A stretch of 64,000 nt of DNA from Phaeobacter inhibens DSM 16374. Lineage in GTDB: Bacteria; Pseudomonadota; Alphaproteobacteria; Rhodobacterales; Rhodobacteraceae. The stretch spans positions 1 through 64,000 of the forward strand of contig NZ_AXBB01000008.1 of the NCBI RefSeq assembly GCF_000473105.1, in the 5' to 3' direction. Below, piece by piece: positions 1 through 64,000 of the stretch. The notes beneath the pieces were generated by a model. It searched no databases, was not told the DNA's origin, and saw nothing but the letters and a program-made list of their open reading frames with translations. The stretch's first letter is position 1, and each line of letters begins with the position of its first letter. A program made the position numbers and the translations under genes.

Positions 1-141
1 TTTCATCCGTTCAGCCACGTAAAACAGCGGACGGCCTTCCTTCAGCAGCAACCAGGCCAGCAGCCCCAGCAGCACCGGGCCCAGCACCACCACCAGAAGA
101 CTGGCAAAAAAGAGATCAAAGAGGCGTTTGCGCCAGGTCAT
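1..141 (-). CDS. bacterial sugar transferase (N-terminal part only)
   Basis: Only the first 47 codons lie in the window; the gene runs off the left edge. The ATG at 141 opens MTWRKRLFDLFFASL followed by one hydrophobic membrane segment (about residues 10-33), then GRPLFYVAERMK. This matches the start of the Bac_transf family (PF02397: short basic tip, membrane anchor, then the G-P-x-F-x-x-x-R motif). Family members move a sugar phosphate from a nucleotide sugar to undecaprenyl phosphate and so start polysaccharide repeat units at the inner membrane. The next gene upstream on the same strand ends 12 bp away, so the two are probably cotranscribed. The sugar used cannot be read from this fragment. 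Confidence 0.8.
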   Translation of the reverse strand, partial: MTWRKRLFDLFFASLLVVVLGPVLLGLLAWLLLKEGRPLFYVAERMK

Positions 142-153
142 ATGCGAGTGTCC

Positions 154-1101
154 TTATCGGGATCGGGCGTTGGGCAGCAGGTCCAGCGCGCGCACCTCCG
201 CCACCAGATCAGCGGTTGTGGCAACAGGCAGGCGCGCTGGCAGATCTGCGGCAGGCACGGGCTGTGCCGCCAAAAGCCCGATCAGCCGGGTGACGTCAAG
301 CTGCACCTCGGCAATGGCCTGCGCGGGCGCGGGTCTGCGGGCAAACTCCAGCCCCGCCGCCTGCAACAGATCGCCCATCGCCACCAACCCGGGCTGGGCG
401 ATGTTCAGCACCTGCGGCAGATCGGGGCAGCGGATCAGGGTCGCAAGCACATCCGCCAGCGTCCGGGGACCGATATAGCTGCGCCGGGGCGTCTGCCCAT
501 CGGCAAATTGATCCAGACAGAATCCCGGCTGCCAGCCGCCCAGGATCGCATCGATGCCGGCAATATTGCCGATCCGGAGCAGGGTGACACCCAGCCCCAG
601 CTCTGCGGCGCGGGCGCGGGCGGCCTGTTCCATCTCGGCCTTGGCCAGGCCATAGGGCGCCACCGGGGCCAGCGGGGTGTCTTCCTGCAGCGGGCCAGAG
701 GCCGTGCCATAGACCGCCGCCGAAGAGGCCAGCAACACCCGCGGTGCCCCTGCGCCTGCGTCGCGCACATGCGCGGCCGCCTCCAGCGCGGCCAGCGCCA
801 GATCGCGATGTTGCACCAGCTGGCGCGCGCTCAGTTCCCGGCCCGCCGCACCGCCGGGCACCGGCCCCGCCAGACAGAGGATCGCCGCCGCGCCCCGCGC
901 CGCCTCTGCCAGCGCCTCCGGGTCCGCCAGCGGATCAAGGACATGCCAGGCCTGTGCGCCAGCCTCTGCCCCCTCAGGCCGCGCCCGCCGCTGCCAGCGC
1001 AGATCCGCCGCGGCAGAGGCCCATTGGTGGCGCAGGATCCCGCCAATCCGCCCGGAGGCGCCCAGGATCAATGTGGGTCTCAATGTGGGTGGAAAACGCA
1101 T
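154..1101 (-). CDS. NAD-dependent epimerase/dehydratase-like protein
   Basis: 315 residues from the ATG at 1101. An in-frame extension to 1608 runs through the oppositely oriented export gene and was discarded. Near the N terminus is LILGASGRIGG, a Rossmann GxxGxxG motif; SSAAVYG and YGLAKAE in mid-protein correspond to the Ser and YxxxK active-site elements of extended SDR enzymes (PF01370). The protein is short for the family. It lies just upstream of the sugar transferase, suggesting that it makes or alters the nucleotide sugar used by that enzyme. The substrate is unknown; it could be a 4-epimerase or a 4-keto reductase. Confidence 0.7.
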   Translation of the reverse strand: MRFPPTLRPTLILGASGRIGGILRHQWASAAADLRWQRRARPEGAEAGAQAWHVLDPLADPEALAEAARGAAAILCLAGPVPGGAAGRELSARQLVQHRDLALAALEAAAHVRDAGAGAPRVLLASSAAVYGTASGPLQEDTPLAPVAPYGLAKAEMEQAARARAAELGLGVTLLRIGNIAGIDAILGGWQPGFCLDQFADGQTPRRSYIGPRTLADVLATLIRCPDLPQVLNIAQPGLVAMGDLLQAAGLEFARRPAPAQAIAEVQLDVTRLIGLLAAQPVPAADLPARLPVATTADLVAEVRALDLLPNARSR

Positions 1102-1130
1102 CAGCCCCCCTGTTACCGTAGTGCTTGCGG

Positions 1131-1158
1131 TTGACGCAGACTGCATGCCCAGTATCTT
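1131..1158 (+). promoter_or_regulatory. sigma70-type promoter for the export lipoprotein gene
   Basis: TTGACG (1131-1136), a 16-bp spacer and TATCTT (1153-1158). It lies about 50 bp before the ATG at 1211, in the gap between the divergent epimerase-like gene and the export gene. Read by eye from the consensus; not tested. Confidence 0.5.
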
Positions 1159-1210
1159 GCGGAGAACAAAAATCAAGCCGTTTTCGGATGTTTTCGAACG
1201 AAGGATCCCC

Positions 1211-2350
1211 ATGCGCCGTCTTTCCCTCCTGCTTGCCGCTCTTGGTCTCGCTCTGCTGCCGGCAGCCTGCGGTCGTTTGCCCGGCGGTGCCCCCGCCAGC
1301 GAAGAGATCCTGAAAACCGCCGATGATGCGGATGCGGATTTTGCGCTGTATCCCGTCACCCGCGCCTTTCTGCCGACAGTGGCCCATTGGCCCGAAACCG
1401 GCCCGGAAAGCGGCGGTGCCCATCCCGGCAAGCGCCCGCTGAAATGGATCGGGGCCACCCAGGGCGCCAAGACCCAGATCATCCAGCCCGGGGATCTTCT
1501 GACCCTGCGGATCTGGGACAGCAGCGACAATTCCCTGCTGACCACCCCGGATGAAAAAATGGTGCAGCTGCAGGATGTGACGGTGGCGGCCAATGGCAGC
1601 ATCTTCATGCCTTATGTGGGCAATGTGAATGTGAACGGGCTGACCCCGGATCTGGCACGCGAAAAACTGCAGACCGCCATGGAAGAAATCGTGCCTTCGG
1701 CCCAGCTGCAGCTGGACATGACCGAAGGGCGCGGCAATTCGGTGGATCTGGTCAGCGGTGTCACCACCCCCGGCACCTATCCGATGCCGGATCGCAATTA
1801 CACGGTGATGGGGCTGATCGCGGCCGGCGGCGGCATCAGCGCCGACCTCAACAATCCGCAGATCCGTCTGGTGCGCGGGCGCAGCATCTATGGCACCTCG
1901 GTGGAGACCCTGCTCAATGATCCGCGCCGCGACACGCTGTTGCGCGGCGGCGACCGGGTGTTTGTGGAAGAGGACGCGCGCTATTTCCTCTCCTTCGGGG
2001 CAACCGGCCGTGAGGATCTGCACACGTTCACCAAGGATCAGATGTCGGCGATGGACGCCATGTCGGTCGCGGGCGGCTTTCAGGACAGCCGCGCCGACCC
2101 GCAGGGGCTTCTGGTGCTGCGCGAATATCCCGACAGCGCCCTCGCGCCGGGCCAGCGTGGCCCGCGCCAGCCCCGGGTGGTGTTCACGCTGGATCTCACC
2201 TCGGCCGATGGGCTGTTCTCGGCCCGCCGCTTCAAGATCAATTCCGGGGATCTCTTGATCGCCACCGAAGCGCCAGTGAATGATGCCCTGACCATCTCCA
2301 ATATCATCGGCAACTTCTTCGGCGTCTTCAGCCGCGCAGGCGCGCTCTGA
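1211..2350 (+). CDS. polysaccharide export outer-membrane lipoprotein (Wza/KpsD-like)
   Basis: 379 residues. The ATG at 1211 gives a lipoprotein signal peptide, MRRLSLLLAALGLALLPAAC, with the lipobox ending at Cys20. The mature part has the Poly_export domain (PF02563; QPGDLLTLRIWDSS through VTVAANGSIFMPYVGNVNVNG), then SLBB-like segments (GVTTPGTYPMPDRNYTVMG, and a second near DAMSVAGGFQDS). Such proteins form the outer-membrane channel for capsule or exopolysaccharide. No other OPX-type protein is seen in the window, so it may serve the KpsMTE-type exporter at 30-33 kb, the YjbEFH-like system, or both. A promoter lies upstream and a hairpin follows. The longer frame from 1073 has no membrane signal and was rejected. 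Confidence 0.88.
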   Translation: MRRLSLLLAALGLALLPAACGRLPGGAPASEEILKTADDADADFALYPVTRAFLPTVAHWPETGPESGGAHPGKRPLKWIGATQGAKTQIIQPGDLLTLRIWDSSDNSLLTTPDEKMVQLQDVTVAANGSIFMPYVGNVNVNGLTPDLAREKLQTAMEEIVPSAQLQLDMTEGRGNSVDLVSGVTTPGTYPMPDRNYTVMGLIAAGGGISADLNNPQIRLVRGRSIYGTSVETLLNDPRRDTLLRGGDRVFVEEDARYFLSFGATGREDLHTFTKDQMSAMDAMSVAGGFQDSRADPQGLLVLREYPDSALAPGQRGPRQPRVVFTLDLTSADGLFSARRFKINSGDLLIATEAPVNDALTISNIIGNFFGVFSRAGAL

Positions 2351-2372
2351 TCAGCCGCTGCTGAAAGCCGGC

Positions 2373-2408
2373 ACGCACAGGCTCCTCGTTTGCAGAAGGC
2401 CTGTGCGT
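2373..2408 (+). terminator. hairpin after the export lipoprotein gene
   Basis: Perfect 10-bp inverted repeat ACGCACAGGC (2373-2382) and GCCTGTGCGT (2399-2408), starting 23 bp after the stop codon. There is no T-run, so it may be a 3' stabilising or Rho-assisted structure rather than a simple intrinsic terminator. The rest of the gap up to 2635 is relatively AT-rich; I see no gene in it. Confidence 0.4.
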
Positions 2409-2635
2409 AATCCAGACAGCGCCCGAGCCTCAGGCCGTACGCGGGAAGAAACAACCTCAGGTGGAGAATTTACACTGGCCCTCCCGGCTCCTGGAGGCTA
2501 GTCTTCCCCTGTCCTATTTATCCCGGTTTCTGGCCTTGGGTTTGTGGTTGATTTCTGACCGTGAAGCCTACCCTGTCGGGGCTTGGGTCGTCTTATTATT
2601 TCGCAAAAACGCTTATTTAGAGTCCTTCTTTTCCG

Positions 2636-3523
2636 ATGAAACCGACAACTCTTCGAGTGACCGACAGCATGCGCAGGCTGCTGGCCGACCACCATGTGAT
2701 GCCAAAACCCTGGCGTAACGAACGGGATCTGACCGCGCTCAAACGGATCAGCTTTCCGCTAGATCTGAGCCTCTCGGTTCTCACCCGGCACGGGCTGAAA
2801 GCGGGGGGCCTACTGCCTCTCAGCAGCATCGGCTATATGAGCTACAGCCACTCACCTTCACGCAACTGGTCCGCCGGGGCCTTCTGTTCGATTGCGGCCG
2901 GGCTGCGGGTCCTGGGCGATCGCCACCCGATCCGGCGGGTGTCCTCCCATCCGTTTAGCTATGGGCCCTATTACGGAAAACTCGCCCGCGATCTGGGCGC
3001 TGAGACCTATGAACCACACGCCCGGTTCAACACCAAAACCCCACCTGTGCGCATAGGCAATGACGTCTGGATCGGGCGCGGGGTGCAGATGGCCGGCGGG
3101 ATCACCATCGGCAATGGCGCAGTGGTGGCTGCAGGCGCCATCGTCACCAAGGATGTGCCACCCTATGCCGTTGTTGGCGGGGTGCCGGCCCGGGTACTGA
3201 AATACCGGTTTGCAGCCCCGCTGATTGCTCGGCTGGAGGCCACGGCCTGGTGGGACTATCCGCTGGAAACGCTGGCAGCTTTCAAGATGGGGCATCCGCG
3301 CCGGTTCTGCAAAGCCTTCGAGCCGGAGGAAGCCAACCTGGCCAAACGTGAGGAACGCTGGATCACCGCCGCAGACCTGCAGGCGCTGGCAGCTCCGGTT
3401 GATGTCGCGCGAGCCTCATTGAGCAGAGCAATCACCCTGCCTGAAGGCCGCACACGGGGACCGGTGTCCAAACAAATTCGCCGTATTTCAGATCGCCTGA
3501 CGCGCATTGTGCGCTCAGCCTGA
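2636..3523 (+). CDS. hexapeptide-repeat acetyltransferase (CatB/Vat type)
   Basis: 295 residues. A left-handed beta-helix segment (about residues 80-195) has the xenobiotic/streptogramin acetyltransferase pattern: [21 protein letters not shown] with His97 at the usual catalytic position, SSHPFSYG, then [20 protein letters not shown] and [20 protein letters not shown]. The N-terminal 75 residues and the basic C-terminal tail are not typical of short CatB proteins. Given its neighbours, its acceptor is more likely a glycan than a drug, so O-acetylation of the exopolysaccharide is a reasonable guess. Its stop codon abuts the stop of rmlA on the opposite strand. Confidence 0.8.
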
Positions 3524-4414
3524 TCAGTTCAGCAGCCGTTCCAGATAGGCACCATAGGCGTTTTTGGCGAACATCTCGGCGCGGGTGCGCAGCTGGGCGG
3601 CGTCAATCCAGCCTGCCTCATGGGCGATTTCCTCGGGGCAGCCGGTCTGCAGCCCCTGGCGCTCTTGCAGGGTGCGCACGAAATTGCCCGCATCCAGCAG
3701 CGATCCATGGGTGCCGGTGTCCAGCCAGGCATAACCGCGGCCCATGGTCTCCACCCGGAGGGCGCCTTGGTCCAGATACATCTGCAACAGATCGGTGATC
3801 TCCAGCTCACCACGTGGGCTGGGCGTGACCTGCCGCGCCCGTTCCGGCGCACTGCCATCCAGGAAATACAGCCCCGTCACCGCATAGTTCGACGGCGGCA
3901 CGGCGGGTTTTTCGATGATCTCGCGGGCGCGGCCCTCGGCGTCGAAATCCACCACGCCATAGCGTTCCGGATCCGCCACGTGATAGCCAAAAACGGTGCC
4001 GCCGCTGGTCTGCGCATCCGCCGCCGCCAGCAGTTTTGGCAGACCATGGCCAAAGAACACATTGTCCCCCAGCACCAGCGCCGAGGGCGCGCCATCCAGA
4101 AAGTCTTCGGCCAGCACAAAGGCCTGCGCCAGACCGTCGGGGCTGGGCTGCTCCACATAGGTAAGAGAGATGCCCCACTGGCTGCCATCGCCCAGAAGCC
4201 GGGTGAACTGATCCTGATCCTGCGGCGTGGTGATGACGCAGATCTCGCGGATACCTGCCAGCATCAGCACCGACAGGGGGTAATAAATCATCGGCTTGTC
4301 ATAGAGCGGCAAGAGCTGTTTGCTGACCGCCATGGTGATCGGATAGAGCCGGGTGCCCGAACCACCTGCCAGAATGATGCCTTTGCGGCCCGCGCCGGAT
4401 GTGCCTGTGGTCAT
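3524..4414 (-). CDS. rmlA: glucose-1-phosphate thymidylyltransferase
   Basis: 296 residues; the usual size is about 290. It condenses dTTP with glucose-1-phosphate to dTDP-glucose, step 1 of dTDP-L-rhamnose synthesis, in the cytosol. Visible motifs are the nucleotide-binding loop [12 protein letters not shown] (residues 14-25), [44 protein letters not shown] and the C-terminal [16 protein letters not shown]. The ATG at 4414 overlaps the rmlD stop by four bases (ATGA), which fixes the start and implies translational coupling; the 30-codon extension upstream lies inside rmlD. It is the last gene of the rml operon. Confidence 0.96.
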
Positions 4415-5259
4415 GCCCGCTCTCCCAGATCCTTCAGAATATCCTTCAGCCCGGCCTGCCAGTCCGGGCGTGTGATGCCAAAAACCCGCTCCAGAGTGCT
4501 GCAATCCAGCCGTGAGTTCAACGGCCGCGGCGCCGCGGTCGGATAGGCCGAACTGGGGATTTCCGCCACCGCACAGGGGATTTCTGCCTCGGTGAAAATC
4601 TCGGTGGCGACCCCGGCCCAGCTGGTCTCGGGCTGGCCTGCAAAATGATAGGTGCCGGATTTTTCAGGATCTGCGATCAGCTGACGGGCAATCTCGATAC
4701 AGGCGGCGGCGATGGCGCGGGCCGGGGTGGGCGCGCCGATCTGATCGGCCACCACACGCATCCGCTCGCGCTCTTTGCCCAGACGCAGCATGGTCTTGAC
4801 GAAATTACTGCCATGAGCCGACACCACCCAGGAGGTGCGCAGGATCACATGCGTCCCCCCCGTCAGGCGCACGGCCGCCTCGCCAAGCTGTTTGGAGCGC
4901 CCATAGGCATTGAGCGGCGCCACCGGTTCATCCGGATGCCAGGGGCTGCTGCCCTTGCCGTCGAAAACATAATCGGTGGAGAGGGTCACAAAGGGAATGC
5001 CCAGCGTGGCGCAGGTTTCGGCCATGACACCGGGGGTGGTGCCATTGATCAGTGTCGCCAGATCCTCCTCCGCCTCGGCCCGGTCCACAACCGTATAGGC
5101 GGCGGCATTGATCACCGCCGCAGGCGCATGGGCGCGGATCACCTCGGCGCAGGCCGCAGGATCCGTGAGATCCGCCTGATCGCGGCTCAGGCAGGTGACG
5201 GTTTCATCGGCCGCCAGCTCCCGCGCCACCTGACCGGTTTTGCCAAAAACAAGGATCAT
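4411..5259 (-). CDS. rmlD: dTDP-4-dehydrorhamnose reductase
   Basis: 282 residues, normal for RmlD. It reduces dTDP-4-keto-L-rhamnose to dTDP-L-rhamnose with NAD(P)H, the final step. The N terminus has [16 protein letters not shown] (GxxGxxG), TDYVFDG at residues 95-101, and the active-site pair in YGRSK (Tyr119, Lys123). It overlaps rmlA downstream by 4 bp and a 61-codon membrane ORF upstream by 4 bp, so the minus-strand order is C-B-(small ORF)-D-A. Confidence 0.95.
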
Positions 5260-5441
5260 ATGCGGCTCCTTTTACGCCATAGGTACAAGGCCAGAGCCCA
5301 GATACCCAGTTCCAGAACAAAGGTCCAATGCAGCAGGAAAGACAAAACCCAATGGGACTGTGCTGCGGGCACATAGCCCGATGGCAGATGCGCTGTCAGC
5401 ATCAGGACAGCGACCCCATAGAGGAAACTGTCCGGCAGCAT
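5256..5441 (-). CDS. small hydrophobic protein in the rml operon
   Basis: 61 residues, with two likely membrane segments (about 6-25 and 32-55) and the basic end [11 protein letters not shown] recognise no family. The case for it is positional: its TGA overlaps the rmlD ATG by four bases, the same coupling seen between rmlD and rmlA. Against it, no strong ribosome site precedes the ATG at 5441; instead there is a strong hairpin (5445-5507). There is no alternative in-frame start nearby. It may be a real small membrane protein or a coupling leader for rmlD. Confidence 0.45.
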   Translation of the reverse strand: MLPDSFLYGVAVLMLTAHLPSGYVPAAQSHWVLSFLLHWTFVLELGIWALALYLWRKRSRI

Positions 5442-5444
5442 GCC

Positions 5445-5507
5445 GGGCAGCGCCCGACCCTCCCCACGGGAGGGCGCTTCGCACCCGCCCAGGCTCGGGC
5501 GCTGCCC
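5445..5507 (-). repeat. nested inverted repeats between rmlB and the small ORF
   Basis: Outer arms GGGCAGCGCCCGA (5445-5457) and TCGGGCGCTGCCC (5495-5507) are perfect 13-bp complements. Inside, CCCTCCC (5458-5464) and GGGAGGG (5468-5474) form a 7-bp stem with a 3-base loop. In the rml transcript this structure follows the rmlB stop and occupies the small ORF's ribosome-binding region. It could protect the upstream message or limit readthrough or translation of rmlDA. There is no T-run. Confidence 0.6.
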
Positions 5508-5525
5508 TTTGTGGCCTATCTGCCG

Positions 5526-6578
5526 TCACTTTCCCGTCCCCAGCCGCTGGCCAACGCCGTCGCGGCTTTGCAGCGCGCGCCACCAGCTCTCATTGTCCAG
5601 ATACCACTGCACGGTCTTCTCCAGACCTTCCTCCACGGTGACGCTGGGCCGCCAGCCCAGTTCGTCGCGGATACGGGAGGGGTCGATGGCATAGCGGGCA
5701 TCATGGCCCGGCCGGTCCGTCACAAATGTGATCTGGTCCTTGTAAGATCCTCCGTCCTCCCGAGGCTGTTTCTCGTCAAGGATCGCACAGAGCGTCTCGA
5801 CCAGCTCCAGATTGCTGCGCTCATTCTCGCCGCCGATATTGTAGCTGCGCCCCACGCGCCCCTTGGAGACCACCAAGAGCAGCGCATCGGCATGATCCTC
5901 CACATAAAGCCAGTCGCGCACATTGGAGCCATCGCCGTAGATCGGCAGCGGTTTGCCCGCCAGCGCATTGAGGATCACCACCGGGATCAGCTTTTCGGGG
6001 AAATGATAGGGACCGTAGTTGTTGGAGCAATTGGTCAGCACCACCGGCAGGCCATAGGTCTCGCCCCAGGCGCGCACCAGATGATCGCTGGCGGCCTTGC
6101 TGGCGGAATAGGGCGAGCGCGGGTCATAGCCGGTCTCTTCGGTGAACATCACACTCGGGTCGGCAGGCAGGCTGCCATAGACCTCATCGGTGGAGATATG
6201 ATGGAACCGGAAGGCCTCCGGGCGGCCCGCCTCGGCCCAGTATTTGCGCGCCGCTTCCAGCATCTGATAGGTGCCGGTGATATTGGTCTCAATGAAATCA
6301 CCGGGCCCGTCGATGGAGCGGTCGACATGGGATTCTGCGGCCAGATGCATCACCACATCCGGGCGGTGCCGGGCAAAAACAGTGTCTAATGCGGCGCGAT
6401 CGCGGATATCGACCTGCTCAAAGGCGTAATTGGGGTTGCCCGCCACATCCGCCACATTGTCCAGACAGGCCGCATAGGTCAGCGCATCGAGGTTCACCAC
6501 CTGATGGCCGCGCGCCACCGCCAGTCGGACAACGGCCGAGCCGATGAACCCAGCGCCACCTGTCACCAAAATCTTCAT
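5526..6578 (-). CDS. rmlB: dTDP-glucose 4,6-dehydratase
   Basis: 350 residues, the usual length. It converts dTDP-glucose to dTDP-4-keto-6-deoxyglucose with bound NAD+. Visible: GGAGFIGS at residues 7-14, STDEVYG (129-135, with the catalytic Thr-Asp-Glu), [10 protein letters not shown] (Tyr157, Lys161), and [17 protein letters not shown], a signature of this enzyme. It starts 3 bp after the rmlC stop. The run of rmlC-rmlB-rmlD-rmlA makes a complete dTDP-L-rhamnose pathway. Confidence 0.97.
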
Positions 6579-6581
6579 CTC

Positions 6582-7136
6582 TTATCCTTCCCACACGAAG
6601 GGGCTGTCGAAGTCTTCAAACAGGGGCGCCGCAGCATCCTTTTCAGAAAGAACCGGTGTAGCGTCAAAGCCCCAGTCAATACCGCAGCTGTCCCAGGCCA
6701 CCCCGCCGTCACAGTCCGGCGCGTAATACGCATCGCATTTATACAGGACTTCGGTGCCGGGGCTGCGGGTGATGAATCCATGCAGAAACCCCGCCGGGAT
6801 CAGCAGCTGACGGCCATTTGCCGCCGACAGCTCCACCCCGGTCCAGCGCCCGTATGTGGGCGAGCCTTTGCGGATATCCACCGCCACATCAAACAGCGCC
6901 CCCTGGCCGCAGCGCACCAGCTTGGCCTGGGCATGGGGTGGCGCCTGAAAATGCAGCCCACGCAGGGTGCCAACCTCCATCGACAGCGAATGATTGTCCT
7001 GCACGAAATCGAAGTTGAGCCCCGCCTCGGCCATCCGCGCCTTGTTCCAGCTCTCGCAGAAAAACCCCCGCGCATCGCCAAACCGCGCCGGTGTCAGGAT
7101 CTTCACCCCCGGCAGGTCCGTGTCTTCAATCTGCAT
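6582..7136 (-). CDS. rmlC: dTDP-4-dehydrorhamnose 3,5-epimerase
   Basis: 184 residues, a one-domain cupin. It epimerises C3 and C5 of dTDP-4-keto-6-deoxyglucose before RmlD acts. The RGLHFQ motif carries the expected base (His62), with DVAVDIRKGSPTYGRW and IPAGFLHGF following as in the family. The ATG at 7136 is preceded by GGGGGAGAGGGC, a strong ribosome site; a 27-codon upstream extension has none. It is the first gene of the minus-strand rml operon, so the operon promoter should lie in 7137-7346. Confidence 0.95.
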   Translation of the reverse strand: MQIEDTDLPGVKILTPARFGDARGFFCESWNKARMAEAGLNFDFVQDNHSLSMEVGTLRGLHFQAPPHAQAKLVRCGQGALFDVAVDIRKGSPTYGRWTGVELSAANGRQLLIPAGFLHGFITRSPGTEVLYKCDAYYAPDCDGGVAWDSCGIDWGFDATPVLSEKDAAAPLFEDFDSPFVWEG

Positions 7137-7282
7137 GCCCTCTCCCCCGATCTGCTGCCGTGGTCCTGTCTTCTGTCCTAACGCCCAGACGCGCGTGACG
7201 CCACGGGAAAGGCACATTTTGCCTGCCGCTCTGCCCTGCGTGGGTCAAACAATGCGCCGACATATGATTTCATGGGAAATTA

Positions 7283-7311
7283 AACCTATCTCCGCAACGC
7301 CCTGATAGGTT
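7283..7311. promoter_or_regulatory. operator-like inverted repeat between rmlC and the metalloprotease gene
   Basis: AACCTATC (7283-7290) and GATAGGTT (7304-7311), perfect 8-bp arms 13 bp apart, ending 35 bp before the protease ATG. The site sits in the divergent gap between rmlC and the protease, so one regulator could act on both. The binding protein is unknown. Confidence 0.4.
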
Positions 7312-7346
7312 AAACGGAGCCACAGATAAAACAGAGGGATACAAAG

Positions 7347-8798
7347 ATGCCAACCTATCAGGATTACCGGGCGCTTCTGGTAGACGGGGCCGACGGCTGG
7401 CATGAGGGCAGCGAGGTCATTCGCTATCACTTTCTAACCTCGGTGCCGGACTATTACGACTATGATCCGGATTTTGGCGATTATGACGTCGGCGGAGAAT
7501 ACCTGCCCGAGGGGGCGACGGTGAATATGGATCCCGCCGAGCGGCAGATGATGCTGCAGGCGGTGGCGGCCTGGAATGAGGTGGCCAATCTGAACCTGAT
7601 CCCGGCCCGGGGCGGGACGGCGGATCTGACCTTTGCCAGCGCGCATTTTGCGGATGCCGGGCTGTTTGGTTTTATCGCCGATTTTCCAGACCCCTCCGAT
7701 CTGGGCACGCGCCCCTCTCCCGCCGGGGATCTCTGGCTCAACAACAGCAATCCCGATCAATATGTGCCGGGCATCGGGCCGATACTGGGGCATACCAGCT
7801 GGAACACCTATCTGCATGAGCTGGGCCATGCCCTTGGGCTGCATCACCCCAATGAGATGCCCGAGAATCCCACAACCCCTGGCCAGTTCACGGTGATGTC
7901 TTACCTGCCGCATCCCGGTGAAGCGGATCTGGACCAGGATCTTCAGGGCTGGGCGCTGACGCCGATGTTGTGGGATATGCAGGCGCTGCAGGCGCTTTAT
8001 GGTGCCAATACAGAGACCCGCACCGATGCCACCAGCTATTTCGGGGACGGTGACGGGCGCGGCGGTCAAGCCTATCAATATGGCGCGGATGGCATGACCG
8101 TGCAGGGTGGTGACGGGGTGGCGCGCAATGTCAGCCTGACCATTTGGGATGCCGGCGGGCAGGATCTGATTGATGCCTCCGATGTGGCGGGCGACAGCCG
8201 GATCGACCTGCGGCCCGGGCAGTATTCCACCATCGGGGCGCTGGAGAACAATGTCGCCATGGCCGCCGCCGTGCGGGTGGATGGCCGCACCCTGAACCTG
8301 ATCGAAGACGCCTGGGGCGGGGCAGGCAACGACCATCTGATCGGCAATGGCGCCGCCAATGAGCTGGCGGGCAATGCCGGGCGCGACACGCTGGCCGGGG
8401 CGCGCAACAGCGATGTGCTGATCGGCGGGCAGGGCAGTGACCGGCTGCAGGGCGGCAAGGGCCATGACGCGCTGGAGGGCGGACGCGGACGCGACACGCT
8501 GAAAGGCGGCGCCGGACAGGACACGCTGGACGGTGGCGACGGCAATGACCGTATGGCCGGGGGTCGGGGCGCGGATGTCTTTGTGTTCTCGCAAGGGGCG
8601 GATGTGGTGATTGATTTTCAGAGCAACGACCGCATCGATATGCGCGCCACCACCGGGGTCTCGGATTTTGCCGATCTGCGCGATGATCACCTTGAGGTCC
8701 GTGGCGCGGATCTGGTGATCCGGGATGACAACGGCTGGTCGCTCACCCTGCAGGACACGGCGTTTGACGTTCTCAGGGCGGATGACTTTCTGTTTTGA
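7347..8798 (+). CDS. serralysin-like RTX zinc metalloprotease
   Basis: 483 residues. The catalytic region has the metzincin zinc site HELGHALGLHH (His157, Glu158, His161, Gly164, His167) and a Met-turn FTVMSY (Met184), so it is a peptidase M10B-type enzyme. From about residue 325 come glycine/aspartate nonapeptide RTX repeats that bind calcium. The C terminus ends ADDFLF, the acidic-hydrophobic type I secretion signal. There is no Sec signal, as expected for T1SS export. The ribosome site GAGGG lies 8 bases before the ATG. It is divergent from rmlC and convergent with the next RTX gene. Likely roles are surface-protein processing, matrix turnover or nutrition. Confidence 0.9.
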   Translation: MPTYQDYRALLVDGADGWHEGSEVIRYHFLTSVPDYYDYDPDFGDYDVGGEYLPEGATVNMDPAERQMMLQAVAAWNEVANLNLIPARGGTADLTFASAHFADAGLFGFIADFPDPSDLGTRPSPAGDLWLNNSNPDQYVPGIGPILGHTSWNTYLHELGHALGLHHPNEMPENPTTPGQFTVMSYLPHPGEADLDQDLQGWALTPMLWDMQALQALYGANTETRTDATSYFGDGDGRGGQAYQYGADGMTVQGGDGVARNVSLTIWDAGGQDLIDASDVAGDSRIDLRPGQYSTIGALENNVAMAAAVRVDGRTLNLIEDAWGGAGNDHLIGNGAANELAGNAGRDTLAGARNSDVLIGGQGSDRLQGGKGHDALEGGRGRDTLKGGAGQDTLDGGDGNDRMAGGRGADVFVFSQGADVVIDFQSNDRIDMRATTGVSDFADLRDDHLEVRGADLVIRDDNGWSLTLQDTAFDVLRADDFLF

Positions 8799-8866
8799 GG
8801 GCGCCGCCAGTTCCTGCCTTATTGGTCTGATCTGAACCCGGCACATCTTCCAGGCCGGCCCCGGAA

Positions 8867-11062
8867 TCAGAAGATAAAATCATCCGCGCTCAGCTCTGCC
8901 GCAGTCTGATTGAGCAGCAGGATATCCCCAGCCCCGGTCAGGATCAGCGTGTGATCCCCCTGCTGCTGCAGGGTCAGATCGCCCATATCTTCGGCGATAC
9001 CTGCCCGCGCCAGACGCCCAAGGTGAAGGACATCCTCACCCTGCGTGAAATCGCGGATCCGGTCACTGCCATGACCTGCCCCGAACACGAAAACATCCGC
9101 CCCCGCGCCGCCGGTCAGCGTGTCATGACCACCGCCGCCATCCAGCAGATCGTTGCCTTTCTGACCAAACAGCTTATCCCGGCCGCTTTGTCCCAGCAGG
9201 CGATCGCCCTGGGCCCCGCCGCGCAACAGGTCGTTCTCTCCACCGCCACGCAGCAGATCCGCATCCGCCCCGCCCAACAGGCGATCCCCGCCGCGACCGC
9301 CATCCAGCGTGTCGCGCCCGTCCCCACCCACCAGAAGATCGCGTGCATCCTGCCCCAGCAGCACATCATTGCCCGCCTGCCCCCGCAGCCGGTCCACCCC
9401 CTTGCCGCCGATCAGCCGGTCATGCCCGTCATCCCCCCAGAGGCTGTCGCGCCCGTCGCCGCCCAGCAGCGTGTCATTGCCCTCCAGACCGTTGATCTGG
9501 TCGCCAGCGCTGCGCGCGGTGATCCGGTCGGCACCGCCGCTGCCATAGCGCATCGGATCCGGCGCCTCGGCGGGGGGCAGCATCCGGTCGGCAAAGACAA
9601 ACCCATCCGCAAAAAGATCCGCCGTCTCCAGACTGCCGCCATCCCGGCTTTGCACCACAACTTCGGTGCGGCTGCCATCCGCCGCCTGATGGGTGATCAC
9701 GGCGCCATCGCTGCGGCTGCGGATCTGCAGCCCCTCCAGGCTGCGCAGACCGTCAAATCCCGACAGATCCAGACTGTCCTGACCCGCCTCAAAATCCGTA
9801 ATGCGCAGGCTGCCACTGCGCCCCTCCTCGGCCGGGCGCAGCACAAAGACATCCGCCCCCGCGCCACCGCTCAGCACCGCGCCGATGCCGCCGGCCAGCA
9901 CATCCGCCGCGCCGGTGCCGCTGATCCGGCCGCCGTCGGTGGTGATGACATCGCCCAGCTCTGCCAGTGACAGGGTGAACTGCGACACCCCTTCGGCGCG
10001 ACCCGAGCTGGCAAAGATCTGCAGATCCCCCCCCACCACTGCCGCCGCCAGCGCGGTGACATTCTCCAGCCCCAGCCCGGCATCCTCAGTGCCACTGGCC
10101 TGGGCGAGGCTCATGACATGCACCAGCTGGCCCTCGGGCAGGATCCGAAACAGCGCCAGCCCGTCGTCGCTGCCCGCCGCCAGCACCAGCATTTCGCCTG
10201 CGACCTCCACCACCTCCAGCGCGGTGACCCCGCCAAAACGGGTGGCGGCGGTGTCCAGCACATGATCGCTCAGGCTCATCTGACCATCGCGCCCCAGCGC
10301 AATCAGGCTGAGCGAGCCGCTGCCCGCCGCCGCAACCACCGCCCAGCTGCTGCCAAAGGCGGTGAAGCTCTCCACCGCGGTGGGTTCGGCCAGACCCAGC
10401 CCATCCGCCGCCCCCAGACTGTCCGCCACGCTCAGCGCGCCATTGTCGGGATCCACCCGGTAGCTCTGTATCCCCTGCTCCATGCGATCCGCCAACAGCA
10501 GCACCTGCGCGCCGCCCCCCAGATCCGCCAGCTCCAGCGCCACCGCACCGGGGCGTGCGTAGGCCGCTGCCGCGCCACGGGTGGCGACCTCTGTGCCGGG
10601 GGTGCCGCCCGCGCTCAGCTGCCAGCCGCTCAACTGGCCATTGGCCAGCCCGTAGACCACCGATCCGCCGCCGCTCAGATCCCCCGCCACCGTCGCCGCC
10701 AGCCCGGCAGCGCCCGCGCCGGGCAGGCTGGCCTGCTGCTGCGCCGACAGCTGACCATTGCCGCCGATCTGATGAAACGCCAGGGCGCTGCGGGTGCTGC
10801 CCTCCACCAGCAACCGCGTCTCACCGCCGATCTCGGCCAGGGTCGCCTCGCCCCCCGCCAGCCCCAACGCGCGGTGATACAGGCTGTCGCGCAGCACCGG
10901 CGCACCGCGGCCCAGCCCATAGCTGGCAATGCCGCCGTTCAGCCCGCTGACCGCAAACAATTGCAGCGCGCCATTGGCCCCCTGATGGATTTCCAGATCA
11001 CGCAGATCGCTGTCCAGCAGTTGATCATTGGCCCCGAACCGTCCTGCAAACTGTAGATCCAT
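8867..11062 (-). CDS. RTX exoprotein with a beta-propeller-like N-terminal half
   Basis: 731 residues from the ATG at 11062, chosen because GGGAG stands 7 bases before it; a GTG 27 bases further up lacks a site. The first 380 residues are repetitive (for example ELADLGGGAQVLLLADR, LEVVEVAGEMLVLAAGSDDG) with a spacing of about 45-50 residues, suggesting a beta-propeller. RTX nonapeptides fill about residues 520-650. The chain ends ELSADDFIF, nearly the same as the adjacent protease. It lacks a Sec signal and is expected to be secreted by type I export and to bind calcium. It is probably a matrix or surface protein; no enzyme motif was recognised. Confidence 0.82.
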   Translation of the reverse strand: MDLQFAGRFGANDQLLDSDLRDLEIHQGANGALQLFAVSGLNGGIASYGLGRGAPVLRDSLYHRALGLAGGEATLAEIGGETRLLVEGSTRSALAFHQIGGNGQLSAQQQASLPGAGAAGLAATVAGDLSGGGSVVYGLANGQLSGWQLSAGGTPGTEVATRGAAAAYARPGAVALELADLGGGAQVLLLADRMEQGIQSYRVDPDNGALSVADSLGAADGLGLAEPTAVESFTAFGSSWAVVAAAGSGSLSLIALGRDGQMSLSDHVLDTAATRFGGVTALEVVEVAGEMLVLAAGSDDGLALFRILPEGQLVHVMSLAQASGTEDAGLGLENVTALAAAVVGGDLQIFASSGRAEGVSQFTLSLAELGDVITTDGGRISGTGAADVLAGGIGAVLSGGAGADVFVLRPAEEGRSGSLRITDFEAGQDSLDLSGFDGLRSLEGLQIRSRSDGAVITHQAADGSRTEVVVQSRDGGSLETADLFADGFVFADRMLPPAEAPDPMRYGSGGADRITARSAGDQINGLEGNDTLLGGDGRDSLWGDDGHDRLIGGKGVDRLRGQAGNDVLLGQDARDLLVGGDGRDTLDGGRGGDRLLGGADADLLRGGGENDLLRGGAQGDRLLGQSGRDKLFGQKGNDLLDGGGGHDTLTGGAGADVFVFGAGHGSDRIRDFTQGEDVLHLGRLARAGIAEDMGDLTLQQQGDHTLILTGAGDILLLNQTAAELSADDFIF

Positions 11063-11353
11063 CCTGCTGCTCCCGCGCTGTGTTATCACCCGACCCGTCG
11101 GGGCGACTGCCCGGGGTCGGGATCAACCCTCGCGGGCGGGCGCGGCGGCAGAGCGGACGGGAATGGGGCAGAAACGCGGAGATTGTTTACATATTGAAGA
11201 CAATCCCAGCGGTCAGGCGCCCCAGAAACAATCCCCGCACGTGTCCTGCCCGGATACGACGCAGGTGTTGCGCAGGCGGCGCGCGCGCTCTTAGGGGCCG
11301 GGTGATCTGGCTGAGGCAGGATGACCCCATCCCCGCGATCAGGAGCCGCCAGA

Positions 11354-12610
11354 ATGTCAGACCCCCTCTCTGAAACCACGCCCCGTCTTGCCCTGCCCTA
11401 TCTGATGCCAGCGCAGGCGCAAAAACATGTGACCCATAATGAGGCGCTGCGCATGCTGGATGCGCTGGTGCAGCTGCGGCTTGAGGGGTTTGACGCCACC
11501 ACCCCGCCCGCAATCCCGACCGAAGGGGCCGCCTATGGGCTGGCCGACAGCCCGACCGATGCCTGGGCCGGTCAGGGCGGGCGGCTGGCGATCTGGCAGG
11601 ATGCCGCCTGGCAGTTCCTGACGCCACAGCCGGGCTGGCGCGCCTGGGTGCCGGCGGATCAGGCCCTGCGGGTCTGGGATGGCACCCAATGGCAACTGCC
11701 GCCGCTGAGCGGCGACCGGCTGGACCGCTTGGGCATTGCCACAGACGCCGATGCCAGCAACCGCCTGTCCCTGCGCAGCCCCGCCAGTCTGCTCAGCCAT
11801 GATGGCGGCGGCCACCAGCTGAAGATCAACAAGGCCTCGGGCAGCGACACCGCCAGCCTGCTGTTTCAGTCGAACTGGGCTGGCCATGCCGAGATGGGGC
11901 TGGCGGGCAATACCGATTTCACCGTGAAACTCTCACCTGATGGCAGCAGCTGGGATGCCGCCATGGTGCTGAAATCCGCCAATGGACGTGCCGGCTTTGG
12001 CACCTATGATCCCGGCGCCCGTCTGGAGGTCAGCGGTGATGACAGCACGCTTCTGGCGCTGACCGCGACGGGCAGTTCGCAGGATTACCTGACCGCCGGC
12101 GATGGCAGCGGCGCGATGTTCCGCCTGAGCCAGACCGGTAATGGCTATTGCGATGGCGCCTGGACCGGCGGCGGTGCGGATTATGCGGAATTCTTCGAAT
12201 GGGAGGATGGCAATCCGGACGGAGAAGACCGGCGCGGGGTCTCCGTGGTGATGGCCGGCGACCGGATCCGCGCCGCCCAGCCCGGTGAAACGCCGATCGG
12301 GGTGATTTCCACAACCCCGTCGATCCTCGGCAATGACGACGGCGGGCGCTGGCAGGGTCGCAGCCTGCGCGATGGCTTTGGCGCCATGCTGCGCGGGGCT
12401 GGCGGCGCGCCCTGTCTCAATCCGGCCTATGACCCCACCCGCCCCTATCGCAGCCGCGCCGAGCGGGTGGAATGGGATATGGTCGGCCTCCTGGGCCGGC
12501 TGCGCCTGCGCACAGGCCAGCCCACCGATCCCCGCTGGATCCGCCTGCGCGCGCTGCGGCCCGGCAAAAACACCCCACCCGAGGGGCTGGAAGACTGGCT
12601 GATCCGCTAG
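11354..12610 (+). CDS. DUF2793 protein with a Peptidase_G2-like autoproteolytic C-terminal domain
   Basis: 418 residues. The ATG at 11354 has AGGAG 8 bases upstream. Residues 10-130 (TPRLALPYLMPAQAQKHVTH, NEALRMLDALVQ, later WRAWVPADQALRVWDG) fit DUF2793, found in phage-tail and gene-transfer-agent spike proteins of alphaproteobacteria. From about residue 275, DYAEFFEWEDGNPDGEDRRG, then IGVISTTPSILGND, resembles the phage neck-appendage intramolecular-chaperone domain (Peptidase_G2, PF11962), which folds trimeric fibres and then cuts itself off. No phage genes surround it. It may be a polysaccharide-binding fibre or spike. In the upstream gap, GATTGT (11181-11186) and ACAATC (11200-11205) form a weak dyad. 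Confidence 0.75.
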   Translation: MSDPLSETTPRLALPYLMPAQAQKHVTHNEALRMLDALVQLRLEGFDATTPPAIPTEGAAYGLADSPTDAWAGQGGRLAIWQDAAWQFLTPQPGWRAWVPADQALRVWDGTQWQLPPLSGDRLDRLGIATDADASNRLSLRSPASLLSHDGGGHQLKINKASGSDTASLLFQSNWAGHAEMGLAGNTDFTVKLSPDGSSWDAAMVLKSANGRAGFGTYDPGARLEVSGDDSTLLALTATGSSQDYLTAGDGSGAMFRLSQTGNGYCDGAWTGGGADYAEFFEWEDGNPDGEDRRGVSVVMAGDRIRAAQPGETPIGVISTTPSILGNDDGGRWQGRSLRDGFGAMLRGAGGAPCLNPAYDPTRPYRSRAERVEWDMVGLLGRLRLRTGQPTDPRWIRLRALRPGKNTPPEGLEDWLIR

Positions 12611-12632
12611 GGTCAGGACCCAGACCCAACCA

Positions 12633-14054
12633 TCACTTGCGGGCGTAGATATCCTCGTAGCGGATGATGTCATCCTCGCCGAGATAGCTGCCGGTCTGCA
12701 CCTCAATGAGAACCATCGGCACCTTGCCGGGGTTCTCCATCCGGTGCACCGCGCCCAGGGGGATATAGACCGACTGGTTTTCGCTCACCAGCTGCACGCT
12801 GTCATCCACCGTCACCTTGGCGGTGCCTTCCACCACGATCCAATGTTCCGATCGGTGGTGATGGCTCTGCAGGCTGAGCGCCGCGCCGGGGTGGACATGG
12901 ATGCGTTTCACCTGAAACCGTTCGCCCACCACCAGGCTCTCAAACCAGCCCCAGGGGCGGTGATCCTTGGGGAAAGCCTCGGCCTGACGGGCGGATTTCG
13001 CCTTCAGCGCAGCGACGGCTTTCTTGACCTCCTGCGCGCGGGAGGCATCGGCCACCAGCACCGCATCGGGCATTGCCACGGCGATCACGTCTTTCAGCCC
13101 GATGCCGACAACCTCCAGCCCGTCATCCTCCGAGCGCAGCAGGCTGTTACTACACTCAATGGCGGTGGCGCGGCCCTGGGTGACAATACCATCGCCATCC
13201 GGCCCACTTTCGCGCCAGACCGCATCCCAGCCCCCCAGATCGGACCAACCGCCCGCATAGGGCACCACCGCGAGGTTCTCTGCCCGCTCCATCACCGCAT
13301 AGTCGATGGAGATATCCGCGGCCCCGTCCCAGGCCGCCGGGTCCAGCCGCAGAAAGCCCAGATCCGGCTCCCCCTGATCCACGGCGCCCTGCACCGGCAC
13401 CATCAGATCCGGCGCATGGGTCTCAAAGGCGGCGATGATCGCCTTGACTGAGAACAAAAAGATGCCCGCGTTCCACAGGAACTGACCGGAGGCCAGCATA
13501 TCCTCGGCGGTGGCCAGATCCGGTTTTTCGACAAAACGTTTCAGGCCGATCACCTTGGGGCTGAAATCACCGGGATCGCCATCCAGTTCGAGATAGCCAT
13601 AACCGGTCTCGGCCCGGTCCGGTTTGATCCCGAAGGTGACCAGCTCGCCTGCCCGCGCCGCCGGTTCCGCCGCCGCAACCGCCGCACGAAAGGCCGCCGC
13701 ATCAGGCACCACATGATCCGAGGGCGCCACCAGCATCAGCCCCTCCGGGTCGCGCGCCCGCAGCCAAAGGGCCGCCGCCAGCACCGCAGGGGCGGTGTTG
13801 CGTCCCGCCGGTTCGATCAGGATGGCGCCCGGATCAATGCCCGCCTCCGCCAGCTGTTCGGTGACAATGAAGCGGAAATCCGAATTGGTCAGCACCATCG
13901 GAGCCGCAAACCCCTCTCCCGACAGGCGCAGGGCGGAGGCCTGAAACAGCGTGGTTTCCCCCACCAGGGGGACAAATTGCTTCGGGTAGCTTTTACGCGA
14001 CAGCGGCCACAGCCGTGTGCCCGAGCCGCCGCACAGAAGAATGGGGGTGATCAT
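12633..14054 (-). CDS. manC: mannose-1-phosphate guanylyltransferase / mannose-6-phosphate isomerase
   Basis: 473 residues, typical of the type II bifunctional enzyme. The N-terminal transferase domain shows ILLCGGSGTRLWPLSRKSYP; the C-terminal cupin isomerase domain shows RPWGWFESL, QVKRIHVHPGAALSLQSHHH and SEHWIVVEGTAKV. It makes GDP-mannose (from mannose-1-P and GTP) for gmd and fcl upstream. AAAGGGA precedes the ATG at 14054; a 26-codon extension was rejected. A phosphomannomutase is not in the window and must come from elsewhere. Its stop faces the DUF2793 gene across a 22-bp gap with no clear terminator. Confidence 0.94.
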   Translation of the reverse strand: MITPILLCGGSGTRLWPLSRKSYPKQFVPLVGETTLFQASALRLSGEGFAAPMVLTNSDFRFIVTEQLAEAGIDPGAILIEPAGRNTAPAVLAAALWLRARDPEGLMLVAPSDHVVPDAAAFRAAVAAAEPAARAGELVTFGIKPDRAETGYGYLELDGDPGDFSPKVIGLKRFVEKPDLATAEDMLASGQFLWNAGIFLFSVKAIIAAFETHAPDLMVPVQGAVDQGEPDLGFLRLDPAAWDGAADISIDYAVMERAENLAVVPYAGGWSDLGGWDAVWRESGPDGDGIVTQGRATAIECSNSLLRSEDDGLEVVGIGLKDVIAVAMPDAVLVADASRAQEVKKAVAALKAKSARQAEAFPKDHRPWGWFESLVVGERFQVKRIHVHPGAALSLQSHHHRSEHWIVVEGTAKVTVDDSVQLVSENQSVYIPLGAVHRMENPGKVPMVLIEVQTGSYLGEDDIIRYEDIYARK

Positions 14055-14180
14055 GGGCTGTCCCTTTCCGACCGGTCTGCGGGTCTTAGTCTGACCCGTT
14101 TGAGGCAAATGTCTGCCCGGTTTCCGGGCCATCTCCCTGTCTTTTCTGGGCCTTTTTTGCGGCGATGGCCAGCGGGCAGG

Positions 14181-15170
14181 TTATTTGCTGCGCAGGCTGG
14201 CCTGATCCTGCTGCAGATACCATTCATAGGTCTGGGCAATCCCGTCACGCAGCGCAATTTCGGCCTGCCAGCCCAGACGCGCCAGCCGCGAGACATCCAT
14301 CAGCTTGCGCGGGGTGCCATCGGGCTGCTCCGGGTTGGTCCGGATTTCACCATCAAAGCCCACTACCCCGGCCACCATCTGCGCCAGCTCCAGAATCGAG
14401 ATATCCTGCCCGCAGCCCACGTTGATATGGCTCAGCATCGGGCTGGTTTCGCGCTGATAGGTCGCCGGGTCCAGATCCAGCACAAACAGCGAGGCCGCCG
14501 CCATGTCATCCACATGCAGGAATTCGCGCCGGGGCGTACCGGTGCCCCAGATTGTCACATGATCCTCGCCCGCCCGCGCCGCCGCATCAAAGCGGCGAAT
14601 GAGCGCCGGCAGAACATGGCTGTTTTCGGGGTGAAAATTATCGCCCGGCCCATAAAGATTGGTCGGCATCACCGAGCGGTAATCGCGACCATATTGGCGG
14701 TTGTAACTCTCGCAGAGCTTGATGCCCGCGATCTTGGCAATGGCATAGGGCTCATTGGTGGCCTCCAGCACATCACTCAGCAGCGCCGCTTCGGCCATCG
14801 GCTGCGGGGCGTGTTTGGGGTAGATGCAGCTGGATCCCAGCTGCAACAGCCGCTCAACACCCTGCTGATGGGCGGCATGGATCACATTGCATTCCATCAT
14901 CAGGTTTTCATAGATGAACTGCGCCGGATAGGCGTTGTTGGCATGAATGCCGCCCACTTTGGCCGCCGCCAGCACCACCTGATCGGGGCGTTCTGCGGCA
15001 AAAAATGCCTGCACCATGGCCTGATCGGTCAGATCCAGCTCGGCACTGGTCCGGGTGATCAGCTGGATGTCTTCCCCCGCTGCGCGGCGCGCCTGCAAAC
15101 GGCGCAGGATAGCACCACCCACCATGCCACGATGACCGGCCACATAGATTTTCACAGCGCTGGTGCCCAT
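14181..15170 (-). CDS. fcl: GDP-L-fucose synthase
   Basis: 329 residues, close to the family norm. It epimerises and reduces GDP-4-keto-6-deoxymannose to GDP-L-fucose with NADPH. Visible: [18 protein letters not shown] (Rossmann loop), [26 protein letters not shown], and PYAIAKIAG carrying the Tyr and Lys of the active site. It begins 4 bp after the gmd stop; manC follows after 126 bp. The set manC-gmd-fcl gives GDP-fucose from mannose-1-phosphate. Confidence 0.95.
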
Positions 15171-15174
15171 GCTC

Positions 15175-16293
15175 TCAGCCCTCGGTGCTGACCGGCAGAT
15201 CCATGCCGTGTTCTTTCAGCAGGGCATGGCGGCGGGCGGTTTTGAGGTCTTCGCGCACCATCTCGGCGCACATCTCTTCGGTGGTGATCTCCGGCACCCA
15301 GCCCAGTTTCTGCTTCGCCTTGGTGGGATCCCCCAGCAGCGTCTCCACCTCGGCGGGGCGGAAATAACGCGGATCAATCCGCAGCACCACATCGCCCACC
15401 TTCAGCGCCGGGGCCATATCGCCCTCGATCGCGGTCACGGTGGCAATTTCCTCCACACCTTCGCCCGAAAACGCCAGCGTCAGCCCCAGCTCCTGCGCCG
15501 ACCAGGTGATGAACTGGCGCACCGAATATTGCTTGCCGGTGGCAATGACAAAATCCTCCGGGGCCTCCTGCTGCAACATCATCCACTGCATCCGCACGTA
15601 ATCCTTCGCATGGCCCCAGTCGCGCAGCGCGTCGATATTGCCCATATAAAGGCACTCTTCGAGGCCTTGCGCGATATTGGCAAGGCCGCGGGTGATCTTG
15701 CGGGTCACGAAGGTTTCACCCCGGCGCGGGCTCTCGTGGTTGAACAGGATGCCGTTGCAGGCATACATACCATAGGCCTCGCGGTAGTTCACCGTGATCC
15801 AGTAGGAATAAAGCTTGGCCACAGCATAAGGCGAACGCGGATAAAACGGCGTCGTCTCGCGCTGCGGGGTTTCCTGCACCAACCCGTATAATTCCGAAGT
15901 CGAGGCCTGATAAAACCGGGTCTTTTTCTCCAGCCCCAGAAAGCGGATCGCCTCCAGCAGGCGCAGCGTGCCGATGCCATCGACATCGGCGGTATATTCA
16001 GGTGCCTCGAAACTTACGGCGACATGGGACTGCGCGCCGAGGTTATAGACCTCATCCGGTTCAATCTCGCTCAACAGCCGGGTCAGGTTGGAGGTGTCAG
16101 TCAGATCGCCGTAATGCAGTTTGAACCGGGCATGATCGGTGTGCGGGTCCTGATAGATGTGATCCACCCGCTGGGTGTTGAACGACGACGCCCGCCGCTT
16201 CAGCCCATGCACCTCATAGCCCTTCTCAAGAAGAAACTCCGCAAGGTACGAACCATCCTGACCCGTTACACCGGTGATGAGGGCTTTTTTCAT
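15175..16293 (-). CDS. gmd: GDP-mannose 4,6-dehydratase
   Basis: 372 residues. It forms GDP-4-keto-6-deoxymannose from GDP-mannose. Motifs: [20 protein letters not shown] at the N terminus, [39 protein letters not shown] (Tyr and Lys of the active site) and [16 protein letters not shown]. It is the first gene of the GDP-fucose operon; the 172-bp gap upstream should hold the promoter. I could not pick a convincing -35/-10 pair there. Confidence 0.96.
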
Positions 16294-16465
16294 CTGCTAT
16301 CCTTAAATCTCATGCGATCGGCCGCGTCCTGATATCTTGGCGCGGGGTCGCGTCAGTCTAAAACATGTTGCGGCGGAGTGGCAGCCGATTTTCCACCCGC
16401 ATCTCCCCCCGGCATCCCCCTCTGTCCGGATCGGCAGAAGGGGCGCGAGAGCCGGGCAGACTGGC

Positions 16466-17773
16466 TCAGCTCTCGCGGAAGGCGCGGTTCAGGTAATCGG
16501 TGAACGGCTGCAACAGATAGGCAAAGGGCGTGCGGCTGTTGGTCTGGATGAAGGTCTCCACCGGCATCCCCGGCACCAGCACATTGCCCTCGGGCAGACG
16601 GTCGATCTCGCCTTTGTTCAACCGGGCCTCGACCACGTAATAGCTGCGTCCGGTCTGCGGATCGACAAAGGAATCGGCCGAGACCGTGCTCACCGTGCCA
16701 AACAGCGTCGGCGTGGTGCGCTGGTTGAAGCTGGAGAAATTCAGGCTGACAGGCTGGTTGAGATAGACCTGATCAATATCCGACGGCGCCACCTGCGCCG
16801 AAATCACCAAAGGCTGGCTTTGCGGGATCAGATACATCAGCGGATCCGCCGCCCGGATCACCGATTTGCGGGCAAAGACATTGAGGTCATAAACCACCCC
16901 CGCCATCGGCGCGCGCACATCCAGCCGGGACAGCCGCTGCAGGATCACATTGCGCCGTTCGATCAGCTCCAGCTCCCGCACCTGCAGGTCGCGCAGGGTG
17001 GTGATCGCCTCTTCGCGTCGCGCACTTGTCTGGTTGAGGATCTCCAGCCCCAATTCGGTGACCTGCCCTTCGGCCTGGGCCTTTTGGGCGGTCAGCGCCC
17101 CGGCCTGACCACGCAGCCGTGACTGTTCACGCTGCAGCGACAGCACCCGGCTGGACTGCGCCAGCCCCTGCGACAGCAGGCTCTGCTGGTTTTCCAGCTC
17201 CTTGCCGATCAGCGCCAATTGCTCCTGCAGGGCCGATTGCTGCGCCTCGATGCCGTCGATCTGGCTCTGGATCTGGCCCACCCGCTCCTGCAAGCGGCTG
17301 ATGCGGGCCCGCAGATTGACCAGACGCGCCTCAAACAGGCGTTTCTGCCCGTTGATCAGCTCTTCGGTCTGCACATGGGTGCCGCTCAGCTCGAACAGCA
17401 GCTCGGCAAAAGTGACCTCCTCGGCCTCATCCCGTTCCGCGCTGTAGCGGCTGCGCCGGGCCAGGGTTTCGGCCAGCTGGCCTTCGACAATCTGCCGTTC
17501 GGCCAGCAGCTCTGACGGCTCCAGCCGCAGCAGCAGCGCGTCTTCCTCAACCAGATCGCCCTCGCTCACCAGCACCTCATCGACAACACCGCCATAGGGG
17601 TGCTGCACCACCTGGCGGTTCTGTTCCACCTTGATCGAACCAGAGGCAATCACCGCGCCGGAGATTTCTGCCGTGGCGGCCCATTGGCCAAGGCCGCCCA
17701 CCAGCAGACCCATCGCCAGCAGCCCGGCAATGGTCAGCCCACGGATCGGGTAGGATTTGGATGTATCGCTCAT
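16466..17773 (-). CDS. type I secretion membrane-fusion protein (HlyD/PrsE family)
   Basis: 435 residues: a short cytosolic tip, one membrane segment (about residues 12-31), a biotinyl-lipoyl-like region (NRQVVQHPYGGVVDEVLVSE and RAPMAGVVYDLNVFARKSV), a long coiled coil between them (about 110-270), and the C-terminal HlyD beta domain (GMPVETFIQT). It bridges the inner-membrane ABC exporter to an outer-membrane TolC, which is not in the window. It overlaps the exporter gene by four bases. Probable cargo are the RTX proteins with LxADDFxF tails. Confidence 0.92.
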   Translation of the reverse strand: MSDTSKSYPIRGLTIAGLLAMGLLVGGLGQWAATAEISGAVIASGSIKVEQNRQVVQHPYGGVVDEVLVSEGDLVEEDALLLRLEPSELLAERQIVEGQLAETLARRSRYSAERDEAEEVTFAELLFELSGTHVQTEELINGQKRLFEARLVNLRARISRLQERVGQIQSQIDGIEAQQSALQEQLALIGKELENQQSLLSQGLAQSSRVLSLQREQSRLRGQAGALTAQKAQAEGQVTELGLEILNQTSARREEAITTLRDLQVRELELIERRNVILQRLSRLDVRAPMAGVVYDLNVFARKSVIRAADPLMYLIPQSQPLVISAQVAPSDIDQVYLNQPVSLNFSSFNQRTTPTLFGTVSTVSADSFVDPQTGRSYYVVEARLNKGEIDRLPEGNVLVPGMPVETFIQTNSRTPFAYLLQPFTDYLNRAFRES

Positions 17774-19578
17774 GATTTTGCCTCTGCCTGTTTCGGAGCG
17801 GCCTGTTTCGGAGCGGCCTGCTGCTGGGCCGGTTTCTTCTGCGCCACCTGCGGGTTCTGCAGATGCTCTCCCAGCACCGCGTCCTTGGCACCAAAGGCGC
17901 GCTGGGTGCCATTGTCCAGAATCAGGATCAGGTCACAGAGCTGAATCGCCGCCGGACGATGCGCCATGATGATCACCGCGCGCCCGTCCTTCTTGGCGTG
18001 AGAAACCGCCAGGTTCAGCGCCTGACTGCCCTCGTTATCGAGATTTGAATTTGGCTCATCCAGCACCAGCAGCACCGGGTCGCCATAAAGCGCGCGCGCC
18101 AGACCGATGCGCTGCACCTGCCCGCCCGACAGCCGGTTGCTGGCCACCCGCACCGGCGTGTCATAGCCCTGCGGCAGGGTCAGGATCATATCATGCACCG
18201 CCGCCTTGCGCGCCGCCGCCACCACCTGATCGGGATCCGGCATCATCGACAGGCGGGCAATATTTTCGGCAATGGTGCCGTCAAACAGCGTCACCTGTTG
18301 CGGCAGATAGCCGATATAGCTGCCCAGATCATCCATGTCATATTGATTGAGCGCCGCCCCATCGAGCCGGATCTTGCCCGAGACCGGATGCCAGACACCG
18401 ATCAGCGCCCGCGCCAGCGAGGATTTCCCCGCCCCAGAGGCACCGATCACCCCCAGCGCCTGACCGGGCTGGATATTGAAATTCAGCCCCTGCAAGGCCG
18501 GCTTGGCCACCTGCCCCGGCGCCACCGGCGGCACCAGAGCCACGCCCTGCACCTCCAGTTTGGCCGCCGGGCGCGCCAGTTTCATCGGCGCCGGGCGTTC
18601 CGGGGTTTCGGTCAGCATCTGGCCCAGACGTTCTTGCGCCTGCATGGCCCGCTGCACCAGCGCCCATTGACCAATCAGCGTCTCGATCGGGGCCAGCGCC
18701 CGCCCCATGATGATCGACGAGGCAATCATCACCCCCGGCGTCAGCCCTTCGGTCAGCACCAGATAGGCGCCAGTGCCCAGCATCGCCGATTGCAGCGCCA
18801 ACCGAAACGTGCGGGTGGCGGTGCTGAAGCCGCCGGTCATGTCCGCCGCACTCAGCTCCGAGACAACCGCCTGACTGCGCAGCATCCGCCATTTGGCAAA
18901 GGCCGCACGCCGCATCCCCAACCCCTGGATCAGCTCGGCATTGTTGCGCATCCCATCCGACACCTGATGCGCCGAGGCCGCCATCATGCTGGCATTTTCA
19001 ACCGGCGCCTTGGACACCATCTGATTGGCCAGCGCAAAAACCACCAGCACCGCGCCCCCGATCAGCGCCAACAGACCCATCAGCGGATGGAACAGCGCAA
19101 TCAGCCCCAGAAACAACGGCGTCCAGGGCAGGTCGAAAAACGCCGAAACGATGGGCGAGGACAGCGCCTTTTGCATCGCTTCCAGATCGCGCAGCCCCAC
19201 CTTGGCGGCATCATCATTAAAACCCGCCGCCGATTTGTCCTGCACCGCATTGAACACGCGGGTCTCCAGCTGGTCATGGAACCGCGCCCCGACCCGCGCC
19301 AGAATCCGCCCCCGCACATAGTCCAGCACCCCCATGATCAGGAACAGGAACCCCGCCAGCACCGTCAACGCCACCAGCGTCTCCAGCGAGCGGCTGCCCA
19401 GCACCCGGTCATAGACCTGCATCATATAGAGCGGGCTGGTCAGCATCAGCAGATTGGCAAAGAAGCTGAACACGCCAATCAGCCAGAAGGCGCCGCGATT
19501 GCCCTTGCGGGCCTTGCGGATCTCACCCAGCCCGGGCTTATGCGCCGATCCTGAATGCTGTGCAGAGGTGCGTGCCAT
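17770..19578 (-). CDS. type I secretion ABC permease/ATPase (PrsD/AprD type)
   Basis: 602 residues. An N-terminal six-helix transmembrane domain (begins FWLIGVFSFFANLLMLTSPL) is followed by an ATPase domain with Walker A GASGAGKSSLARALIG, signature LSGGQVQRIGLARALYG and Walker B PVLLVLDEPNSNLD. There is no C39 peptidase domain, so cargo is not cleaved on export. The C-terminal tail is low complexity and rich in Gln, Ala and Lys (QAAPKQAAPKQAEAKS). It is coupled to the fusion protein by an ATGA overlap. It exports unfolded RTX proteins from the cytosol. Confidence 0.92.
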   Translation of the reverse strand: MARTSAQHSGSAHKPGLGEIRKARKGNRGAFWLIGVFSFFANLLMLTSPLYMMQVYDRVLGSRSLETLVALTVLAGFLFLIMGVLDYVRGRILARVGARFHDQLETRVFNAVQDKSAAGFNDDAAKVGLRDLEAMQKALSSPIVSAFFDLPWTPLFLGLIALFHPLMGLLALIGGAVLVVFALANQMVSKAPVENASMMAASAHQVSDGMRNNAELIQGLGMRRAAFAKWRMLRSQAVVSELSAADMTGGFSTATRTFRLALQSAMLGTGAYLVLTEGLTPGVMIASSIIMGRALAPIETLIGQWALVQRAMQAQERLGQMLTETPERPAPMKLARPAAKLEVQGVALVPPVAPGQVAKPALQGLNFNIQPGQALGVIGASGAGKSSLARALIGVWHPVSGKIRLDGAALNQYDMDDLGSYIGYLPQQVTLFDGTIAENIARLSMMPDPDQVVAAARKAAVHDMILTLPQGYDTPVRVASNRLSGGQVQRIGLARALYGDPVLLVLDEPNSNLDNEGSQALNLAVSHAKKDGRAVIIMAHRPAAIQLCDLILILDNGTQRAFGAKDAVLGEHLQNPQVAQKKPAQQQAAPKQAAPKQAEAKS

Positions 19579-20077
19579 GACATGTTGCCTTTGTCGGGGT
19601 CACCCGGACGGGCAACCGAAAGTAAGAGAACCGAGAGACCGGCCACCCGCAACAGAGATCTGGGCAGGGTGGACCGGGGTCAGGGGCGGATATGCCCGGA
19701 CAGGCCCGGATGCACAATGGCTCCCTGCGGCACCGACGTCCGGACATCTTTGACAGGGTCAAAAGCACAGCCATCCGAGGCTTGTCAAACAGCTCCCTCC
19801 GCCCCCGGAACAATAGCCGGCAGGCGCGGCGGCACCGCATCACCCGCCAGCCTCAGAACCAGACCCAAATCCAGGCTCAAAATCCGGGCTCAGACCTGGA
19901 CCCCGCATCTGCCGCCGTCATCGGCAGGCCCTCGCCTCTCCATCGGCGGGCACCCCCGCCACAGACCCCCGTAAACCCCGCGGTTCCGCCCCGCTCAGAT
20001 TGACATCCAGCCCCCCCTTCGCTAAGGCCCGACAGCGCATTCGGCACCTGCCGACCAAACTGGAGCAAGCCCTTATC
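19579..20077. other. gene-free gap between the T1SS exporter and a sulfotransferase
   Basis: About 500 bp of divergent spacer. Frames open on the plus strand are proline- and arginine-rich and look non-coding. One dyad, TTTGAC (19749-19754) and GTCAAA (19758-19763), is the only structure I would call operator-like; it contains a TTGACA but no matching -10. Confidence 0.5.
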
Positions 20078-20854
20078 ATGTCACAGGTTTCCTCTCAGAC
20101 CTCCGGCAGCAGAACCGTTGCCGAGACCGCGTTCGAGGCCCGGTTTTCCCCCCGGCTGGTGGCGGCAGAGACCTATCACGATCCCAATGACGTGATCCTG
20201 TTTATGCATATTCCCAAGACCGCAGGCATGTCGGTGGGCAAGGCGCTGCAGGCGGCTTTTGACATCTTTCACCCGGTTTCCTGGGAAAACACCAACCAGT
20301 CCTTCCGCAACAAGACGCGCAAGGCGCTTTACCGGCGCAGCGATGAGGCCACCCCCTGCCGTCAGGTGCTGATGGGGCATTTCGCCTGGTCTGACGTGAT
20401 GTATTGGCGCCACCAGGAACTGCCGCTCAAATGCGCCACCATCATCCGCGACCCGCTGGACCGCTTTGTTTCCAACTACCGTTACAACACCTCCGACAAA
20501 CACCCCCAGCATGAGGCCTTTGCCGCGCGCTATCCGACACTGGAATCCTATGCCCGCGTGCTGCCCTATGATTACCAGCTGTCGCTGATGGCCGGGGCCT
20601 TCTACTCCTTTGATCACGCGCTGGAGAAGCTGAACCGCTACTACAGCTTTATTGGCGTGACCGAACATCTGGGCGCCTCCCTGCAGCATTTCCGCCGCAG
20701 CCATGGGCTGGCGGAGCTGACGGAGCACCGCGAGAACACCGGCAGCAAGGCCAAAGCCGCCGAGGACATCCCCGATGCGGTGCGCAATCTTGTGGGCGAG
20801 AAAAGCCGCAACGACGCCCGCCTGCATCAGCTGGTGAGCCGCTGCTACGGCTGA
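20078..20854 (+). CDS. sulfotransferase family protein
   Basis: 258 residues. The 5'-phosphosulfate loop is FMHIPKTAGMSVGKAL (His44-Ser52) and the 3'-phosphate element is IIRDPLDRFVSNYRY, both hallmarks of PAPS-dependent sulfotransferases. It most resembles the carbohydrate (Sulfotransfer_2) branch rather than the HIGxHKTG type seen twice later. The start at 20078 has GGAG 11 bases upstream; a 26-codon extension is proline- and arginine-rich and was rejected. It probably sulfates the exported polysaccharide. PAPS would have to come from elsewhere in the genome. Confidence 0.85.
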   Translation: MSQVSSQTSGSRTVAETAFEARFSPRLVAAETYHDPNDVILFMHIPKTAGMSVGKALQAAFDIFHPVSWENTNQSFRNKTRKALYRRSDEATPCRQVLMGHFAWSDVMYWRHQELPLKCATIIRDPLDRFVSNYRYNTSDKHPQHEAFAARYPTLESYARVLPYDYQLSLMAGAFYSFDHALEKLNRYYSFIGVTEHLGASLQHFRRSHGLAELTEHRENTGSKAKAAEDIPDAVRNLVGEKSRNDARLHQLVSRCYG

Positions 20855-21143
20855 TCGGCCGCCCCTATCCCCCTGCCCGACCTTGATGACACGCACCTGA
20901 ATTCACCGGCTGGATCACAGGCTGGATCACCGACTTGATCACAGGCTCCGGACCGCGCCGCGCCGGAGCCCCCCTGCCAGAGAATCCCTGCCGGAAATTC
21001 CAGCCCCCCGATTCCATGCCGATTCCACCCGCCTGCTGCGGGCGGGCACAGCCCAGCGCTCCGGGGCGAAGATTCTCCTGCCACCCCCCTGCCCTTACGT
21101 CAGATTTGGCCGGTTTCAGCGGGATTTTCCCCGCCCCGGGGCG

Positions 21144-21172
21144 CTACCACCTTCATACATCGAAGGAGGTAG
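21144..21172 (+). promoter_or_regulatory. hairpin that would hide an AAGGAGG ribosome site
   Basis: CTACCACCTTC (21144-21154) pairs with GAAGGAGGTAG (21162-21172) with one mismatch and a 7-base loop. The right arm holds a full Shine-Dalgarno sequence. If transcribed rightward, the fold blocks that site, as in a translational switch or thermometer. It may also be a DNA operator. Confidence 0.45.
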
Positions 21173-21173
21173 T

Positions 21174-21239
21174 GTGGAGAAAGTGAAATTTTTCACAGCC
21201 AAACGCGCAGCACAGCTCAAAAAAAGCCGATTAATTTAA
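21174..21239 (+). CDS. possible short leader peptide
   Basis: A GTG codon 4 bases after AAGGAGG opens 21 codons (V/M-EKVKFFTAKRAAQLKKSRLI, then TAA). The peptide is basic. Support is only the ribosome site and the switch-like hairpin covering it. It could equally be chance. Confidence 0.25.
   Translation: MEKVKFFTAKRAAQLKKSRLI
21183..21196. promoter_or_regulatory. operator-like palindrome
   Basis: Half-sites GTGAAA (21183-21188) and TTTCAC (21191-21196), separated by TT, at the start of the AT-rich leader. A related sequence, GTGAAAGAATTCGCAC, occurs near 21270. The regulator is unknown. Confidence 0.35.
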
Positions 21240-21786
21240 ATCAAACCCTTATTCACGCGAATAGAATGTGAAAGAATTCGCACCGCTCTTTTAAAACGCC
21301 GGGGCGGAATGTTGAAAAATGAAAACCCGCTTTGGCCAGGGTGGCAAAAACCACACACCTTCAGGGAGAGGGAATGGCATGGGTCAGGTATTCCCCACCC
21401 TTATAAGATGTATTAAGAAAGAGTTAACAAAATGCGCAACAGCTTCGCAAAACGTCAAGTTTGCCGGCGAAATTGCAGCTGAATCCGCCATAGCTGACGC
21501 AGGCCCGCCGCAACGCACCCCCAGTCGGGCAAGAAATTTGCAAAAAGACTCCGCCTTTTCAACCCCTAAAATGGTTAAATTAGCTGCAAGCCGCCAGTTT
21601 CCCACAATGGGGCAGCGTGGCACGCAGGGCACGATTTCGACATCCCCGCAATTCCTGAAGCCTCCGGCGCAAGTTTCCTTGACAATAGACACCCATCCAG
21701 AGAGACAGAGAGCGGTAAAACCTTTGCGGGCATAAGGCAGGCGCGTTTGTTCGCAGAAATCGACGAGCATTACTACGGAGTAGAAA

Positions 21787-23235
21787 ATGGCTAATATTAA
21801 TGCAGCAACCGGCACAGTAGTTGTCGCGGGCACCACCGGCGATGACGCAGTTACACTGCTGGTCGACGCAATCGGCGCAAACAGCATCGATGGCAATGGC
21901 GGCGCAGACACGCTGGTCCTGAACAACGCGGCGGACACATTTGTCGCACAGGTGGGTGCAACCCTCGCGTATGACGAAGCAACCGACACCTGGACTGTTT
22001 CCGGCGCGTCCCTGACCGAAGGCTTCACAACCGTGACCCTGGCCGATGGCGTGACCATCGAAGCAGGCGTTGCCTCCGAAGGCATCATCCAGCCCGCGGC
22101 AGTCAACAGCGGCGCAGCAGCGACCCTGACCACCATCAACAGCTACGACTGGGACGGCGCAGCCTCCGCCGTCAACGCCTTCACCGCAGCATCCATCGTC
22201 AGCGTAGACGGCCAGGACGTTGCCACCGTTGGCAGCAACTTCGTAAACGCTGACGGCGCTTTCTCCGTGAACAGCGGCGCCCAGACCGTGACCTTCACTG
22301 CAAACACCGCAGCGATCGCCGCACAGGGCAACGTCGGTGACGACGCGTCCTTCTCCTATGAAGTTGTTGTGGCAAACGCTGCTGGTACAGAAACCCGCAC
22401 CGTGACCGTGACCTACGAAGCAACCATCCCCTTCACCACCGGTGATGACACGTGGAACGCTTCCGAAGGTACCGCAAACATCGACGAAACCGCCACCACC
22501 GATGAGGGTAACGACACCTTCAACGGCGACGATCAGGCCAACACCATCACCGCAGGTCTCGGCGACGACACCATCATTGGCGGCAACGGCAACGATGTTC
22601 TGGCAGGCGGCGACGGCGTCAACGTGATCCGCGGTGGCAACGGCAACGACACCATCACCAACGGTAACGACGATGGCAGCATCTTGGGCGGTGGCGCAGG
22701 TGCAGACGACATCACCGGTGGTACCGGCGCTGACGTGATCTTCGGCGGCAACGGCGACGACGGCAACCTCGACGGTGGCGCAGGCAACGACGTCATCAAC
22801 GGTGGTGCCGGCGACGACACCCTGGTTGGCGGCGCAGGCGACGACACCCTGAAGGGTGGCGACGGCGACGACGTTATTGGTGCGGCTTCCGGTTCCAACG
22901 AACTGCGTGGCGGTGCGGGCGAAGACACCGTGACCGGTGGTACTGGTGCAGACATGATCTACACCAGCCTCGGCGGCGACAACCTGACCGGCGGTGCGGG
23001 CGATGACACCTTCATCCTGAAAGCAGGCACAGGCGCGACCACCATCACCGACTTCGGCACAGGCGCCAACAAAATGAACGTGGAAGAACTGGGTTACAAT
23101 GACCTGAACGACGTTCTGGCAGTTGCTTACGAAACCAACGCTGGTGTGGTTATCGCAATCGATGCAGACACCACCGTGACCCTGACCGGCGAGACCCTGA
23201 CAGGTCTGTCCGCAGCGGACTTCGACTTCGCCTAA
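21787..23235 (+). CDS. RTX calcium-binding surface protein, probably highly expressed
   Basis: 482 residues. There is no Sec signal. The N-terminal 100 residues are Thr/Ala/Val-rich; about 105-215 resembles an Ig/VCBS-like beta domain (SFSYEVVVANAAGTETRTVT); about 220-405 is RTX repeats (GGNGNDVLAGGDG and similar); the end is LTGLSAADFDFA, a type I secretion tail. It is free of Cys. Codon use differs from its neighbours: Ala is often GCA, and Gly GGT and Val GTT are common, a pattern usual for abundant proteins. A strong intrinsic terminator follows. It is likely a structural matrix or adhesin protein exported by the first T1SS. Confidence 0.85.
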   Translation: MANINAATGTVVVAGTTGDDAVTLLVDAIGANSIDGNGGADTLVLNNAADTFVAQVGATLAYDEATDTWTVSGASLTEGFTTVTLADGVTIEAGVASEGIIQPAAVNSGAAATLTTINSYDWDGAASAVNAFTAASIVSVDGQDVATVGSNFVNADGAFSVNSGAQTVTFTANTAAIAAQGNVGDDASFSYEVVVANAAGTETRTVTVTYEATIPFTTGDDTWNASEGTANIDETATTDEGNDTFNGDDQANTITAGLGDDTIIGGNGNDVLAGGDGVNVIRGGNGNDTITNGNDDGSILGGGAGADDITGGTGADVIFGGNGDDGNLDGGAGNDVINGGAGDDTLVGGAGDDTLKGGDGDDVIGAASGSNELRGGAGEDTVTGGTGADMIYTSLGGDNLTGGAGDDTFILKAGTGATTITDFGTGANKMNVEELGYNDLNDVLAVAYETNAGVVIAIDADTTVTLTGETLTGLSAADFDFA

Positions 23236-23261
23236 TTGGCGCTGTCACATGTCTTAGGAAA

Positions 23262-23289
23262 GGCCCCGCTTTGCGGGGCCTTTTCTTTT
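23262..23289 (+). terminator. intrinsic terminator of the RTX gene
   Basis: Perfect 8-bp stem GGCCCCGC/GCGGGGCC (23262-23269, 23273-23280), 3-base loop, then TTTTCTTTT. It begins 26 bp after the stop codon. Confidence 0.9.
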
Positions 23290-23321
23290 GCGCGGATCTG
23301 ATGACCCGCGCCGCGCCCGCA

Positions 23322-23354
23322 TAAAAAATCCCCCCGCAATCTCTTGCGGGGGGG
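23322..23354 (-). terminator. intrinsic terminator of the minus-strand capsule operon
   Basis: Read leftward: a stem of CCCCCCGCAA with TTGCGGGGGG and a short loop, followed by ATTTTTT. It lies just past the stop (23386) of the sulfotransferase that ends the 23.4-28.4 kb operon. Confidence 0.85.
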
Positions 23355-23385
23355 GATGCCAGATCAATAAGCGGCCTGCGGCAGC

Positions 23386-24405
23386 CTAAAGCCGATCCTC
23401 CGGGTTCAGCGCATCCAGCGGCAGCTCCCGCGCCGCCATTTCCGCCCGCGCCCGCACCTCCAACCCCGCCAGCACCTCAGGCGTCACCACCGCGTCGCCT
23501 TCCAGCCCCTCGCCATTGCCCGCCTCCGGGTAACGGCTGAGGTCACAGTCAAAGAACATCTCCGGCCCCTGCGGGTCATAGCGCGCCGCCAGCGCCCGGT
23601 TGATCGCGTCAAACCGCGCCAGAAACGCCGCCGCATCATCCCGCGCAGGCATCAGACGGCCATCATCCGGCAGCTCCTGCACCGCCTCGGCAAAGCTTTG
23701 GCGCGGATAGCCACGCTGGCGCAGCCACAGCCCCGCCAACAGCTGGCTGCGCGACCAGGCCGCGTTTTCCTGCGGCAGCTCCGGCGGCGGCGTCAGCCCC
23801 ACCAGATGGTAGAAATCCAGCACCGTATCGCCGCCCACCAGATCGCCACGCTGGAACCGGCGCACGGTGACATTCCCGGCCCCGAACACCTGCTCCCAGC
23901 GCGCCAGTTTGGTGGCATAATCGAAATAGCGCATCATATGCGGCTGAAACTCCGGCAGGCCCCGGATCTGCGCGCCGTAAAACTGATAGGCCGCCCGCCC
24001 CATCACCACCTGTTTGCGGTGCGACAGCGCCAGCGCATCCTGACGGCGCAGATAGGCCACCACGTTGATCTCGTCAAAATGGGTCAGCAGCTGCTGGCGC
24101 AGCGCCTCCAGATCCGCGACATCCATCAGCCAGAACAGCATCTCGCTGGACAGGATACAGTCGCCATGGCCACGATGATCGGCATCCGCCATGCGCCGCT
24201 CCAGAAACGGCCAGCGCAATTCGGTGTGCATCCCCGCGCCCATGCCATGGCAGCGCACCAATGGGTTGAAATCCACCCGTGGCCTTGCGTGCAGGTAGCT
24301 CCAGCGGCCCAGGGTCTTGTCGCTCTGCCCCTGCCGCAGCGCGGTCTGCAACGAGGTCGACCCGGTCTTATGTGAGCCGATATGCAGCCACAGCCTGCGG
24401 GTCAT
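23386..24405 (-). CDS. sulfotransferase-like P-loop protein
   Basis: 339 residues. The N terminus reads MTRRLWLHIGSHKTGSTSLQ, the 5'-phosphosulfate-binding loop (His8-Ser17) of a large group of bacterial polysaccharide-linked sulfotransferases. AYLRRQDALALSHRKQ in mid-protein is the likely 3'-phosphate element. It is coupled to the glycosyltransferase upstream by a 4-bp overlap and is the last gene before a strong terminator. A glycan is the likely acceptor. Confidence 0.78.
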   Translation of the reverse strand: MTRRLWLHIGSHKTGSTSLQTALRQGQSDKTLGRWSYLHARPRVDFNPLVRCHGMGAGMHTELRWPFLERRMADADHRGHGDCILSSEMLFWLMDVADLEALRQQLLTHFDEINVVAYLRRQDALALSHRKQVVMGRAAYQFYGAQIRGLPEFQPHMMRYFDYATKLARWEQVFGAGNVTVRRFQRGDLVGGDTVLDFYHLVGLTPPPELPQENAAWSRSQLLAGLWLRQRGYPRQSFAEAVQELPDDGRLMPARDDAAAFLARFDAINRALAARYDPQGPEMFFDCDLSRYPEAGNGEGLEGDAVVTPEVLAGLEVRARAEMAARELPLDALNPEDRL

Positions 24406-26066
24406 GCCGGGGCCTTGCTCTTGGTCTTACGGCGCTTGGCAGTTTCTTTCGGGAGCTGTTGTTCCGCCTCGACCGCCGCCAGCGCATCACGATACAGCCG
24501 GTCCAGCACCTCGCGCGCCGAGGGGTCAGCCTGCAAGGCCTGCATCCGGGCGCGCTGGCCGGCTTCTACCGTCTCGGCAAAACCCTCCTCGCGCAACAGC
24601 CGCTGCACCACCGCGACGCTGTCGCGCACCGCCTGCAGCGGCGACCAGGCCACCAGCGTTTCCGGCGGGCAGATCTCAGCCTGCGCGCCCACCTCGGAGC
24701 AGATCGGCACGCAGCCGGCCTCGATCGCCTCATAGCAGACCAGCGCCAGCCCTTCGTTCGACGATGGCACCAGGAGGATATCGCTGTCGCCCAGGAGCGC
24801 CGGTACATCGGTGCCTGCGGGATGCAAATGCACCACATCCGCAAGCCGGTAGCGGGTCAAAAGATGTTCCACCGCGCCGCGATAGGGGCCCTCGCCCACC
24901 ATATCAAAGCGGAAATCCACCCCGTTGCGTTTGCCCCAGGCCCGCAGCCGCCGGATGATCGACAGCGCCACCACCGGGCGTTTCTGATGCACCATCCGCC
25001 CGACAAAGGCGACGCGGCAGCGGGTCTGCCCGGCCTTGATCCGCACCGGTGCCACTTCTGCGCCGCGGCGGCTGTCATCCAGCAGACGCCCCAGCACCAG
25101 CTTGCTGCCATAGACCCGAAACCGCTCCTTGTAGAACCGCTCCAGATCGCCGCTGATCACATGGTGATGATCGATGTAATTGCTCCAGACACCCGAGATC
25201 CGCGGATAGCCGCCATCGGCGTATTCCACGATATGAGTGCTGTCGAGGTTGACCACATGCGGGTGGCGCAGCTTGATCGTGGGCAGCGCATCATAGAGCG
25301 GCACACAGTGATGGTTGTGGGTGAGGATAATGTTTTCCTGCGCAATCAGCTGACTGACAAAGGCGCTGGTCTGGCTGCGCGGCAGGTAACGGTCGGTGCG
25401 GATCAACTGCAGGCGCGGATCATCGGGCAGTTTCGCCAGCAGCCGTTCGGGGCCTTCCTGCCCAACCATGACAAACACCCGCAACCCGGCGTCCAGCGCC
25501 CATTGGATGCTGTCGATACCAAGGCTCTCGGCGCCGCCCACATCCAGCCAGTGCAACCCGATCAGGATTGCCGGATCCTTGCCGCCATGACGCCCCTCTG
25601 GGGTCATTTTCTGGGTTTCAAAGATGCCGCGCGAACAGGCCAGCCGGGAGAATTTATGCCGGGCGGGAAGTTTGCGCCAGCGCCGCGCCTCGATCTGATA
25701 TTTCATCTGCTCTGCCAATATCGGCGAGAGCGCATGAATGGCCCGGTATTTGCGTGGCCGCTTGTGCCAGGGCACGCCGCCAGCACTTTCCCGCACCGCC
25801 ACCTGGCGCGGCGAGGGAATGGTAACAAACACCCGTTTGCCCGGCAGCGCCGGGGTCTCCTGCGGTCCGGTGCGCAGGTTGCCGATATAGGTCAGCGCCA
25901 TCATCTCGGCGCCATAGGACATATCCTGCGGCTGCACCGCCGGGGTCGGCAGCTTGGCCTTTTCCCACCACATATGGGTCTCGACCGGGGTCTCGGGATA
26001 GAGCGTTTCATAGATGAAACGGATCTGGGTGATCTCCTGATCGATGTAGTCTCTGTCCTGGGACAT
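24402..26066 (-). CDS. glycosyltransferase family 4 protein with an N-terminal extension
   Basis: 554 residues, longer than usual GT4 enzymes (350-420). Residues 1-165 are an extension without a recognised fold. From about 170 is a GT-B fold: ILIGLHWLDVGGAESLGIDS, RCRVAFVGRMVHQKRP, FDMVGEGPYRGAVEHL and the E-x7-E signature in NEGLALVCYEAIEAG. It retains donor-binding motifs, so it is probably active in the cytosol or at the membrane during repeat assembly. The C-terminal end is lysine-rich. The donor sugar is unknown. It overlaps the next sulfotransferase gene by 4 bp. Confidence 0.85.
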   Translation of the reverse strand: MSQDRDYIDQEITQIRFIYETLYPETPVETHMWWEKAKLPTPAVQPQDMSYGAEMMALTYIGNLRTGPQETPALPGKRVFVTIPSPRQVAVRESAGGVPWHKRPRKYRAIHALSPILAEQMKYQIEARRWRKLPARHKFSRLACSRGIFETQKMTPEGRHGGKDPAILIGLHWLDVGGAESLGIDSIQWALDAGLRVFVMVGQEGPERLLAKLPDDPRLQLIRTDRYLPRSQTSAFVSQLIAQENIILTHNHHCVPLYDALPTIKLRHPHVVNLDSTHIVEYADGGYPRISGVWSNYIDHHHVISGDLERFYKERFRVYGSKLVLGRLLDDSRRGAEVAPVRIKAGQTRCRVAFVGRMVHQKRPVVALSIIRRLRAWGKRNGVDFRFDMVGEGPYRGAVEHLLTRYRLADVVHLHPAGTDVPALLGDSDILLVPSSNEGLALVCYEAIEAGCVPICSEVGAQAEICPPETLVAWSPLQAVRDSVAVVQRLLREEGFAETVEAGQRARMQALQADPSAREVLDRLYRDALAAVEAEQQLPKETAKRRKTKSKAPA

Positions 26067-26143
26067 GGGGGCTCCTGCCTCGTGGTCTGGCTGCCTGCCG
26101 GATTGTGTGACCTGTTGGAAACGGTCTTATATAGACGCCGGTG

Positions 26144-27061
26144 TCAGACGCCGGTGTCGGGATCGGGACGGATGATCTGCGGGTTAAAGGAACAGCCCCG
26201 CCAGATCGCCTTATAGACCTCGCGGCGCAGTGATTTTTCCACATTGCCCTGGCGCATCTGTCGGCGCACCCCGCGGGCAAAGACAGCCACCCCGGCCCAG
26301 CCCTGTTCACGGCGGCGGAACGACGCCTCATTGCGCGCACCATAGCGGAATTTCCAGATATTGGCCTGGTTCACCAGCGAATAGTTCACGCCCTTGTTTT
26401 CCGGCACATCATGGACCACCACGCTGTTGGGACAGTAGATGCCAGGATAGGATTTGGCGATCCGCTGGGTATATTCGGCATCATCGTACCAGATGAAATA
26501 TTCCTTGATCGGAAAGCCGTGTTTCTGGATCGCCCAACGCGGCACCAGCACCGAGACAAAGGAACAGGAGCCGACCAGGAAATAAGGCGTCTCGGGGCTG
26601 TAGAAGCGTGGCCAGTCCCAGACCGTTGAGGGCGTGTTCATCTCGCAGAGATCGCCATTGGTCCATTTCACCGCCGAACAGGCAAACGACGGCCGCCAGG
26701 TGAACTGCGCCTCGAAATCCTTGATGCCGGTCAGCAGCAGTTCAATGGCATTGGAGTCGGGGTAGGCGTCATCATCGCTGAACCAGATGTAATCATAGCC
26801 TTCCTCATAGGCCACCCGCGCGCCCTCGTAAAAGCCGCCGGCGCCGCCGATGTTTTCCGGCAGGCGCACATGCTGAAACCGCGGGTCGTCCTGTTGCAGT
26901 TGGGTCAACCAGCTGCCGGTCTCATCGGTGGAGGCATTGTCGATCACAAAAACCCGCTCCGGCAGGCAGGTCTGCGCCTGCAGGGCGGCGATCACGCGCT
27001 TCAGCTTGTCCAGCCGGTTATAGGTCACAATGACCGCAGCAAGGGAGGAACGGATATTCAT
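26144..27061 (-). CDS. glycosyltransferase family 2, galactofuranosyltransferase-like
   Basis: 305 residues, GT-A fold. AVIVTYNRLDKLKRVIAAL and VIDNASTDETG are the N-terminal nucleotide-binding parts; the segment PENIGGAGGF, then DYIWFSDDDAYPD (metal-binding acidic triad), and YFIWYDDAEYTQRI match the GlfT branch, which transfers galactofuranose. glf lies in the same region, so Galf transfer is a reasonable inference; rhamnosyl transfer is the alternative. Its ATG overlaps the upstream sulfotransferase stop by four bases. Confidence 0.85.
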   Translation of the reverse strand: MNIRSSLAAVIVTYNRLDKLKRVIAALQAQTCLPERVFVIDNASTDETGSWLTQLQQDDPRFQHVRLPENIGGAGGFYEGARVAYEEGYDYIWFSDDDAYPDSNAIELLLTGIKDFEAQFTWRPSFACSAVKWTNGDLCEMNTPSTVWDWPRFYSPETPYFLVGSCSFVSVLVPRWAIQKHGFPIKEYFIWYDDAEYTQRIAKSYPGIYCPNSVVVHDVPENKGVNYSLVNQANIWKFRYGARNEASFRRREQGWAGVAVFARGVRRQMRQGNVEKSLRREVYKAIWRGCSFNPQIIRPDPDTGV

Positions 27062-28356
27062 GGCTGATCCTTCTGTGGCGCAGCGCCTGCGGCGGCATCT
27101 GCGAGGACGCGCGCGGGCGGTGGTGTCTGGGCCGGCGTGTCAGATGTGGTTACGGCGCTCTGTGGGGCAGGTGTCGCTGCGGTCTCGGATCCGGCGGGCA
27201 TCTCCGCCTCGGGCTCCAGCGGATCGCCGTTTTCATCCAGCCCCAGACGCGCATTCTTGTGCCGCTCAATATCCTTGATCCGGTGACTGTGGAAATAGGA
27301 GGGCCATTTGCCCTGCCGCTCCAGCATGCCTTCGATGATCTTGGCCATAACGGTCAGGTTGCGCAGATGTTCGGGGCTGAAAAACTGGCTGGGGTCCAGC
27401 GACGGGGCGCAGGGGGCCGATTGTTTTTCCATATCCCGCAGCGCGGTCTGCATCAGCGGCCGACCCTCAAAGAATGTGGCATCCATGACCTCGGCATCGC
27501 AGCGATAGGCGGCGGTGGCGGCCTCCGCCAGATCGCGCGCCATCACCAGTTTGCGCACCTTGGCCTCGCTGTCGCCGCGCGACCGGTCCAGCTGACGCGA
27601 CAGCTCCCAGCCCAGCGTGTGACGCAGCCAGGGGTCCTGCTCCTGAAACTGGCCTTGCAGGAAATACATCAGCGCCAGCTCGCGCACGGTCATGGCCTGG
27701 TTTTCCGGCTCGAATTCCTCCACCGTGCAGGGCCGCCCGTCAAAGGCCACCTCGGCAAAATCATCCAGCACCGAGCCATTTTTCAGCTCTTTGCGGATCA
27801 TCGGGCGCAGGGTGAAATCCTCGCCGAACAACTCCCGCCACTGGGCAAAACGTGGCGCGTAATGAAACCGGCCGTTTTGCAGGTTGTGGTCAAAGAACTC
27901 CTGCATGCTGCCCCGGTACCAGCCGATCTTGATCTGCTCGGCATAGCTCGACAGGATCCGCTGCGCATGAGGGCGCACATAGGCCACGATATGGATGCGA
28001 TCAGCGCAGCCGCGAAAGAAGGTCTCGACCAGGTCGTAAAATTCCGGTGCCGGGATATTCTCAAACGCCTCGGCAGACAGCACCGCATAATCCGCATCCG
28101 AGGCCGCGATCTGGGCGGCCACCTCTGTCAGACCGTCGCGATCCTCCAGATGTTTGGGCAGGGGCGTGCCCTTGCGATGGCTGGTGATAAACCCGGTCAG
28201 ATAATTGTGGTTCATCTTGGCCGGGTAGAGCAGCTTGGCGTCATGCAGCTGAATGCTCCCCACAGCCAGCGCATTCTGGATGGTGGTGGTCCCGGTCTTG
28301 TGGTCGCCGATGTGAATCACAAGCGTCTTGGGTCTGGCTCCGGTTTTGTCGCTCAT
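27058..28356 (-). CDS. sulfotransferase-like P-loop protein with a low-complexity tail
   Basis: 432 residues from the ATG at 28356, which has GGAG 5 bases upstream; an ATG three codons earlier is the alternative. VIHIGDHKTGTTTIQNAL is the PAPS 5'-phosphosulfate loop and IVAYVRPHAQRILSSYAEQI the probable 3'-phosphate region. The last 70 residues are disordered and rich in Ala, Pro and Thr. It is the first gene of a coupled operon running sulfotransferase, GT2, GT4, sulfotransferase. Confidence 0.75.
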   Translation of the reverse strand: MSDKTGARPKTLVIHIGDHKTGTTTIQNALAVGSIQLHDAKLLYPAKMNHNYLTGFITSHRKGTPLPKHLEDRDGLTEVAAQIAASDADYAVLSAEAFENIPAPEFYDLVETFFRGCADRIHIVAYVRPHAQRILSSYAEQIKIGWYRGSMQEFFDHNLQNGRFHYAPRFAQWRELFGEDFTLRPMIRKELKNGSVLDDFAEVAFDGRPCTVEEFEPENQAMTVRELALMYFLQGQFQEQDPWLRHTLGWELSRQLDRSRGDSEAKVRKLVMARDLAEAATAAYRCDAEVMDATFFEGRPLMQTALRDMEKQSAPCAPSLDPSQFFSPEHLRNLTVMAKIIEGMLERQGKWPSYFHSHRIKDIERHKNARLGLDENGDPLEPEAEMPAGSETAATPAPQSAVTTSDTPAQTPPPARVLADAAAGAAPQKDQP

Positions 28357-28468
28357 CGGCTCCATCTCGTTACTTCATCAGCCTTATTTTCCGGCGCCCA
28401 AGCCCTACTCTAACATCCGGTACGGGTCCAGACCAAGCCGCCTGCAACAGCGCAGCGGTCAGGCTCGA

Positions 28469-29671
<1,203 letters not shown>

Positions 29672-29780
29672 TCAAACAATCCAGAGGCATACAAGGATCG
29701 GTTTCAGCGCCGGCAAAGACCTGCATTTTCCTTTTATATCAGCTTGTTACGGAAACACTTGCTGGACACATCAGCCCCTG

Positions 29781-30437
29781 TCAGACCGCCATCAGGCGGT
29801 GATGCTCGGCAATGGCCTCATCCAGGTCGCTGAAATAGCGCAGCCGGCCATTGTCCAGAACCAGACCGGCATTGCAGAACTGGCGCAGCTGGCGCATCGA
29901 ATGATTGACCAGAATGGCGCTGGAATGGCGCATCCGGTCGGTAAAAATATCGCGGCTCTTGCGCTTAAAGGCGGCATCGCCCACCGCCGTCACCTCATCC
30001 ACCAGATAGGTGTCGAACTTGATCCCCATTGAGGCGCCAAAGGTCAGCCGCGCCCGCATCCCAGAGGAATAGCTGCGCATCGGCATATGGTAGAATTTGC
30101 CCAATTCGGCAAAATCTTCGACAAACCCTACCAGATCATCGGTATCCACGCCGTAAATCCGCGCAATGAAACGGACGTTTTCCGCGCCGCTCAGATCGCC
30201 GTGAAACGACGCTGCCAGCCCCACTGGCCAGGAAATCGACCCGTCGGAGATGATCTCACCATGATCGGGGCGCATGGTGCCCGCCACCAGCTGCAGCAGG
30301 GTGGATTTGCCCGCGCCATTGCGCCCCAGAAGCGCCAGCGACCGTCCCGTCGGCAGCGTCAGGTTCAGATTGTCGATGACAACCCGCCGCTCCCCCTTGA
30401 GCCAGAAGCTCTTCGTCAGATTTTCAAACCGGATCAC
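29781..30437 (-). CDS. kpsT: capsule export ABC ATPase (KpsT type)
   Basis: 218 residues, the size of KpsT/BexA/CtrD. Walker A is LLGRNGAGKSTLLQL; the signature is YSSGMRARLTFGAS, the variant usual in this subfamily; Walker B is DTYLVDEVTAVGD. It powers export of lipid-linked capsular polysaccharide through KpsM. It begins 17 bp after kpsE. The permease gene lies across on the opposite strand. Confidence 0.92.
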   Translation of the reverse strand: MIRFENLTKSFWLKGERRVVIDNLNLTLPTGRSLALLGRNGAGKSTLLQLVAGTMRPDHGEIISDGSISWPVGLAASFHGDLSGAENVRFIARIYGVDTDDLVGFVEDFAELGKFYHMPMRSYSSGMRARLTFGASMGIKFDTYLVDEVTAVGDAAFKRKSRDIFTDRMRHSSAILVNHSMRQLRQFCNAGLVLDNGRLRYFSDLDEAIAEHHRLMAV

Positions 30438-30454
30438 CGCCCTGCCCCCTCGCC

Positions 30455-31885
30455 CTAGCTGCGATCGCGGATCGAATAGTAGATCAGCGCCAGAATCGAC
30501 CAGGTCAGCAGCAGGAACAGCCCGGCCAGGGCTGCCAGCACCGCGCGGCGGGGATATTCCGGCTCGGTGGCGCGGGTGGGGTTGATATAGGTCGCCAGAT
30601 AGCGGCTCTGACGGGCGGCATCATCGCGCGCCACCTCCAGCGCCGTCAGCGCGGCACGATAGCTTTCCTCGGCATATTCGCGGTCCACCGTCAGCCGTTC
30701 GAATTCGGCAATCAGCGACGGGTAATCCTCTCCGACGCCACCAGTGTCGGTGTTGTTGGAGGTAAAGGTCTGCCGTTCGATATTGATGCGGTCGCGAATG
30801 ACGTCGATATGCTGCTGCGCCTTGGTCAGCCGCGGATCCGCCGCGGTCACCGTGCCCCGCAGAAGGTCATATTGGATCAGCGCCTCGGCCAGTTGCTGCT
30901 GGAGATTGTTCATCACCCCCATGCGGCCCTGAATATCGGCCTCGGGATCCACGATCCGGGTGCGGGTGCGAAAACTGGTCAGCGACTGGCGGGCGTCCTT
31001 CAGCCGCTCCAGCGCCTCATCCAGATCGGCGCGGGCATAGCGCATCGCATCGGCGCGCGCCTGTTCATTCAGCGCATTGATGCGGGTCTGACTCTCGGCG
31101 ACGATGGCCTTTGTGATGGCCTGCGCGGTCGCCGCATCAAAGGCCAGCGCCTGCACCTCAATCAGCCCCGAGCCGCTGTCAAAAGAGATCCCGACAATGC
31201 GCTGCCAGTACCAGGTCAGATCCTCCAGCGAGGCCTCCGGCCAGAGCGCAAAGACCCAGTCGCGCGGCCAGAGCGCACTGTAATGCCCCTGCAGGTCCAC
31301 CGCCGCATCGACCGCAGCCACCATTTCCTGGCTCTGGATGAATTCATAGAGGATATCACTGTCCGAGGCGCTGCTGGTGCCTGCGAACTGCGCCAGCCCG
31401 CCAAGCAGATCATTGGCGCCGCTGCTTTCCTGGCTGCGCACGGTAAAGCCTGCGGTTGAGGCATATTGATCCTCGGCAAAGGTCCAGAGATAGATCATCA
31501 CCGCCAGGAGCGGCGCCAGCACCAGCGCCACAAAGCTGATCACCAGCCCCCAGTGGCGTTTTTTCATGCTGGCAGGCCGTGCCAGCGGATAGGCCGGACG
31601 TTGCTCGGCCTCGGCGATGCGCGCCTCCAGCTCGGCCACGGCGGCTTCGGCCTTGCGCGCCTTGCGGCGCACCCGTTTCAGCTGTTTGACAGGATCCGGC
31701 ACCCGCTGGGCGGGGGCGGCAGCCTCTCCCGCATCCGGGGCGCTGTCCGATGCTGTGGCAGCAGGGGAGGCCGCGGGTGTACCGGTTGCTGTGCTTGCTG
31801 CGGTATCTGCCGCAGCCGCCTCCTCTGATGTCGCCTCTTCTGAAGCGGGGCGTCCGGTCAGGGACGACGGGGGCGTCTGTGTCAT
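30455..31885 (-). CDS. kpsE: capsule export inner-membrane/periplasmic protein (KpsE type)
   Basis: 476 residues from ATG 31885; a start 9 codons earlier is possible. Layout: an Ala/Thr/Glu-rich disordered N terminus (about 1-65), a short helix with KQLKRVRRKARKAE, membrane helix 1 (WGLVISFVALVLAPLLAVMI), a large periplasmic part with coiled coil (AQFAGTSSASDSDILYEFIQ to SYRAALTALEVARDDAARQS), YLATYINPTRATEPEYPRR, and membrane helix 2 near the end. This is the polysaccharide co-polymerase type 3 architecture linking KpsMT to the outer-membrane channel. The N-terminal extension is longer than in Escherichia KpsE. Confidence 0.9.
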   Translation of the reverse strand: MTQTPPSSLTGRPASEEATSEEAAAADTAASTATGTPAASPAATASDSAPDAGEAAAPAQRVPDPVKQLKRVRRKARKAEAAVAELEARIAEAEQRPAYPLARPASMKKRHWGLVISFVALVLAPLLAVMIYLWTFAEDQYASTAGFTVRSQESSGANDLLGGLAQFAGTSSASDSDILYEFIQSQEMVAAVDAAVDLQGHYSALWPRDWVFALWPEASLEDLTWYWQRIVGISFDSGSGLIEVQALAFDAATAQAITKAIVAESQTRINALNEQARADAMRYARADLDEALERLKDARQSLTSFRTRTRIVDPEADIQGRMGVMNNLQQQLAEALIQYDLLRGTVTAADPRLTKAQQHIDVIRDRINIERQTFTSNNTDTGGVGEDYPSLIAEFERLTVDREYAEESYRAALTALEVARDDAARQSRYLATYINPTRATEPEYPRRAVLAALAGLFLLLTWSILALIYYSIRDRS

Positions 31886-32001
31886 GATCAACCTGTCCTG
31901 GCCCAAAAGCACCCTGCCCCAAGCCGTTTGTCATTGTCTTTTGTTTCTCTCATAATACCGCTCGCGATCCGCGTTTCACAATGGGTATTCATGGGGTGTT
32001 C

Positions 32002-32910
32002 ATGGCCAGCCTGTCTTCTTCTGCGCCCCCGGCTCAGCCCCGCCCATTAAGCCCGCCAAAGACACAGGTCACGGCACAGGCGCCCGCCCAGACGCCAGCC
32101 CAGATCCCCGCCAGCCCCGCCGCGAATCCGCACCATCGCCATCGCCGCAGCATGGCAACACTGCGCACCGTCGCGGCGCTGGTGCTGCGCGAGATGTCGA
32201 CGCGCTACGGGCGCACGCCCGGCGGCTACCTCTGGGGCATTCTGGAACCACTCGCCGCGATCCTGTTCCTGTCGCTGGGCTTCTCGCTGGTGATCCGCAC
32301 GCCGTCGCTTGGCACCAGTTTCCTCTTGTTCTACGCCACCGGATTTCTGCCATTTAACCTGTATCAGACTCTGTCCGGCACCGTTGCGCGGGCGCTTGCC
32401 TATTCCCGTCCCCTGCTGCGCTACCCCGCTGTCACCTGGCTGGATGCGATCCTGGCGCGGTTTGTGCTGAACAGCCTGACCGGGATTGTCATCACCACGC
32501 TTCTGATCACCGGCATCCTTGCGGTGATCGACAGCCGCACCGCCATTGACCTGCCACCGCTGGTCGAAGCCATCACCCTCGCCATGGTGCTGGGGCTGGG
32601 GGTGGGCTGTATCAATGCGGTGCTGATGGGGCTGTTTCCCTTGTGGGATGTGGCCTGGTCAATCATCACCCGACCGCTGTTTCTGGCCTCCGGCGTGATC
32701 TATATCTACGAGGATCTGCCGCCGGTGGCGCAGGACGTGCTGTGGTATAATCCACTGCTGCATATCACCGGGCTGATGCGCACCGGATTCTACCCCACCT
32801 ATAATGCTGATTACGTCAGCCATGCCTATGTGCTGCTGATCGGTATGACGCTGACCGCCCTGGGTCTGATCCTGATGCGCCGCTATCACCGGGTCATCCT
32901 CAACCGCTGA
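32002..32910 (+). CDS. kpsM: capsule export ABC permease (KpsM type)
   Basis: 302 residues from ATG 32002, preceded by GGGGTG; other in-frame ATGs at 31981 and 32152 are possible. The start at 32152 would drop the unusual Pro/Ala/Gln-rich N-terminal 50 residues. The ABC-2 permease core has LREMSTRYGRTPGGYLWGIL and about six membrane helices. It is divergent from kpsE/kpsT, with about 116 bp between the starts, whereas kpsM and kpsT usually sit side by side. It forms the inner-membrane pore with KpsT. Confidence 0.9.
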   Translation: MASLSSSAPPAQPRPLSPPKTQVTAQAPAQTPAQIPASPAANPHHRHRRSMATLRTVAALVLREMSTRYGRTPGGYLWGILEPLAAILFLSLGFSLVIRTPSLGTSFLLFYATGFLPFNLYQTLSGTVARALAYSRPLLRYPAVTWLDAILARFVLNSLTGIVITTLLITGILAVIDSRTAIDLPPLVEAITLAMVLGLGVGCINAVLMGLFPLWDVAWSIITRPLFLASGVIYIYEDLPPVAQDVLWYNPLLHITGLMRTGFYPTYNADYVSHAYVLLIGMTLTALGLILMRRYHRVILNR

Positions 32911-32918
32911 TCTGCGCT

Positions 32919-33962
32919 TTATTCGCGGGCCTCTGCCAGCACCTCACCGTGGCTGCGCCCCAACCGCCGCAACAGCCCATCGCGCACCGCCAGCCAGGTG
33001 AGCCGCAGATAGGCCCGGCGCACGCCGGGATGATGACGCACTTTCAGGATCCATTTGGGCAGGATCAGCAGCAGCACCGGCCAGAACAGCCAGCCCGCCG
33101 CCTGCCGATAAAGCAGCAGCAGATTGCGGTGATGGTAATAGACCTTCCACAGCGGCCGAAACCGCTGACCGCTGTCACCATTGCTGAAGGTGGAGAAATC
33201 ATGCTCAAACCGCACATCGGCGGCAAAGCAGATGCGCCCCCCCGCAGCACTCAGTCCAAGGGTATAGAGCGCATCATCGCCGTAGATGAACAGCTTTGGA
33301 TCCGGATAGCCCACCCGCCGCACCGCCGCTGCTGAGATGAAGAACCCCACAAAAGACGTCACATCAATCGCGCTCAGCCCGCCGTCATAGGCGCGGCGCG
33401 GAATATGGAACCCATCCCGCCCCTTGCGGGCGGTGGACAGGAAATGCGACAGGCTCCAGAACGGGTTGCGCGAGGGGCGGTTCATCTCGCAAATCTCGCC
33501 GCTTGGGAAATAGACCGCCGCCGCCACCGCGTCCCAATGGGCCAGCGCGCCGCTCTGTCCCATGGCGTGAAACGCCGCCAGCCCACCGGGTTCCGGGCGG
33601 CCATCATCATCCATCACCACCAGCCAGTCTGGTGTATGGGCCTCCATCGCGCGCTGCATTCCCAAGGCAAAACCGCCGGCCCCGCCCTGATTGGTGACAC
33701 TGGTCACCACATCGACACGCGGATGATCCGCCGCCCAGCCGGCCAGCCAGTCACCGGTCCCATCGTTGGAGGCATTGTCCACCACCACCAGCGACGCCAG
33801 CTCCTGCGCGGGACTGTCCAACAGACGCGCCAATGTCACCTTGAGTTTCGCAAGCCGGTTATAAGTGACCACCACCGCCACCAGACGTCCGGCGCCGGCC
33901 TGCTGCATATTGGCCTGCATATCAGCCTGAAGCGCAGGCTCGGGGATCAGGGTTTCATTCAC
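32919..33962 (-). CDS. glycosyltransferase family 2, galactofuranosyltransferase-like
   Basis: 347 residues from GTG 33962 (AGGAG 11 bases upstream). The frame is open to a TTG at 34037 and ATGs at 33920 and 33908 are alternatives, so the start is unsure. The catalytic domain is clear: VAVVVTYNRLAKLKVTLARL, VVVDNASNDGTGDW, NQGGAGGFALGM, WLVVMDDDGRPEPGG and FIYGDDALYTLGLS, matching the GlfT-like subgroup as at 26-27 kb. The C-terminal 90 residues contain a hydrophobic stretch (LFWPVLLLILPKWIL), which may anchor it to the membrane. Its stop is 8 bp from the kpsM stop. Confidence 0.82.
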   Translation of the reverse strand: MNETLIPEPALQADMQANMQQAGAGRLVAVVVTYNRLAKLKVTLARLLDSPAQELASLVVVDNASNDGTGDWLAGWAADHPRVDVVTSVTNQGGAGGFALGMQRAMEAHTPDWLVVMDDDGRPEPGGLAAFHAMGQSGALAHWDAVAAAVYFPSGEICEMNRPSRNPFWSLSHFLSTARKGRDGFHIPRRAYDGGLSAIDVTSFVGFFISAAAVRRVGYPDPKLFIYGDDALYTLGLSAAGGRICFAADVRFEHDFSTFSNGDSGQRFRPLWKVYYHHRNLLLLYRQAAGWLFWPVLLLILPKWILKVRHHPGVRRAYLRLTWLAVRDGLLRRLGRSHGEVLAEARE

Positions 33963-34116
33963 AGCGACAGCGGCTCCTGCGGGCGGCGGGGTATTTTGGT
34001 TCAGAGCGCAAAGCTCATAAATAGGCCGTGCTGTCAATTCACCTGCCGGTTACAGGTCGCTTTCCCGCGCCGCAGGACGCATTGACACCCCGCGCCCAAG
34101 CCGCCACCTAAGGGGC

Positions 34117-35127
34117 ATGAAAACCGCTCTTATCACCGGATCGGCCGGCTTTATCGGCTATCACCTTGCAGACCGGCTGCTGGCCGCAGGCTGGCGTGTC
34201 ATTGGGCTGGATTGCCTCTCGCCCTATTATGATGTCCGCCTGAAGGAGTGCCGCCACGCGCGGTTGGCGGAATACGCGGGTTTCACGCCAATCATTGGCA
34301 AGCTGGAAGATCCCGACCGCCTGATGGGGCTGTTTGCCACCCATAAACCGGATGCGGTGATCCATCTCGCCGCCCAGGCCGGGGTGCGCCATTCCATCGA
34401 TGCGCCGCGCGATTATCTTGAGGCCAATCTGATCGGCACCTTTGAGCTCCTGGAGGCCGCCCGCGCCCATCCGCCCGCCCATATGCTGATCGCCTCCACC
34501 TCCTCGGCCTATGGCGCCAACACCCAGATGCCCTTTGATGAGCGCCAGCAGGCGGATCATCAGATGTCCTTTTATGCCGCCACCAAAAAGGCGGGCGAGA
34601 CGATGGCCCATTCCTATGCCCATCTCTACGGGCTGCCGACCACGATGTTTAGGTTTTTCACCGTCTATGGCCCCTGGGGCCGGCCCGATATGGCACTGTT
34701 CAAATTCACCAAGGCGATGCAGGCAGGTCAGCCGATCGACGTCTACAATCACGGCAGGATGAGCCGGGATTTCACCTATATCGACGATCTGGTCGCGGGC
34801 ATCACCGGGCTGATCGACGCGGTGCCGGGGGGTCAACCGGTCTCGGAACAGGACAATCTCAGCCCTGTCGCCCCCTTCCGGGTGGTCAATATCGGCGCCT
34901 CCAGACCCACGCCGCTGATGGAGTATATCGCAGCGCTGGAAACCGCGCTGGGGATCACCGCGCAAAAAAACCTGATGGAGATGCAGCCTGGCGATGTGCC
35001 TGCCACCTGGGCCGACACCAGCTTGCTGAACCAGCTCACTGGCTATGAACCGCAGGTCCCCGTCGAAGAGGGCGTCGCGCGGTTTGTCACCTGGTACCGG
35101 GCGTATTACGGTGACGCCCAAGGCTGA
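34117..35127 (+). CDS. UDP-glucuronate epimerase (LspL/Cap1J family)
   Basis: 336 residues. ITGSAGFIGYHLADRLL (Rossmann loop), HLAAQAGVRHSIDAPRDY, STSSAYGANTQMPF, FYAATKKAGETMAHSY (Tyr and Lys of the active site), RFFTVYGPWGRPDMALFKF and SRDFTYIDDLVAGI together are the pattern of UDP-glucuronate 4-epimerases. It would turn the UDP-GlcA made by Ugd, next on the same strand, into UDP-galacturonate. It is divergent from the GT2. A 10-bp hairpin follows. Confidence 0.88.
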   Translation: MKTALITGSAGFIGYHLADRLLAAGWRVIGLDCLSPYYDVRLKECRHARLAEYAGFTPIIGKLEDPDRLMGLFATHKPDAVIHLAAQAGVRHSIDAPRDYLEANLIGTFELLEAARAHPPAHMLIASTSSAYGANTQMPFDERQQADHQMSFYAATKKAGETMAHSYAHLYGLPTTMFRFFTVYGPWGRPDMALFKFTKAMQAGQPIDVYNHGRMSRDFTYIDDLVAGITGLIDAVPGGQPVSEQDNLSPVAPFRVVNIGASRPTPLMEYIAALETALGITAQKNLMEMQPGDVPATWADTSLLNQLTGYEPQVPVEEGVARFVTWYRAYYGDAQG

Positions 35128-35202
35128 TCCGGGGCAGAGTTGATCTGGTGCGACATGCGCTTCTGACCTGTCACCTTTCCCCAAATACTCGCGCCGCAGG
35201 CC

Positions 35203-35225
35203 TCCCGATTTCTGTGAAATCGGGA
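35203..35225 (+). terminator. hairpin after the epimerase gene
   Basis: Perfect 10-bp stem TCCCGATTTC/GAAATCGGGA with a TGT loop, 75 bp after the stop. No T-run follows. It separates the epimerase from the parS-like element and ugd. Confidence 0.5.
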
Positions 35226-35245
35226 TCAAGACACCCTCCTCTATT

Positions 35246-35303
35246 AGGTCAGCATGATTGACTAAATGTTTCGCACGCGAAACATTTAGTCCGAACCGGA
35301 CCT
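35246..35303 (+). repeat. 58-bp parS-like element, copy 1
   Basis: The core is a 28-bp palindrome (35262-35289): 13-bp arms from CTAAATGTTTCGC to GCGAAACATTTAG around AC. Inside are TGTTTC (35267-35272) and GAAACA (35279-35284), the half-sites of the classical ParB site parS but with a 6-bp instead of 4-bp centre. A second small dyad, GTCCGAACCGGAC, follows, and TAGGTC/GACCTA close the ends. Copy 2 at 41057-41114 matches at 53 of 58 positions in the same orientation. The pair brackets ugd-parB-parA-ori-rep. A partition centromere is the best reading. Confidence 0.75.
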
Positions 35304-35419
35304 ATTTCTCGTATGCCCAAAATTCCGGTTCCCGCCCCCATCGCGCCCGTATATGTCTGATCCCCAACACCCCGCCCCTTCAAGCGGGGGACATGAGGCA
35401 ACAGCAAAGGACCGCCCCC

Positions 35420-36724
35420 ATGCGCATTGCAATGATTGGCACCGGATATGTCGGATTGGTCTCCGGCGTCTGCTTTTCCGACTTTGGCCATGACGTGGTC
35501 TGCGTCGACAAGGACGCCGCCAAGATCGCCCGGCTACAAGCCGGCGAGGTGCCGATCTATGAGCCGGGGCTGGAGGATCTGATGGCGCGCAATGTGGCTG
35601 CGGGCCGGCTGTCCTTTACCGATGATCTGGCCGCCGCCGTGGCCGAGGCCGAAGCGGTGTTCATCGCCGTTGGCACGCCAACACGGCGCGGCGATGGTCA
35701 TGCCGATCTCACCTATGTGATGGCCGCCAGCGAGGAGATCGCCGCCGCCCTGCAGGGCTATACCGTGGTGGTCACCAAATCGACCGTTCCCCTGGGCACC
35801 AACCGGCAGGTGAAACAGGTGATTGCCAAATCCAACCCGGCGGCAGATTTCGATGTGGCCTCCAACCCGGAGTTCCTGCGCGAAGGGGCGGCGATTGATG
35901 ATTTCATGCGCCCCGACCGGGTGGTCGTCGGCGTGCAGAACGACCGCGCCGCCGAGGTCATGGCCGAAATCTACCGGCCATTGTATTTGCGCGATTTCCC
36001 GATCCTCACCACCGATCTCGAAAGCGCCGAGATGATCAAATATGCCGCCAATGCGTTTCTGGCGACCAAGATCACCTTCATGAATGAAATCGCAGGCCTC
36101 TGTGAGCGGGTGGGATCAGACGTCAAGGAAGTCGCCCGTGGCATCGGGCTGGACGGGCGCATCGGCAATAAGTTCCTGCATGCCGGTCCCGGTTATGGCG
36201 GGTCGTGTTTTCCCAAGGATACCGCCGCGCTGGCGCGCATCGGTCAGGACCACGCCTATCCGATGCAGATCACCGAAACGGTGATGCGGGTCAATCAGGA
36301 GGTAAAAGCCCGGATGCTGGAGAAGCTGCGCGACGCCTGTGACGGCAGTTTCAACGGCAAGACCATCGCGGTGCTGGGCGTCACCTTCAAACCCAATACC
36401 GATGACATGCGCGAGGCGCCCAGCCTCACCATCGTGCCGGCCCTCATTGGGGGCGGCGCCAGGGTGCGGGTGGTGGACCCGCAGGGCGAGGCCGAGGGGC
36501 GCGATCTGCTGCCCGGTGTGAAATGGGAAGAAGATCCCTATAAGGCCGCGCGCAATGCGGATCTGGTGGTGCTGTTGACGGAATGGAATGAATTCCGCGC
36601 CCTCGATCTGAAGGCGCTGGCGCGCAAGATGGCGCAGCCCCGGATGGTGGATCTGCGCAATATCTACACCGCCAAAGCCGCCAAACGCGCCGGGTTTGAG
36701 ACCTATATCGGAGTGGGCCGCTAA
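35420..36724 (+). CDS. ugd: UDP-glucose 6-dehydrogenase
   Basis: 434 residues; the usual size. It oxidises UDP-glucose to UDP-glucuronate with two NAD+. MRIAMIGTGYVGLVSGVCF is the Rossmann start; AVGTPTRRGDGHADLTYV, SNPEFLREGAAIDDF and GYGGSCFPKDTAAL with the catalytic Cys263 are enzyme-specific; VLGVTFKPNTDDMREAPSL opens the C-terminal domain. The ATG at 35420 has AAAGGA 8-9 bases upstream. A longer frame from 35258 only translates the parS-like repeat. It lies between that repeat and the convergent parB gene. Confidence 0.96.
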   Translation: MRIAMIGTGYVGLVSGVCFSDFGHDVVCVDKDAAKIARLQAGEVPIYEPGLEDLMARNVAAGRLSFTDDLAAAVAEAEAVFIAVGTPTRRGDGHADLTYVMAASEEIAAALQGYTVVVTKSTVPLGTNRQVKQVIAKSNPAADFDVASNPEFLREGAAIDDFMRPDRVVVGVQNDRAAEVMAEIYRPLYLRDFPILTTDLESAEMIKYAANAFLATKITFMNEIAGLCERVGSDVKEVARGIGLDGRIGNKFLHAGPGYGGSCFPKDTAALARIGQDHAYPMQITETVMRVNQEVKARMLEKLRDACDGSFNGKTIAVLGVTFKPNTDDMREAPSLTIVPALIGGGARVRVVDPQGEAEGRDLLPGVKWEEDPYKAARNADLVVLLTEWNEFRALDLKALARKMAQPRMVDLRNIYTAKAAKRAGFETYIGVGR

Positions 36725-36751
36725 ACCCACCCGGTCATCACCCCAAACACA

Positions 36752-36785
36752 AAAAGACCCTGATACAGCTGTATCAGGGTCTTTT
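36752..36785. terminator. bidirectional terminator between ugd and parB
   Basis: A perfect 34-bp palindrome: arms AAAAGACCCTGATACAG (36752-36768) and its complement (36769-36785). A-run on the left and T-run on the right serve both converging genes. Confidence 0.92.
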
Positions 36786-36806
36786 CACATCATCCTCAGA
36801 CTCTGT

Positions 36807-37934
36807 TCAGCGGCGGCGCAGCCAGGCCTTCAGGTCTTCCATCAGGGTGCTGTCGACCGCTGTCCCCGTCAGTTCGATCCGCTGCTGGCCGGGGGTGAAT
36901 CCCAGCCGCACGCCAGCGGCGGCCTGCACGCTCACCCGCTCATCCGCGCCAATACGATCCGCCGGATCAAGGCTGCGCACCCGTGGCATCGGGGCAGGCT
37001 GTTCTGCAGGATCCGATGCCCGTTCAGACATCGGGACGGCAGAGGCCGCTTGATCACCAGCGGGGACGGGCATCTCACTCCCCTCATAGGCGGCCAGGAG
37101 CTGGCTCAGCACCGCCTGTTCCGCCTCTGCCGTGGGGCGGGCGGTGGCGCGCAGGGCCGCGACCACCTCATCAGCAAAGCCTGGTGTATTCGCAAAGGCC
37201 CGCGCCAGCCCCAGCCCCAGTTTCTCGCGGATGGCAGTGGGAAACAGCAGATCCTCATCCAGCGCCTCAACCAGGGTGACAAAGCTGCCGATCTTGGAGC
37301 GTTTGGCGCGGGTGGCATTGGCAAACAGCGATTGCAGCGCGTATTTCTGGCTGCTGTAGACCCCTTCGCGCAGCGCCCGCACCGCAATGCGTGCGCGTTC
37401 GTAATGGGAGAGGTTCACCCGGATTTCGTTTTCCTCAACCATCGCCACATAGGCGCCCTCGGCCCCGTCGGGCTGAATCACCAGCGCCTTGATGGTGGCA
37501 AAGGCGGGATCATTGCTCTCGGCATATAGCATGCGCATCGCGGTCAGACGACGCCAGCCGGAGATCAAACCATGGGTCTTGCCATCTGCGGTCTGGCCCA
37601 GGGCCACCACCTCGATCGGGGTCTGCTGGCCGCGGGCGCGCAGGGATCCCACCAGCGCCCCCATCTCTTCCTCGTCCTGCTCCAGCCGGTCGCGCACCAG
37701 ATGGGTCTCGTCGATGGCGCCAAGCGCGATCTCCTCGATCATCAGCCCCTTGGCGCGGGCAGTCTCCAGCACCGCTGTCAGCTCCTGCAGCGCGCCCTCT
37801 GTGGCGGCCTCGGAGGCGACCTGCGCAATCGGCGGCGCTGACAGCGAACCGGGGCCGCCGAGGGCGGATTTGCTCTCAGGCGCGGTGCTGAGATAGGTCG
37901 GCTGTGCCGGGGAAAGCCGTTTGCGTTTTGCCAT
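36807..37934 (-). CDS. parB: plasmid partition protein ParB
   Basis: 375 residues from ATG 37934, which has AAAGGACAGG upstream; a 24-codon extension was rejected. An N-terminal basic tip (MAKRKRLSP) precedes the ParB/Srx nucleotide-binding domain (EEMGALVGSLRARGQQTPIE, then HGLISGWRRLTAMRML, the counterpart of the GERRxRA box). A helix-turn-helix part follows (NEIRVNLSHYERARIAVRAL, FANATRAKRSKIGSFVTLV). The final 100 residues probably dimerise. It should bind the parS-like elements on both sides of this block and work with ParA. It is downstream of parA in one operon (101-bp gap). Confidence 0.88.
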   Translation of the reverse strand: MAKRKRLSPAQPTYLSTAPESKSALGGPGSLSAPPIAQVASEAATEGALQELTAVLETARAKGLMIEEIALGAIDETHLVRDRLEQDEEEMGALVGSLRARGQQTPIEVVALGQTADGKTHGLISGWRRLTAMRMLYAESNDPAFATIKALVIQPDGAEGAYVAMVEENEIRVNLSHYERARIAVRALREGVYSSQKYALQSLFANATRAKRSKIGSFVTLVEALDEDLLFPTAIREKLGLGLARAFANTPGFADEVVAALRATARPTAEAEQAVLSQLLAAYEGSEMPVPAGDQAASAVPMSERASDPAEQPAPMPRVRSLDPADRIGADERVSVQAAAGVRLGFTPGQQRIELTGTAVDSTLMEDLKAWLRRR

Positions 37935-38035
37935 CTGCCTGTCCTTTTTTGTCGCGCCTGGTCTGATTTTGCGGCCCTGTCTGCCCTTGGGGGCTGCCGG
38001 GTGCACAGTATGGGGCGCGGTGTGTTTTTAGCCCG

Positions 38036-39460
38036 TTACTGCGCCGCGCGCTGCATCTGCAACTCATCCCGGCGCCAGACCGCCAGCAGGAGCCGCTTGA
38101 AGGCCGCATAGGTGGCATCAAAGGTCTCGCGCCCCCTCGCGTAGGTTTCGCGGTTGAAATCGCGGTAATCGGCCTCGTAGATGCCATTGACCTGCTCGCC
38201 GGCCTGACCGATCAGCGCGGTGTAATCCTGCCGGTGCGGCGACAGGGTGGGTCCCAGATAGGCCTGCATCAGGGCTGCCAGCTCACCCTGTTGGGCGCTG
38301 TCATAGCGGGTGATCACCGTGCGCACCGCATCCCATTCAAAGGCAATCTCCGGCCGCCCCAGCGCGCGCGCCGCCAGATTTTCGCCCTCCTCGATGGAGG
38401 CGAAGGTCGAATGCAGCATATCGAAAAACCGCCCCGTACTGTCGAATTCCAAGAAAGACGCGCCCATCGGCACCAGAAGGATATCCGCCGCCGACAGCCC
38501 GTTGATGGTCAGGTAGCCAAGGGCCGGCGGCGTGTCGATGAAGATCACGTCGTATTGCTCCAGCACGCCATCAGCCTCCAGCCGCTCGGTGAGCGCATCC
38601 CAGAGCTTCCAGCTGCGCGCGGCCATCCGCCAGACCGGGATCTGGAATTCGGCCCAGTACAGATTGAGCTGCGCGCCGATCAGATCGATATTGGGCCAAT
38701 GGGTGGGCTGGATCACATCCGCTGCCGTCATCTCCATCGCCGCCGACAGGCTGTCGTCCAGCGGCTGGGGCGCATCGCCGCGATCCAGACGGCGCTGGTT
38801 TTCCAGCCGCAGGTGATCGCCGTAGTGGCGCGCCAAGAGCGGGAAGGCGGTCTGCCATTCGTCTTCGACCTTGCCACCAAAGATCGAGGTCATCGAGCCC
38901 TGGCTATCCAGATCAATCACCAGCACCTTGTAGCCATCCAGCGCCGCTGACATCGCCAGATGGGCCGCGGTAGACGTCTTGCCGACGCCGCCTTTGAAGT
39001 TGGCGACAGCGACCATTTTGGCGGGCAGCCCTTCGGGGCGGTAGGGGGTGTAATCCTTGGCCTTGGATCCCTGGGCGGCAAAATGCGCGCGCAGGCGCAG
39101 CACCTCGTCGAGGGTGAACCACTTGGCGCCGCCTTCGGTTTCGGAGCGGCCCTGCGGCAGCTCGGGGTTGGCCTTCAGCACCCGGCGGAAATGGGCCTGG
39201 GCGACCGGGATCAGATAGCGGGTGATTTCCCAGGTGGAGAACAGGCGCAGCGATTTGCGTCCTTCCTCATTCATGCCCCGACTGGAGAGATCCGCACGGC
39301 CGCGGGCGCAGGCCTCGGCGATTTCGGCAAAGCCACCGGTGCTGGTGGGCGTATCCAAATCGCCAAGGGCGGCATCGGGATCGATGTTGAAATAGGGGGG
39401 CAGCCCGGCCGCACTGCGGCTTGGGTCTTTCTTCTGGGTCTCTCGTGCCATTGCTCTCAT
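38036..39460 (-). CDS. parA: plasmid partition ATPase ParA (type Ia)
   Basis: 474 residues from ATG 39460; ATG 39451 is equally possible. The deviant Walker A is NFKGGVGKTSTAAHLA (Lys156-Thr162), with VLVIDLDSQGS and YDVIFIDTPPALG as the other ATPase motifs. The N-terminal 150 residues, with a MerR-like helix-turn-helix region (WFTLDEVLRLRAHF), mark a type Ia ParA that represses its own operon. It moves plasmid copies with ParB. It is divergent from rep across the origin. Confidence 0.9.
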   Translation of the reverse strand: MRAMARETQKKDPSRSAAGLPPYFNIDPDAALGDLDTPTSTGGFAEIAEACARGRADLSSRGMNEEGRKSLRLFSTWEITRYLIPVAQAHFRRVLKANPELPQGRSETEGGAKWFTLDEVLRLRAHFAAQGSKAKDYTPYRPEGLPAKMVAVANFKGGVGKTSTAAHLAMSAALDGYKVLVIDLDSQGSMTSIFGGKVEDEWQTAFPLLARHYGDHLRLENQRRLDRGDAPQPLDDSLSAAMEMTAADVIQPTHWPNIDLIGAQLNLYWAEFQIPVWRMAARSWKLWDALTERLEADGVLEQYDVIFIDTPPALGYLTINGLSAADILLVPMGASFLEFDSTGRFFDMLHSTFASIEEGENLAARALGRPEIAFEWDAVRTVITRYDSAQQGELAALMQAYLGPTLSPHRQDYTALIGQAGEQVNGIYEADYRDFNRETYARGRETFDATYAAFKRLLLAVWRRDELQMQRAAQ

Positions 39461-39634
39461 GCCTCTGCCTGCGCCCCTTCCATCAGGAAGATCTCCGAAG
39501 AGCCTCTTTGATGTGCGGCCTTTTGCGGATGATAGCAGAAAACAGCGCACATGAAAGATATATGCGCATCTCTTTTGAATTTTCTAAGCAAATCCGGGGG
39601 TTGCGGCATTAAAATCGGCAGGCTCCGGGGCGAT

Positions 39635-39664
39635 GCCCGTGGTGATTTTGCCCGTGGAGATTTT
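39635..39664 (+). repeat. two 15-bp tandem repeats in the origin
   Basis: GCCCGTGGTGATTTT (39635-39649) and GCCCGTGGAGATTTT (39650-39664) differ at one base. They sit at the left edge of the AT-rich stretch, like the short direct repeats in duplex-unwinding elements. Confidence 0.7.
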
Positions 39665-39766
39665 TTCTACCTGTTATTATTGAGTTATATATAAGTTAAG
39701 GCGCAACACGCATAGGCGCAAAGCCCTTTTTTCATTGGCGATGAGGCGCTTTTTTTCGGAGCATGC

Positions 39767-39832
39767 GATTCTGAAACCCCGATAGACTGACTCTGATCCC
39801 CCGAAGCAGTGACTCTGAACCCCCGTTGAGAA
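39767..39832 (+). repeat. three 22-bp iterons
   Basis: Units start at 39767, 39789 and 39811 with shared core GA(T/C)TCTGA followed by 2-3 variable bases and CCCCGA or CCCCGT. They are exact head-to-tail 22-bp spacings, about two helical turns each. They are the likely binding sites of the initiator encoded just downstream. Confidence 0.85.
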
Positions 39833-39836
39833 GTGG

Positions 39837-39845
39837 TGTGGATAA
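39837..39845 (-). promoter_or_regulatory. DnaA box
   Basis: TGTGGATAA, the exact complement of the consensus TTATCCACA, four bases after the last iteron. Confidence 0.8.
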
Positions 39846-39948
39846 CTTTAGGGTGGGCGTAATCAAAACCACGAAGACGCGAGTCACCCCGAAAGAGGCC
39901 AAAAGGCCCGGACAGACGGGGGGCGGGCAGAGCAGACAGGACAGTGAC

Positions 39949-40974
39949 ATGGCAGGCCAGATTTCAGGCCCGGTTTTTGGCCAGATGACCGCAGGCGGCG
40001 GGGCGCAGCGCGGGGATTTTTTCCTCTGCGATGTGTTTGATGCGATCCCCAAAAACGATCTTGCCTCGATGGAGCATCCGCTGTTCTCGCTGGGGACCCG
40101 GCCAGACCGGCGCATTCTGAACTATGAACACAATGGTGCCGAGATCACTGTGGTGCCCTCGGTCAAAGGGCTGGCGACGATCCACGACAAGGATATTCTG
40201 ATCTTCTGCATCAGCCAGCTGATGGCGGCGGTGAATGCCGGCCGGCAGGTCAGCCGCACGCTGCATCTCACCGCCCATGATCTGCTGGTGGCGACCAACC
40301 GCGAGACCTCGGGCGATGCCTACCGGCGTCTGCGCGAAGCGTTTGAGCGGCTGGCCGGCACCCGCATCACCACCAATATCGTCACCGGCGGGCAGGAGGT
40401 CACCAGCGGCTTTGGTCTGATCGAGAGCTGGGAGATCGTGCGCAAGGCGCGCGGCGGGCGCATGGTCAATGTGGTGGTGACGCTCAGCGAATGGATCTAC
40501 CGTGCGGTGCTGTCGAAATCGGTGCTGACCCTCAGCCGCGATTACTTCCGGCTCCGCAAGCCGCTGGAGCGGCGCATCTATGAGCTGGCTCGCAAACATT
40601 GCGGTCGCCAGGACAGCTGGCAGATCTCGGTAGAGGTGCTGTTGAAGAAATCCGGCTCCGCCAGCCCGCGTCGGGTGTTTCGCAAGATGCTGCGCGACAT
40701 GATTGCGGCCCAGCCCTTGCCGGATTACGCGATGGAGGAGCTGCCGGGGGATCTGATCCGGTTTTCCCAGAAACACGCAGTGCTCGACAACAGCCAGCGC
40801 CCGCCGGTGCTGAGCGCGCGGACGCTGGAACAGGCCCGCAGCCTGATCCCCGGTGTGGATGTCTATGCGCTGGAGGCCGACTGGCGCACGATGTGGGTGC
40901 GCTCCGGCGCGCCGCGGTTGCGGCGACCCGATGCGGCATTTTTGGGCTGGGTCAAGAAACGCGCCACGGAATAG
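39949..40974 (+). CDS. repA: plasmid replication initiator (RepA/RPA superfamily)
   Basis: 341 residues from ATG 39949 (AGGA 7 bases upstream; a 41-codon extension would translate the DnaA-box region). The segments HPLFSLGTRPDRRILNYEHN, VPSVKGLATIHDKDILIFCI, GDAYRRLREAFERLAGTRIT and LSRDYFRLRKPLERRIYELA match the replication-initiator family (PF10134) of alphaproteobacterial plasmids. It should bind the iterons upstream and open the origin. With divergent parAB this is the layout of roseobacter RepA-type replicons. Confidence 0.9.
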   Translation: MAGQISGPVFGQMTAGGGAQRGDFFLCDVFDAIPKNDLASMEHPLFSLGTRPDRRILNYEHNGAEITVVPSVKGLATIHDKDILIFCISQLMAAVNAGRQVSRTLHLTAHDLLVATNRETSGDAYRRLREAFERLAGTRITTNIVTGGQEVTSGFGLIESWEIVRKARGGRMVNVVVTLSEWIYRAVLSKSVLTLSRDYFRLRKPLERRIYELARKHCGRQDSWQISVEVLLKKSGSASPRRVFRKMLRDMIAAQPLPDYAMEELPGDLIRFSQKHAVLDNSQRPPVLSARTLEQARSLIPGVDVYALEADWRTMWVRSGAPRLRRPDAAFLGWVKKRATE

Positions 40975-41056
40975 GGCAGGGGGGGCTACCCCTTTGTCAG
41001 AGCCGCATATGAGGGCGTTCTCAAATCAGGCAGATCTGGCAGACAGACCCTGAAAT

Positions 41057-41114
41057 AGGTCAGCATTATTGTCTAAATGTTTCGCGTGCGAAACATTTGG
41101 TCCGAACCGGACCT
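41057..41114 (+). repeat. 58-bp parS-like element, copy 2
   Basis: Same structure and orientation as copy 1 (35246-35303), with five differences in 58 bases. The centre of the palindrome is GT instead of AC and both arms stay perfect over 11 bp (AAATGTTTCGC/GCGAAACATTT). It lies 83 bp after the rep stop. Confidence 0.75.
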
Positions 41115-41155
41115 AATTTATATGGCGGCGGCAGAGGGCGGTTTGCCCAAATAAA

Positions 41156-41184
41156 GACCCGCCCGGCCAGGGGCCAGGCGGGAC
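41156..41184 (-). terminator. intrinsic terminator of the second T1SS operon
   Basis: Read leftward from the fusion-protein stop: GTCCCGCCTGGCC, CCT loop, GGCCGGGCGGGTC, then TTTATTTGGG. A near-perfect GC stem with a T-rich tail. Confidence 0.75.
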
Positions 41185-41253
41185 GAAAGGATGGATGATC
41201 AGGTCCCCCCCAGGTATGAAACGCCAGACGTCTTACCGGCCGCGCATCCCTGA

Positions 41254-42657
41254 TCAGCCATTCCCCTCTCTCAAGGCGTTCGACATGCTGCGCAGCACCG
41301 GGCTGAGCAGGTAATCCGCCAATGTCTGCCGGCCTGTCTCGATCATCGCCTGCGCGGGCATGCCGGGCAGGGTTTTGACATTGGGCAGCGCCGCCAGCTC
41401 TTCGGGCGGAATGCGGATGTGAACGCGGTAATAGGGAATGCCGCTGTTGAGATCGGCGATACTGTCAGCGGCCACCATCACCACCTCGCCCCGGACCGGC
41501 GGGGTGGAGCGGAAACTATAGGCGGTGAGCTGCACCCGGGCCTGCCCGCCGGTCACCACCTCGTCAATATCGGTGGGCGAGACGCGTGTTTCGACAATCA
41601 GATCGCTGCCCGAGGGCACCAGCTCCAGCACATTCTGACCCGGGTTCAGCACCTGACCCAGGGTGTTGATGGACAGTTCCACCACCCGGCCGGCCTGCGG
41701 CGCGCGGATGATCTGGCGCTCCAGCACATCCTCTGCCGCATCCAGCCGCTGGCGCAGATCCAGAATGCGTTCCTGCACCAGCTGGGTTTCGCTGGAAATC
41801 CGGTTCACCGTGTCGCGGTGAACCTGCAGGATGCGCTCCTCGGTTTCGGCAATGCGCTCCTGAATGTTTTCGCTGTCGCTTTCCAGCGCGCCAAAGGTGC
41901 CCATCAGCCCGGTGTGTTGCAGCTGCCGGTCACTGAGCCGGGTTTTGGGCACCAGACCTTTTTCATAGAGCTTGTGCAGATCGGCGACCTCGCCCTTGAT
42001 CAGGGTCAGCTGATCCTCAATTGCGGTGATCCGCGCCTGCCGCCCGTTGAGCTGCTTGCCCAGCTGGGAAATCCGGTCACGCAGGATCTGCACCTGCCCT
42101 TCATAAAGGGCGCGGTTGCTGGTGAAGACATCGCGCTGCACCTCAAACAGGGAGACCAGCTGCGGATCTTCGGCAATCAGCTGGTCCAGCTCTGCCGGGA
42201 CTTCAATCTGATCGGCCTCAGCCAATTCGGCCTGCAGCCGGGCCTGCTGGGCCAGCAGGCTGGCCATCTGGCTGGTCAGAATGGCGCGGCTGGCGCGCAT
42301 CCGGCGCCCGTCCAGCACCGCAATCACATCCCCTTCGGCGACCATATCGCCCTCGGCCACATTGATCTCGCGGACGATGCCGCCCTCCAGATGCTGCACG
42401 CTGAGCCGGTCGCCCGCCACGGTAAATTGCCCCGAGGCCACCACGGCGCTGGTCATCTCGGCCTGTGTGGCCCAGAACACCAGCCCGCCAAACAGGCCAA
42501 AGCCGCAGACCAGCATCCACATCACCAATTGGCGCACGCGGGTGGGCGGGGTGCGGGGCAGGGCAAAGCCATCCGGCATCAGGTCCTGAAAGCCACGGCT
42601 CATTTCAATCTCGCTGCCCTTGCGGGGCACCAGATCTCTGCTGTCGCTGCTGCTCAT
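41254..42657 (-). CDS. type I secretion membrane-fusion protein (HlyD/PrsE family)
   Basis: 467 residues: a cytosolic tip of about 40 residues, one membrane helix (VMWMLVCGFGLFGGLVFWAT), a lipoyl-like half-motif QHLEGGIVREINVAEGDMV, a long coiled-coil region (about 120-320), the second half-motif IIRAPQAGRVVELSINTLGQ, and a C-terminal beta domain ending in GMPAQAMIETGRQTLADYLL. It is coupled to its ABC exporter by an ATGA overlap and probably secretes the RTX protein encoded just upstream. Sequence motifs differ from the first HlyD protein (16466-17773), so this is not a recent copy. Confidence 0.92.
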   Translation of the reverse strand: MSSSDSRDLVPRKGSEIEMSRGFQDLMPDGFALPRTPPTRVRQLVMWMLVCGFGLFGGLVFWATQAEMTSAVVASGQFTVAGDRLSVQHLEGGIVREINVAEGDMVAEGDVIAVLDGRRMRASRAILTSQMASLLAQQARLQAELAEADQIEVPAELDQLIAEDPQLVSLFEVQRDVFTSNRALYEGQVQILRDRISQLGKQLNGRQARITAIEDQLTLIKGEVADLHKLYEKGLVPKTRLSDRQLQHTGLMGTFGALESDSENIQERIAETEERILQVHRDTVNRISSETQLVQERILDLRQRLDAAEDVLERQIIRAPQAGRVVELSINTLGQVLNPGQNVLELVPSGSDLIVETRVSPTDIDEVVTGGQARVQLTAYSFRSTPPVRGEVVMVAADSIADLNSGIPYYRVHIRIPPEELAALPNVKTLPGMPAQAMIETGRQTLADYLLSPVLRSMSNALREGNG

Positions 42658-44423
42658 GACTGTGTTCCTTCTGTGGCACTGGCTGCGGCGCTGGCGTCAG
42701 TCCCGGCCCGGGCCTCACGGCGGGGCGTGAAATTTGTGACCTTGGGATCGCCCTCTGGCCGGCTGATCGGCTGGGCGGCGGCCTCGATGATCTGACGGGC
42801 CTCGCCAAAGCGGGCGATGCGCCCCTCCTGCACCAGGGCGGCATGGCTGACCCGGCGCAACAGGTTGAGCCGATGGGTCACCACCACCACGATGGCGCCG
42901 CGGGCGCAGGCCTCCTCGATGGCGGCGGCCAGGGCCTCTTCGCCTTCGGGGTCGAGATTGGCATTGGGTTCATCCAGCACGATCAGCTTGCGCTCGCCAA
43001 AGAAGGCGCGCGCCAGACCGATGCGCTGGCGCTGACCTGCGGAGAGGAAACTGCCGCGCGGGCCGACCTCGGCATTATACCCGCCGGGCAGGGCCAGGAT
43101 CAGCTCATGCACCCGCGCCAGTTTGGCAGCGGCCACCACATCCGAGGGTTTGGCGCTGGGGTCCATCATGGCGATGTTTTCGGCCACGGTGCCGCGGAAC
43201 AGCTCCACCTGCTGCGGCAGAAAGCCGATGTGGCGGCCAATCTGTTCAGGGTCCCAGTCGGTGAGGGCGGCATCATCGATGCGCACATGCCCCCGCACCA
43301 GCGGTTGCAGCCCCACCAGCGCGCGGGCCAGCGTGGTCTTGCCGGCCCCCGACGGGCCGATCAGCCCCAGCGCATGGCCCGGTTGCAGCGACAGGGTGAC
43401 ATCCAGCAGCAGCGGATCCTGCCGCCCCGGCAGCACCACGGTGGCATTTTCCACCGACAGCCGCCCTGTGGGATCGGGCAGTTCCATCCGGTCACTGGTG
43501 TCCTCGGCATGGGCCAGAAGCAGGTTCAGCCGCTCCTTGGCGCTGCGCGCCTTCAGCAGGGCGCGCCAGCCGGCGATGGATTGCTCCACCGGCGCCGCCG
43601 CCCGGCCCAGAAGGATCGAGGAGGCAATCATCAGCCCCGGTGTCAGCTGGTTGTTGATCACCAGCACCACGCCCACGCCCAGCACCGCGATTTGCAGCCC
43701 CATGCGCACGGCCTTGGCCAGCGAGGTCATCAGTGCCACCCGGTCGGTGACCAATGTGCCAAAGAGGATCGCGGTAAAGGCGCGTCCGCGCCAGCGGCCG
43801 ATCTGGGCAGAGGTCTTGCCCATGGCGTGGATGATCTCGGCATTGACCATCATTTCGTCAACCGCGGCATTGGTTTCGCGGGCGGCCTCTTCAGAGGTTT
43901 TGCCCGGTCCGCGCCCCATCAGTTCGCTCAGCACACCAAGGCCCAGCAACAGCAGCAGCCCGGCCACCGCCACCAGCCCCAGGATCGGGCTGAATACAAA
44001 GATCAACGCGATGAACAACAATGACCAGGGCGCATCCAGAAGCGCGATGAACACCGGGCTGGTGACAAAGCCGCGCAAGTCCTGAATATCGCGGATCGGT
44101 TCCGCGGTGCGCAGTTGCGCAGGCAGGTTGCCGCTGATCATCCCTTGCAGGACAACCGGGCTGAGCCGCGCTTCCAGCCGCGAGCCGAGGCGGGCGACCA
44201 GGCGTTGGCGAATGACATCAAAAAGAAAAAAGAACACCAGCGCGATACACGCGCCGGTGGTCAAAGCAATCAAGGTTGGCATGCTGCCCGAAGCCATGAC
44301 CCGGGCAAACAATTGCAACATGTACAGCGGCGCTGTCAGGACAAGCAGGTTAACAAAGATACTCGCTACAAAAATTGAGGTGATAACACCCCGTTGTCCG
44401 TCAAAGACCCGTTTCGTCTTCAT
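42654..44423 (-). CDS. type I secretion ABC permease/ATPase
   Basis: 589 residues. The membrane domain starts ITSIFVASIFVNLLVLTAPL; the ATPase has Walker A GPSGAGKTTLARALVG, signature FLSAGQRQRIGLARAFFG (LSAGQ rather than LSGGQ) and Walker B KLIVLDEPNANLDPEG. No C39 domain. The C terminus has a tail of about 50 residues after the ATPase. It lies 162 bp downstream of the RTX gene on the same strand, with a strong hairpin between. Confidence 0.92.
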   Translation of the reverse strand: MKTKRVFDGQRGVITSIFVASIFVNLLVLTAPLYMLQLFARVMASGSMPTLIALTTGACIALVFFFLFDVIRQRLVARLGSRLEARLSPVVLQGMISGNLPAQLRTAEPIRDIQDLRGFVTSPVFIALLDAPWSLLFIALIFVFSPILGLVAVAGLLLLLGLGVLSELMGRGPGKTSEEAARETNAAVDEMMVNAEIIHAMGKTSAQIGRWRGRAFTAILFGTLVTDRVALMTSLAKAVRMGLQIAVLGVGVVLVINNQLTPGLMIASSILLGRAAAPVEQSIAGWRALLKARSAKERLNLLLAHAEDTSDRMELPDPTGRLSVENATVVLPGRQDPLLLDVTLSLQPGHALGLIGPSGAGKTTLARALVGLQPLVRGHVRIDDAALTDWDPEQIGRHIGFLPQQVELFRGTVAENIAMMDPSAKPSDVVAAAKLARVHELILALPGGYNAEVGPRGSFLSAGQRQRIGLARAFFGERKLIVLDEPNANLDPEGEEALAAAIEEACARGAIVVVVTHRLNLLRRVSHAALVQEGRIARFGEARQIIEAAAQPISRPEGDPKVTNFTPRREARAGTDASAAASATEGTQS

Positions 44424-44539
44424 ACCCGTGACCCCCCGGTTGCACGATGTGAAGTTACTGAAGCTGGCAGATCAGCGCCCTGGTCCAAGGTGGCAATCCT
44501 TGGCCGGGGACCAAATCGCTGTCCTGAACCAGGGCTAGA

Positions 44540-44574
44540 CCCCCCCGGATGGCGGCCGCCACCCGGGAGGGTCA
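44540..44574 (-). terminator. strong hairpin between the RTX gene and its exporter
   Basis: CCCGGATGGCGG faces CCGCCACCCGGG with one mismatch and almost no loop, starting 12 bp after the RTX stop. It lacks a T-run, so it may act as an attenuator or 3' stabiliser that yields more RTX than exporter message. Confidence 0.5.
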
Positions 44575-44585
44575 TTCCTTATGGC

Positions 44586-46904
44586 TCAGATGGTGTGACC
44601 CCAGATGTTGTCGTAGCTGTCATCGAAGCCGTCATCGCTGGTCACGACACGGATCGCCTCGTAGCTGCCGGCATCACCGGTGGTGACCGCATTGATCCCG
44701 ACGCCACCCGAAGGCAGAGCGTCCTGGCCAAGCGAGCTGTAGCCGTTGACATTGGTCAGACCTTTGATGATCACGGTGGCCCCACCAGCAGAGATGGTGG
44801 TGTCGGTGCCATCGTCATTGACCGAAGCGGCCCCGTCATTCAGTGCCGCAAAGGCATCCTGTGCCGAAGTTCCGATCCCATCGCCGACATTGGTCACGCG
44901 GAAGGCCAGCACGTCGTGGTCTTCGTCGATATCAAAGTCATTGATGCAGTCGATCCCATCACCGGAGACAAACGAGGTGCCATCCCATTCCAGGTCGATG
45001 ATGAAGACATCCTTGCCATTGCCACCGGTCAGATCGTCATCTCCCGCGCCACCTTTCAGGTAGTCGTTGAAGTTGCCGGCCCCGCCATGCAGCGTGTCAT
45101 TGCCTTCACCGCCATCCAGGAAGTCATGGCCACGGCCACCATCCAGATTGTCATCGCCAACTTCGCCATAGAGGCAGTCGTCGCCGTTGTCGCCATTCAG
45201 GTCGTCAGCGCCGTTGCCGCCCAGAAGAACGTCATCGCCATTGCCGCCGTTCAGCTCATCGGCGCGATTGTCACCCATCAGCAGGTCGTCGCCATCATCG
45301 CCGTTGACGGTGTCTTTGCCGTCGCCGCCGCTCATGACGTCATTGCCAGTGCCGCCGTGCATCAGGTCATTGCCATGACCACCATACATGGTGTCGTCGC
45401 CTGCATCGCCATACAGCGTATCGGCCTGGTTGTTACCATAGATCAGGTCATCGCCATCGCCGCCTTTGACGGTGTCGTTGCCAGAGTTGCCGTATAGCAG
45501 GTCGTCGCCGACATTGCCGTGGACGCAGTCGTCGCCTTCGTTGCCATAGAGCGTATCATTGCCCTGGTTGCCATAAAGACGGTCCCGTCCGGTGCCACCA
45601 TAGCCTTCGTCGAAGCCACGACCGCCGATGATGACGTCATTGCCGGCTTCGCCGTACATGGTGTCATGGCCGGAACCGCCGCGAATGCGGTCATTGCCGG
45701 ATTCACCATAGTCGTAAGGCGTGTAGCAGTCGGGGCAGTCGACATCGCGCAGATTGGTTTCATCGCTGCCAGCATGCGATTGCGCGACGACTTTGTCGTC
45801 GTCATCGCAGCAGCTCCAGTCGATGTCATACCCGGCCTTGACCCGGCCATGGTCCCCAAAGATGAGGTCGCCCTGGGCACCGCCTTCGAGAACGTCATTG
45901 TCGCTGCCGCCGCGGATGGTGTCCTTGCCAGCATCGCCATTGACGTCATCACGTCCGGCACCACCGTCCATCAGATCGCGACCACGGCCGCCCTGCATCA
46001 GGTCGTCGCCGTTTTCGCCGAACATGGTGTCACGGCCGCCCTGACCATCCATGGTGTCATGGCCTTCGCCACCCAACATGCAGTCATGGCCATCTTCATT
46101 GGGACCTTTGCCAACCGGACCGCTGTCCGCGCCAAAGTCGAGATCGTCGTTCTGCGACTGGCGTTCGTCACCGAACATCTCGTCGTTGCCGGATCCACCG
46201 ATCACCAGGTCGTCGCCAAGACCACCTGCCATCCGGTCGTTGCCGCCCTGACCGTTCATCCGGTCATTGCCGCCACGGCCATACATGGTGTCATCGCCGT
46301 CGTAGCTGGTTTCGCCGGACTGACCTTGATCACCCCACATGCAGTCGTCACCACCTTCGCCGTCCATGCAGTCGTCGCCGAGATCGCCGTAGAGGTAGTC
46401 ACCGGCATCGCCGTTGTCCTCGTTGCCGTCGCCGTCATCACCAAAGATCTGGTCGTTGCCACTGCCGCCAAACACAGTGTCCTGCTCCTTGCCGCCCAGC
46501 AGCGAGTCATTGCCGTTTTCACCGTCGATGTAATCGCAGCCATCGCCGCCATCGATCCAGTCATCCCCGTCACGGGTCTGATGGGTGCCATTGCCACCGA
46601 ACAGGGTGTCATTGCCGCCATCGCCATTGATGGCGTCATCGCCGCCGCGGCCTTCGATATAGTCCTGGCCGGACTGACCATCGAGCCGGTTGTTGCGCCC
46701 GTTGCCATAGACGGCGTCATTGCCGCCGCCGGCCGCGGCGTTGTCGCCAGCGTCGTGGTCGTTCAGGTTGATGATATTGCCGTCGGTGCCACCACGTTCG
46801 GTGGTGCCATCGTTGTAATTTGGTGAGAACTTGTCATCGCTGAATTCGATTTCGCACTCAGGATTGCAAACTTCCCAGTCTGGGTTGTCGTCTGGTCTAC
46901 CCAT
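44586..46904 (-). CDS. large RTX calcium-binding protein with cysteine motifs
   Basis: 772 residues, very acidic. After an N-terminal 45 residues (DWEVCNPECEIEF) come more than 30 RTX-type repeats (about 60-630), interrupted near residue 375-425 by a non-repeat insert with SCCDDDDK and DCPDCYTPYDYG. The last 140 residues are a beta-rich export region ending DNIWGHTI, not the DDFxF end of the other RTX proteins here. About 13 cysteines are visible, unusual for type I cargo. The start at 46904 is fixed by AGGAGG 9 bases upstream. Its exporter follows. Likely a surface or matrix protein. Confidence 0.88.
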   Translation of the reverse strand: MGRPDDNPDWEVCNPECEIEFSDDKFSPNYNDGTTERGGTDGNIINLNDHDAGDNAAAGGGNDAVYGNGRNNRLDGQSGQDYIEGRGGDDAINGDGGNDTLFGGNGTHQTRDGDDWIDGGDGCDYIDGENGNDSLLGGKEQDTVFGGSGNDQIFGDDGDGNEDNGDAGDYLYGDLGDDCMDGEGGDDCMWGDQGQSGETSYDGDDTMYGRGGNDRMNGQGGNDRMAGGLGDDLVIGGSGNDEMFGDERQSQNDDLDFGADSGPVGKGPNEDGHDCMLGGEGHDTMDGQGGRDTMFGENGDDLMQGGRGRDLMDGGAGRDDVNGDAGKDTIRGGSDNDVLEGGAQGDLIFGDHGRVKAGYDIDWSCCDDDDKVVAQSHAGSDETNLRDVDCPDCYTPYDYGESGNDRIRGGSGHDTMYGEAGNDVIIGGRGFDEGYGGTGRDRLYGNQGNDTLYGNEGDDCVHGNVGDDLLYGNSGNDTVKGGDGDDLIYGNNQADTLYGDAGDDTMYGGHGNDLMHGGTGNDVMSGGDGKDTVNGDDGDDLLMGDNRADELNGGNGDDVLLGGNGADDLNGDNGDDCLYGEVGDDNLDGGRGHDFLDGGEGNDTLHGGAGNFNDYLKGGAGDDDLTGGNGKDVFIIDLEWDGTSFVSGDGIDCINDFDIDEDHDVLAFRVTNVGDGIGTSAQDAFAALNDGAASVNDDGTDTTISAGGATVIIKGLTNVNGYSSLGQDALPSGGVGINAVTTGDAGSYEAIRVVTSDDGFDDSYDNIWGHTI

Positions 46905-47268
46905 CTTAAACATCCTCCTAATTAATATACCGGGAGTGTGTTGCGCCCCCCGACGCGACCCGCCCCCTTTAGAAACCTGACCAGGGAAAAATGGGTGTGG
47001 GACCTGGCCAGTGACACAAGACCGCTTGGGTCTCTGATGATGAGTGCACCGCAAATCGGGCGGGGCGGATGCCCCCAAATGGGGACAAATTCATATTAAA
47101 TTGTTGGTTTCCGGAAGCGCTGTGCCAAGACTGGGTGGATGACCGTGCAAAGACATGTGGAACAGGCACGAAAGCCCAGACCCGGGCAGATATTTGGGAC
47201 AGGCTTGCTGCCAGGATCTGGCGCAGCGCCTCCGGAAGAGAGAAGACTCTTTTTTCCTTTATTAGAGC
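46905..47268 (-). other. upstream region of the large RTX gene
   Basis: 364 bp with no gene I can support. A 67-codon plus-strand frame (47069-47272) has no ribosome site. Read leftward, the last 20 bases before the ribosome site are AT-rich (GGTATATTAATT), a probable -10 region; I see no clear -35. The region should hold a promoter separate from the regulator genes upstream. Confidence 0.5.
46914..46919 (-). promoter_or_regulatory. ribosome site that decides the RTX start
   Basis: AGGAGG directly abuts an ATG (46913-46911), too close for initiation, and stands 9 bases before the next in-frame ATG (46904-46902). The second ATG is therefore the likely start. Confidence 0.7.
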
Positions 47269-48147
47269 CTAATCAGATATGATTTCATCCCGTTGTGGAT
47301 CAGGATCAGCTGTTGTGGTTTCAACGAAATCAGCAAAGCTCGCCCAGTGGATCTGGGCCTCGGCCCAGGCGGTGCTGGCCGCAGATGCAATCCGACTGTG
47401 ATACAGCGTGCCAGCGGCCAGTCCGAGGGCCAGGATCAGGGCCAGAAACCCGCCACGGCTGACAGCGCCGGCCAGCCTCTGGCGTAGCCCACGACCGGTA
47501 TTGGACTGTTCGGCAATCACCTTGGCAAAACTTTTGCGCAACACCGGCTCCAGTTCGATGCGCAGCGCCCCCTCCATCCGGTTCACCGCCTCTTCCAGCG
47601 TGTCGATCCGGGCGTTCAACGCCTTGCGATCGGCTGCGGCCTTTTGGGTGTACATCTCGCCCAAACCGTCGTTGAGGGTGGCAAACATGGCGGTGATCCG
47701 CTTGTGCAATTCGATCAGATCGCCGCGTCCCGCAAGCGGCTGGCTGCCGCCGCGCAGATGCGCGGCCAACTGATCCAGATCGGCGGGCGCGAGGCCTGCG
47801 GCGGAGGTTGGCTGAGCCTGGGGTCCGCCAGATGATCCTTCTGCCAATTCGCCCACCTGTGATGGGTCGGATTGACCTGCGGGGCCGGCAGCGGGTGCCG
47901 CTGTCTTGGCTGGGCTAGTCCCCGTGCTGTCTGTCTCTATGGTGTCCGTGGGACTCTCCAATCCGGTTTCGGCTGGCGTTTGCGATGCAGGGACAGGCTC
48001 CCCGTCATCGGAATTCTGAGCGCTGGCCGTGGTGTAAGAGCTGCGGCGCTCTTGTGTGGCGAGGGCCGCAGCCCCAATCGAGGCCTGGGTTGGCGCGACC
48101 GGTGCGGGTGGCCCCTGGGTGAGGCTTTCGTGGGTCACTTTGTTCAT
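47269..48147 (-). CDS. unknown coiled-coil protein with a C-terminal membrane helix
   Basis: 292 residues; I do not recognise a family. Residues 1-120 are disordered (Ala, Pro, Ser, Thr-rich). About 125-215 is helical and probably coiled coil (DLDQLAAHLRGGSQPL, LHKRITAMFATLNDGLGEMY, ALNARIDTLEEAVNRMEGAL). One membrane helix follows (GGFLALILALGLAAGTLY, about 230-248) and an acidic tail of about 40 residues. Its ATG overlaps the stop of the LuxR-type regulator by four bases, so the two are cotranslated and probably work together. It could be a membrane tether, a secretion accessory or a signalling partner. Confidence 0.6.
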   Translation of the reverse strand: MNKVTHESLTQGPPAPVAPTQASIGAAALATQERRSSYTTASAQNSDDGEPVPASQTPAETGLESPTDTIETDSTGTSPAKTAAPAAGPAGQSDPSQVGELAEGSSGGPQAQPTSAAGLAPADLDQLAAHLRGGSQPLAGRGDLIELHKRITAMFATLNDGLGEMYTQKAAADRKALNARIDTLEEAVNRMEGALRIELEPVLRKSFAKVIAEQSNTGRGLRQRLAGAVSRGGFLALILALGLAAGTLYHSRIASAASTAWAEAQIHWASFADFVETTTADPDPQRDEIISD

Positions 48148-49337
48148 GACGCTCTCCCCAATGAGGATTGCCAGGTCAGCCGCTGCGCCATTTCGGTGCG
48201 CCCGGCGACCTCAAGCTTGGACAGCACCCTTTTGGCATAGGTGTTGAAGGTCTGTTCCTTGATGCCCGCGATATGTGCGGCTTCGCGGTTGGACAGCCCC
48301 AGCTGGATCAGGGCGGCCACCCGTGCTTCGCAGGGGGAGAGCCCCATTTTCTGGGCCAGCATTTCGATCCGCTGCTGATCCGGCTGGCGCGGCAGGATCG
48401 CCACCACCAGCGCCCGATGGGTGTCGGCGCAGAGATAGCAGGTCAGCGAGACCGGCAGCCGCATCCCCGATGTGGTGTCCTGAAGGAACAGGATCAGCTC
48501 TTGATTGGCACTGCCGGTACAGGTCTCTGAGGCGTGCTCGGCGGAGGTGCGGGCGCAGCTTTGCACTGCCGCATAAAAGGCGCGGGTCTCACTGCTGTTG
48601 GCACAGCGCAACACGCCGTCGTTGTTGTGCAAAAGATTGCCAGCCGCAAGCATGTCGCAACCGGCATCATTGCAATCCAGCAACCGGCCCGAGGCATCCA
48701 GCACCAGAACCGCGCTGTCACTTTTGGTGGAAATGGTCCAGAGCATCGCCTCGGAGGTGTCGCGCGCGGTTTTGGGCTCCGGCGTGCTGGTCAGCATCTC
48801 GCGCAATGCATCCTCGCGGGCCAGCGGCCAGATCGCAGGCAGGATCTCGATGCAATGGGCATCATGCTGGCTGCCTTCCAGATGCAGCGCGATCCGGTCC
48901 TCGCTGCCATCGGCAAAGCGGCAGGCAAACACCACCCAGCGGCCAGACCTGTGGCCAGAGGCATCCGCGCGCAGGGCCGCAGGATCAAGCCAGTCCGGCC
49001 AGCTGTTGGGGTGGCCCTGCGGATCATGCAGCTGCGTGCAATGGCAGAGCGATCCGCTGCGCAGCAGAGCCTGCAGCGTGCCTTTGCTGCGGCTGCCCTG
49101 TGCCCGCGCGGTCTGAGTGTCACTGCCCCGAACTGCACTGCCCCGAGCTGCATTGCTCTGGGAGTCACTGGCCGTCTCGCAGGTGGTCACCAGCAAACGG
49201 CGTGGTCCGGCAGACGCAGGTCCGGTGCAGTCGATCTCAGCTATGGCAGTGGTTGTGATGGATGAAACTTGTCTTTGAAACGATCGCGCAAAAGCGATCT
49301 CGCCCGTGTGGATCACGGCGCCCCCGAACACATTCAT
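48144..49337 (-). CDS. LuxR-family transcription regulator
   Basis: 397 residues from ATG 49337, with GGGGGG 5 bases upstream; an ATG five codons earlier lacks spacing. The C-terminal 60 residues hold a LuxR/GerE helix-turn-helix (LSPCEARVAALIQLGLSNRE, AAHIAGIKEQTFNTYAKRVL). The middle (about 195-300, including SDSAVLVLDASGRLLDCNDA) looks like a PAS-type sensor; there is no receiver domain with a phospho-acceptor Asp. The N-terminal part is not recognised. The same strand carries the unknown membrane protein, the RTX gene and the second T1SS, so it is a good candidate regulator of that set. Confidence 0.78.
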   Translation of the reverse strand: MNVFGGAVIHTGEIAFARSFQRQVSSITTTAIAEIDCTGPASAGPRRLLVTTCETASDSQSNAARGSAVRGSDTQTARAQGSRSKGTLQALLRSGSLCHCTQLHDPQGHPNSWPDWLDPAALRADASGHRSGRWVVFACRFADGSEDRIALHLEGSQHDAHCIEILPAIWPLAREDALREMLTSTPEPKTARDTSEAMLWTISTKSDSAVLVLDASGRLLDCNDAGCDMLAAGNLLHNNDGVLRCANSSETRAFYAAVQSCARTSAEHASETCTGSANQELILFLQDTTSGMRLPVSLTCYLCADTHRALVVAILPRQPDQQRIEMLAQKMGLSPCEARVAALIQLGLSNREAAHIAGIKEQTFNTYAKRVLSKLEVAGRTEMAQRLTWQSSLGRAS

Positions 49338-49539
49338 GTTGCCCCCCGGCATATCAAAACGAATATGAACCAGCCTAGCATATCGCCGGTGCCGTCAAAT
49401 TGCGCAGAGGGCGTACCCCTTCGGACGAGGCGATTCGGAGCTGTTAGGGGGCTGTCTGATGATCAACCAGTGGGAGAACCCGCAGGACATTGAGTTTTCA
49501 TCAATATCTAGCGGGATTACCCTGGGTAACCCACAAGTC

Positions 49540-49592
49540 ACAGTCTGAACCGTCTTCTGAAATTTCAGTAATATTTATATATTTCAGACTGT
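49540..49592. promoter_or_regulatory. nested palindromes, probable regulator sites
   Basis: ACAGTCTGAA (49540-49549) and TTCAGACTGT (49583-49592) are perfect 10-bp complements; between them is the perfect palindrome CTGAAATTTCAG (49557-49568), which repeats the inner CTGAA/TTCAG half-sites. The spacer is very AT-rich (TAATATTTATATATTT), like a promoter core. Several sites for one dimeric regulator are likely. Confidence 0.5.
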
Positions 49593-49866
49593 TACGTTTT
49601 GGCGAAGATCCGCCTGTTGTGAGGGCCTATCTGAGAGACCTACCTCAGAAGAGGTATGGGCGTTGCGTCTGCGGGAGCAAAGGGAGAGTGATTCCATCTT
49701 TGGCGTGAGGATTCGACACAATGATACGCGCTCAGGTTGTCGAGTCTTGCGAAATATGGCCTGAAATTGAGAAATTACCACATCTTTGGATTCAGGCCAG
49801 ATGAGGATATTCCTGTTGATAAAACAAAAGCCTATATCAAAAACAATACTTTAGGAGGGATGCCTG

Positions 49867-50049
49867 ATGGCGCCAACATCTATCCAGGAGGTAAGTTTTT
49901 TAACAAAAACGGATGGATTCGGGCTATTTTGGAGTGCCGCAAAGCGGTGCAGCGCCGATATGGGCTGCGATTTGGAGGCAGGGGCCAGAGGTATTGGGGC
50001 CCGTCATTTTGGAAGACCCGATCAAACCACCGGTCGGGCCGTCGGCTGA
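49867..50049 (+). CDS. possible 60-residue protein of unknown function
   Basis: ATG 49867 lies 8 bases after AGGAGG in TTTAGGAGGG, nearly the same arrangement as at the large RTX gene. The product starts MAPTSIQEVSFLTKTDG and contains two Cys but no known motif. Another ATG (49860), one base after the ribosome site, opens a different frame. It could be a real small protein or a gene remnant. Confidence 0.3.
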   Translation: MAPTSIQEVSFLTKTDGFGLFWSAAKRCSADMGCDLEAGARGIGARHFGRPDQTTGRAVG

Positions 50050-50241
50050 GGGATCACCCTGGCAGGCGAGGTCTTAAAACGACCGTCATCTGATCGAAAG
50101 GACAGGACAGACACATAAGACAAGACCGGGGTGCCATCTGTGACGGGGGTCGCAGCTGCACCGCGTGGGCCAGGGCGGGATGTTCCAACCCCGCACCAAA
50201 GCCCAGTGACCTCCCTGTTCCGGAGATCATTCATTGAGACC

Positions 50242-50269
50242 ATCTGATCGTGTTCTGATCAGATTTTTT
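50242..50269 (+). terminator. terminator-like hairpin just before the regulator gene
   Basis: Perfect 8-bp stem ATCTGATC/GATCAGAT with a 7-base loop, then TTTTT, ending 19 bp before ATG 50289. Either it ends a short transcript from the region above or it is an attenuator in the regulator's leader. Confidence 0.6.
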
Positions 50270-50288
50270 AAGAGTATGGGGGTATATC

Positions 50289-51089
50289 ATGCCTGTGCAT
50301 ATTGTAGGCGAGAGTCGCTTGTTGCGCGACATGTTTCTGGCCATTTGCCAGAGCAACGACTACCAGATCGGGACCTGCTGCGATGAGCTGTCGACGCTCG
50401 CGGGGCTGGGGGTCGACGATCTGGTTTTATACTACAGCCATGAAACGGGACCGGAGCTGGTGGAGGAATTGCGCCAGTTCAAAGAGGGCAATGACGCCTC
50501 TCTGCTGATCCTGATCATGGGGCGCGAATGTTCCACCAGCATGCAGACTGCGCTCAGCGCCTACGCTGAGGCGGTGATCCCGCAACGCAAATCCGCAGAG
50601 GCGCTGATTGCGGCCCTGCGGGTGGTGCAAAGCGGCTATCGGATTGTGCCATCGGATATCTCAGCGGCGCTGCGGGCGGCGGATGTGACCACATCGGGGG
50701 GCGACCGCGCGGCAGAGACCCTGTCGACGGCCTCACCACCGGAACTGGAGCTTGCAGAGACTGTGCCTGCGGATCGGATCAATGGCAGTCTGCCGCAATC
50801 CGGTTCTGGCACAGGCGCTTTGACAGGGGACACAACCAGCCGTTCTGGCGCCACCGTTTCAACGGATCTGCGCCGCATGCCGGCTTCGGCTGCGGCCTGC
50901 GGATTGTCCGGGCGCGAATGGCTGATCCTGACCAAGCTGATCGACGGCGCCACCAATAAATCCATCGCCAATGAGCTGAGCATCTGCGAGGCCACGGTGA
51001 AGGTGCATCTGCGCACCTGTTTTCGCAAGATCGGCGCCAAGAACCGCACTCAGGCCGCGATCTGGGCGTCGGAGCAATTCCTGTCCTGA
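50289..51089 (+). CDS. LuxR-family regulator with a degenerate receiver-like domain
   Basis: 266 residues; GGGGG stands 7-8 bases before the ATG. Residues 1-120 are laid out like a response-regulator receiver (MPVHIVGESRLLRDMF, LLILIMGRECSTSMQTALSA, AEAVIPQRKSAEALIAALRV), but the strand that should end in the phospho-acceptor Asp reads DDLVLYYSHET. A 75-residue variable linker follows, then the LuxR/GerE helix-turn-helix (LSGREWLILTKLIDGATNKS, IANELSICEATVKVHLRTCF). This is the CsgD/VpsT-like layout; signalling by phosphorylation is unlikely. Likely a biofilm or exopolysaccharide regulator. Confidence 0.8.
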   Translation: MPVHIVGESRLLRDMFLAICQSNDYQIGTCCDELSTLAGLGVDDLVLYYSHETGPELVEELRQFKEGNDASLLILIMGRECSTSMQTALSAYAEAVIPQRKSAEALIAALRVVQSGYRIVPSDISAALRAADVTTSGGDRAAETLSTASPPELELAETVPADRINGSLPQSGSGTGALTGDTTSRSGATVSTDLRRMPASAAACGLSGREWLILTKLIDGATNKSIANELSICEATVKVHLRTCFRKIGAKNRTQAAIWASEQFLS

Positions 51090-51206
51090 CCCCACCGATT
51101 GGGGGCAGGGCAGGTCGGGACTGCGTCGGCCATGGGCTCATGCTGGGGGGCTGGGCCTCTGGTCGACGCAGATCATCCCGTGATCGGTATTCTCTGTTGT
51201 GAAGGG

Positions 51207-52451
51207 TCAGATCTTCAGCTGCTTGCTGGCGGGCAGGAGCGCGTTGATCTGACGGGCGTGCTCAGGCATGCAGCGGGTCAGGAAATCATAGGTTTCCACC
51301 ACATGGGCGCGGGCATTGGGGCCCAGATGGGCATAGGCGCCGGGATTGGCCAGCACATCCACCACCTGATTGGCCAGCGCGTCGGGATCAAAGAAATCCA
51401 CCAGCATGCCGGTCTCATTATGGGTCACCGCCTCGCGCACCGGCTCCACATCAGCGGCCACCACAGTGGCCTGCATCGACATGGATTCCAGCAACGACCA
51501 GCTGAGCACAAAGGGCATGGTCAGATAGATATGGCAGCGGCTGATGCGGATGATCTTGCACAGATCGCCGTAAGGCACCCGGCCGAGGAAATGCACCCGG
51601 CTCCAGTCGACGCTGTCGCCCAGCTCATCCTCCATCTCGCCGCGCAGACCTGCGGGGTGGGTGCTTTCGCGCCCGTAGGAGGTCTCATTGCCGCCGATCA
51701 TCAGGATCCGCGCATTGGGGCGGTCCGACAGGATCTTGGGCAGGGCGCGCATCATCACGTGAAAACCACGGGCGCGTTCCATATTGCGGGCGATATAGGT
51801 GATCACCTCATCGTCGCGGCTGAGCGGCTTGGGCAGGCGGCCGAGACCGATGCTGGCCTTGGCATCCGGCTGCAGCCGGTCGGTGCGGATGCCGTCATGG
51901 CTGACATAGATCTTGTCGTGAAAGCTTCTGGGGAAGCGGTCGCGCTGCCAGTAGGTCGGGCTGTGGCCCAGATCGACCACATCGATATTGGCAAAGGGCA
52001 CGGTGTTGCGGGCATGGGCAAAGAACCCTGCGTGTTCGCCGGGAGGGTTTTCCGGATCAAAGCCAACCAGCCCGCCAGTGGTGCGGTAGAAATATTCAAA
52101 GAAGCCGATGATCGGCACATCCGGCCAGACCTCTTTCATGAAGGTCAGCTCCCCCCAGCCGGTATGACCGATGATGATATCGGGTTTGAAGCCGTCTCTG
52201 GCCTCCAGCTGGCGCGCGGCGAGGGCGGCGCCAATGCCATTGCCGGCCGCGGCCTCCCAATCCTTGGACAGCCCATAGGCATCGGCAGCGGGCTGGTGAT
52301 GGCTTTTGTAGGTCGCGGTGGAGACGCCGGGCAGCTTCACATCGTTTCGCTGGGTCAAAAACACGATCTCATGCTCGCCCTGATCGGCCAGCCACTGGAT
52401 CATCTCCCGGTACTGGCCGGGCATGTTCTGGTGCACAAAGAGAAATTTCAT
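51207..52451 (-). CDS. glycosyltransferase family 4 protein
   Basis: 414 residues, GT-B fold. MKFLFVHQNMPGQYREMIQW opens the acceptor domain; EVITYIARNMERARGFHVMM and ARILMIGGNETSYG belong to the donor domain; LSWSLLESMSMQATVVAADV takes the place of the E-x7-E region, with only the second Glu clear. The HHQPAADAYGL segment and IIGHTGWGELTFMKEVWPD are seen in a subgroup common in alphaproteobacterial capsule loci. It is divergent from the pyruvyltransferase gene across 261 bp. Donor and acceptor are unknown. Confidence 0.85.
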   Translation of the reverse strand: MKFLFVHQNMPGQYREMIQWLADQGEHEIVFLTQRNDVKLPGVSTATYKSHHQPAADAYGLSKDWEAAAGNGIGAALAARQLEARDGFKPDIIIGHTGWGELTFMKEVWPDVPIIGFFEYFYRTTGGLVGFDPENPPGEHAGFFAHARNTVPFANIDVVDLGHSPTYWQRDRFPRSFHDKIYVSHDGIRTDRLQPDAKASIGLGRLPKPLSRDDEVITYIARNMERARGFHVMMRALPKILSDRPNARILMIGGNETSYGRESTHPAGLRGEMEDELGDSVDWSRVHFLGRVPYGDLCKIIRISRCHIYLTMPFVLSWSLLESMSMQATVVAADVEPVREAVTHNETGMLVDFFDPDALANQVVDVLANPGAYAHLGPNARAHVVETYDFLTRCMPEHARQINALLPASKQLKI

Positions 52452-52712
52452 ATCCTATCCATGCCGCGAGAGCGCCGCAGGCGCAACCCTTTGAAAAGCG
52501 GCAGGCGCAGGCTTGGGCAGGGTTTCACCTGCAAGGGCGGGCCGGATCTTTCCGGGCTTGTTCCCAGAGGTCACGGCGCTAACATGCGCGCAACGCAGCA
52601 ATCCCGGGGGCTGCGGCTGCCGGAGGCGCAAAAGCGCGGTTGCCGACCCCCTATTTTCAATAGGCCATACCATCCGTTTGCGGAGGCTATGGCGAGTAAC
52701 ATCTGGTGATAT

Positions 52713-54722
52713 ATGAGAATCCTTTTCCATGCTCCTGTGCTTTCGGTCCACCGTCCGGATCCGGCGCTGTCCAGTATCCTGGGGGTGCCGCCGACGGTGA
52801 CGGACACGTTGTTCGGTCTGAAACCGGCGCATAAGCTGACCGGGAATCGCGGAAATATCATCCACGCCGAAGCCCCGGCCCGCAGCCTGCGCAAGGACCC
52901 GGATGGGTCGGCGGTGGGCAATATCGCCAATCTGCAGAAGAACCTCGGTGAGGGCTATGCCGAGACCATCGCCGAGCATTTCGACATGATCGTGGTGTCG
53001 CTGGCCAATTTCATTCGCCCCAACCACGATGGCATTCGGCTGTTTTCTGCGCTTGAGGCGCTGGATGGGCGGGTGCCTTTTGTGGTGCTGGGCGCCGGGA
53101 TGCAGGGCAGCCATGCCTTCACGGACCTGATGCCGGGCAACCGCGATCTTCTGGCGCTGCTCAATGAACGGGCCAACCTGTTTGGGGTGCGCGGCACCCA
53201 GACGGCAGAGTGGCTGGCGCAGAACGGGCTGGAAAACACCACCGTGCTGGGCTGTCCCAGTCTCTATGTCTATCCGCAGTCGATCCTGGCCATCGACGGC
53301 ACCGCGGCCCAGGCCAAGGGACGGCAGGCCAATGTGATGACCGCTGGCCATTTCTCCATGCGGGAGGGGGCGATTGTCGAACGCGGCACCGAACTGGCCA
53401 AGGCGTTCGACAAGATCGACGCCTCTTATGTGTTCCAGGATGAGATCTTTGGCTATGGCAAATTCATCAAGGACCGCTTTGGCTATAATGAGGGCAATAA
53501 CATTGCCCAGCCGGAAGAGCTGAACCGCTGGCTGAGCCGCAAATGCGGCCATAAGGTCGATTTCAACCGCTATTATTACTTCTCCGAAGCTGGCGCCTGG
53601 CGGCAGGCGGCGATGCTGCATGATGTCTATATCGGCGACCGCTTCCACGGCGGGGTTGCGGCCCTGCAGGCGGGCCAGCCGGCGATTTTCCTCAAGCATG
53701 ACAACCGGGTGGCCGAGCTGACCGAACATTTCGGCCTGCCGGCGCTGAACACGCAGAAATTCATGCGCAAGGGGCTGAAGGCGACGCTGGATGAATATCT
53801 GTCGCCCGAGATGCTGGACAAGATGAAGGCGACCTATCGCCAGCGCCACGCAGAATATGTGGCAGCCCTGGCCGAACACGGCCTGGAGGTCGACACCATC
53901 GTGCCGGAGGAGCCCCAGCCGGTGCCCGCAGTGGACAGCCGCAGCCATCTGGGCGCGATCCGCAGCCCGCAGGACCCGGACGAGGTGCTGCCGGAGGGGC
54001 TGTGGCCCACCACCACGCTGACCCCGTCTTATGCCATGCGGCGGCTGCACCCGGAGGGCGCGCGCGAGCTGGTGGTCACCTTTGAAGGGGCAGGTCAGGC
54101 GCTGGACCGCAAGGATCCCTTGCGTCCGGGCTTTGGCGAGCGTTTCCTGATCAAAGCCGGCTATGCGGTGCTGTCGGTCTTGCCGCATCAGCAGAACTGG
54201 TACCGTCCGCTGGATCTGGAACAGTATTTCGGGGCACCGGACACCCGCGCCTGGATGGCTGGGTTTGACAAGGTGCATGTGCTGGGCTCCGGCATGGGGG
54301 CCTTTGGCGCCATGGCCTTTGCCGACCTGATCGGCGCGGAAAACGTGGTGGCATTGCAGCCGATCACCACCCTGGCCGAGGATCTGATCCCCGGCGAGAT
54401 CCGTTTTCCGGCCGCGCGCAAGCTGGACTGGAGCGGTGCCTATCGCGACGCCTGTGCGGGCTGTGACAAGGCGGCCCGGATCTATGCAATCCATGGCGAC
54501 CATCCGCTGGACCTGGCCCATGTGGCGCGGTTGCGCGATGCTCTGGGGGCGCGGCTGATCAGCGCGGAATTGTCCCATGACAGCAAGCGCCCGGTGACCC
54601 CGTTGCTGCGTGCCAAACGCTGCCTGCCACGAACCGCGCTGACCTGCCTGCGCGGCGGCGATACGGCGGCGCTGGAGCAGGTGCTGGGCGCATTGGTGCA
54701 GCACAAAACCCCGGCAGAGTGA
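52713..54722 (+). CDS. polysaccharide pyruvyltransferase fused to a hydrolase-like domain
   Basis: 669 residues. About 1-390 fits polysaccharide pyruvyl transferases (PF04230): VVSLANFIRPNHDGIRLFSA, VVLGAGMQGS, LFGVRGTQTAEWLAQNG, TVLGCPSLYVYP, and DVYIGDRFHGGVAALQAGQP near the end. These add ketal pyruvate from PEP to sugar residues. About 450-669 is a second domain (ELVVTFEGAGQ, VHVLGSGMGAFGAMAFADLI, VVALQPITTLAED, IYAIHGDHPLDL) resembling alpha/beta-hydrolase proteins found beside glycan genes. The position of the nucleophile in G-x-S-x-G is Gly here (GSGMG). A terminator follows. The opposite-strand 749-codon frame is a shadow. Confidence 0.82.
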   Translation: MRILFHAPVLSVHRPDPALSSILGVPPTVTDTLFGLKPAHKLTGNRGNIIHAEAPARSLRKDPDGSAVGNIANLQKNLGEGYAETIAEHFDMIVVSLANFIRPNHDGIRLFSALEALDGRVPFVVLGAGMQGSHAFTDLMPGNRDLLALLNERANLFGVRGTQTAEWLAQNGLENTTVLGCPSLYVYPQSILAIDGTAAQAKGRQANVMTAGHFSMREGAIVERGTELAKAFDKIDASYVFQDEIFGYGKFIKDRFGYNEGNNIAQPEELNRWLSRKCGHKVDFNRYYYFSEAGAWRQAAMLHDVYIGDRFHGGVAALQAGQPAIFLKHDNRVAELTEHFGLPALNTQKFMRKGLKATLDEYLSPEMLDKMKATYRQRHAEYVAALAEHGLEVDTIVPEEPQPVPAVDSRSHLGAIRSPQDPDEVLPEGLWPTTTLTPSYAMRRLHPEGARELVVTFEGAGQALDRKDPLRPGFGERFLIKAGYAVLSVLPHQQNWYRPLDLEQYFGAPDTRAWMAGFDKVHVLGSGMGAFGAMAFADLIGAENVVALQPITTLAEDLIPGEIRFPAARKLDWSGAYRDACAGCDKAARIYAIHGDHPLDLAHVARLRDALGARLISAELSHDSKRPVTPLLRAKRCLPRTALTCLRGGDTAALEQVLGALVQHKTPAE

Positions 54723-54752
54723 TCCGCACCACGCCCGACCGGAACCGTGAAC

Positions 54753-54786
54753 AACAAAGGGCCGTTCTCTCGAGCGGCCCTTTGTT
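54753..54786 (+). terminator. intrinsic terminator after the pyruvyltransferase gene
   Basis: 12-bp perfect stem AACAAAGGGCCG/CGGCCCTTTGTT with a 10-base loop; the stem itself ends in a T-rich arm. It starts 31 bp after the stop codon. Confidence 0.8.
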
Positions 54787-54808
54787 ATGTGTCTGCGGGT
54801 CGCAGGGC

Positions 54809-54834
54809 CTTATGTGGAAATTATTTAACATAAG
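54809..54834. promoter_or_regulatory. operator-like dyad
   Basis: CTTATGT (54809-54815) and ACATAAG (54828-54834) are perfect 7-bp arms around an AT-rich 12-base centre, located in the only AT-rich part of the gap before the NRPS gene. Confidence 0.4.
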
Positions 54835-54854
54835 ATGTATTAGGAGGCTGTTTA

Positions 54855-54998
54855 TTGCTCACAGGCACACTGCGCAGGTTTGGCGGCTGCAGCAGGCGGA
54901 GATGTGATTGCAATCCGGTGGTGTTTTGTTGCTTGCCCATCCCCCGGTCTGATATCCTTGGGTCTGCGGCGGGGATCATGGGGGTGATCCTGGCCTGA
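54855..54998 (+). CDS. possible small cysteine-rich leader ORF
   Basis: TTG 54855 has AGGAGG 8 bases upstream and opens 47 codons with five Cys (GGCSRRRCDCNPVVFCCLP) ending at TGA 54996-54998. It precedes the NRPS start by 118 bp. The only support is the ribosome site and the dyad upstream; TTG starts are rare, so this is tentative. Confidence 0.25.
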   Translation: MLTGTLRRFGGCSRRRCDCNPVVFCCLPIPRSDILGSAAGIMGVILA

Positions 54999-55116
54999 GG
55001 GGACCGCTAAAAAGTGGATATTAAGAGTGACGTGATACCCGGATGATCCGGGGACGGCACAGCATGAAGAGGTATGGCCCGGGTTGGCCCAAACCCGGTG
55101 TCAGGTAGGGGGCATT

Positions 55117-58100
55117 ATGAGTGATCTTTCGCAGGCCCAGCCACAGGCGCAATCACAATCAGAGATCCGGGCCGCGATGAAGGCTCCCTTTGGGGCTGGC
55201 ACCGGCCATCCCGCCGAGGGATCCGGAGAGCGCAACCAAGGTCACAGCAGCGGTCAGGAGATTGCGCTGACCCCGATGCAGCAGGGGCTGCTGTATGAAA
55301 GCGCCGCCGCGGGCAGGCCTTGGGTCAATCTGGAACAGATCGTGGTGCATCTGGACGCCGAAGCGCCAGATCCGAGGGCCCTGCGGGTGGCCTGGCAGCA
55401 AGTCTGCGCGCGTCATCCGGTGCTGCGCAGTGCGGTGCTGTGGCAGGGACGCCCGCTGCCGGTCTTGCAGGTCGCGGGTGTGGATGCGGCCACCGATCAG
55501 GTCAGGGTGGAGACACAGGATTGGCAGGGGCTGGACGCAGAGAGTCAGGCCGCGCGGCTGGAGCAGTTTCTCAGCGAGGACCGCAACCGGGGCTGCGCGC
55601 TGGAGCAGGCGGTGTCCTGGCGGGTGATGCTGGCGCGGCTGGGGCCGAACCGGTCGGTGATGGTCTGGACCATTCACCATGTGCTGGTCGATGGCCGCAG
55701 TATGGCGGTGGTGCTGGAAGATGTCTTTGCGGCGCTGATCGGGGGCGATCTGCCTGCCGCGACTGCGCCTGTCACCGGGTTTGATGCCTTTAGCCCGGCG
55801 GTGGCACAAGTGTCAGAACAGCCGGCCAGCCAGGCGTTTTTCCGGGCGCATCTGGAGGGGTTTGACACCCCGAACCAGATCGCCCGGCTGACCGGGCCGG
55901 ATGATCGGCCCGTTGTGGCAGCACCGGATGATGCGGACCATGGCCGCAAGCAGATCCTGCGGCGGCAGCTGCCGGCCGAGTTGCGCCGCGCGCTGGTGCA
56001 GCGCGCCGCGCAAGTCACCGTGGCGGATGAGACCCTGCCGGAGACATCCGGGGCACAGGGCGCAGGAGCAGCCACCCTGGCCAATATGATCCATGCCGCC
56101 TGGGGGCTGCTGGTGGCGCGCTGGAGCGGGCGGGAAATGGCGGTCTTTGGGGTCACCCGGTCGGGGCGCTATCTCCTGGAGGGCTGCGGGCGCACGGTGG
56201 GCTGTCTGATCAATACGGTGCCCCTGCATCTGCATCTGTCCGGGTCAACAACCGTGGACGGGCTGCTGGCGGCGCTGCGGCGCGATGCGGTGGCGCTGCG
56301 CCCGCATGAACAGGCCTCGCTGGCGGATATGCGCCGCTGGTGCGGGCTGCCGGGCAGCGTGCCGCTGTTTGACACTATGGTGATGTTTGAACGCGACAGC
56401 CTGAATATGCGGATGCGCAGCCTGGGGGTGGAGGAAGACAGCCCCTGGCAGCATCGCCGGGTGGAGCTGCGCGAAGAGGGCGCGATGCCGCTGACCCTGG
56501 CGGTTTACGGTGATGCCCAACCGCTTGTGATGCTGGAATATGACCCCGAGGTGCTGCCGGCCAGCCAGGTGGAGCGGATGCTGGATCATCTGTGTCAGCT
56601 GCTGCAGAGCCTGGCCACAGCACCTGCGGATATGGCGCTGCGTGATCTGGGTATGCTGCCGGAGGCCGAGGCGACCCAGCTGTTGCAACAGGGGCGTCCG
56701 GAGCCGGCGCTGGCGCAGATGCTGGCGCGGGAGATGGCGGCAGCCCCGCCGTGTATGGCAACCCGGCTGGAGGCGACGGCGGCGCGGATGCCGGATGCCC
56801 CGGCGCTGCAGATGGCGCCTGAGGGCGCGGTGTTGAGCCATGCCGATTTACAGGCCCGCGCCGACCTTCTGGCGGTGGTCCTGCAGGCGCAAGGGGCTGC
56901 GGCCGGGGATATCATCGCCATCTGCCTGCCGCGCAGCCCGGAGTTCATCATTGCCATGCTGGCGGTGCTGAAGGTCGGGGCGGCCTTCCTGCCGGTGGAC
57001 CCGACCTACCCGGCGGCGGTGATTGCCCATATGCTGCAGGACAGCGGCACGAGGCTGGGCATTGGCGGGCCGGACTACGGCACGGTATCAGAGCCTGATA
57101 CAGGCTCTAACAAAGGGAAACCTGTACATAGGCACGATGCCGCCCTGACCCCGGAGGGGCTGGTCTGGGTTGACCCTGCCCCTTCTGCCACGGGCCAGGA
57201 TTCGCAGATAGCGCCCCGCCTGGCCCCGATCGGACCAGACCCTGCGCGGCTGGCTTATGTGATCTATACGTCCGGCTCCACCGGCAAACCCAAGGGGGTG
57301 CGGGTGCCGATGCGGGCGCTGTTGGCCCATGCCAGCGCCATCACGGCCGCCTTTGACCTGCAGAGCCATGACCGGATGCTGCAATTTGCCAGCCTGTCCT
57401 TTGATGTTGCCATTGAGGAAGTTCTGCCCAGCCTGTTGGCCGGGGCCTGCGTGGTGCTGCGCGCGCCGGATATGATCGGGGCACCGGGGTTGTTTCTGGA
57501 CCGGGTGGCGGCGCTGGAGCTGACGGTGCTGAACCTGCCGACCGCCTTCTGGCATGTGCTGTGCGATGTGATGGCCGACAGTGGCCGCAGCCTGCCATCT
57601 TCAGTGCGGCTGGTGATCGTCGGCGGGGAGCAGGTCAGCCCGCAGGCGCTGGCGCGCTGGCAGCAGCTGGTGCCCGGGGTGCGCTGGCTCAATGGCTACG
57701 GGCCGACAGAAACCACCATCACCTGCACGCTGCATGATCCGGGTCTGGATCGGGGGCACCGGGTGAATGCGAATGAAGATGTGCCCATCGGCCGCCCCAC
57801 CGCCCATGCCCGCGCCTATGTGCTGGCCGTTGATGGCAGTCTGGCCCCGGATGGCGTGGCCGGGGATCTGTGGATTGGCGGCCCGGCGGTGAGTGATGGC
57901 TATATCGGGCGGCCGGCGGAAACCGCAAAAGTGTTTCGCCCCGATCCTTTTGTGCCGCGGGGGGCGGTGCCGACGCGGATCTATCGCACCGGCGATCGCG
58001 CGGCCTGGCGGGCAGATGGCACGCTGGCCTTTCTCGGGCGGCAGGACCGGCAGGTCAAACTGCGCGGCTTTCGCATTGATCTGCGCCATGTGGAGCAGGT

Positions 58101-59493
58101 GCTGGAACGCGCCCACCCGGAGGTGCAGGCGCTGGTGGCGGTGCATGGCAAGGACGGACCGGCGGCGCAGCTCTGTTGCTGGGTGCGGGGCATTCGGGAG
58201 GCTGGCGCGGAAGAAATGGCTGGCGATACCCGCCCGGATCTGGCGACGCTGCAACAGGTGGTGCAGCGCGACCTGCCCGCCCATATGCGCCCGGCGCTGG
58301 TGCCGGTGGCGGCGTTTCCCCGCACTGCCGGGGGCAAGATCGACATGGCCGCCCTGCCCGCGCCGACACAGGCATCAAGCGGCCTGCGCCTGCGCCGCAA
58401 CGGCGGCGCGGTGATTGACACCAGCGCCCCGCCCTCGCCGCTGGCGCAGCAGCTGGTGGCGATGATGGCGGATCTGCTGGGCCAGCCCGATCTGGGCGTG
58501 GATGACAGTTTCTATGACCGCGGTGGCCATTCCCTGCTGGCGATGCGGCTGATTGGCCGGATCGAGGCGGAACTGGGCCAGCGGCTGAGCCTGGCGGCGC
58601 TGCATCTGACCCCCAGCCCCCGGGCGCTGGCGGCGGCGCTGACAGACGCGCTGAGCCCGGGAGATGGGGGCGGCGACACCCCGGAAACACCGGAAGGCCA
58701 CACCCTGCCCGATCATCTGGTGATCATTCAGGATGGCACGGCGCGTGCGCCGCTGTTCGGCGTCCATGTGCTGGGGCGCAACGAAGAGTTCTATCGCCCG
58801 CTGGCTGCTGCGCTTGGTCCGGACCAGCCGGTCTATGGGCTGAGCATCGGCCTGTTGGACAGCAGCACCCCCACCGGGGTGCGCGCCACCGCAAAACTGT
58901 ACCTGGAGGAAATCCAGACCCATTACCCCAGCGGGGTCGTGCATCTGGCGGCGGTGTCTCTGGGCAGTTATTTTGCCTTTGAACTGGCGCGCCAGCTGCT
59001 GGAAGCGGGGCGCGAACTGGGCGTGCTGGCGCTGTTTGATGCCGAAGGGCCAGCGGGGCGCCGCCGGGTGCAGGGACGGGCCAGACTGGGCGCCCATCTG
59101 GGGCTGCTCCGGCGCATGGGACCGGCCTATCTGGGCCATGTGGCCCGCCACCGGATTGAGACAGTGCGCAATTCCTTTGAACGGCGGCGGCTGGAGTGGA
59201 CCGGCGGCGGTGGTTCCCTGTCGATCGAGGCGCTGATCGCGGCCAACCAGCAATCGGTGGAACGCTACACGCCGGACCCGCTGGCCACACCGCTGACGGT
59301 GTTCCGGGCTGGCGATGATCTGTTTGACAGCCCCGAAGCGCTGACCCAGGGGCTGGGCTGGGCGCCGGTGGCGGCGGCGGGGTTTGAGCTGATCGAGGTG
59401 CCCGGATCCCATCTGTCGATCCTGCAGGAGCCGAATGTGCAGGATATGGCCCGGCATATGACCCGCATCATGCAGCGCTCGGATCCGCAATAA
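55117..59493 (+). CDS. single-module nonribosomal peptide synthetase (C-A-PCP-TE)
   Basis: 1458 residues from ATG 55117 (GGGGG 5 bases upstream); an ATG 11 codons earlier is weaker. Condensation domain about 45-480 with HHVLVDG (His187-Gly193). Adenylation domain about 530-1070 with YTSGSTGKPKG (A3, near 717), NGYGPTETT and YRTGDRAAW. Carrier domain with GGHSLLAM (attachment Ser1139). C-terminal type I thioesterase with AVSLGSYF (Ser1281; Ala replaces the first Gly) and GSHLSIL (catalytic His). By alignment to PheA in my head the substrate code reads D-V-E-N-I-G-G-I-T-K; Glu at the third place often goes with basic amino acids. It probably joins one activated amino acid to an acyl or other donor and releases it. 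Confidence 0.9.
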   Translation: MSDLSQAQPQAQSQSEIRAAMKAPFGAGTGHPAEGSGERNQGHSSGQEIALTPMQQGLLYESAAAGRPWVNLEQIVVHLDAEAPDPRALRVAWQQVCARHPVLRSAVLWQGRPLPVLQVAGVDAATDQVRVETQDWQGLDAESQAARLEQFLSEDRNRGCALEQAVSWRVMLARLGPNRSVMVWTIHHVLVDGRSMAVVLEDVFAALIGGDLPAATAPVTGFDAFSPAVAQVSEQPASQAFFRAHLEGFDTPNQIARLTGPDDRPVVAAPDDADHGRKQILRRQLPAELRRALVQRAAQVTVADETLPETSGAQGAGAATLANMIHAAWGLLVARWSGREMAVFGVTRSGRYLLEGCGRTVGCLINTVPLHLHLSGSTTVDGLLAALRRDAVALRPHEQASLADMRRWCGLPGSVPLFDTMVMFERDSLNMRMRSLGVEEDSPWQHRRVELREEGAMPLTLAVYGDAQPLVMLEYDPEVLPASQVERMLDHLCQLLQSLATAPADMALRDLGMLPEAEATQLLQQGRPEPALAQMLAREMAAAPPCMATRLEATAARMPDAPALQMAPEGAVLSHADLQARADLLAVVLQAQGAAAGDIIAICLPRSPEFIIAMLAVLKVGAAFLPVDPTYPAAVIAHMLQDSGTRLGIGGPDYGTVSEPDTGSNKGKPVHRHDAALTPEGLVWVDPAPSATGQDSQIAPRLAPIGPDPARLAYVIYTSGSTGKPKGVRVPMRALLAHASAITAAFDLQSHDRMLQFASLSFDVAIEEVLPSLLAGACVVLRAPDMIGAPGLFLDRVAALELTVLNLPTAFWHVLCDVMADSGRSLPSSVRLVIVGGEQVSPQALARWQQLVPGVRWLNGYGPTETTITCTLHDPGLDRGHRVNANEDVPIGRPTAHARAYVLAVDGSLAPDGVAGDLWIGGPAVSDGYIGRPAETAKVFRPDPFVPRGAVPTRIYRTGDRAAWRADGTLAFLGRQDRQVKLRGFRIDLRHVEQVLERAHPEVQALVAVHGKDGPAAQLCCWVRGIREAGAEEMAGDTRPDLATLQQVVQRDLPAHMRPALVPVAAFPRTAGGKIDMAALPAPTQASSGLRLRRNGGAVIDTSAPPSPLAQQLVAMMADLLGQPDLGVDDSFYDRGGHSLLAMRLIGRIEAELGQRLSLAALHLTPSPRALAAALTDALSPGDGGGDTPETPEGHTLPDHLVIIQDGTARAPLFGVHVLGRNEEFYRPLAAALGPDQPVYGLSIGLLDSSTPTGVRATAKLYLEEIQTHYPSGVVHLAAVSLGSYFAFELARQLLEAGRELGVLALFDAEGPAGRRRVQGRARLGAHLGLLRRMGPAYLGHVARHRIETVRNSFERRRLEWTGGGGSLSIEALIAANQQSVERYTPDPLATPLTVFRAGDDLFDSPEALTQGLGWAPVAAAGFELIEVPGSHLSILQEPNVQDMARHMTRIMQRSDPQ

Positions 59494-59530
59494 GGTCGTG
59501 ACAACGGGGCAATCCTGGCCAAGGCGCAAG

Positions 59531-59556
59531 CAGATCCGCAGCGGATCTGGTATTTT
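59531..59556 (+). terminator. hairpin with T-run after the NRPS gene
   Basis: CAGATCCGC/GCGGATCTG around one base (59531-59549), then GTATTTT. It lies 38 bp after the NRPS stop. Confidence 0.6.
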
Positions 59557-59643
59557 TCCGCCCCGGCCAGAACAAATCTGCAAAACCACACCTGTACGGG
59601 GAACAAATTCCCGCCTTGCGGCGTCTGTCATATGAACCGGTCC

Positions 59644-59674
59644 CCCGCCCGTGGCCTGCCTGCGAACGGGCGGG
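59644..59674 (+). terminator. second hairpin between the NRPS and transporter genes
   Basis: CCCGCCCG (59644-59651) and CGGGCGGG (59667-59674), perfect 8-bp arms, followed by CTTATTTG. It suggests that the transporter genes have their own promoter in 59680-59760. Confidence 0.55.
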
Positions 59675-59762
59675 CTTATTTGCCATGTCCCGGCCTGTGA
59701 CATCTTGGTCCCCGGCGTCAGGGGGATTAGGTCGGGGCTGAACTCAAAAGGATTCCCGTATC

Positions 59763-60539
59763 ATGATGAAACCATTTGCCTGGGCCGCGGCTGTCGCTGC
59801 GAGCCTGACTGCCGCACCGTCCGCCTTTGCCTCCGACACGCTGCGTGTCGGCATGTCGGGCGGGTATTTTCCTTTTACCTTTGTGCGTCAGGACGTGCTG
59901 CAGGGGTTTGAGGTGGATGTGATGAACGCCGTGGCTGAGGAAACCGGCCTTGAGGTGGAATTTGTCACCATGTCGTTTTCCGGTCTGATCGGCGCGCTGG
60001 AATCCGACCGCATCGACACCATTGCCAATCAGATCACCATCACGCCGGAGCGCAGCGCCAAATTCGCCTTTACCCAGGCCTATGTCATTGACGGCGCCCA
60101 GGTGGTGGTGAAACGCGGCAATGAGGACAGTATCGCAGGCCCCGCTGATCTCGCAGGTAAGACCGTGGCGGTGAACCTCGGCTCCAATTTCGAGCAATTG
60201 CTGCGCGAGCTGCCAGAGGCCGACAAGATCGAGATCAAAACCTATGAGGCCAATATCGCCCAGGATACAGCCCTGGGGCGGGTCGATGCCTTTGTGATGG
60301 ACCGGGTGTCTTCGGCGCAATTGATTCAGGAAAGCCCGCTGCCGCTGGCGTTGGCGGGCGCGCCGTTCTCTGAGATCCGCAATGCGCTGCCGTTCCGTCA
60401 GGACGCGGACAGCCTGGCGCTGCGCGACCGGGTGGATACGGCGCTGACCACGCTGCGCGAGACCGGCAAGCTGGCCGAAATCTCGCAGACATGGTTCGGC
60501 ACCGATATCACGGCGGTTTCCGCCCCGGCTGAGAAGTGA
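59763..60539 (+). CDS. amino-acid ABC transporter, periplasmic binding protein (cystine type)
   Basis: 258 residues. Sec signal peptide MMKPFAWAAAVAASLTAAPS, cleaved about FAS/D24. The mature protein is a PF00497 solute-binding protein: LRVGMSGGYFPFTFVRQ, LQGFEVDVMNAVAEETG, RIDTIANQITITPERSAKFA, TYEANIAQDTALGRVDAFVM. The DTIANQ segment is most like cystine/polar amino-acid binders (FliY/TcyA). AAAGGA lies 10 bases before the ATG. It is followed after 8 bp by the permease gene. Either it feeds the NRPS with substrate or the two are unrelated neighbours. Confidence 0.9.
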   Translation: MMKPFAWAAAVAASLTAAPSAFASDTLRVGMSGGYFPFTFVRQDVLQGFEVDVMNAVAEETGLEVEFVTMSFSGLIGALESDRIDTIANQITITPERSAKFAFTQAYVIDGAQVVVKRGNEDSIAGPADLAGKTVAVNLGSNFEQLLRELPEADKIEIKTYEANIAQDTALGRVDAFVMDRVSSAQLIQESPLPLALAGAPFSEIRNALPFRQDADSLALRDRVDTALTTLRETGKLAEISQTWFGTDITAVSAPAEK

Positions 60540-60547
60540 GCCGGTAA

Positions 60548-61222
60548 ATGCAGGGTTTGGACATCGCCTATATGCTGGGGCTGGTGCCGGTGCTGCTCAG
60601 CTATGTGCCGCTGACGCTGTTCATGGCGGTGGTGGCCATGGTGCTGGCGCTGGTACTGGCGTCCCTCTTGGCGGTGGAACGGGTGCTGCGGATCCCGGTG
60701 CTGGATCAGCTGGTGGTGCTGTTCATCAGCTTCTTTCGCGGCACGCCACTTCTGGTGCAGCTGTTCCTGTTCTACTACGGGCTGCCACAGGTGTTGTCGG
60801 TGCTGACCCAGATCAATGGGGTCAGTGCCGCGATCATGGGGCTGACCCTGCATTTTGCCGCCTATATGGCCGAGAGCATCCGCGCCGCCATTCTGGGGGT
60901 GGATCGCAGCCAATGGGAGGCGGCGCAGTCGATCGGCATGACCCGTGGCCAGATGATGCGCCGCATCGTGCTGCCGCAGGCGGCCCGGATCGCAGCGCCG
61001 ACGCTGGTCAATTACTTCATCGACATGATCAAGGGCACCTCGCTGGCGTTTACGCTGGGGGTGACCGAGATGATGGGCGCTACCCAGAAAGAGGCGGCCG
61101 GCAGTTTCCTCTACTTTGAGGCCTTCCTGGTGGTGGCGGTGATCTACTGGATTCTGGTGGAGGCGCTGTCGCTGGTGCAGCGACGGCTGGAGACCCATCT
61201 GAACAAGGCTTATGCCCGATGA
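60548..61222 (+). CDS. amino-acid ABC transporter permease (cystine type)
   Basis: 224 residues, HisM family, about five membrane helices. [20 protein letters not shown] and [20 protein letters not shown] are the signature regions, and [20 protein letters not shown] is the EAA loop that contacts the ATPase. There is only one permease gene, so it probably forms a homodimer as in TcyB/YecS. Its stop overlaps the ATPase start by four bases. Confidence 0.9.
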
Positions 61223-61986
61223 GGGACGCAATGAAAGACACAACACAGGGCCCGGCCATTTCCATCTCCGGGCTGCGCAAGACCTTTGGCGACAGCGTGG
61301 TGCTGGATGGCATCGACCTGACCATTCAGCCCGGCGAGCGCATTGTCATTATCGGCCCTTCGGGCACTGGTAAATCGACGCTGCTGCGCTGTCTCAATTT
61401 TCTGGATGCTCCCGATGCGGGATTGATCCGCATCTGCGATCTGGAAGTGGACGCCGCCCGCGCCAGCAAGGCGGAGATCCTGGCCCTGCGCCGGCGCACC
61501 GCCTTTGTGTTTCAGAATTATGCGCTCTTTGCCAATAAGACGGCGGCGGAAAACATCATGGAGGCGCTGATCACCGTTCAGAAGCAGCCCCGCGACACAG
61601 CCCGCGCCCGCGCGCTGGAGATCCTGGCGGAGACCGGTCTGGCGGATAAGGCTAATGCCTATCCCGCCAGCCTGTCAGGCGGCCAGCAGCAGCGCGTCGG
61701 CATTGGCCGCGCCATGGCGCTGGGGGCCGAGCTGATGCTGTTTGACGAGCCGACCTCGGCGCTGGATCCCGAATGGGTGGGCGAGGTGCTGGCGCTGATG
61801 CATAAGGTCGCCGAAGAGCGCCAGACCATGCTGATCGTCACCCATGAGATGCAGTTTGCCCGCGAGATCGCCGATCGCGTGGTCTTCATGGAAGGTGGGC
61901 GGATTGTCGAACAGGGCCCGCCGACGCAGATCTTTGATGCGCCACAGGACCCCCGCACGCGAGCCTTCCTGCGGCGGGTGGGGTGA
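61219..61986 (+). CDS. amino-acid ABC transporter ATPase (cystine type)
   Basis: 255 residues. Walker A is [20 protein letters not shown], followed by [20 protein letters not shown] (Q-loop), signature [18 protein letters not shown], Walker [21 protein letters not shown] and [12 protein letters not shown] 61219 overlaps the permease stop (ATGA); ATG 61231, with GAGGGA upstream, is an equal choice. It energises uptake. A strong terminator ends the operon. Confidence 0.92.
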
Positions 61987-62023
61987 CCGGCCCGGCCCTC
62001 TCCTGTATTCCGAATACCCAAAC

Positions 62024-62054
62024 GAAAGAAGCGGGCCAGTGGCCCGCTTCTTTC
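62024..62054. terminator. strong terminator after the transporter operon
   Basis: 15-bp arms GAAAGAAGCGGGCCA and TGGCCCGCTTCTTTC around one base. A-rich and T-rich ends serve both directions, including the minus-strand yjbE-like gene. The remaining gap to 62168 shows nothing. Confidence 0.85.
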
Positions 62055-62168
62055 CATCGCGAGGATGGTCATTCCTAAGACGGTGTCAGCCTGGGATCCA
62101 CACCCCGCCCTGCTCAGGCGCGCCGGGCGGAGGTCAGATCCTGCCACACCCCATCAGATCGCAAGCGA

Positions 62169-62375
62169 TCAGTTGGTGGTGGTGGTGGTGCTGGTTTCGT
62201 CGTCGTCGTTCAGGATCACACCCAGAATGACCGCACCGGCAACGCCGCCTGCGATCAGAGTGCCTTGCTCAAGACCGGTACCGCCGAGCAGGGTCGGGGT
62301 GCCTTCTTCCTGAGCGGAGGCGGTGGTGGTTGCGGCCAGGGTGGCCAGAGCGATTGCTGCGAAGAACTTGTTCAT
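62169..62375 (-). CDS. small secreted YjbE-like protein
   Basis: 68 residues from ATG 62375 (AAAGGAG 9 bases upstream; a longer frame to 62408 has no site). Sec signal to about residue 22 (TTTASA/Q), a glycine-rich hydrophobic middle (GTLIAGGVAGAVILGVILND) and a Thr tail (ETSTTTTTN). E. coli YjbE has the same size, signal, middle and Thr run. Part of the Yjb exopolysaccharide set; exact role unknown. It has its own promoter (62408-62436). Confidence 0.7.
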   Translation of the reverse strand: MNKFFAAIALATLAATTTASAQEEGTPTLLGGTGLEQGTLIAGGVAGAVILGVILNDDDETSTTTTTN

Positions 62376-62407
62376 AATCCAAAACTCCTTTGGAGACCGT
62401 TGAGCCA

Positions 62408-62436
62408 AGAGTAGGTGAGTTACCTTGTGAATTCAA
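62408..62436 (-). promoter_or_regulatory. sigma70-type promoter for the yjbE-like gene
   Basis: On the minus strand TTGAAT (62436-62431), 17-bp spacer, TACTCT (62413-62408), 33 bp before the ATG. Confidence 0.5.
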
Positions 62437-62556
62437 CGCAGCTTTTAGCAGCAATATCCCGGCGGCTGGAATTTTTTTTCTGCCGTTGCCGAGATATCGC
62501 TCATTTGGGCGGATATGGCTCCAAACCGCCTGTTTTTCATACCCTCCGAGGTGGGA

Positions 62557-63282
62557 TCAGCTGCCGGTGGTCAGCTGCCGGATGCGCAGATAGCCCACAT
62601 TGGGACCGGCCCATTGGCGTGATTGCCAGACCCGGCCGCTGCGCGAATCTACCCAGTAGTCGTTGACGATTTCGCCGCTGCGTCCCGGCTGGCTGGGCTG
62701 GCAGCGTTCCTCGATGTGGCGGGTGGGGTAGCGCAGTTCGACGATCACGATGGGATCCGCACCCAGATCACGGCGGCTGCAGAGCATATCAAGCTGCCAC
62801 GCCCCATTGTCGAGCCCGCGGATATGATAGCGGCGCGCGCCACTGCGCGCCGGGCCACCTGCGCCCTCCCCGACCAGCGCTGAGCTGGACAGGATGTCAT
62901 TGCCAAGGTTGCGGGTGGCCACCAGCACCCCGTTGCGCAGGGTCAGGCTGATATTGTCCTCGGTGCGCCAGACCGCCACCGTTCCGGGGCTGTCATCGCG
63001 GCGCAGCTGCTGGCGCGACAGATAGGCAAAGACATCGTTTTTCTCGATGGTGACCTCGATATAGGGGGCCTTGATCTCATTCAGACCGGCGCGGGTCAGC
63101 GGCGGGCGCGCGGCCGGATCCGCCTTGCCCCCGGACAGCCGGGTGCCAACCCGGTCCGACAGGTTGCGCAGCAGTTCGACCTGCAGGGGCGGCGTGTCCG
63201 GTCCGCGGCTACAGGCGGTCAGCACCAGCAGCCCCAGAAGGGAAAGCAGCCCGGCGAGGCGTGTGGTCACAGGCGTCATCAT
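62557..63282 (-). CDS. yjbF: YjbF/GfcB-type exopolysaccharide lipoprotein
   Basis: 241 residues. Lipoprotein signal with lipobox LTAC (Cys24). The mature part matches the YjbF/GfcB family (PF11102): APYIEVTIEKNDVFAYLSRQ, VAVWRTEDNISLTLRNGVLV, ATRNLGNDILSS, and near the end NDYWVDSRSGRVWQSRQWAG. These outer-membrane lipoproteins belong to the Yjb/group 4 capsule exopolysaccharide systems. It overlaps the yjbH gene by four bases, downstream of it. Confidence 0.88.
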   Translation of the reverse strand: MMTPVTTRLAGLLSLLGLLVLTACSRGPDTPPLQVELLRNLSDRVGTRLSGGKADPAARPPLTRAGLNEIKAPYIEVTIEKNDVFAYLSRQQLRRDDSPGTVAVWRTEDNISLTLRNGVLVATRNLGNDILSSSALVGEGAGGPARSGARRYHIRGLDNGAWQLDMLCSRRDLGADPIVIVELRYPTRHIEERCQPSQPGRSGEIVNDYWVDSRSGRVWQSRQWAGPNVGYLRIRQLTTGS

Positions 63283-64000
63283 TCCCAGATCCTTGCCCGC
63301 TGCCGGGTCAGCTGTGCGCGATGGGCCTCGCGGATTTGTCCATAAAGCCGGTCCGGGACATGTACCCGCTGGCCGCCGTCGCGCTGGGTCGGGCGCACGG
63401 TCATGCCAAATGTATTGCGGCTGGGTTTGCCCAGCAGCCAGTCCAGCGGGATGCTGAAGCGGAAGCCCTTGTCAAAGGAGCCTTCGCCGAAATCCTCGGA
63501 GGAGACATCGGTGAGGGTAAAGAAGCCGCCAACCCGCCAGCCATTGGCAAATTCGCGGTCCAGGCTGAAGGTGGCGCCATAATCGCCCGCCAGATAGCGC
63601 CCGGCATCCAGCTGCACATGGTAGCCCTTGTCGAGCTGGTAATAGGCCGAGGCATGGCCGGTGAAGGTTTTGTAATCGCGGAACGACAGCCGCTGATCGT
63701 AATCGCGCTGCACCACATAATTGCCCTCAACCCCCAGCGCCAGGCGGCTGGAGACCGGTTTCCAAAGGACCTCGCCCGAGATCCCGCCAAACATGCTTTC
63801 AAACAGCCCAGCCGTACTGCGGGCATAGAGATCGCGCCCCATCTGCCATTGCCGCGTGACATAAAGATTTTTCAGCGTGGTACCGAACTGGGCATATTCG
63901 GTCGCATCGGTGCGCACATGGGGCAGCACCGAATTGGAGGCGCGCCCGTCTTTCACATTGCCCCAGACGCGCTGACGGATGGTGCCGGCAATGCGCCAGC
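63279..64000 (-). CDS. yjbH: YjbH-type exopolysaccharide protein (C-terminal part)
   Basis: The frame is open to the right edge, so only the last 240 residues are present. WRIAGTIRQRVWGNVKDG and LPHVRTDATEYAQFGTTLKN, then STAGLFESMFGGISGEVLWK, YGATFSLDREFANGWRVGGF and TFGMTVRPTQRDGGQ are characteristic of YjbH (DUF940), a large outer-membrane beta-barrel-like protein of the Yjb exopolysaccharide system. The first in-frame GTG in the window (63956) is not the true start. It is coupled to yjbF. Confidence 0.88.
   Translation of the reverse strand, partial: WRIAGTIRQRVWGNVKDGRASNSVLPHVRTDATEYAQFGTTLKNLYVTRQWQMGRDLYARSTAGLFESMFGGISGEVLWKPVSSRLALGVEGNYVVQRDYDQRLSFRDYKTFTGHASAYYQLDKGYHVQLDAGRYLAGDYGATFSLDREFANGWRVGGFFTLTDVSSEDFGEGSFDKGFRFSIPLDWLLGKPSRNTFGMTVRPTQRDGGQRVHVPDRLYGQIREAHRAQLTRQRARIWE

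Follow-up and report, generated by a model that had tools for sequence, protein, structure and literature searches.

Plasmid partition systems are generally expected to rely on sites other than those of the chromosome. In chromosomal ParABS systems of the Spo0J type, the canonical parS is TGTTTCACGTGAAACA, with a 4-bp centre. Noc, a relative of ParB, is encoded on the chromosome and has many chromosomal binding sites. For repABC replicons, the passages cited from PMC9040568 give the parS consensus GTTNNCNGCNGNNAAC and describe replicons that each have several parS, some at a distance; they treat sites on the repABC replicons themselves, not copies on the host chromosome. SGI1 carries the parS of IncC plasmids and uses it with the plasmid ParAB, and chromosomal IncC parS unlinked to SGI1 are described in two strains, with three and four copies (part of PMC10954446). 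The coupling of a chromosome with a secondary replicon is represented by crtS of Vibrio cholerae, one region concerned with replication timing, and by the ParB-RepB contacts of Agrobacterium, which are located at origins (both from an excerpt of PMC13342612).

The locus described here lies in a 64,000-nucleotide stretch of Phaeobacter inhibens DSM 16374 (the window) and resembles each of these systems in part. It shares with Spo0J-type parS the TGTTTC and GAAACA outer half-sites and the location near parB, but the centre is 2 bp wider (6 bp) and an A is changed to G in the half-site. As a probable alphaproteobacterial plasmid centromere near rep and par genes it is akin to the parS of repABC replicons as those passages present it; however, the window core reads GTTTCGCNNGCGAAAC instead of GTTNNCNGCNGNNAAC, and the initiator is of the RPA family (PF10134), not RepC. 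Like SGI1, it involves a plasmid-type parS on another replicon, although the SGI1 copies, in the part of the paper cited, mostly number two and lie within a mobile element that has integrated, whereas ten or so are dispersed here at conserved gene junctions. A ParB relative that may read dispersed chromosomal sites also recalls Noc, except that the reader is here a candidate and is encoded on the plasmid, along with ParA and its own replicon. The many dispersed copies likewise differ from the single crtS region and the Agrobacterium origin contacts as that excerpt depicts them. Searches of the open-licence PMC literature and passages of PMC4062626, PMC10954446, PMC9040568, PMC9025767, PMC13342612 and PMC9426580 revealed no earlier description of roseobacter chromosomes carrying this particular plasmid-type parS.

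The 58-bp element and the genes between its copies

Two copies of a composite parS-like element (left dyad, core and right dyad; repeat family D1) are located at 35246..35303 and 41057..41114, both on the forward strand. As the first-pass annotation had described, they have the same orientation and are identical at 53 of 58 positions, with a longest identical run of 16; ungapped extension gives 87% identity over 70 nt. The TGTTTC and GAAACA pair with a 6-bp centre, also pointed out there, is mismatch-free within the 64-kb window at these two copies only, and a third match has two mismatches. Three matches at up to two mismatches are not unusual for 64 kb, being reached in 14 of 100 shuffles. 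What goes beyond chance is the long repeat together with the genome-wide core count, not the number of window matches. The canonical form with the 4-bp centre has two window matches, each with two mismatches.

It is preferable to take the half-sites as 8 bp long, namely TGTTTCGC and GCGAAACA around a 2-bp centre, giving the core TGTTTCGC-NN-GCGAAACA. This 18-mer reads TGTTTCGC-AC-GCGAAACA in copy 1 (35267..35284, forward strand), while in copy 2 (41078..41095, reverse strand) the central dinucleotide is GT, so that the centre is inverted relative to the flanks. The additional dyad of the earlier description, GTCCG-AAC-CGGAC, was found right of the core in both copies by reading the letters (35289..35301 and 41100..41112). 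The left flank also has an imperfect dyad, in which GGTCAG is followed by TTGAC in copy 1 and by TTGTC in copy 2. The proposal that the repeats could excise or exchange the ugd-par-rep block as a cassette finds no support, because their uninterrupted identity is just 16 bp, which is short for homologous recombination.

Between the copies lie four genes. The UDP-glucose/GDP-mannose dehydrogenase gene ugd (35420..36724, forward strand; Pfam) stands between copy 1 and parB; a longer frame from the TTG at 35258, running through copy 1, probably does not represent the true start. The ParA ATPase of 471 residues (38036..39451, reverse strand) matches Pfam AAA_31 (E 8e-30) and, under the cut-off, TIGR03453 partition_RepA (E 4.6e-60). 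The replication initiator RepA is encoded by rep (39949..40974, forward strand; PF10134, E 8.9e-102). We assigned the RepA-I type, without a replicase tree, from this initiator and from the naming of pInhi_D69 (68,567 bp) as a RepA-I plasmid in the passage cited from PMC4062626.

The predicted reader of the site is the 375-residue product of parB (36807..37934, reverse strand), about 1.5 and 3.1 kb from the two copies. It gave no Pfam match at 0.001, and its NCBIfam matches, TIGR03454 partition_RepB (E 6.8e-15) and TIGR00180 parB_part (E 8.9e-8), are both under the curated cut-off. The predicted model (mean pLDDT 75.8, pTM 0.52) matches crystal structures of Noc, KorB and ParB in Foldseek, with Noc structures as the best matches (best E 1.1e-6) and low TM-scores. 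These matches span the ParB/Srx and HTH domains only; the C-terminal domain is visible just as strands and a helix of the model because the matched structures are truncated there. Across 16 aligned homologues GWRR is invariant and ENE(I/V)R nearly so. Strain DSM 17395 encodes a ParB with 99.2% identity to this one.

Linkage to parB and the arms of the site

Among 35 loci with a homologous parB, 15 picked for carrying the core and 20 picked for being without its exact form, 33 have the core at up to two mismatches within 4 kb of the gene (versus 0 of 175 shuffles), and 32 within 600 bases. Within the 20 loci lacking the exact form, 18 have a core altered at one or two positions near parB. This linkage of the palindrome to the parAB operon lends good support to the parS assignment of the first-pass annotation, and the core is very probably the parS of the window's RepA-I-type ParB. 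The element does occur at many places without parAB, which that annotation had counted against a parS role; yet its association with the ParB type persists, implying that the meaning of the element has changed and that the parS reading is not abolished.

The notion of a composite centromere is supported by similar arms, recognisable on inspection at one side or both of each of the 12 genomic sites, the strict hexamer CTGACC/GGTCAG being near 10 of the 12. Other lineages carry arms of their own, and those of plasmid and chromosome are alike in some genomes. The plasmid-site arms resemble the chromosomal arms of the same genome in 5 of 10 genomes (G000, G075, G035, G293 and G092; mean similarity 0.50-0.62, random 0.31, with 0.46 as the 99th percentile of single random pairs). 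No clear match was seen in the other five (G149 0.35, G133 0.36, G131 0.37, G015 0.37 and G223 0.42). The plasmid arms of G000 and G075 match the chromosomal arms of G293 (0.51 and 0.53) at least as well as those of their own genome (0.50). As a general companion motif we rejected GTTAAC, which accompanies 12 of the 14 sites on the G035 chromosome but just 1 of 12 sites in the own genome.

Plasmid-type cores on the chromosome and in relatives

The element is not private to the plasmid, since plasmid and chromosome both carry perfect cores. The 18-mer TGTTTCGCACGCGAAACA has 12 perfect copies in the genome, two on the window plasmid and ten dispersed on the chromosome. Apart from the reverse complement of each copy, no relatives with one or two mismatches were found in this genome, and two matches have three mismatches (reversed control, 0). 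With the centre left free, 13 matches at up to two mismatches compare with the 12 exact ones, the one extra match equalling that of the reversed control. Two perfect canonical TGTTTCACGTGAAACA sites adjoin the chromosomal parB at 2663 and 2665 kb of contig C6. It had been suggested that the wider centre could prevent the plasmid ParB from binding chromosomal sites: separation from the canonical ori-proximal parS is plausible, but a barrier to the chromosome is undercut by its ten exact plasmid-type cores. Even spacing of the chromosomal sites was dropped as a feature: judged by eye, the own genome gave a hint of it that G035 and G075 did not share.

Of the ten chromosomal sites, nine are matched by a site in G075, of the same genus, and six recur in a different genus at the same gene junction; for example, one site follows the same GcvT-family gene by about 110 bp in three genera. 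Convergent gaps hold 38 of the 84 gap-located sites, compared with 17 convergent gaps in a background of 103 (p 2e-5), and divergent gaps hold 11 of 84, compared with 28 of 103. Four of the five dispersed sites of G015 are called inside genes.

Across 295 genomes of the family, the exact core is present in 56 of the 84 that encode the ParB type versus 12 of the 211 that do not (p 2e-27), where the Fisher test counts related genomes as independent and the ParB-type cut (1e-90) was chosen by eye after the scores were seen. With plasmid-borne sites included in the copy counts, and related genomes again taken as independent, the ParB type is encoded by all nine genomes with at least ten copies (p 9e-6) and by 17 of 19 with at least four. 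All seven Phaeobacter genomes searched have 9-13 copies, and the core is dispersed in several other genera as well. Many ParB-carrying genomes have no or few further copies, implying that the plasmid can do without chromosomal sites. With this cut, four genomes lacking the ParB type carry at least three copies (G279 7, G238 5, G106 3 and G108 3), and nine copies without such a ParB occur in Phaeobacter G295, a draft of 160 contigs that is 92% complete. Compared with ten ParB-carrying genomes, in which extra matches with one or two mismatches number 0-9, the genomes without this ParB give no clear sign of core decay (G238 0, G279 4, G106 1, G108 1, G295 1 and G244 3). All five cores of G238 are exact without such near forms, so that there is no decay there in the absence of this ParB.

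A proposed shared ParB and competing explanations

Since the plasmid signal stands at ten chromosomal places, most of them common to relatives, one DNA-moving or DNA-organising protein may serve both replicons. We infer ParB binding and all function, and consider it fairly probable that one ParB acts on plasmid and chromosome, the 58-bp elements being the parS of the RepA-I-type ParAB encoded between them. The same centromere would also occupy ten or so intergenic chromosomal positions in the host and several related genera, and many of these positions are fixed between species or between genera. The plasmid ParB, by homology of the CTP-clamp kind, would most likely load on both replicons. It would drive ParA-dependent partition on the plasmid, and on the chromosome it may form dispersed islands for plasmid-chromosome coupling (bridging or co-segregation) and/or chromosome organisation. 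More tentatively, the ParB of an accessory replicon, plasmid or chromid, could be a resident organiser or tether of roseobacter chromosomes at about 8-16 chromosomal parS, many kept across genera, the replicons being segregated or held by one centromere whose arms co-change in several lineages. G035 is apparently Dinoroseobacter shibae; the passage cited from PMC9426580 describes the 153-kb RepA-I replicon of this species as a chromid.

It is rather doubtful, but worth weighing, that a chromosome-encoded Noc-, MatP- or repressor-like factor mainly reads the chromosomal copies and that the plasmid took over this signal of the host to serve as its own parS. In G295 and in 12 of the 68 family genomes with the core, exact sites are kept although the ParB type is missing, and 4 of the 5 sites of G238 share their junctions with Phaeobacter sites; however, draft assemblies can miss plasmids, all nine genomes with at least ten copies have the plasmid ParB, and changed core forms adjoin parB in genomes without the exact form. 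On a profile where the window ParB scores 424 bits, the two chromosomal ParB_N proteins of the own genome reach 13 and 7 bits, and the four on other plasmids 249, 159, 47 and 16; the orphan at C6:497717 (7 bits) was dropped as a candidate reader. That the chromosomal copies are traces left by a small, mobile palindrome that moved out from the plasmid, with no function at present, seems unlikely. Same-genome copies do have common flanking blocks of up to about 125 bp, e.g. 15 in G035, and matches at up to two mismatches exceed exact ones in G293 (21/12), G277 (17/11), G092 (16/10) and G035 (20/15), where the reversed controls gave 0-1; a few of these matches belong to a second core type. Nevertheless, positions are orthologous between genera while the arms differ (ABC-F junction, G000:1364k, G035:1783k), the own genome keeps the core exact at 12 of 12 sites despite differing flanks, and no transposase was found among the 19 proteins scanned beside its ten chromosomal sites.

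A role as KorB-like operators, at which neighbouring genes would be regulated by ParB or some other protein, is still less probable. KorB is among the structural matches of the ParB model and some sites precede genes, but convergent rather than divergent gaps are enriched and the 19 scanned neighbours have no common function; we therefore rejected it. Bidirectional transcription terminators or REP-like hairpins would also be palindromic and often between convergent genes, but this is very improbable: the own genome has the exact 18-mer without near variants, the core adjoins parB, and Rfam matched just one tRNA in six loci tested, by which an RNA element was discarded.

If, as we favour, one ParB acts on both replicons, then a plasmid-type centromere kept in so many Phaeobacter copies would offer a tractable system for the plasmid-to-chromid transition, and would let one ask whether plasmid partition proteins organise the chromosome.

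The asymmetric AC/GT centre, found in all 12 own-genome copies, had suggested a serine- or tyrosine-recombinase site; this was dropped because the centre in relatives is also GC or AT and, twice among the listed places, AG/CT. The phage collection gave no match, and 12 stretches of viral contigs matched.

The core of the 58-bp elements and its probable ParB

Contig C5, whose 68,567 bases the window covers up to base 64,000, is one of six contigs in a genome of 4,130,897 bases. C5 corresponds to pInhi_D69, a RepA-I replicon carrying a rhamnose operon, and contigs C6 and C1 together correspond to the chromosome of Phaeobacter inhibens T5 (DSM 16374; PMC4062626). As the first-pass annotation had described, two 58-bp elements (35246-35303 and 41057-41114), identical at 53 of 58 positions, bracket the replication and partition block, and both sequence comparison and annotation bear this out, with ugd, parB (36807-37934), parA and rep lying between them. 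Inside each element is an 18-mer core, composed of two 8-bp half-sites and a 2-bp centre.

The first set of relatives comprised 20 loci with the exact core, drawn from the listed places in a choice that favored close pairs and small contigs; 15 of them encode homologous ParA, ParB and Rep. For the converse set, 20 genomes were taken from the 28 in which this ParB type occurs without the exact core. In 18 of these, a form of the core with one or two changes lies at most 4 kb from parB, the identical change occurring in both half-sites in three (L170, L181 and L182). The remaining two loci, L169 and L183, have palindromes of related sequence near parB. Across all 35 loci with ParB, the core is located within 4 kb in 33 and within 600 bases in 32, versus 0 of 175 dinucleotide shuffles of whole loci. 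The earlier view of the elements as parS-like is thus well supported by comparison, and their core is almost certainly parS. In the window the distances to parB are larger, about 1.5 and 3.1 kb for the two sites. Leisingera sp. S132 has a similar layout, with three cores around the par-rep block, and P. inhibens DSM 17395 has one core in the fetched stretch, which stops at the record end. In locus L071 (G015 C1:597001-597501, on a 664-kb contig), five cores within about 500 bases adjoin a ParB homologue.

All profile matches of the window's ParB are below the curated cut-offs. Its predicted model (mean pLDDT 75.8, pTM 0.52) matches the crystal structures of Noc, KorB and ParB, with good E-values and low TM-scores. 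Next to the block, 41254-47078 contains an HlyD-family adaptor, an ABC-type ORF and a glycine/aspartate-rich repeat ORF, HlyD being the sole one of the three checked against Pfam; their layout is that of a type I secretion system together with an RTX-like substrate.

Copies of the core beyond the plasmid

The exact 18-mer occurs 12 times in the genome of P. inhibens T5, namely two copies on this plasmid, nine on C6 and one on C1, with none on the other contigs. Forms with one or two mismatches are absent from this genome apart from self-complements; three mismatches give two matches, the reversed control gives 0, and leaving the centre free with up to two mismatches adds one match, the same as the control. 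The core is therefore on the chromosome as well as near parB, with 10 chromosomal copies in this genome. The central dinucleotide is AC/GT in all 12 copies, whereas relatives often have GC or AT there.

All seven Phaeobacter genomes searched contain 9-13 copies each, plasmid-borne copies included. In the family-wide sample, the core with any central dinucleotide is present in 68 of 295 genomes, nine of which have 10 to 18 copies, and it was found in 0 of 24 genomes of other families within the same class. Named species genomes yielded at least 119 stretches with the core; the titles of 80 of these, judged by eye, bear mostly roseobacter-type names with a few from other groups, and 26 of the 119 stretches listed, each up to 8 kb and some ending at contig ends, contain this ParB. 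Two exact cores lie on one contig of the gammaproteobacterium Vreelandella nanhaiensis (L233), where this plasmid type may have been transferred, unless the contig is a contaminant.

Positions and arms of the chromosomal sites

Site positions were matched between genomes by comparing the proteins beside them. Nine of the 10 chromosomal sites of T5 have a counterpart in G075, a genome of the same genus, the exception being that at 1681 kb, and for six (576, 1080, 1364, 1964, 2274 and 2777 kb) a genome of another genus (G238, G293, G277, G244 or G035) has a counterpart at the same junction. In 19 genomes, 95 sites that are chromosomal or of unassigned replicon were classified: 38 lie in convergent gaps, 35 in tandem gaps, 11 in divergent gaps and 11 within called genes. 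For background gaps of these loci the counts are 17 convergent, 58 tandem and 28 divergent. This tally leaves out a further 18 dispersed-site regions and counts sites at orthologous junctions more than once; the gene calls are from a simple gene finder, so that some placements inside genes reflect start-codon calls. Four of the five dispersed G015 sites fell inside genes. The 19 neighbouring proteins scanned in T5 (RuvX, RuvB, chorismate synthase, NAPRTase, GcvT, ABC-F and others) share no common pathway.

At the T5 sites the core is flanked, on at least one side, by GGTCAG-N5-CTGACC-like arms, and the strict hexamer is near the core in 10 of 12 of them, 5 of 5 in G238, 10 of 10 in G293, 7 of 7 in G279 and 8 of 9 in G149. 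The arms of G035 differ: conserved blocks extend over about 125 bp in 15 copies, the plasmid site included; this composite (L112-L124, L059, L067) carries GCCGACAAATTTTTT, GATCAAGGGCTTCCAGAGATT and GGTTAACG around the core. On contig C3 of G035 (152,970 bases), ParB starts at 62,250, the same place as in NC_009956 of Dinoroseobacter shibae, the species to which G035 appears to belong; its 153-kb replicon is described in PMC9426580 as a RepA-I chromid. By eye, the arms of G092, G131, G106 and G108 are partly like those of G035, those of G277 are of yet another kind, and little is seen in G133 and G015. The ABC-F junction has a site in both T5 and G035 with differing arms. A site can thus keep its place while its arms diverge, and the arms of one genome can change in concert. 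In five of the 10 genomes compared (T5, G075, G035, G293 and G092) the plasmid arms agree with the chromosomal ones, without clear agreement in G149, G133, G131, G015 and G223, which suggests either that the arms are read by one and the same factor or that copies exchange sequence.

Candidate readers of the chromosomal copies

With ParB-positive genomes defined by a profile match of E < 1e-90, a cut chosen by eye in a narrow score gap, 84 of 295 genomes are positive. Core and ParB occur together in 56, ParB alone in 28, the core alone in 12 and neither in 199 (p 2e-27), and ParB is present in 9 of 9 genomes with at least 10 copies (p 9e-6); both p-values are optimistic, since plasmid-borne copies were counted too and related genomes are treated as independent. 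The corresponding figures are 17 of 19 for at least four copies and 24 of 28 for at least three. Use of the chromosomal copies by the same ParB, taken jointly with the general coupling model, is likely, and its role there might be tethering or organising.

Another protein could instead read the copies in genomes without this ParB. They make up 12 of the 68 core-positive family genomes at the cut used, four of which have 3-7 copies (G279, G238, G106 and G108), in addition to Phaeobacter G295 with nine; a mismatch search for core forms revealed no decay of the G238 sites. Plasmid loss, or absence of the plasmid from the assembly, could also account for these genomes. Searches of open-licence PMC papers showed no earlier report of conserved, dispersed plasmid-type centromeres on a host chromosome.

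Other parS-like sites are also present. The canonical parS TGTTTCACGTGAAACA has two perfect copies in T5, at C6:2663332 and C6:2665244, with the chromosomal parB nearby at C6:2666769, and the chromosome encodes a further ParB_N-domain protein at C6:497717-497983 (L153), whose relationship to the plasmid ParB is only distant. A second core type, GGTTTCGC-NN-GCGAAACC or near, adjoins a second, lower-scoring ParB group (G277 C108, G035 C6); it is also on three other contigs of G277 (C70, C81 and C97) and once on C1 of G035, and may be a parallel case involving a different type of plasmid.
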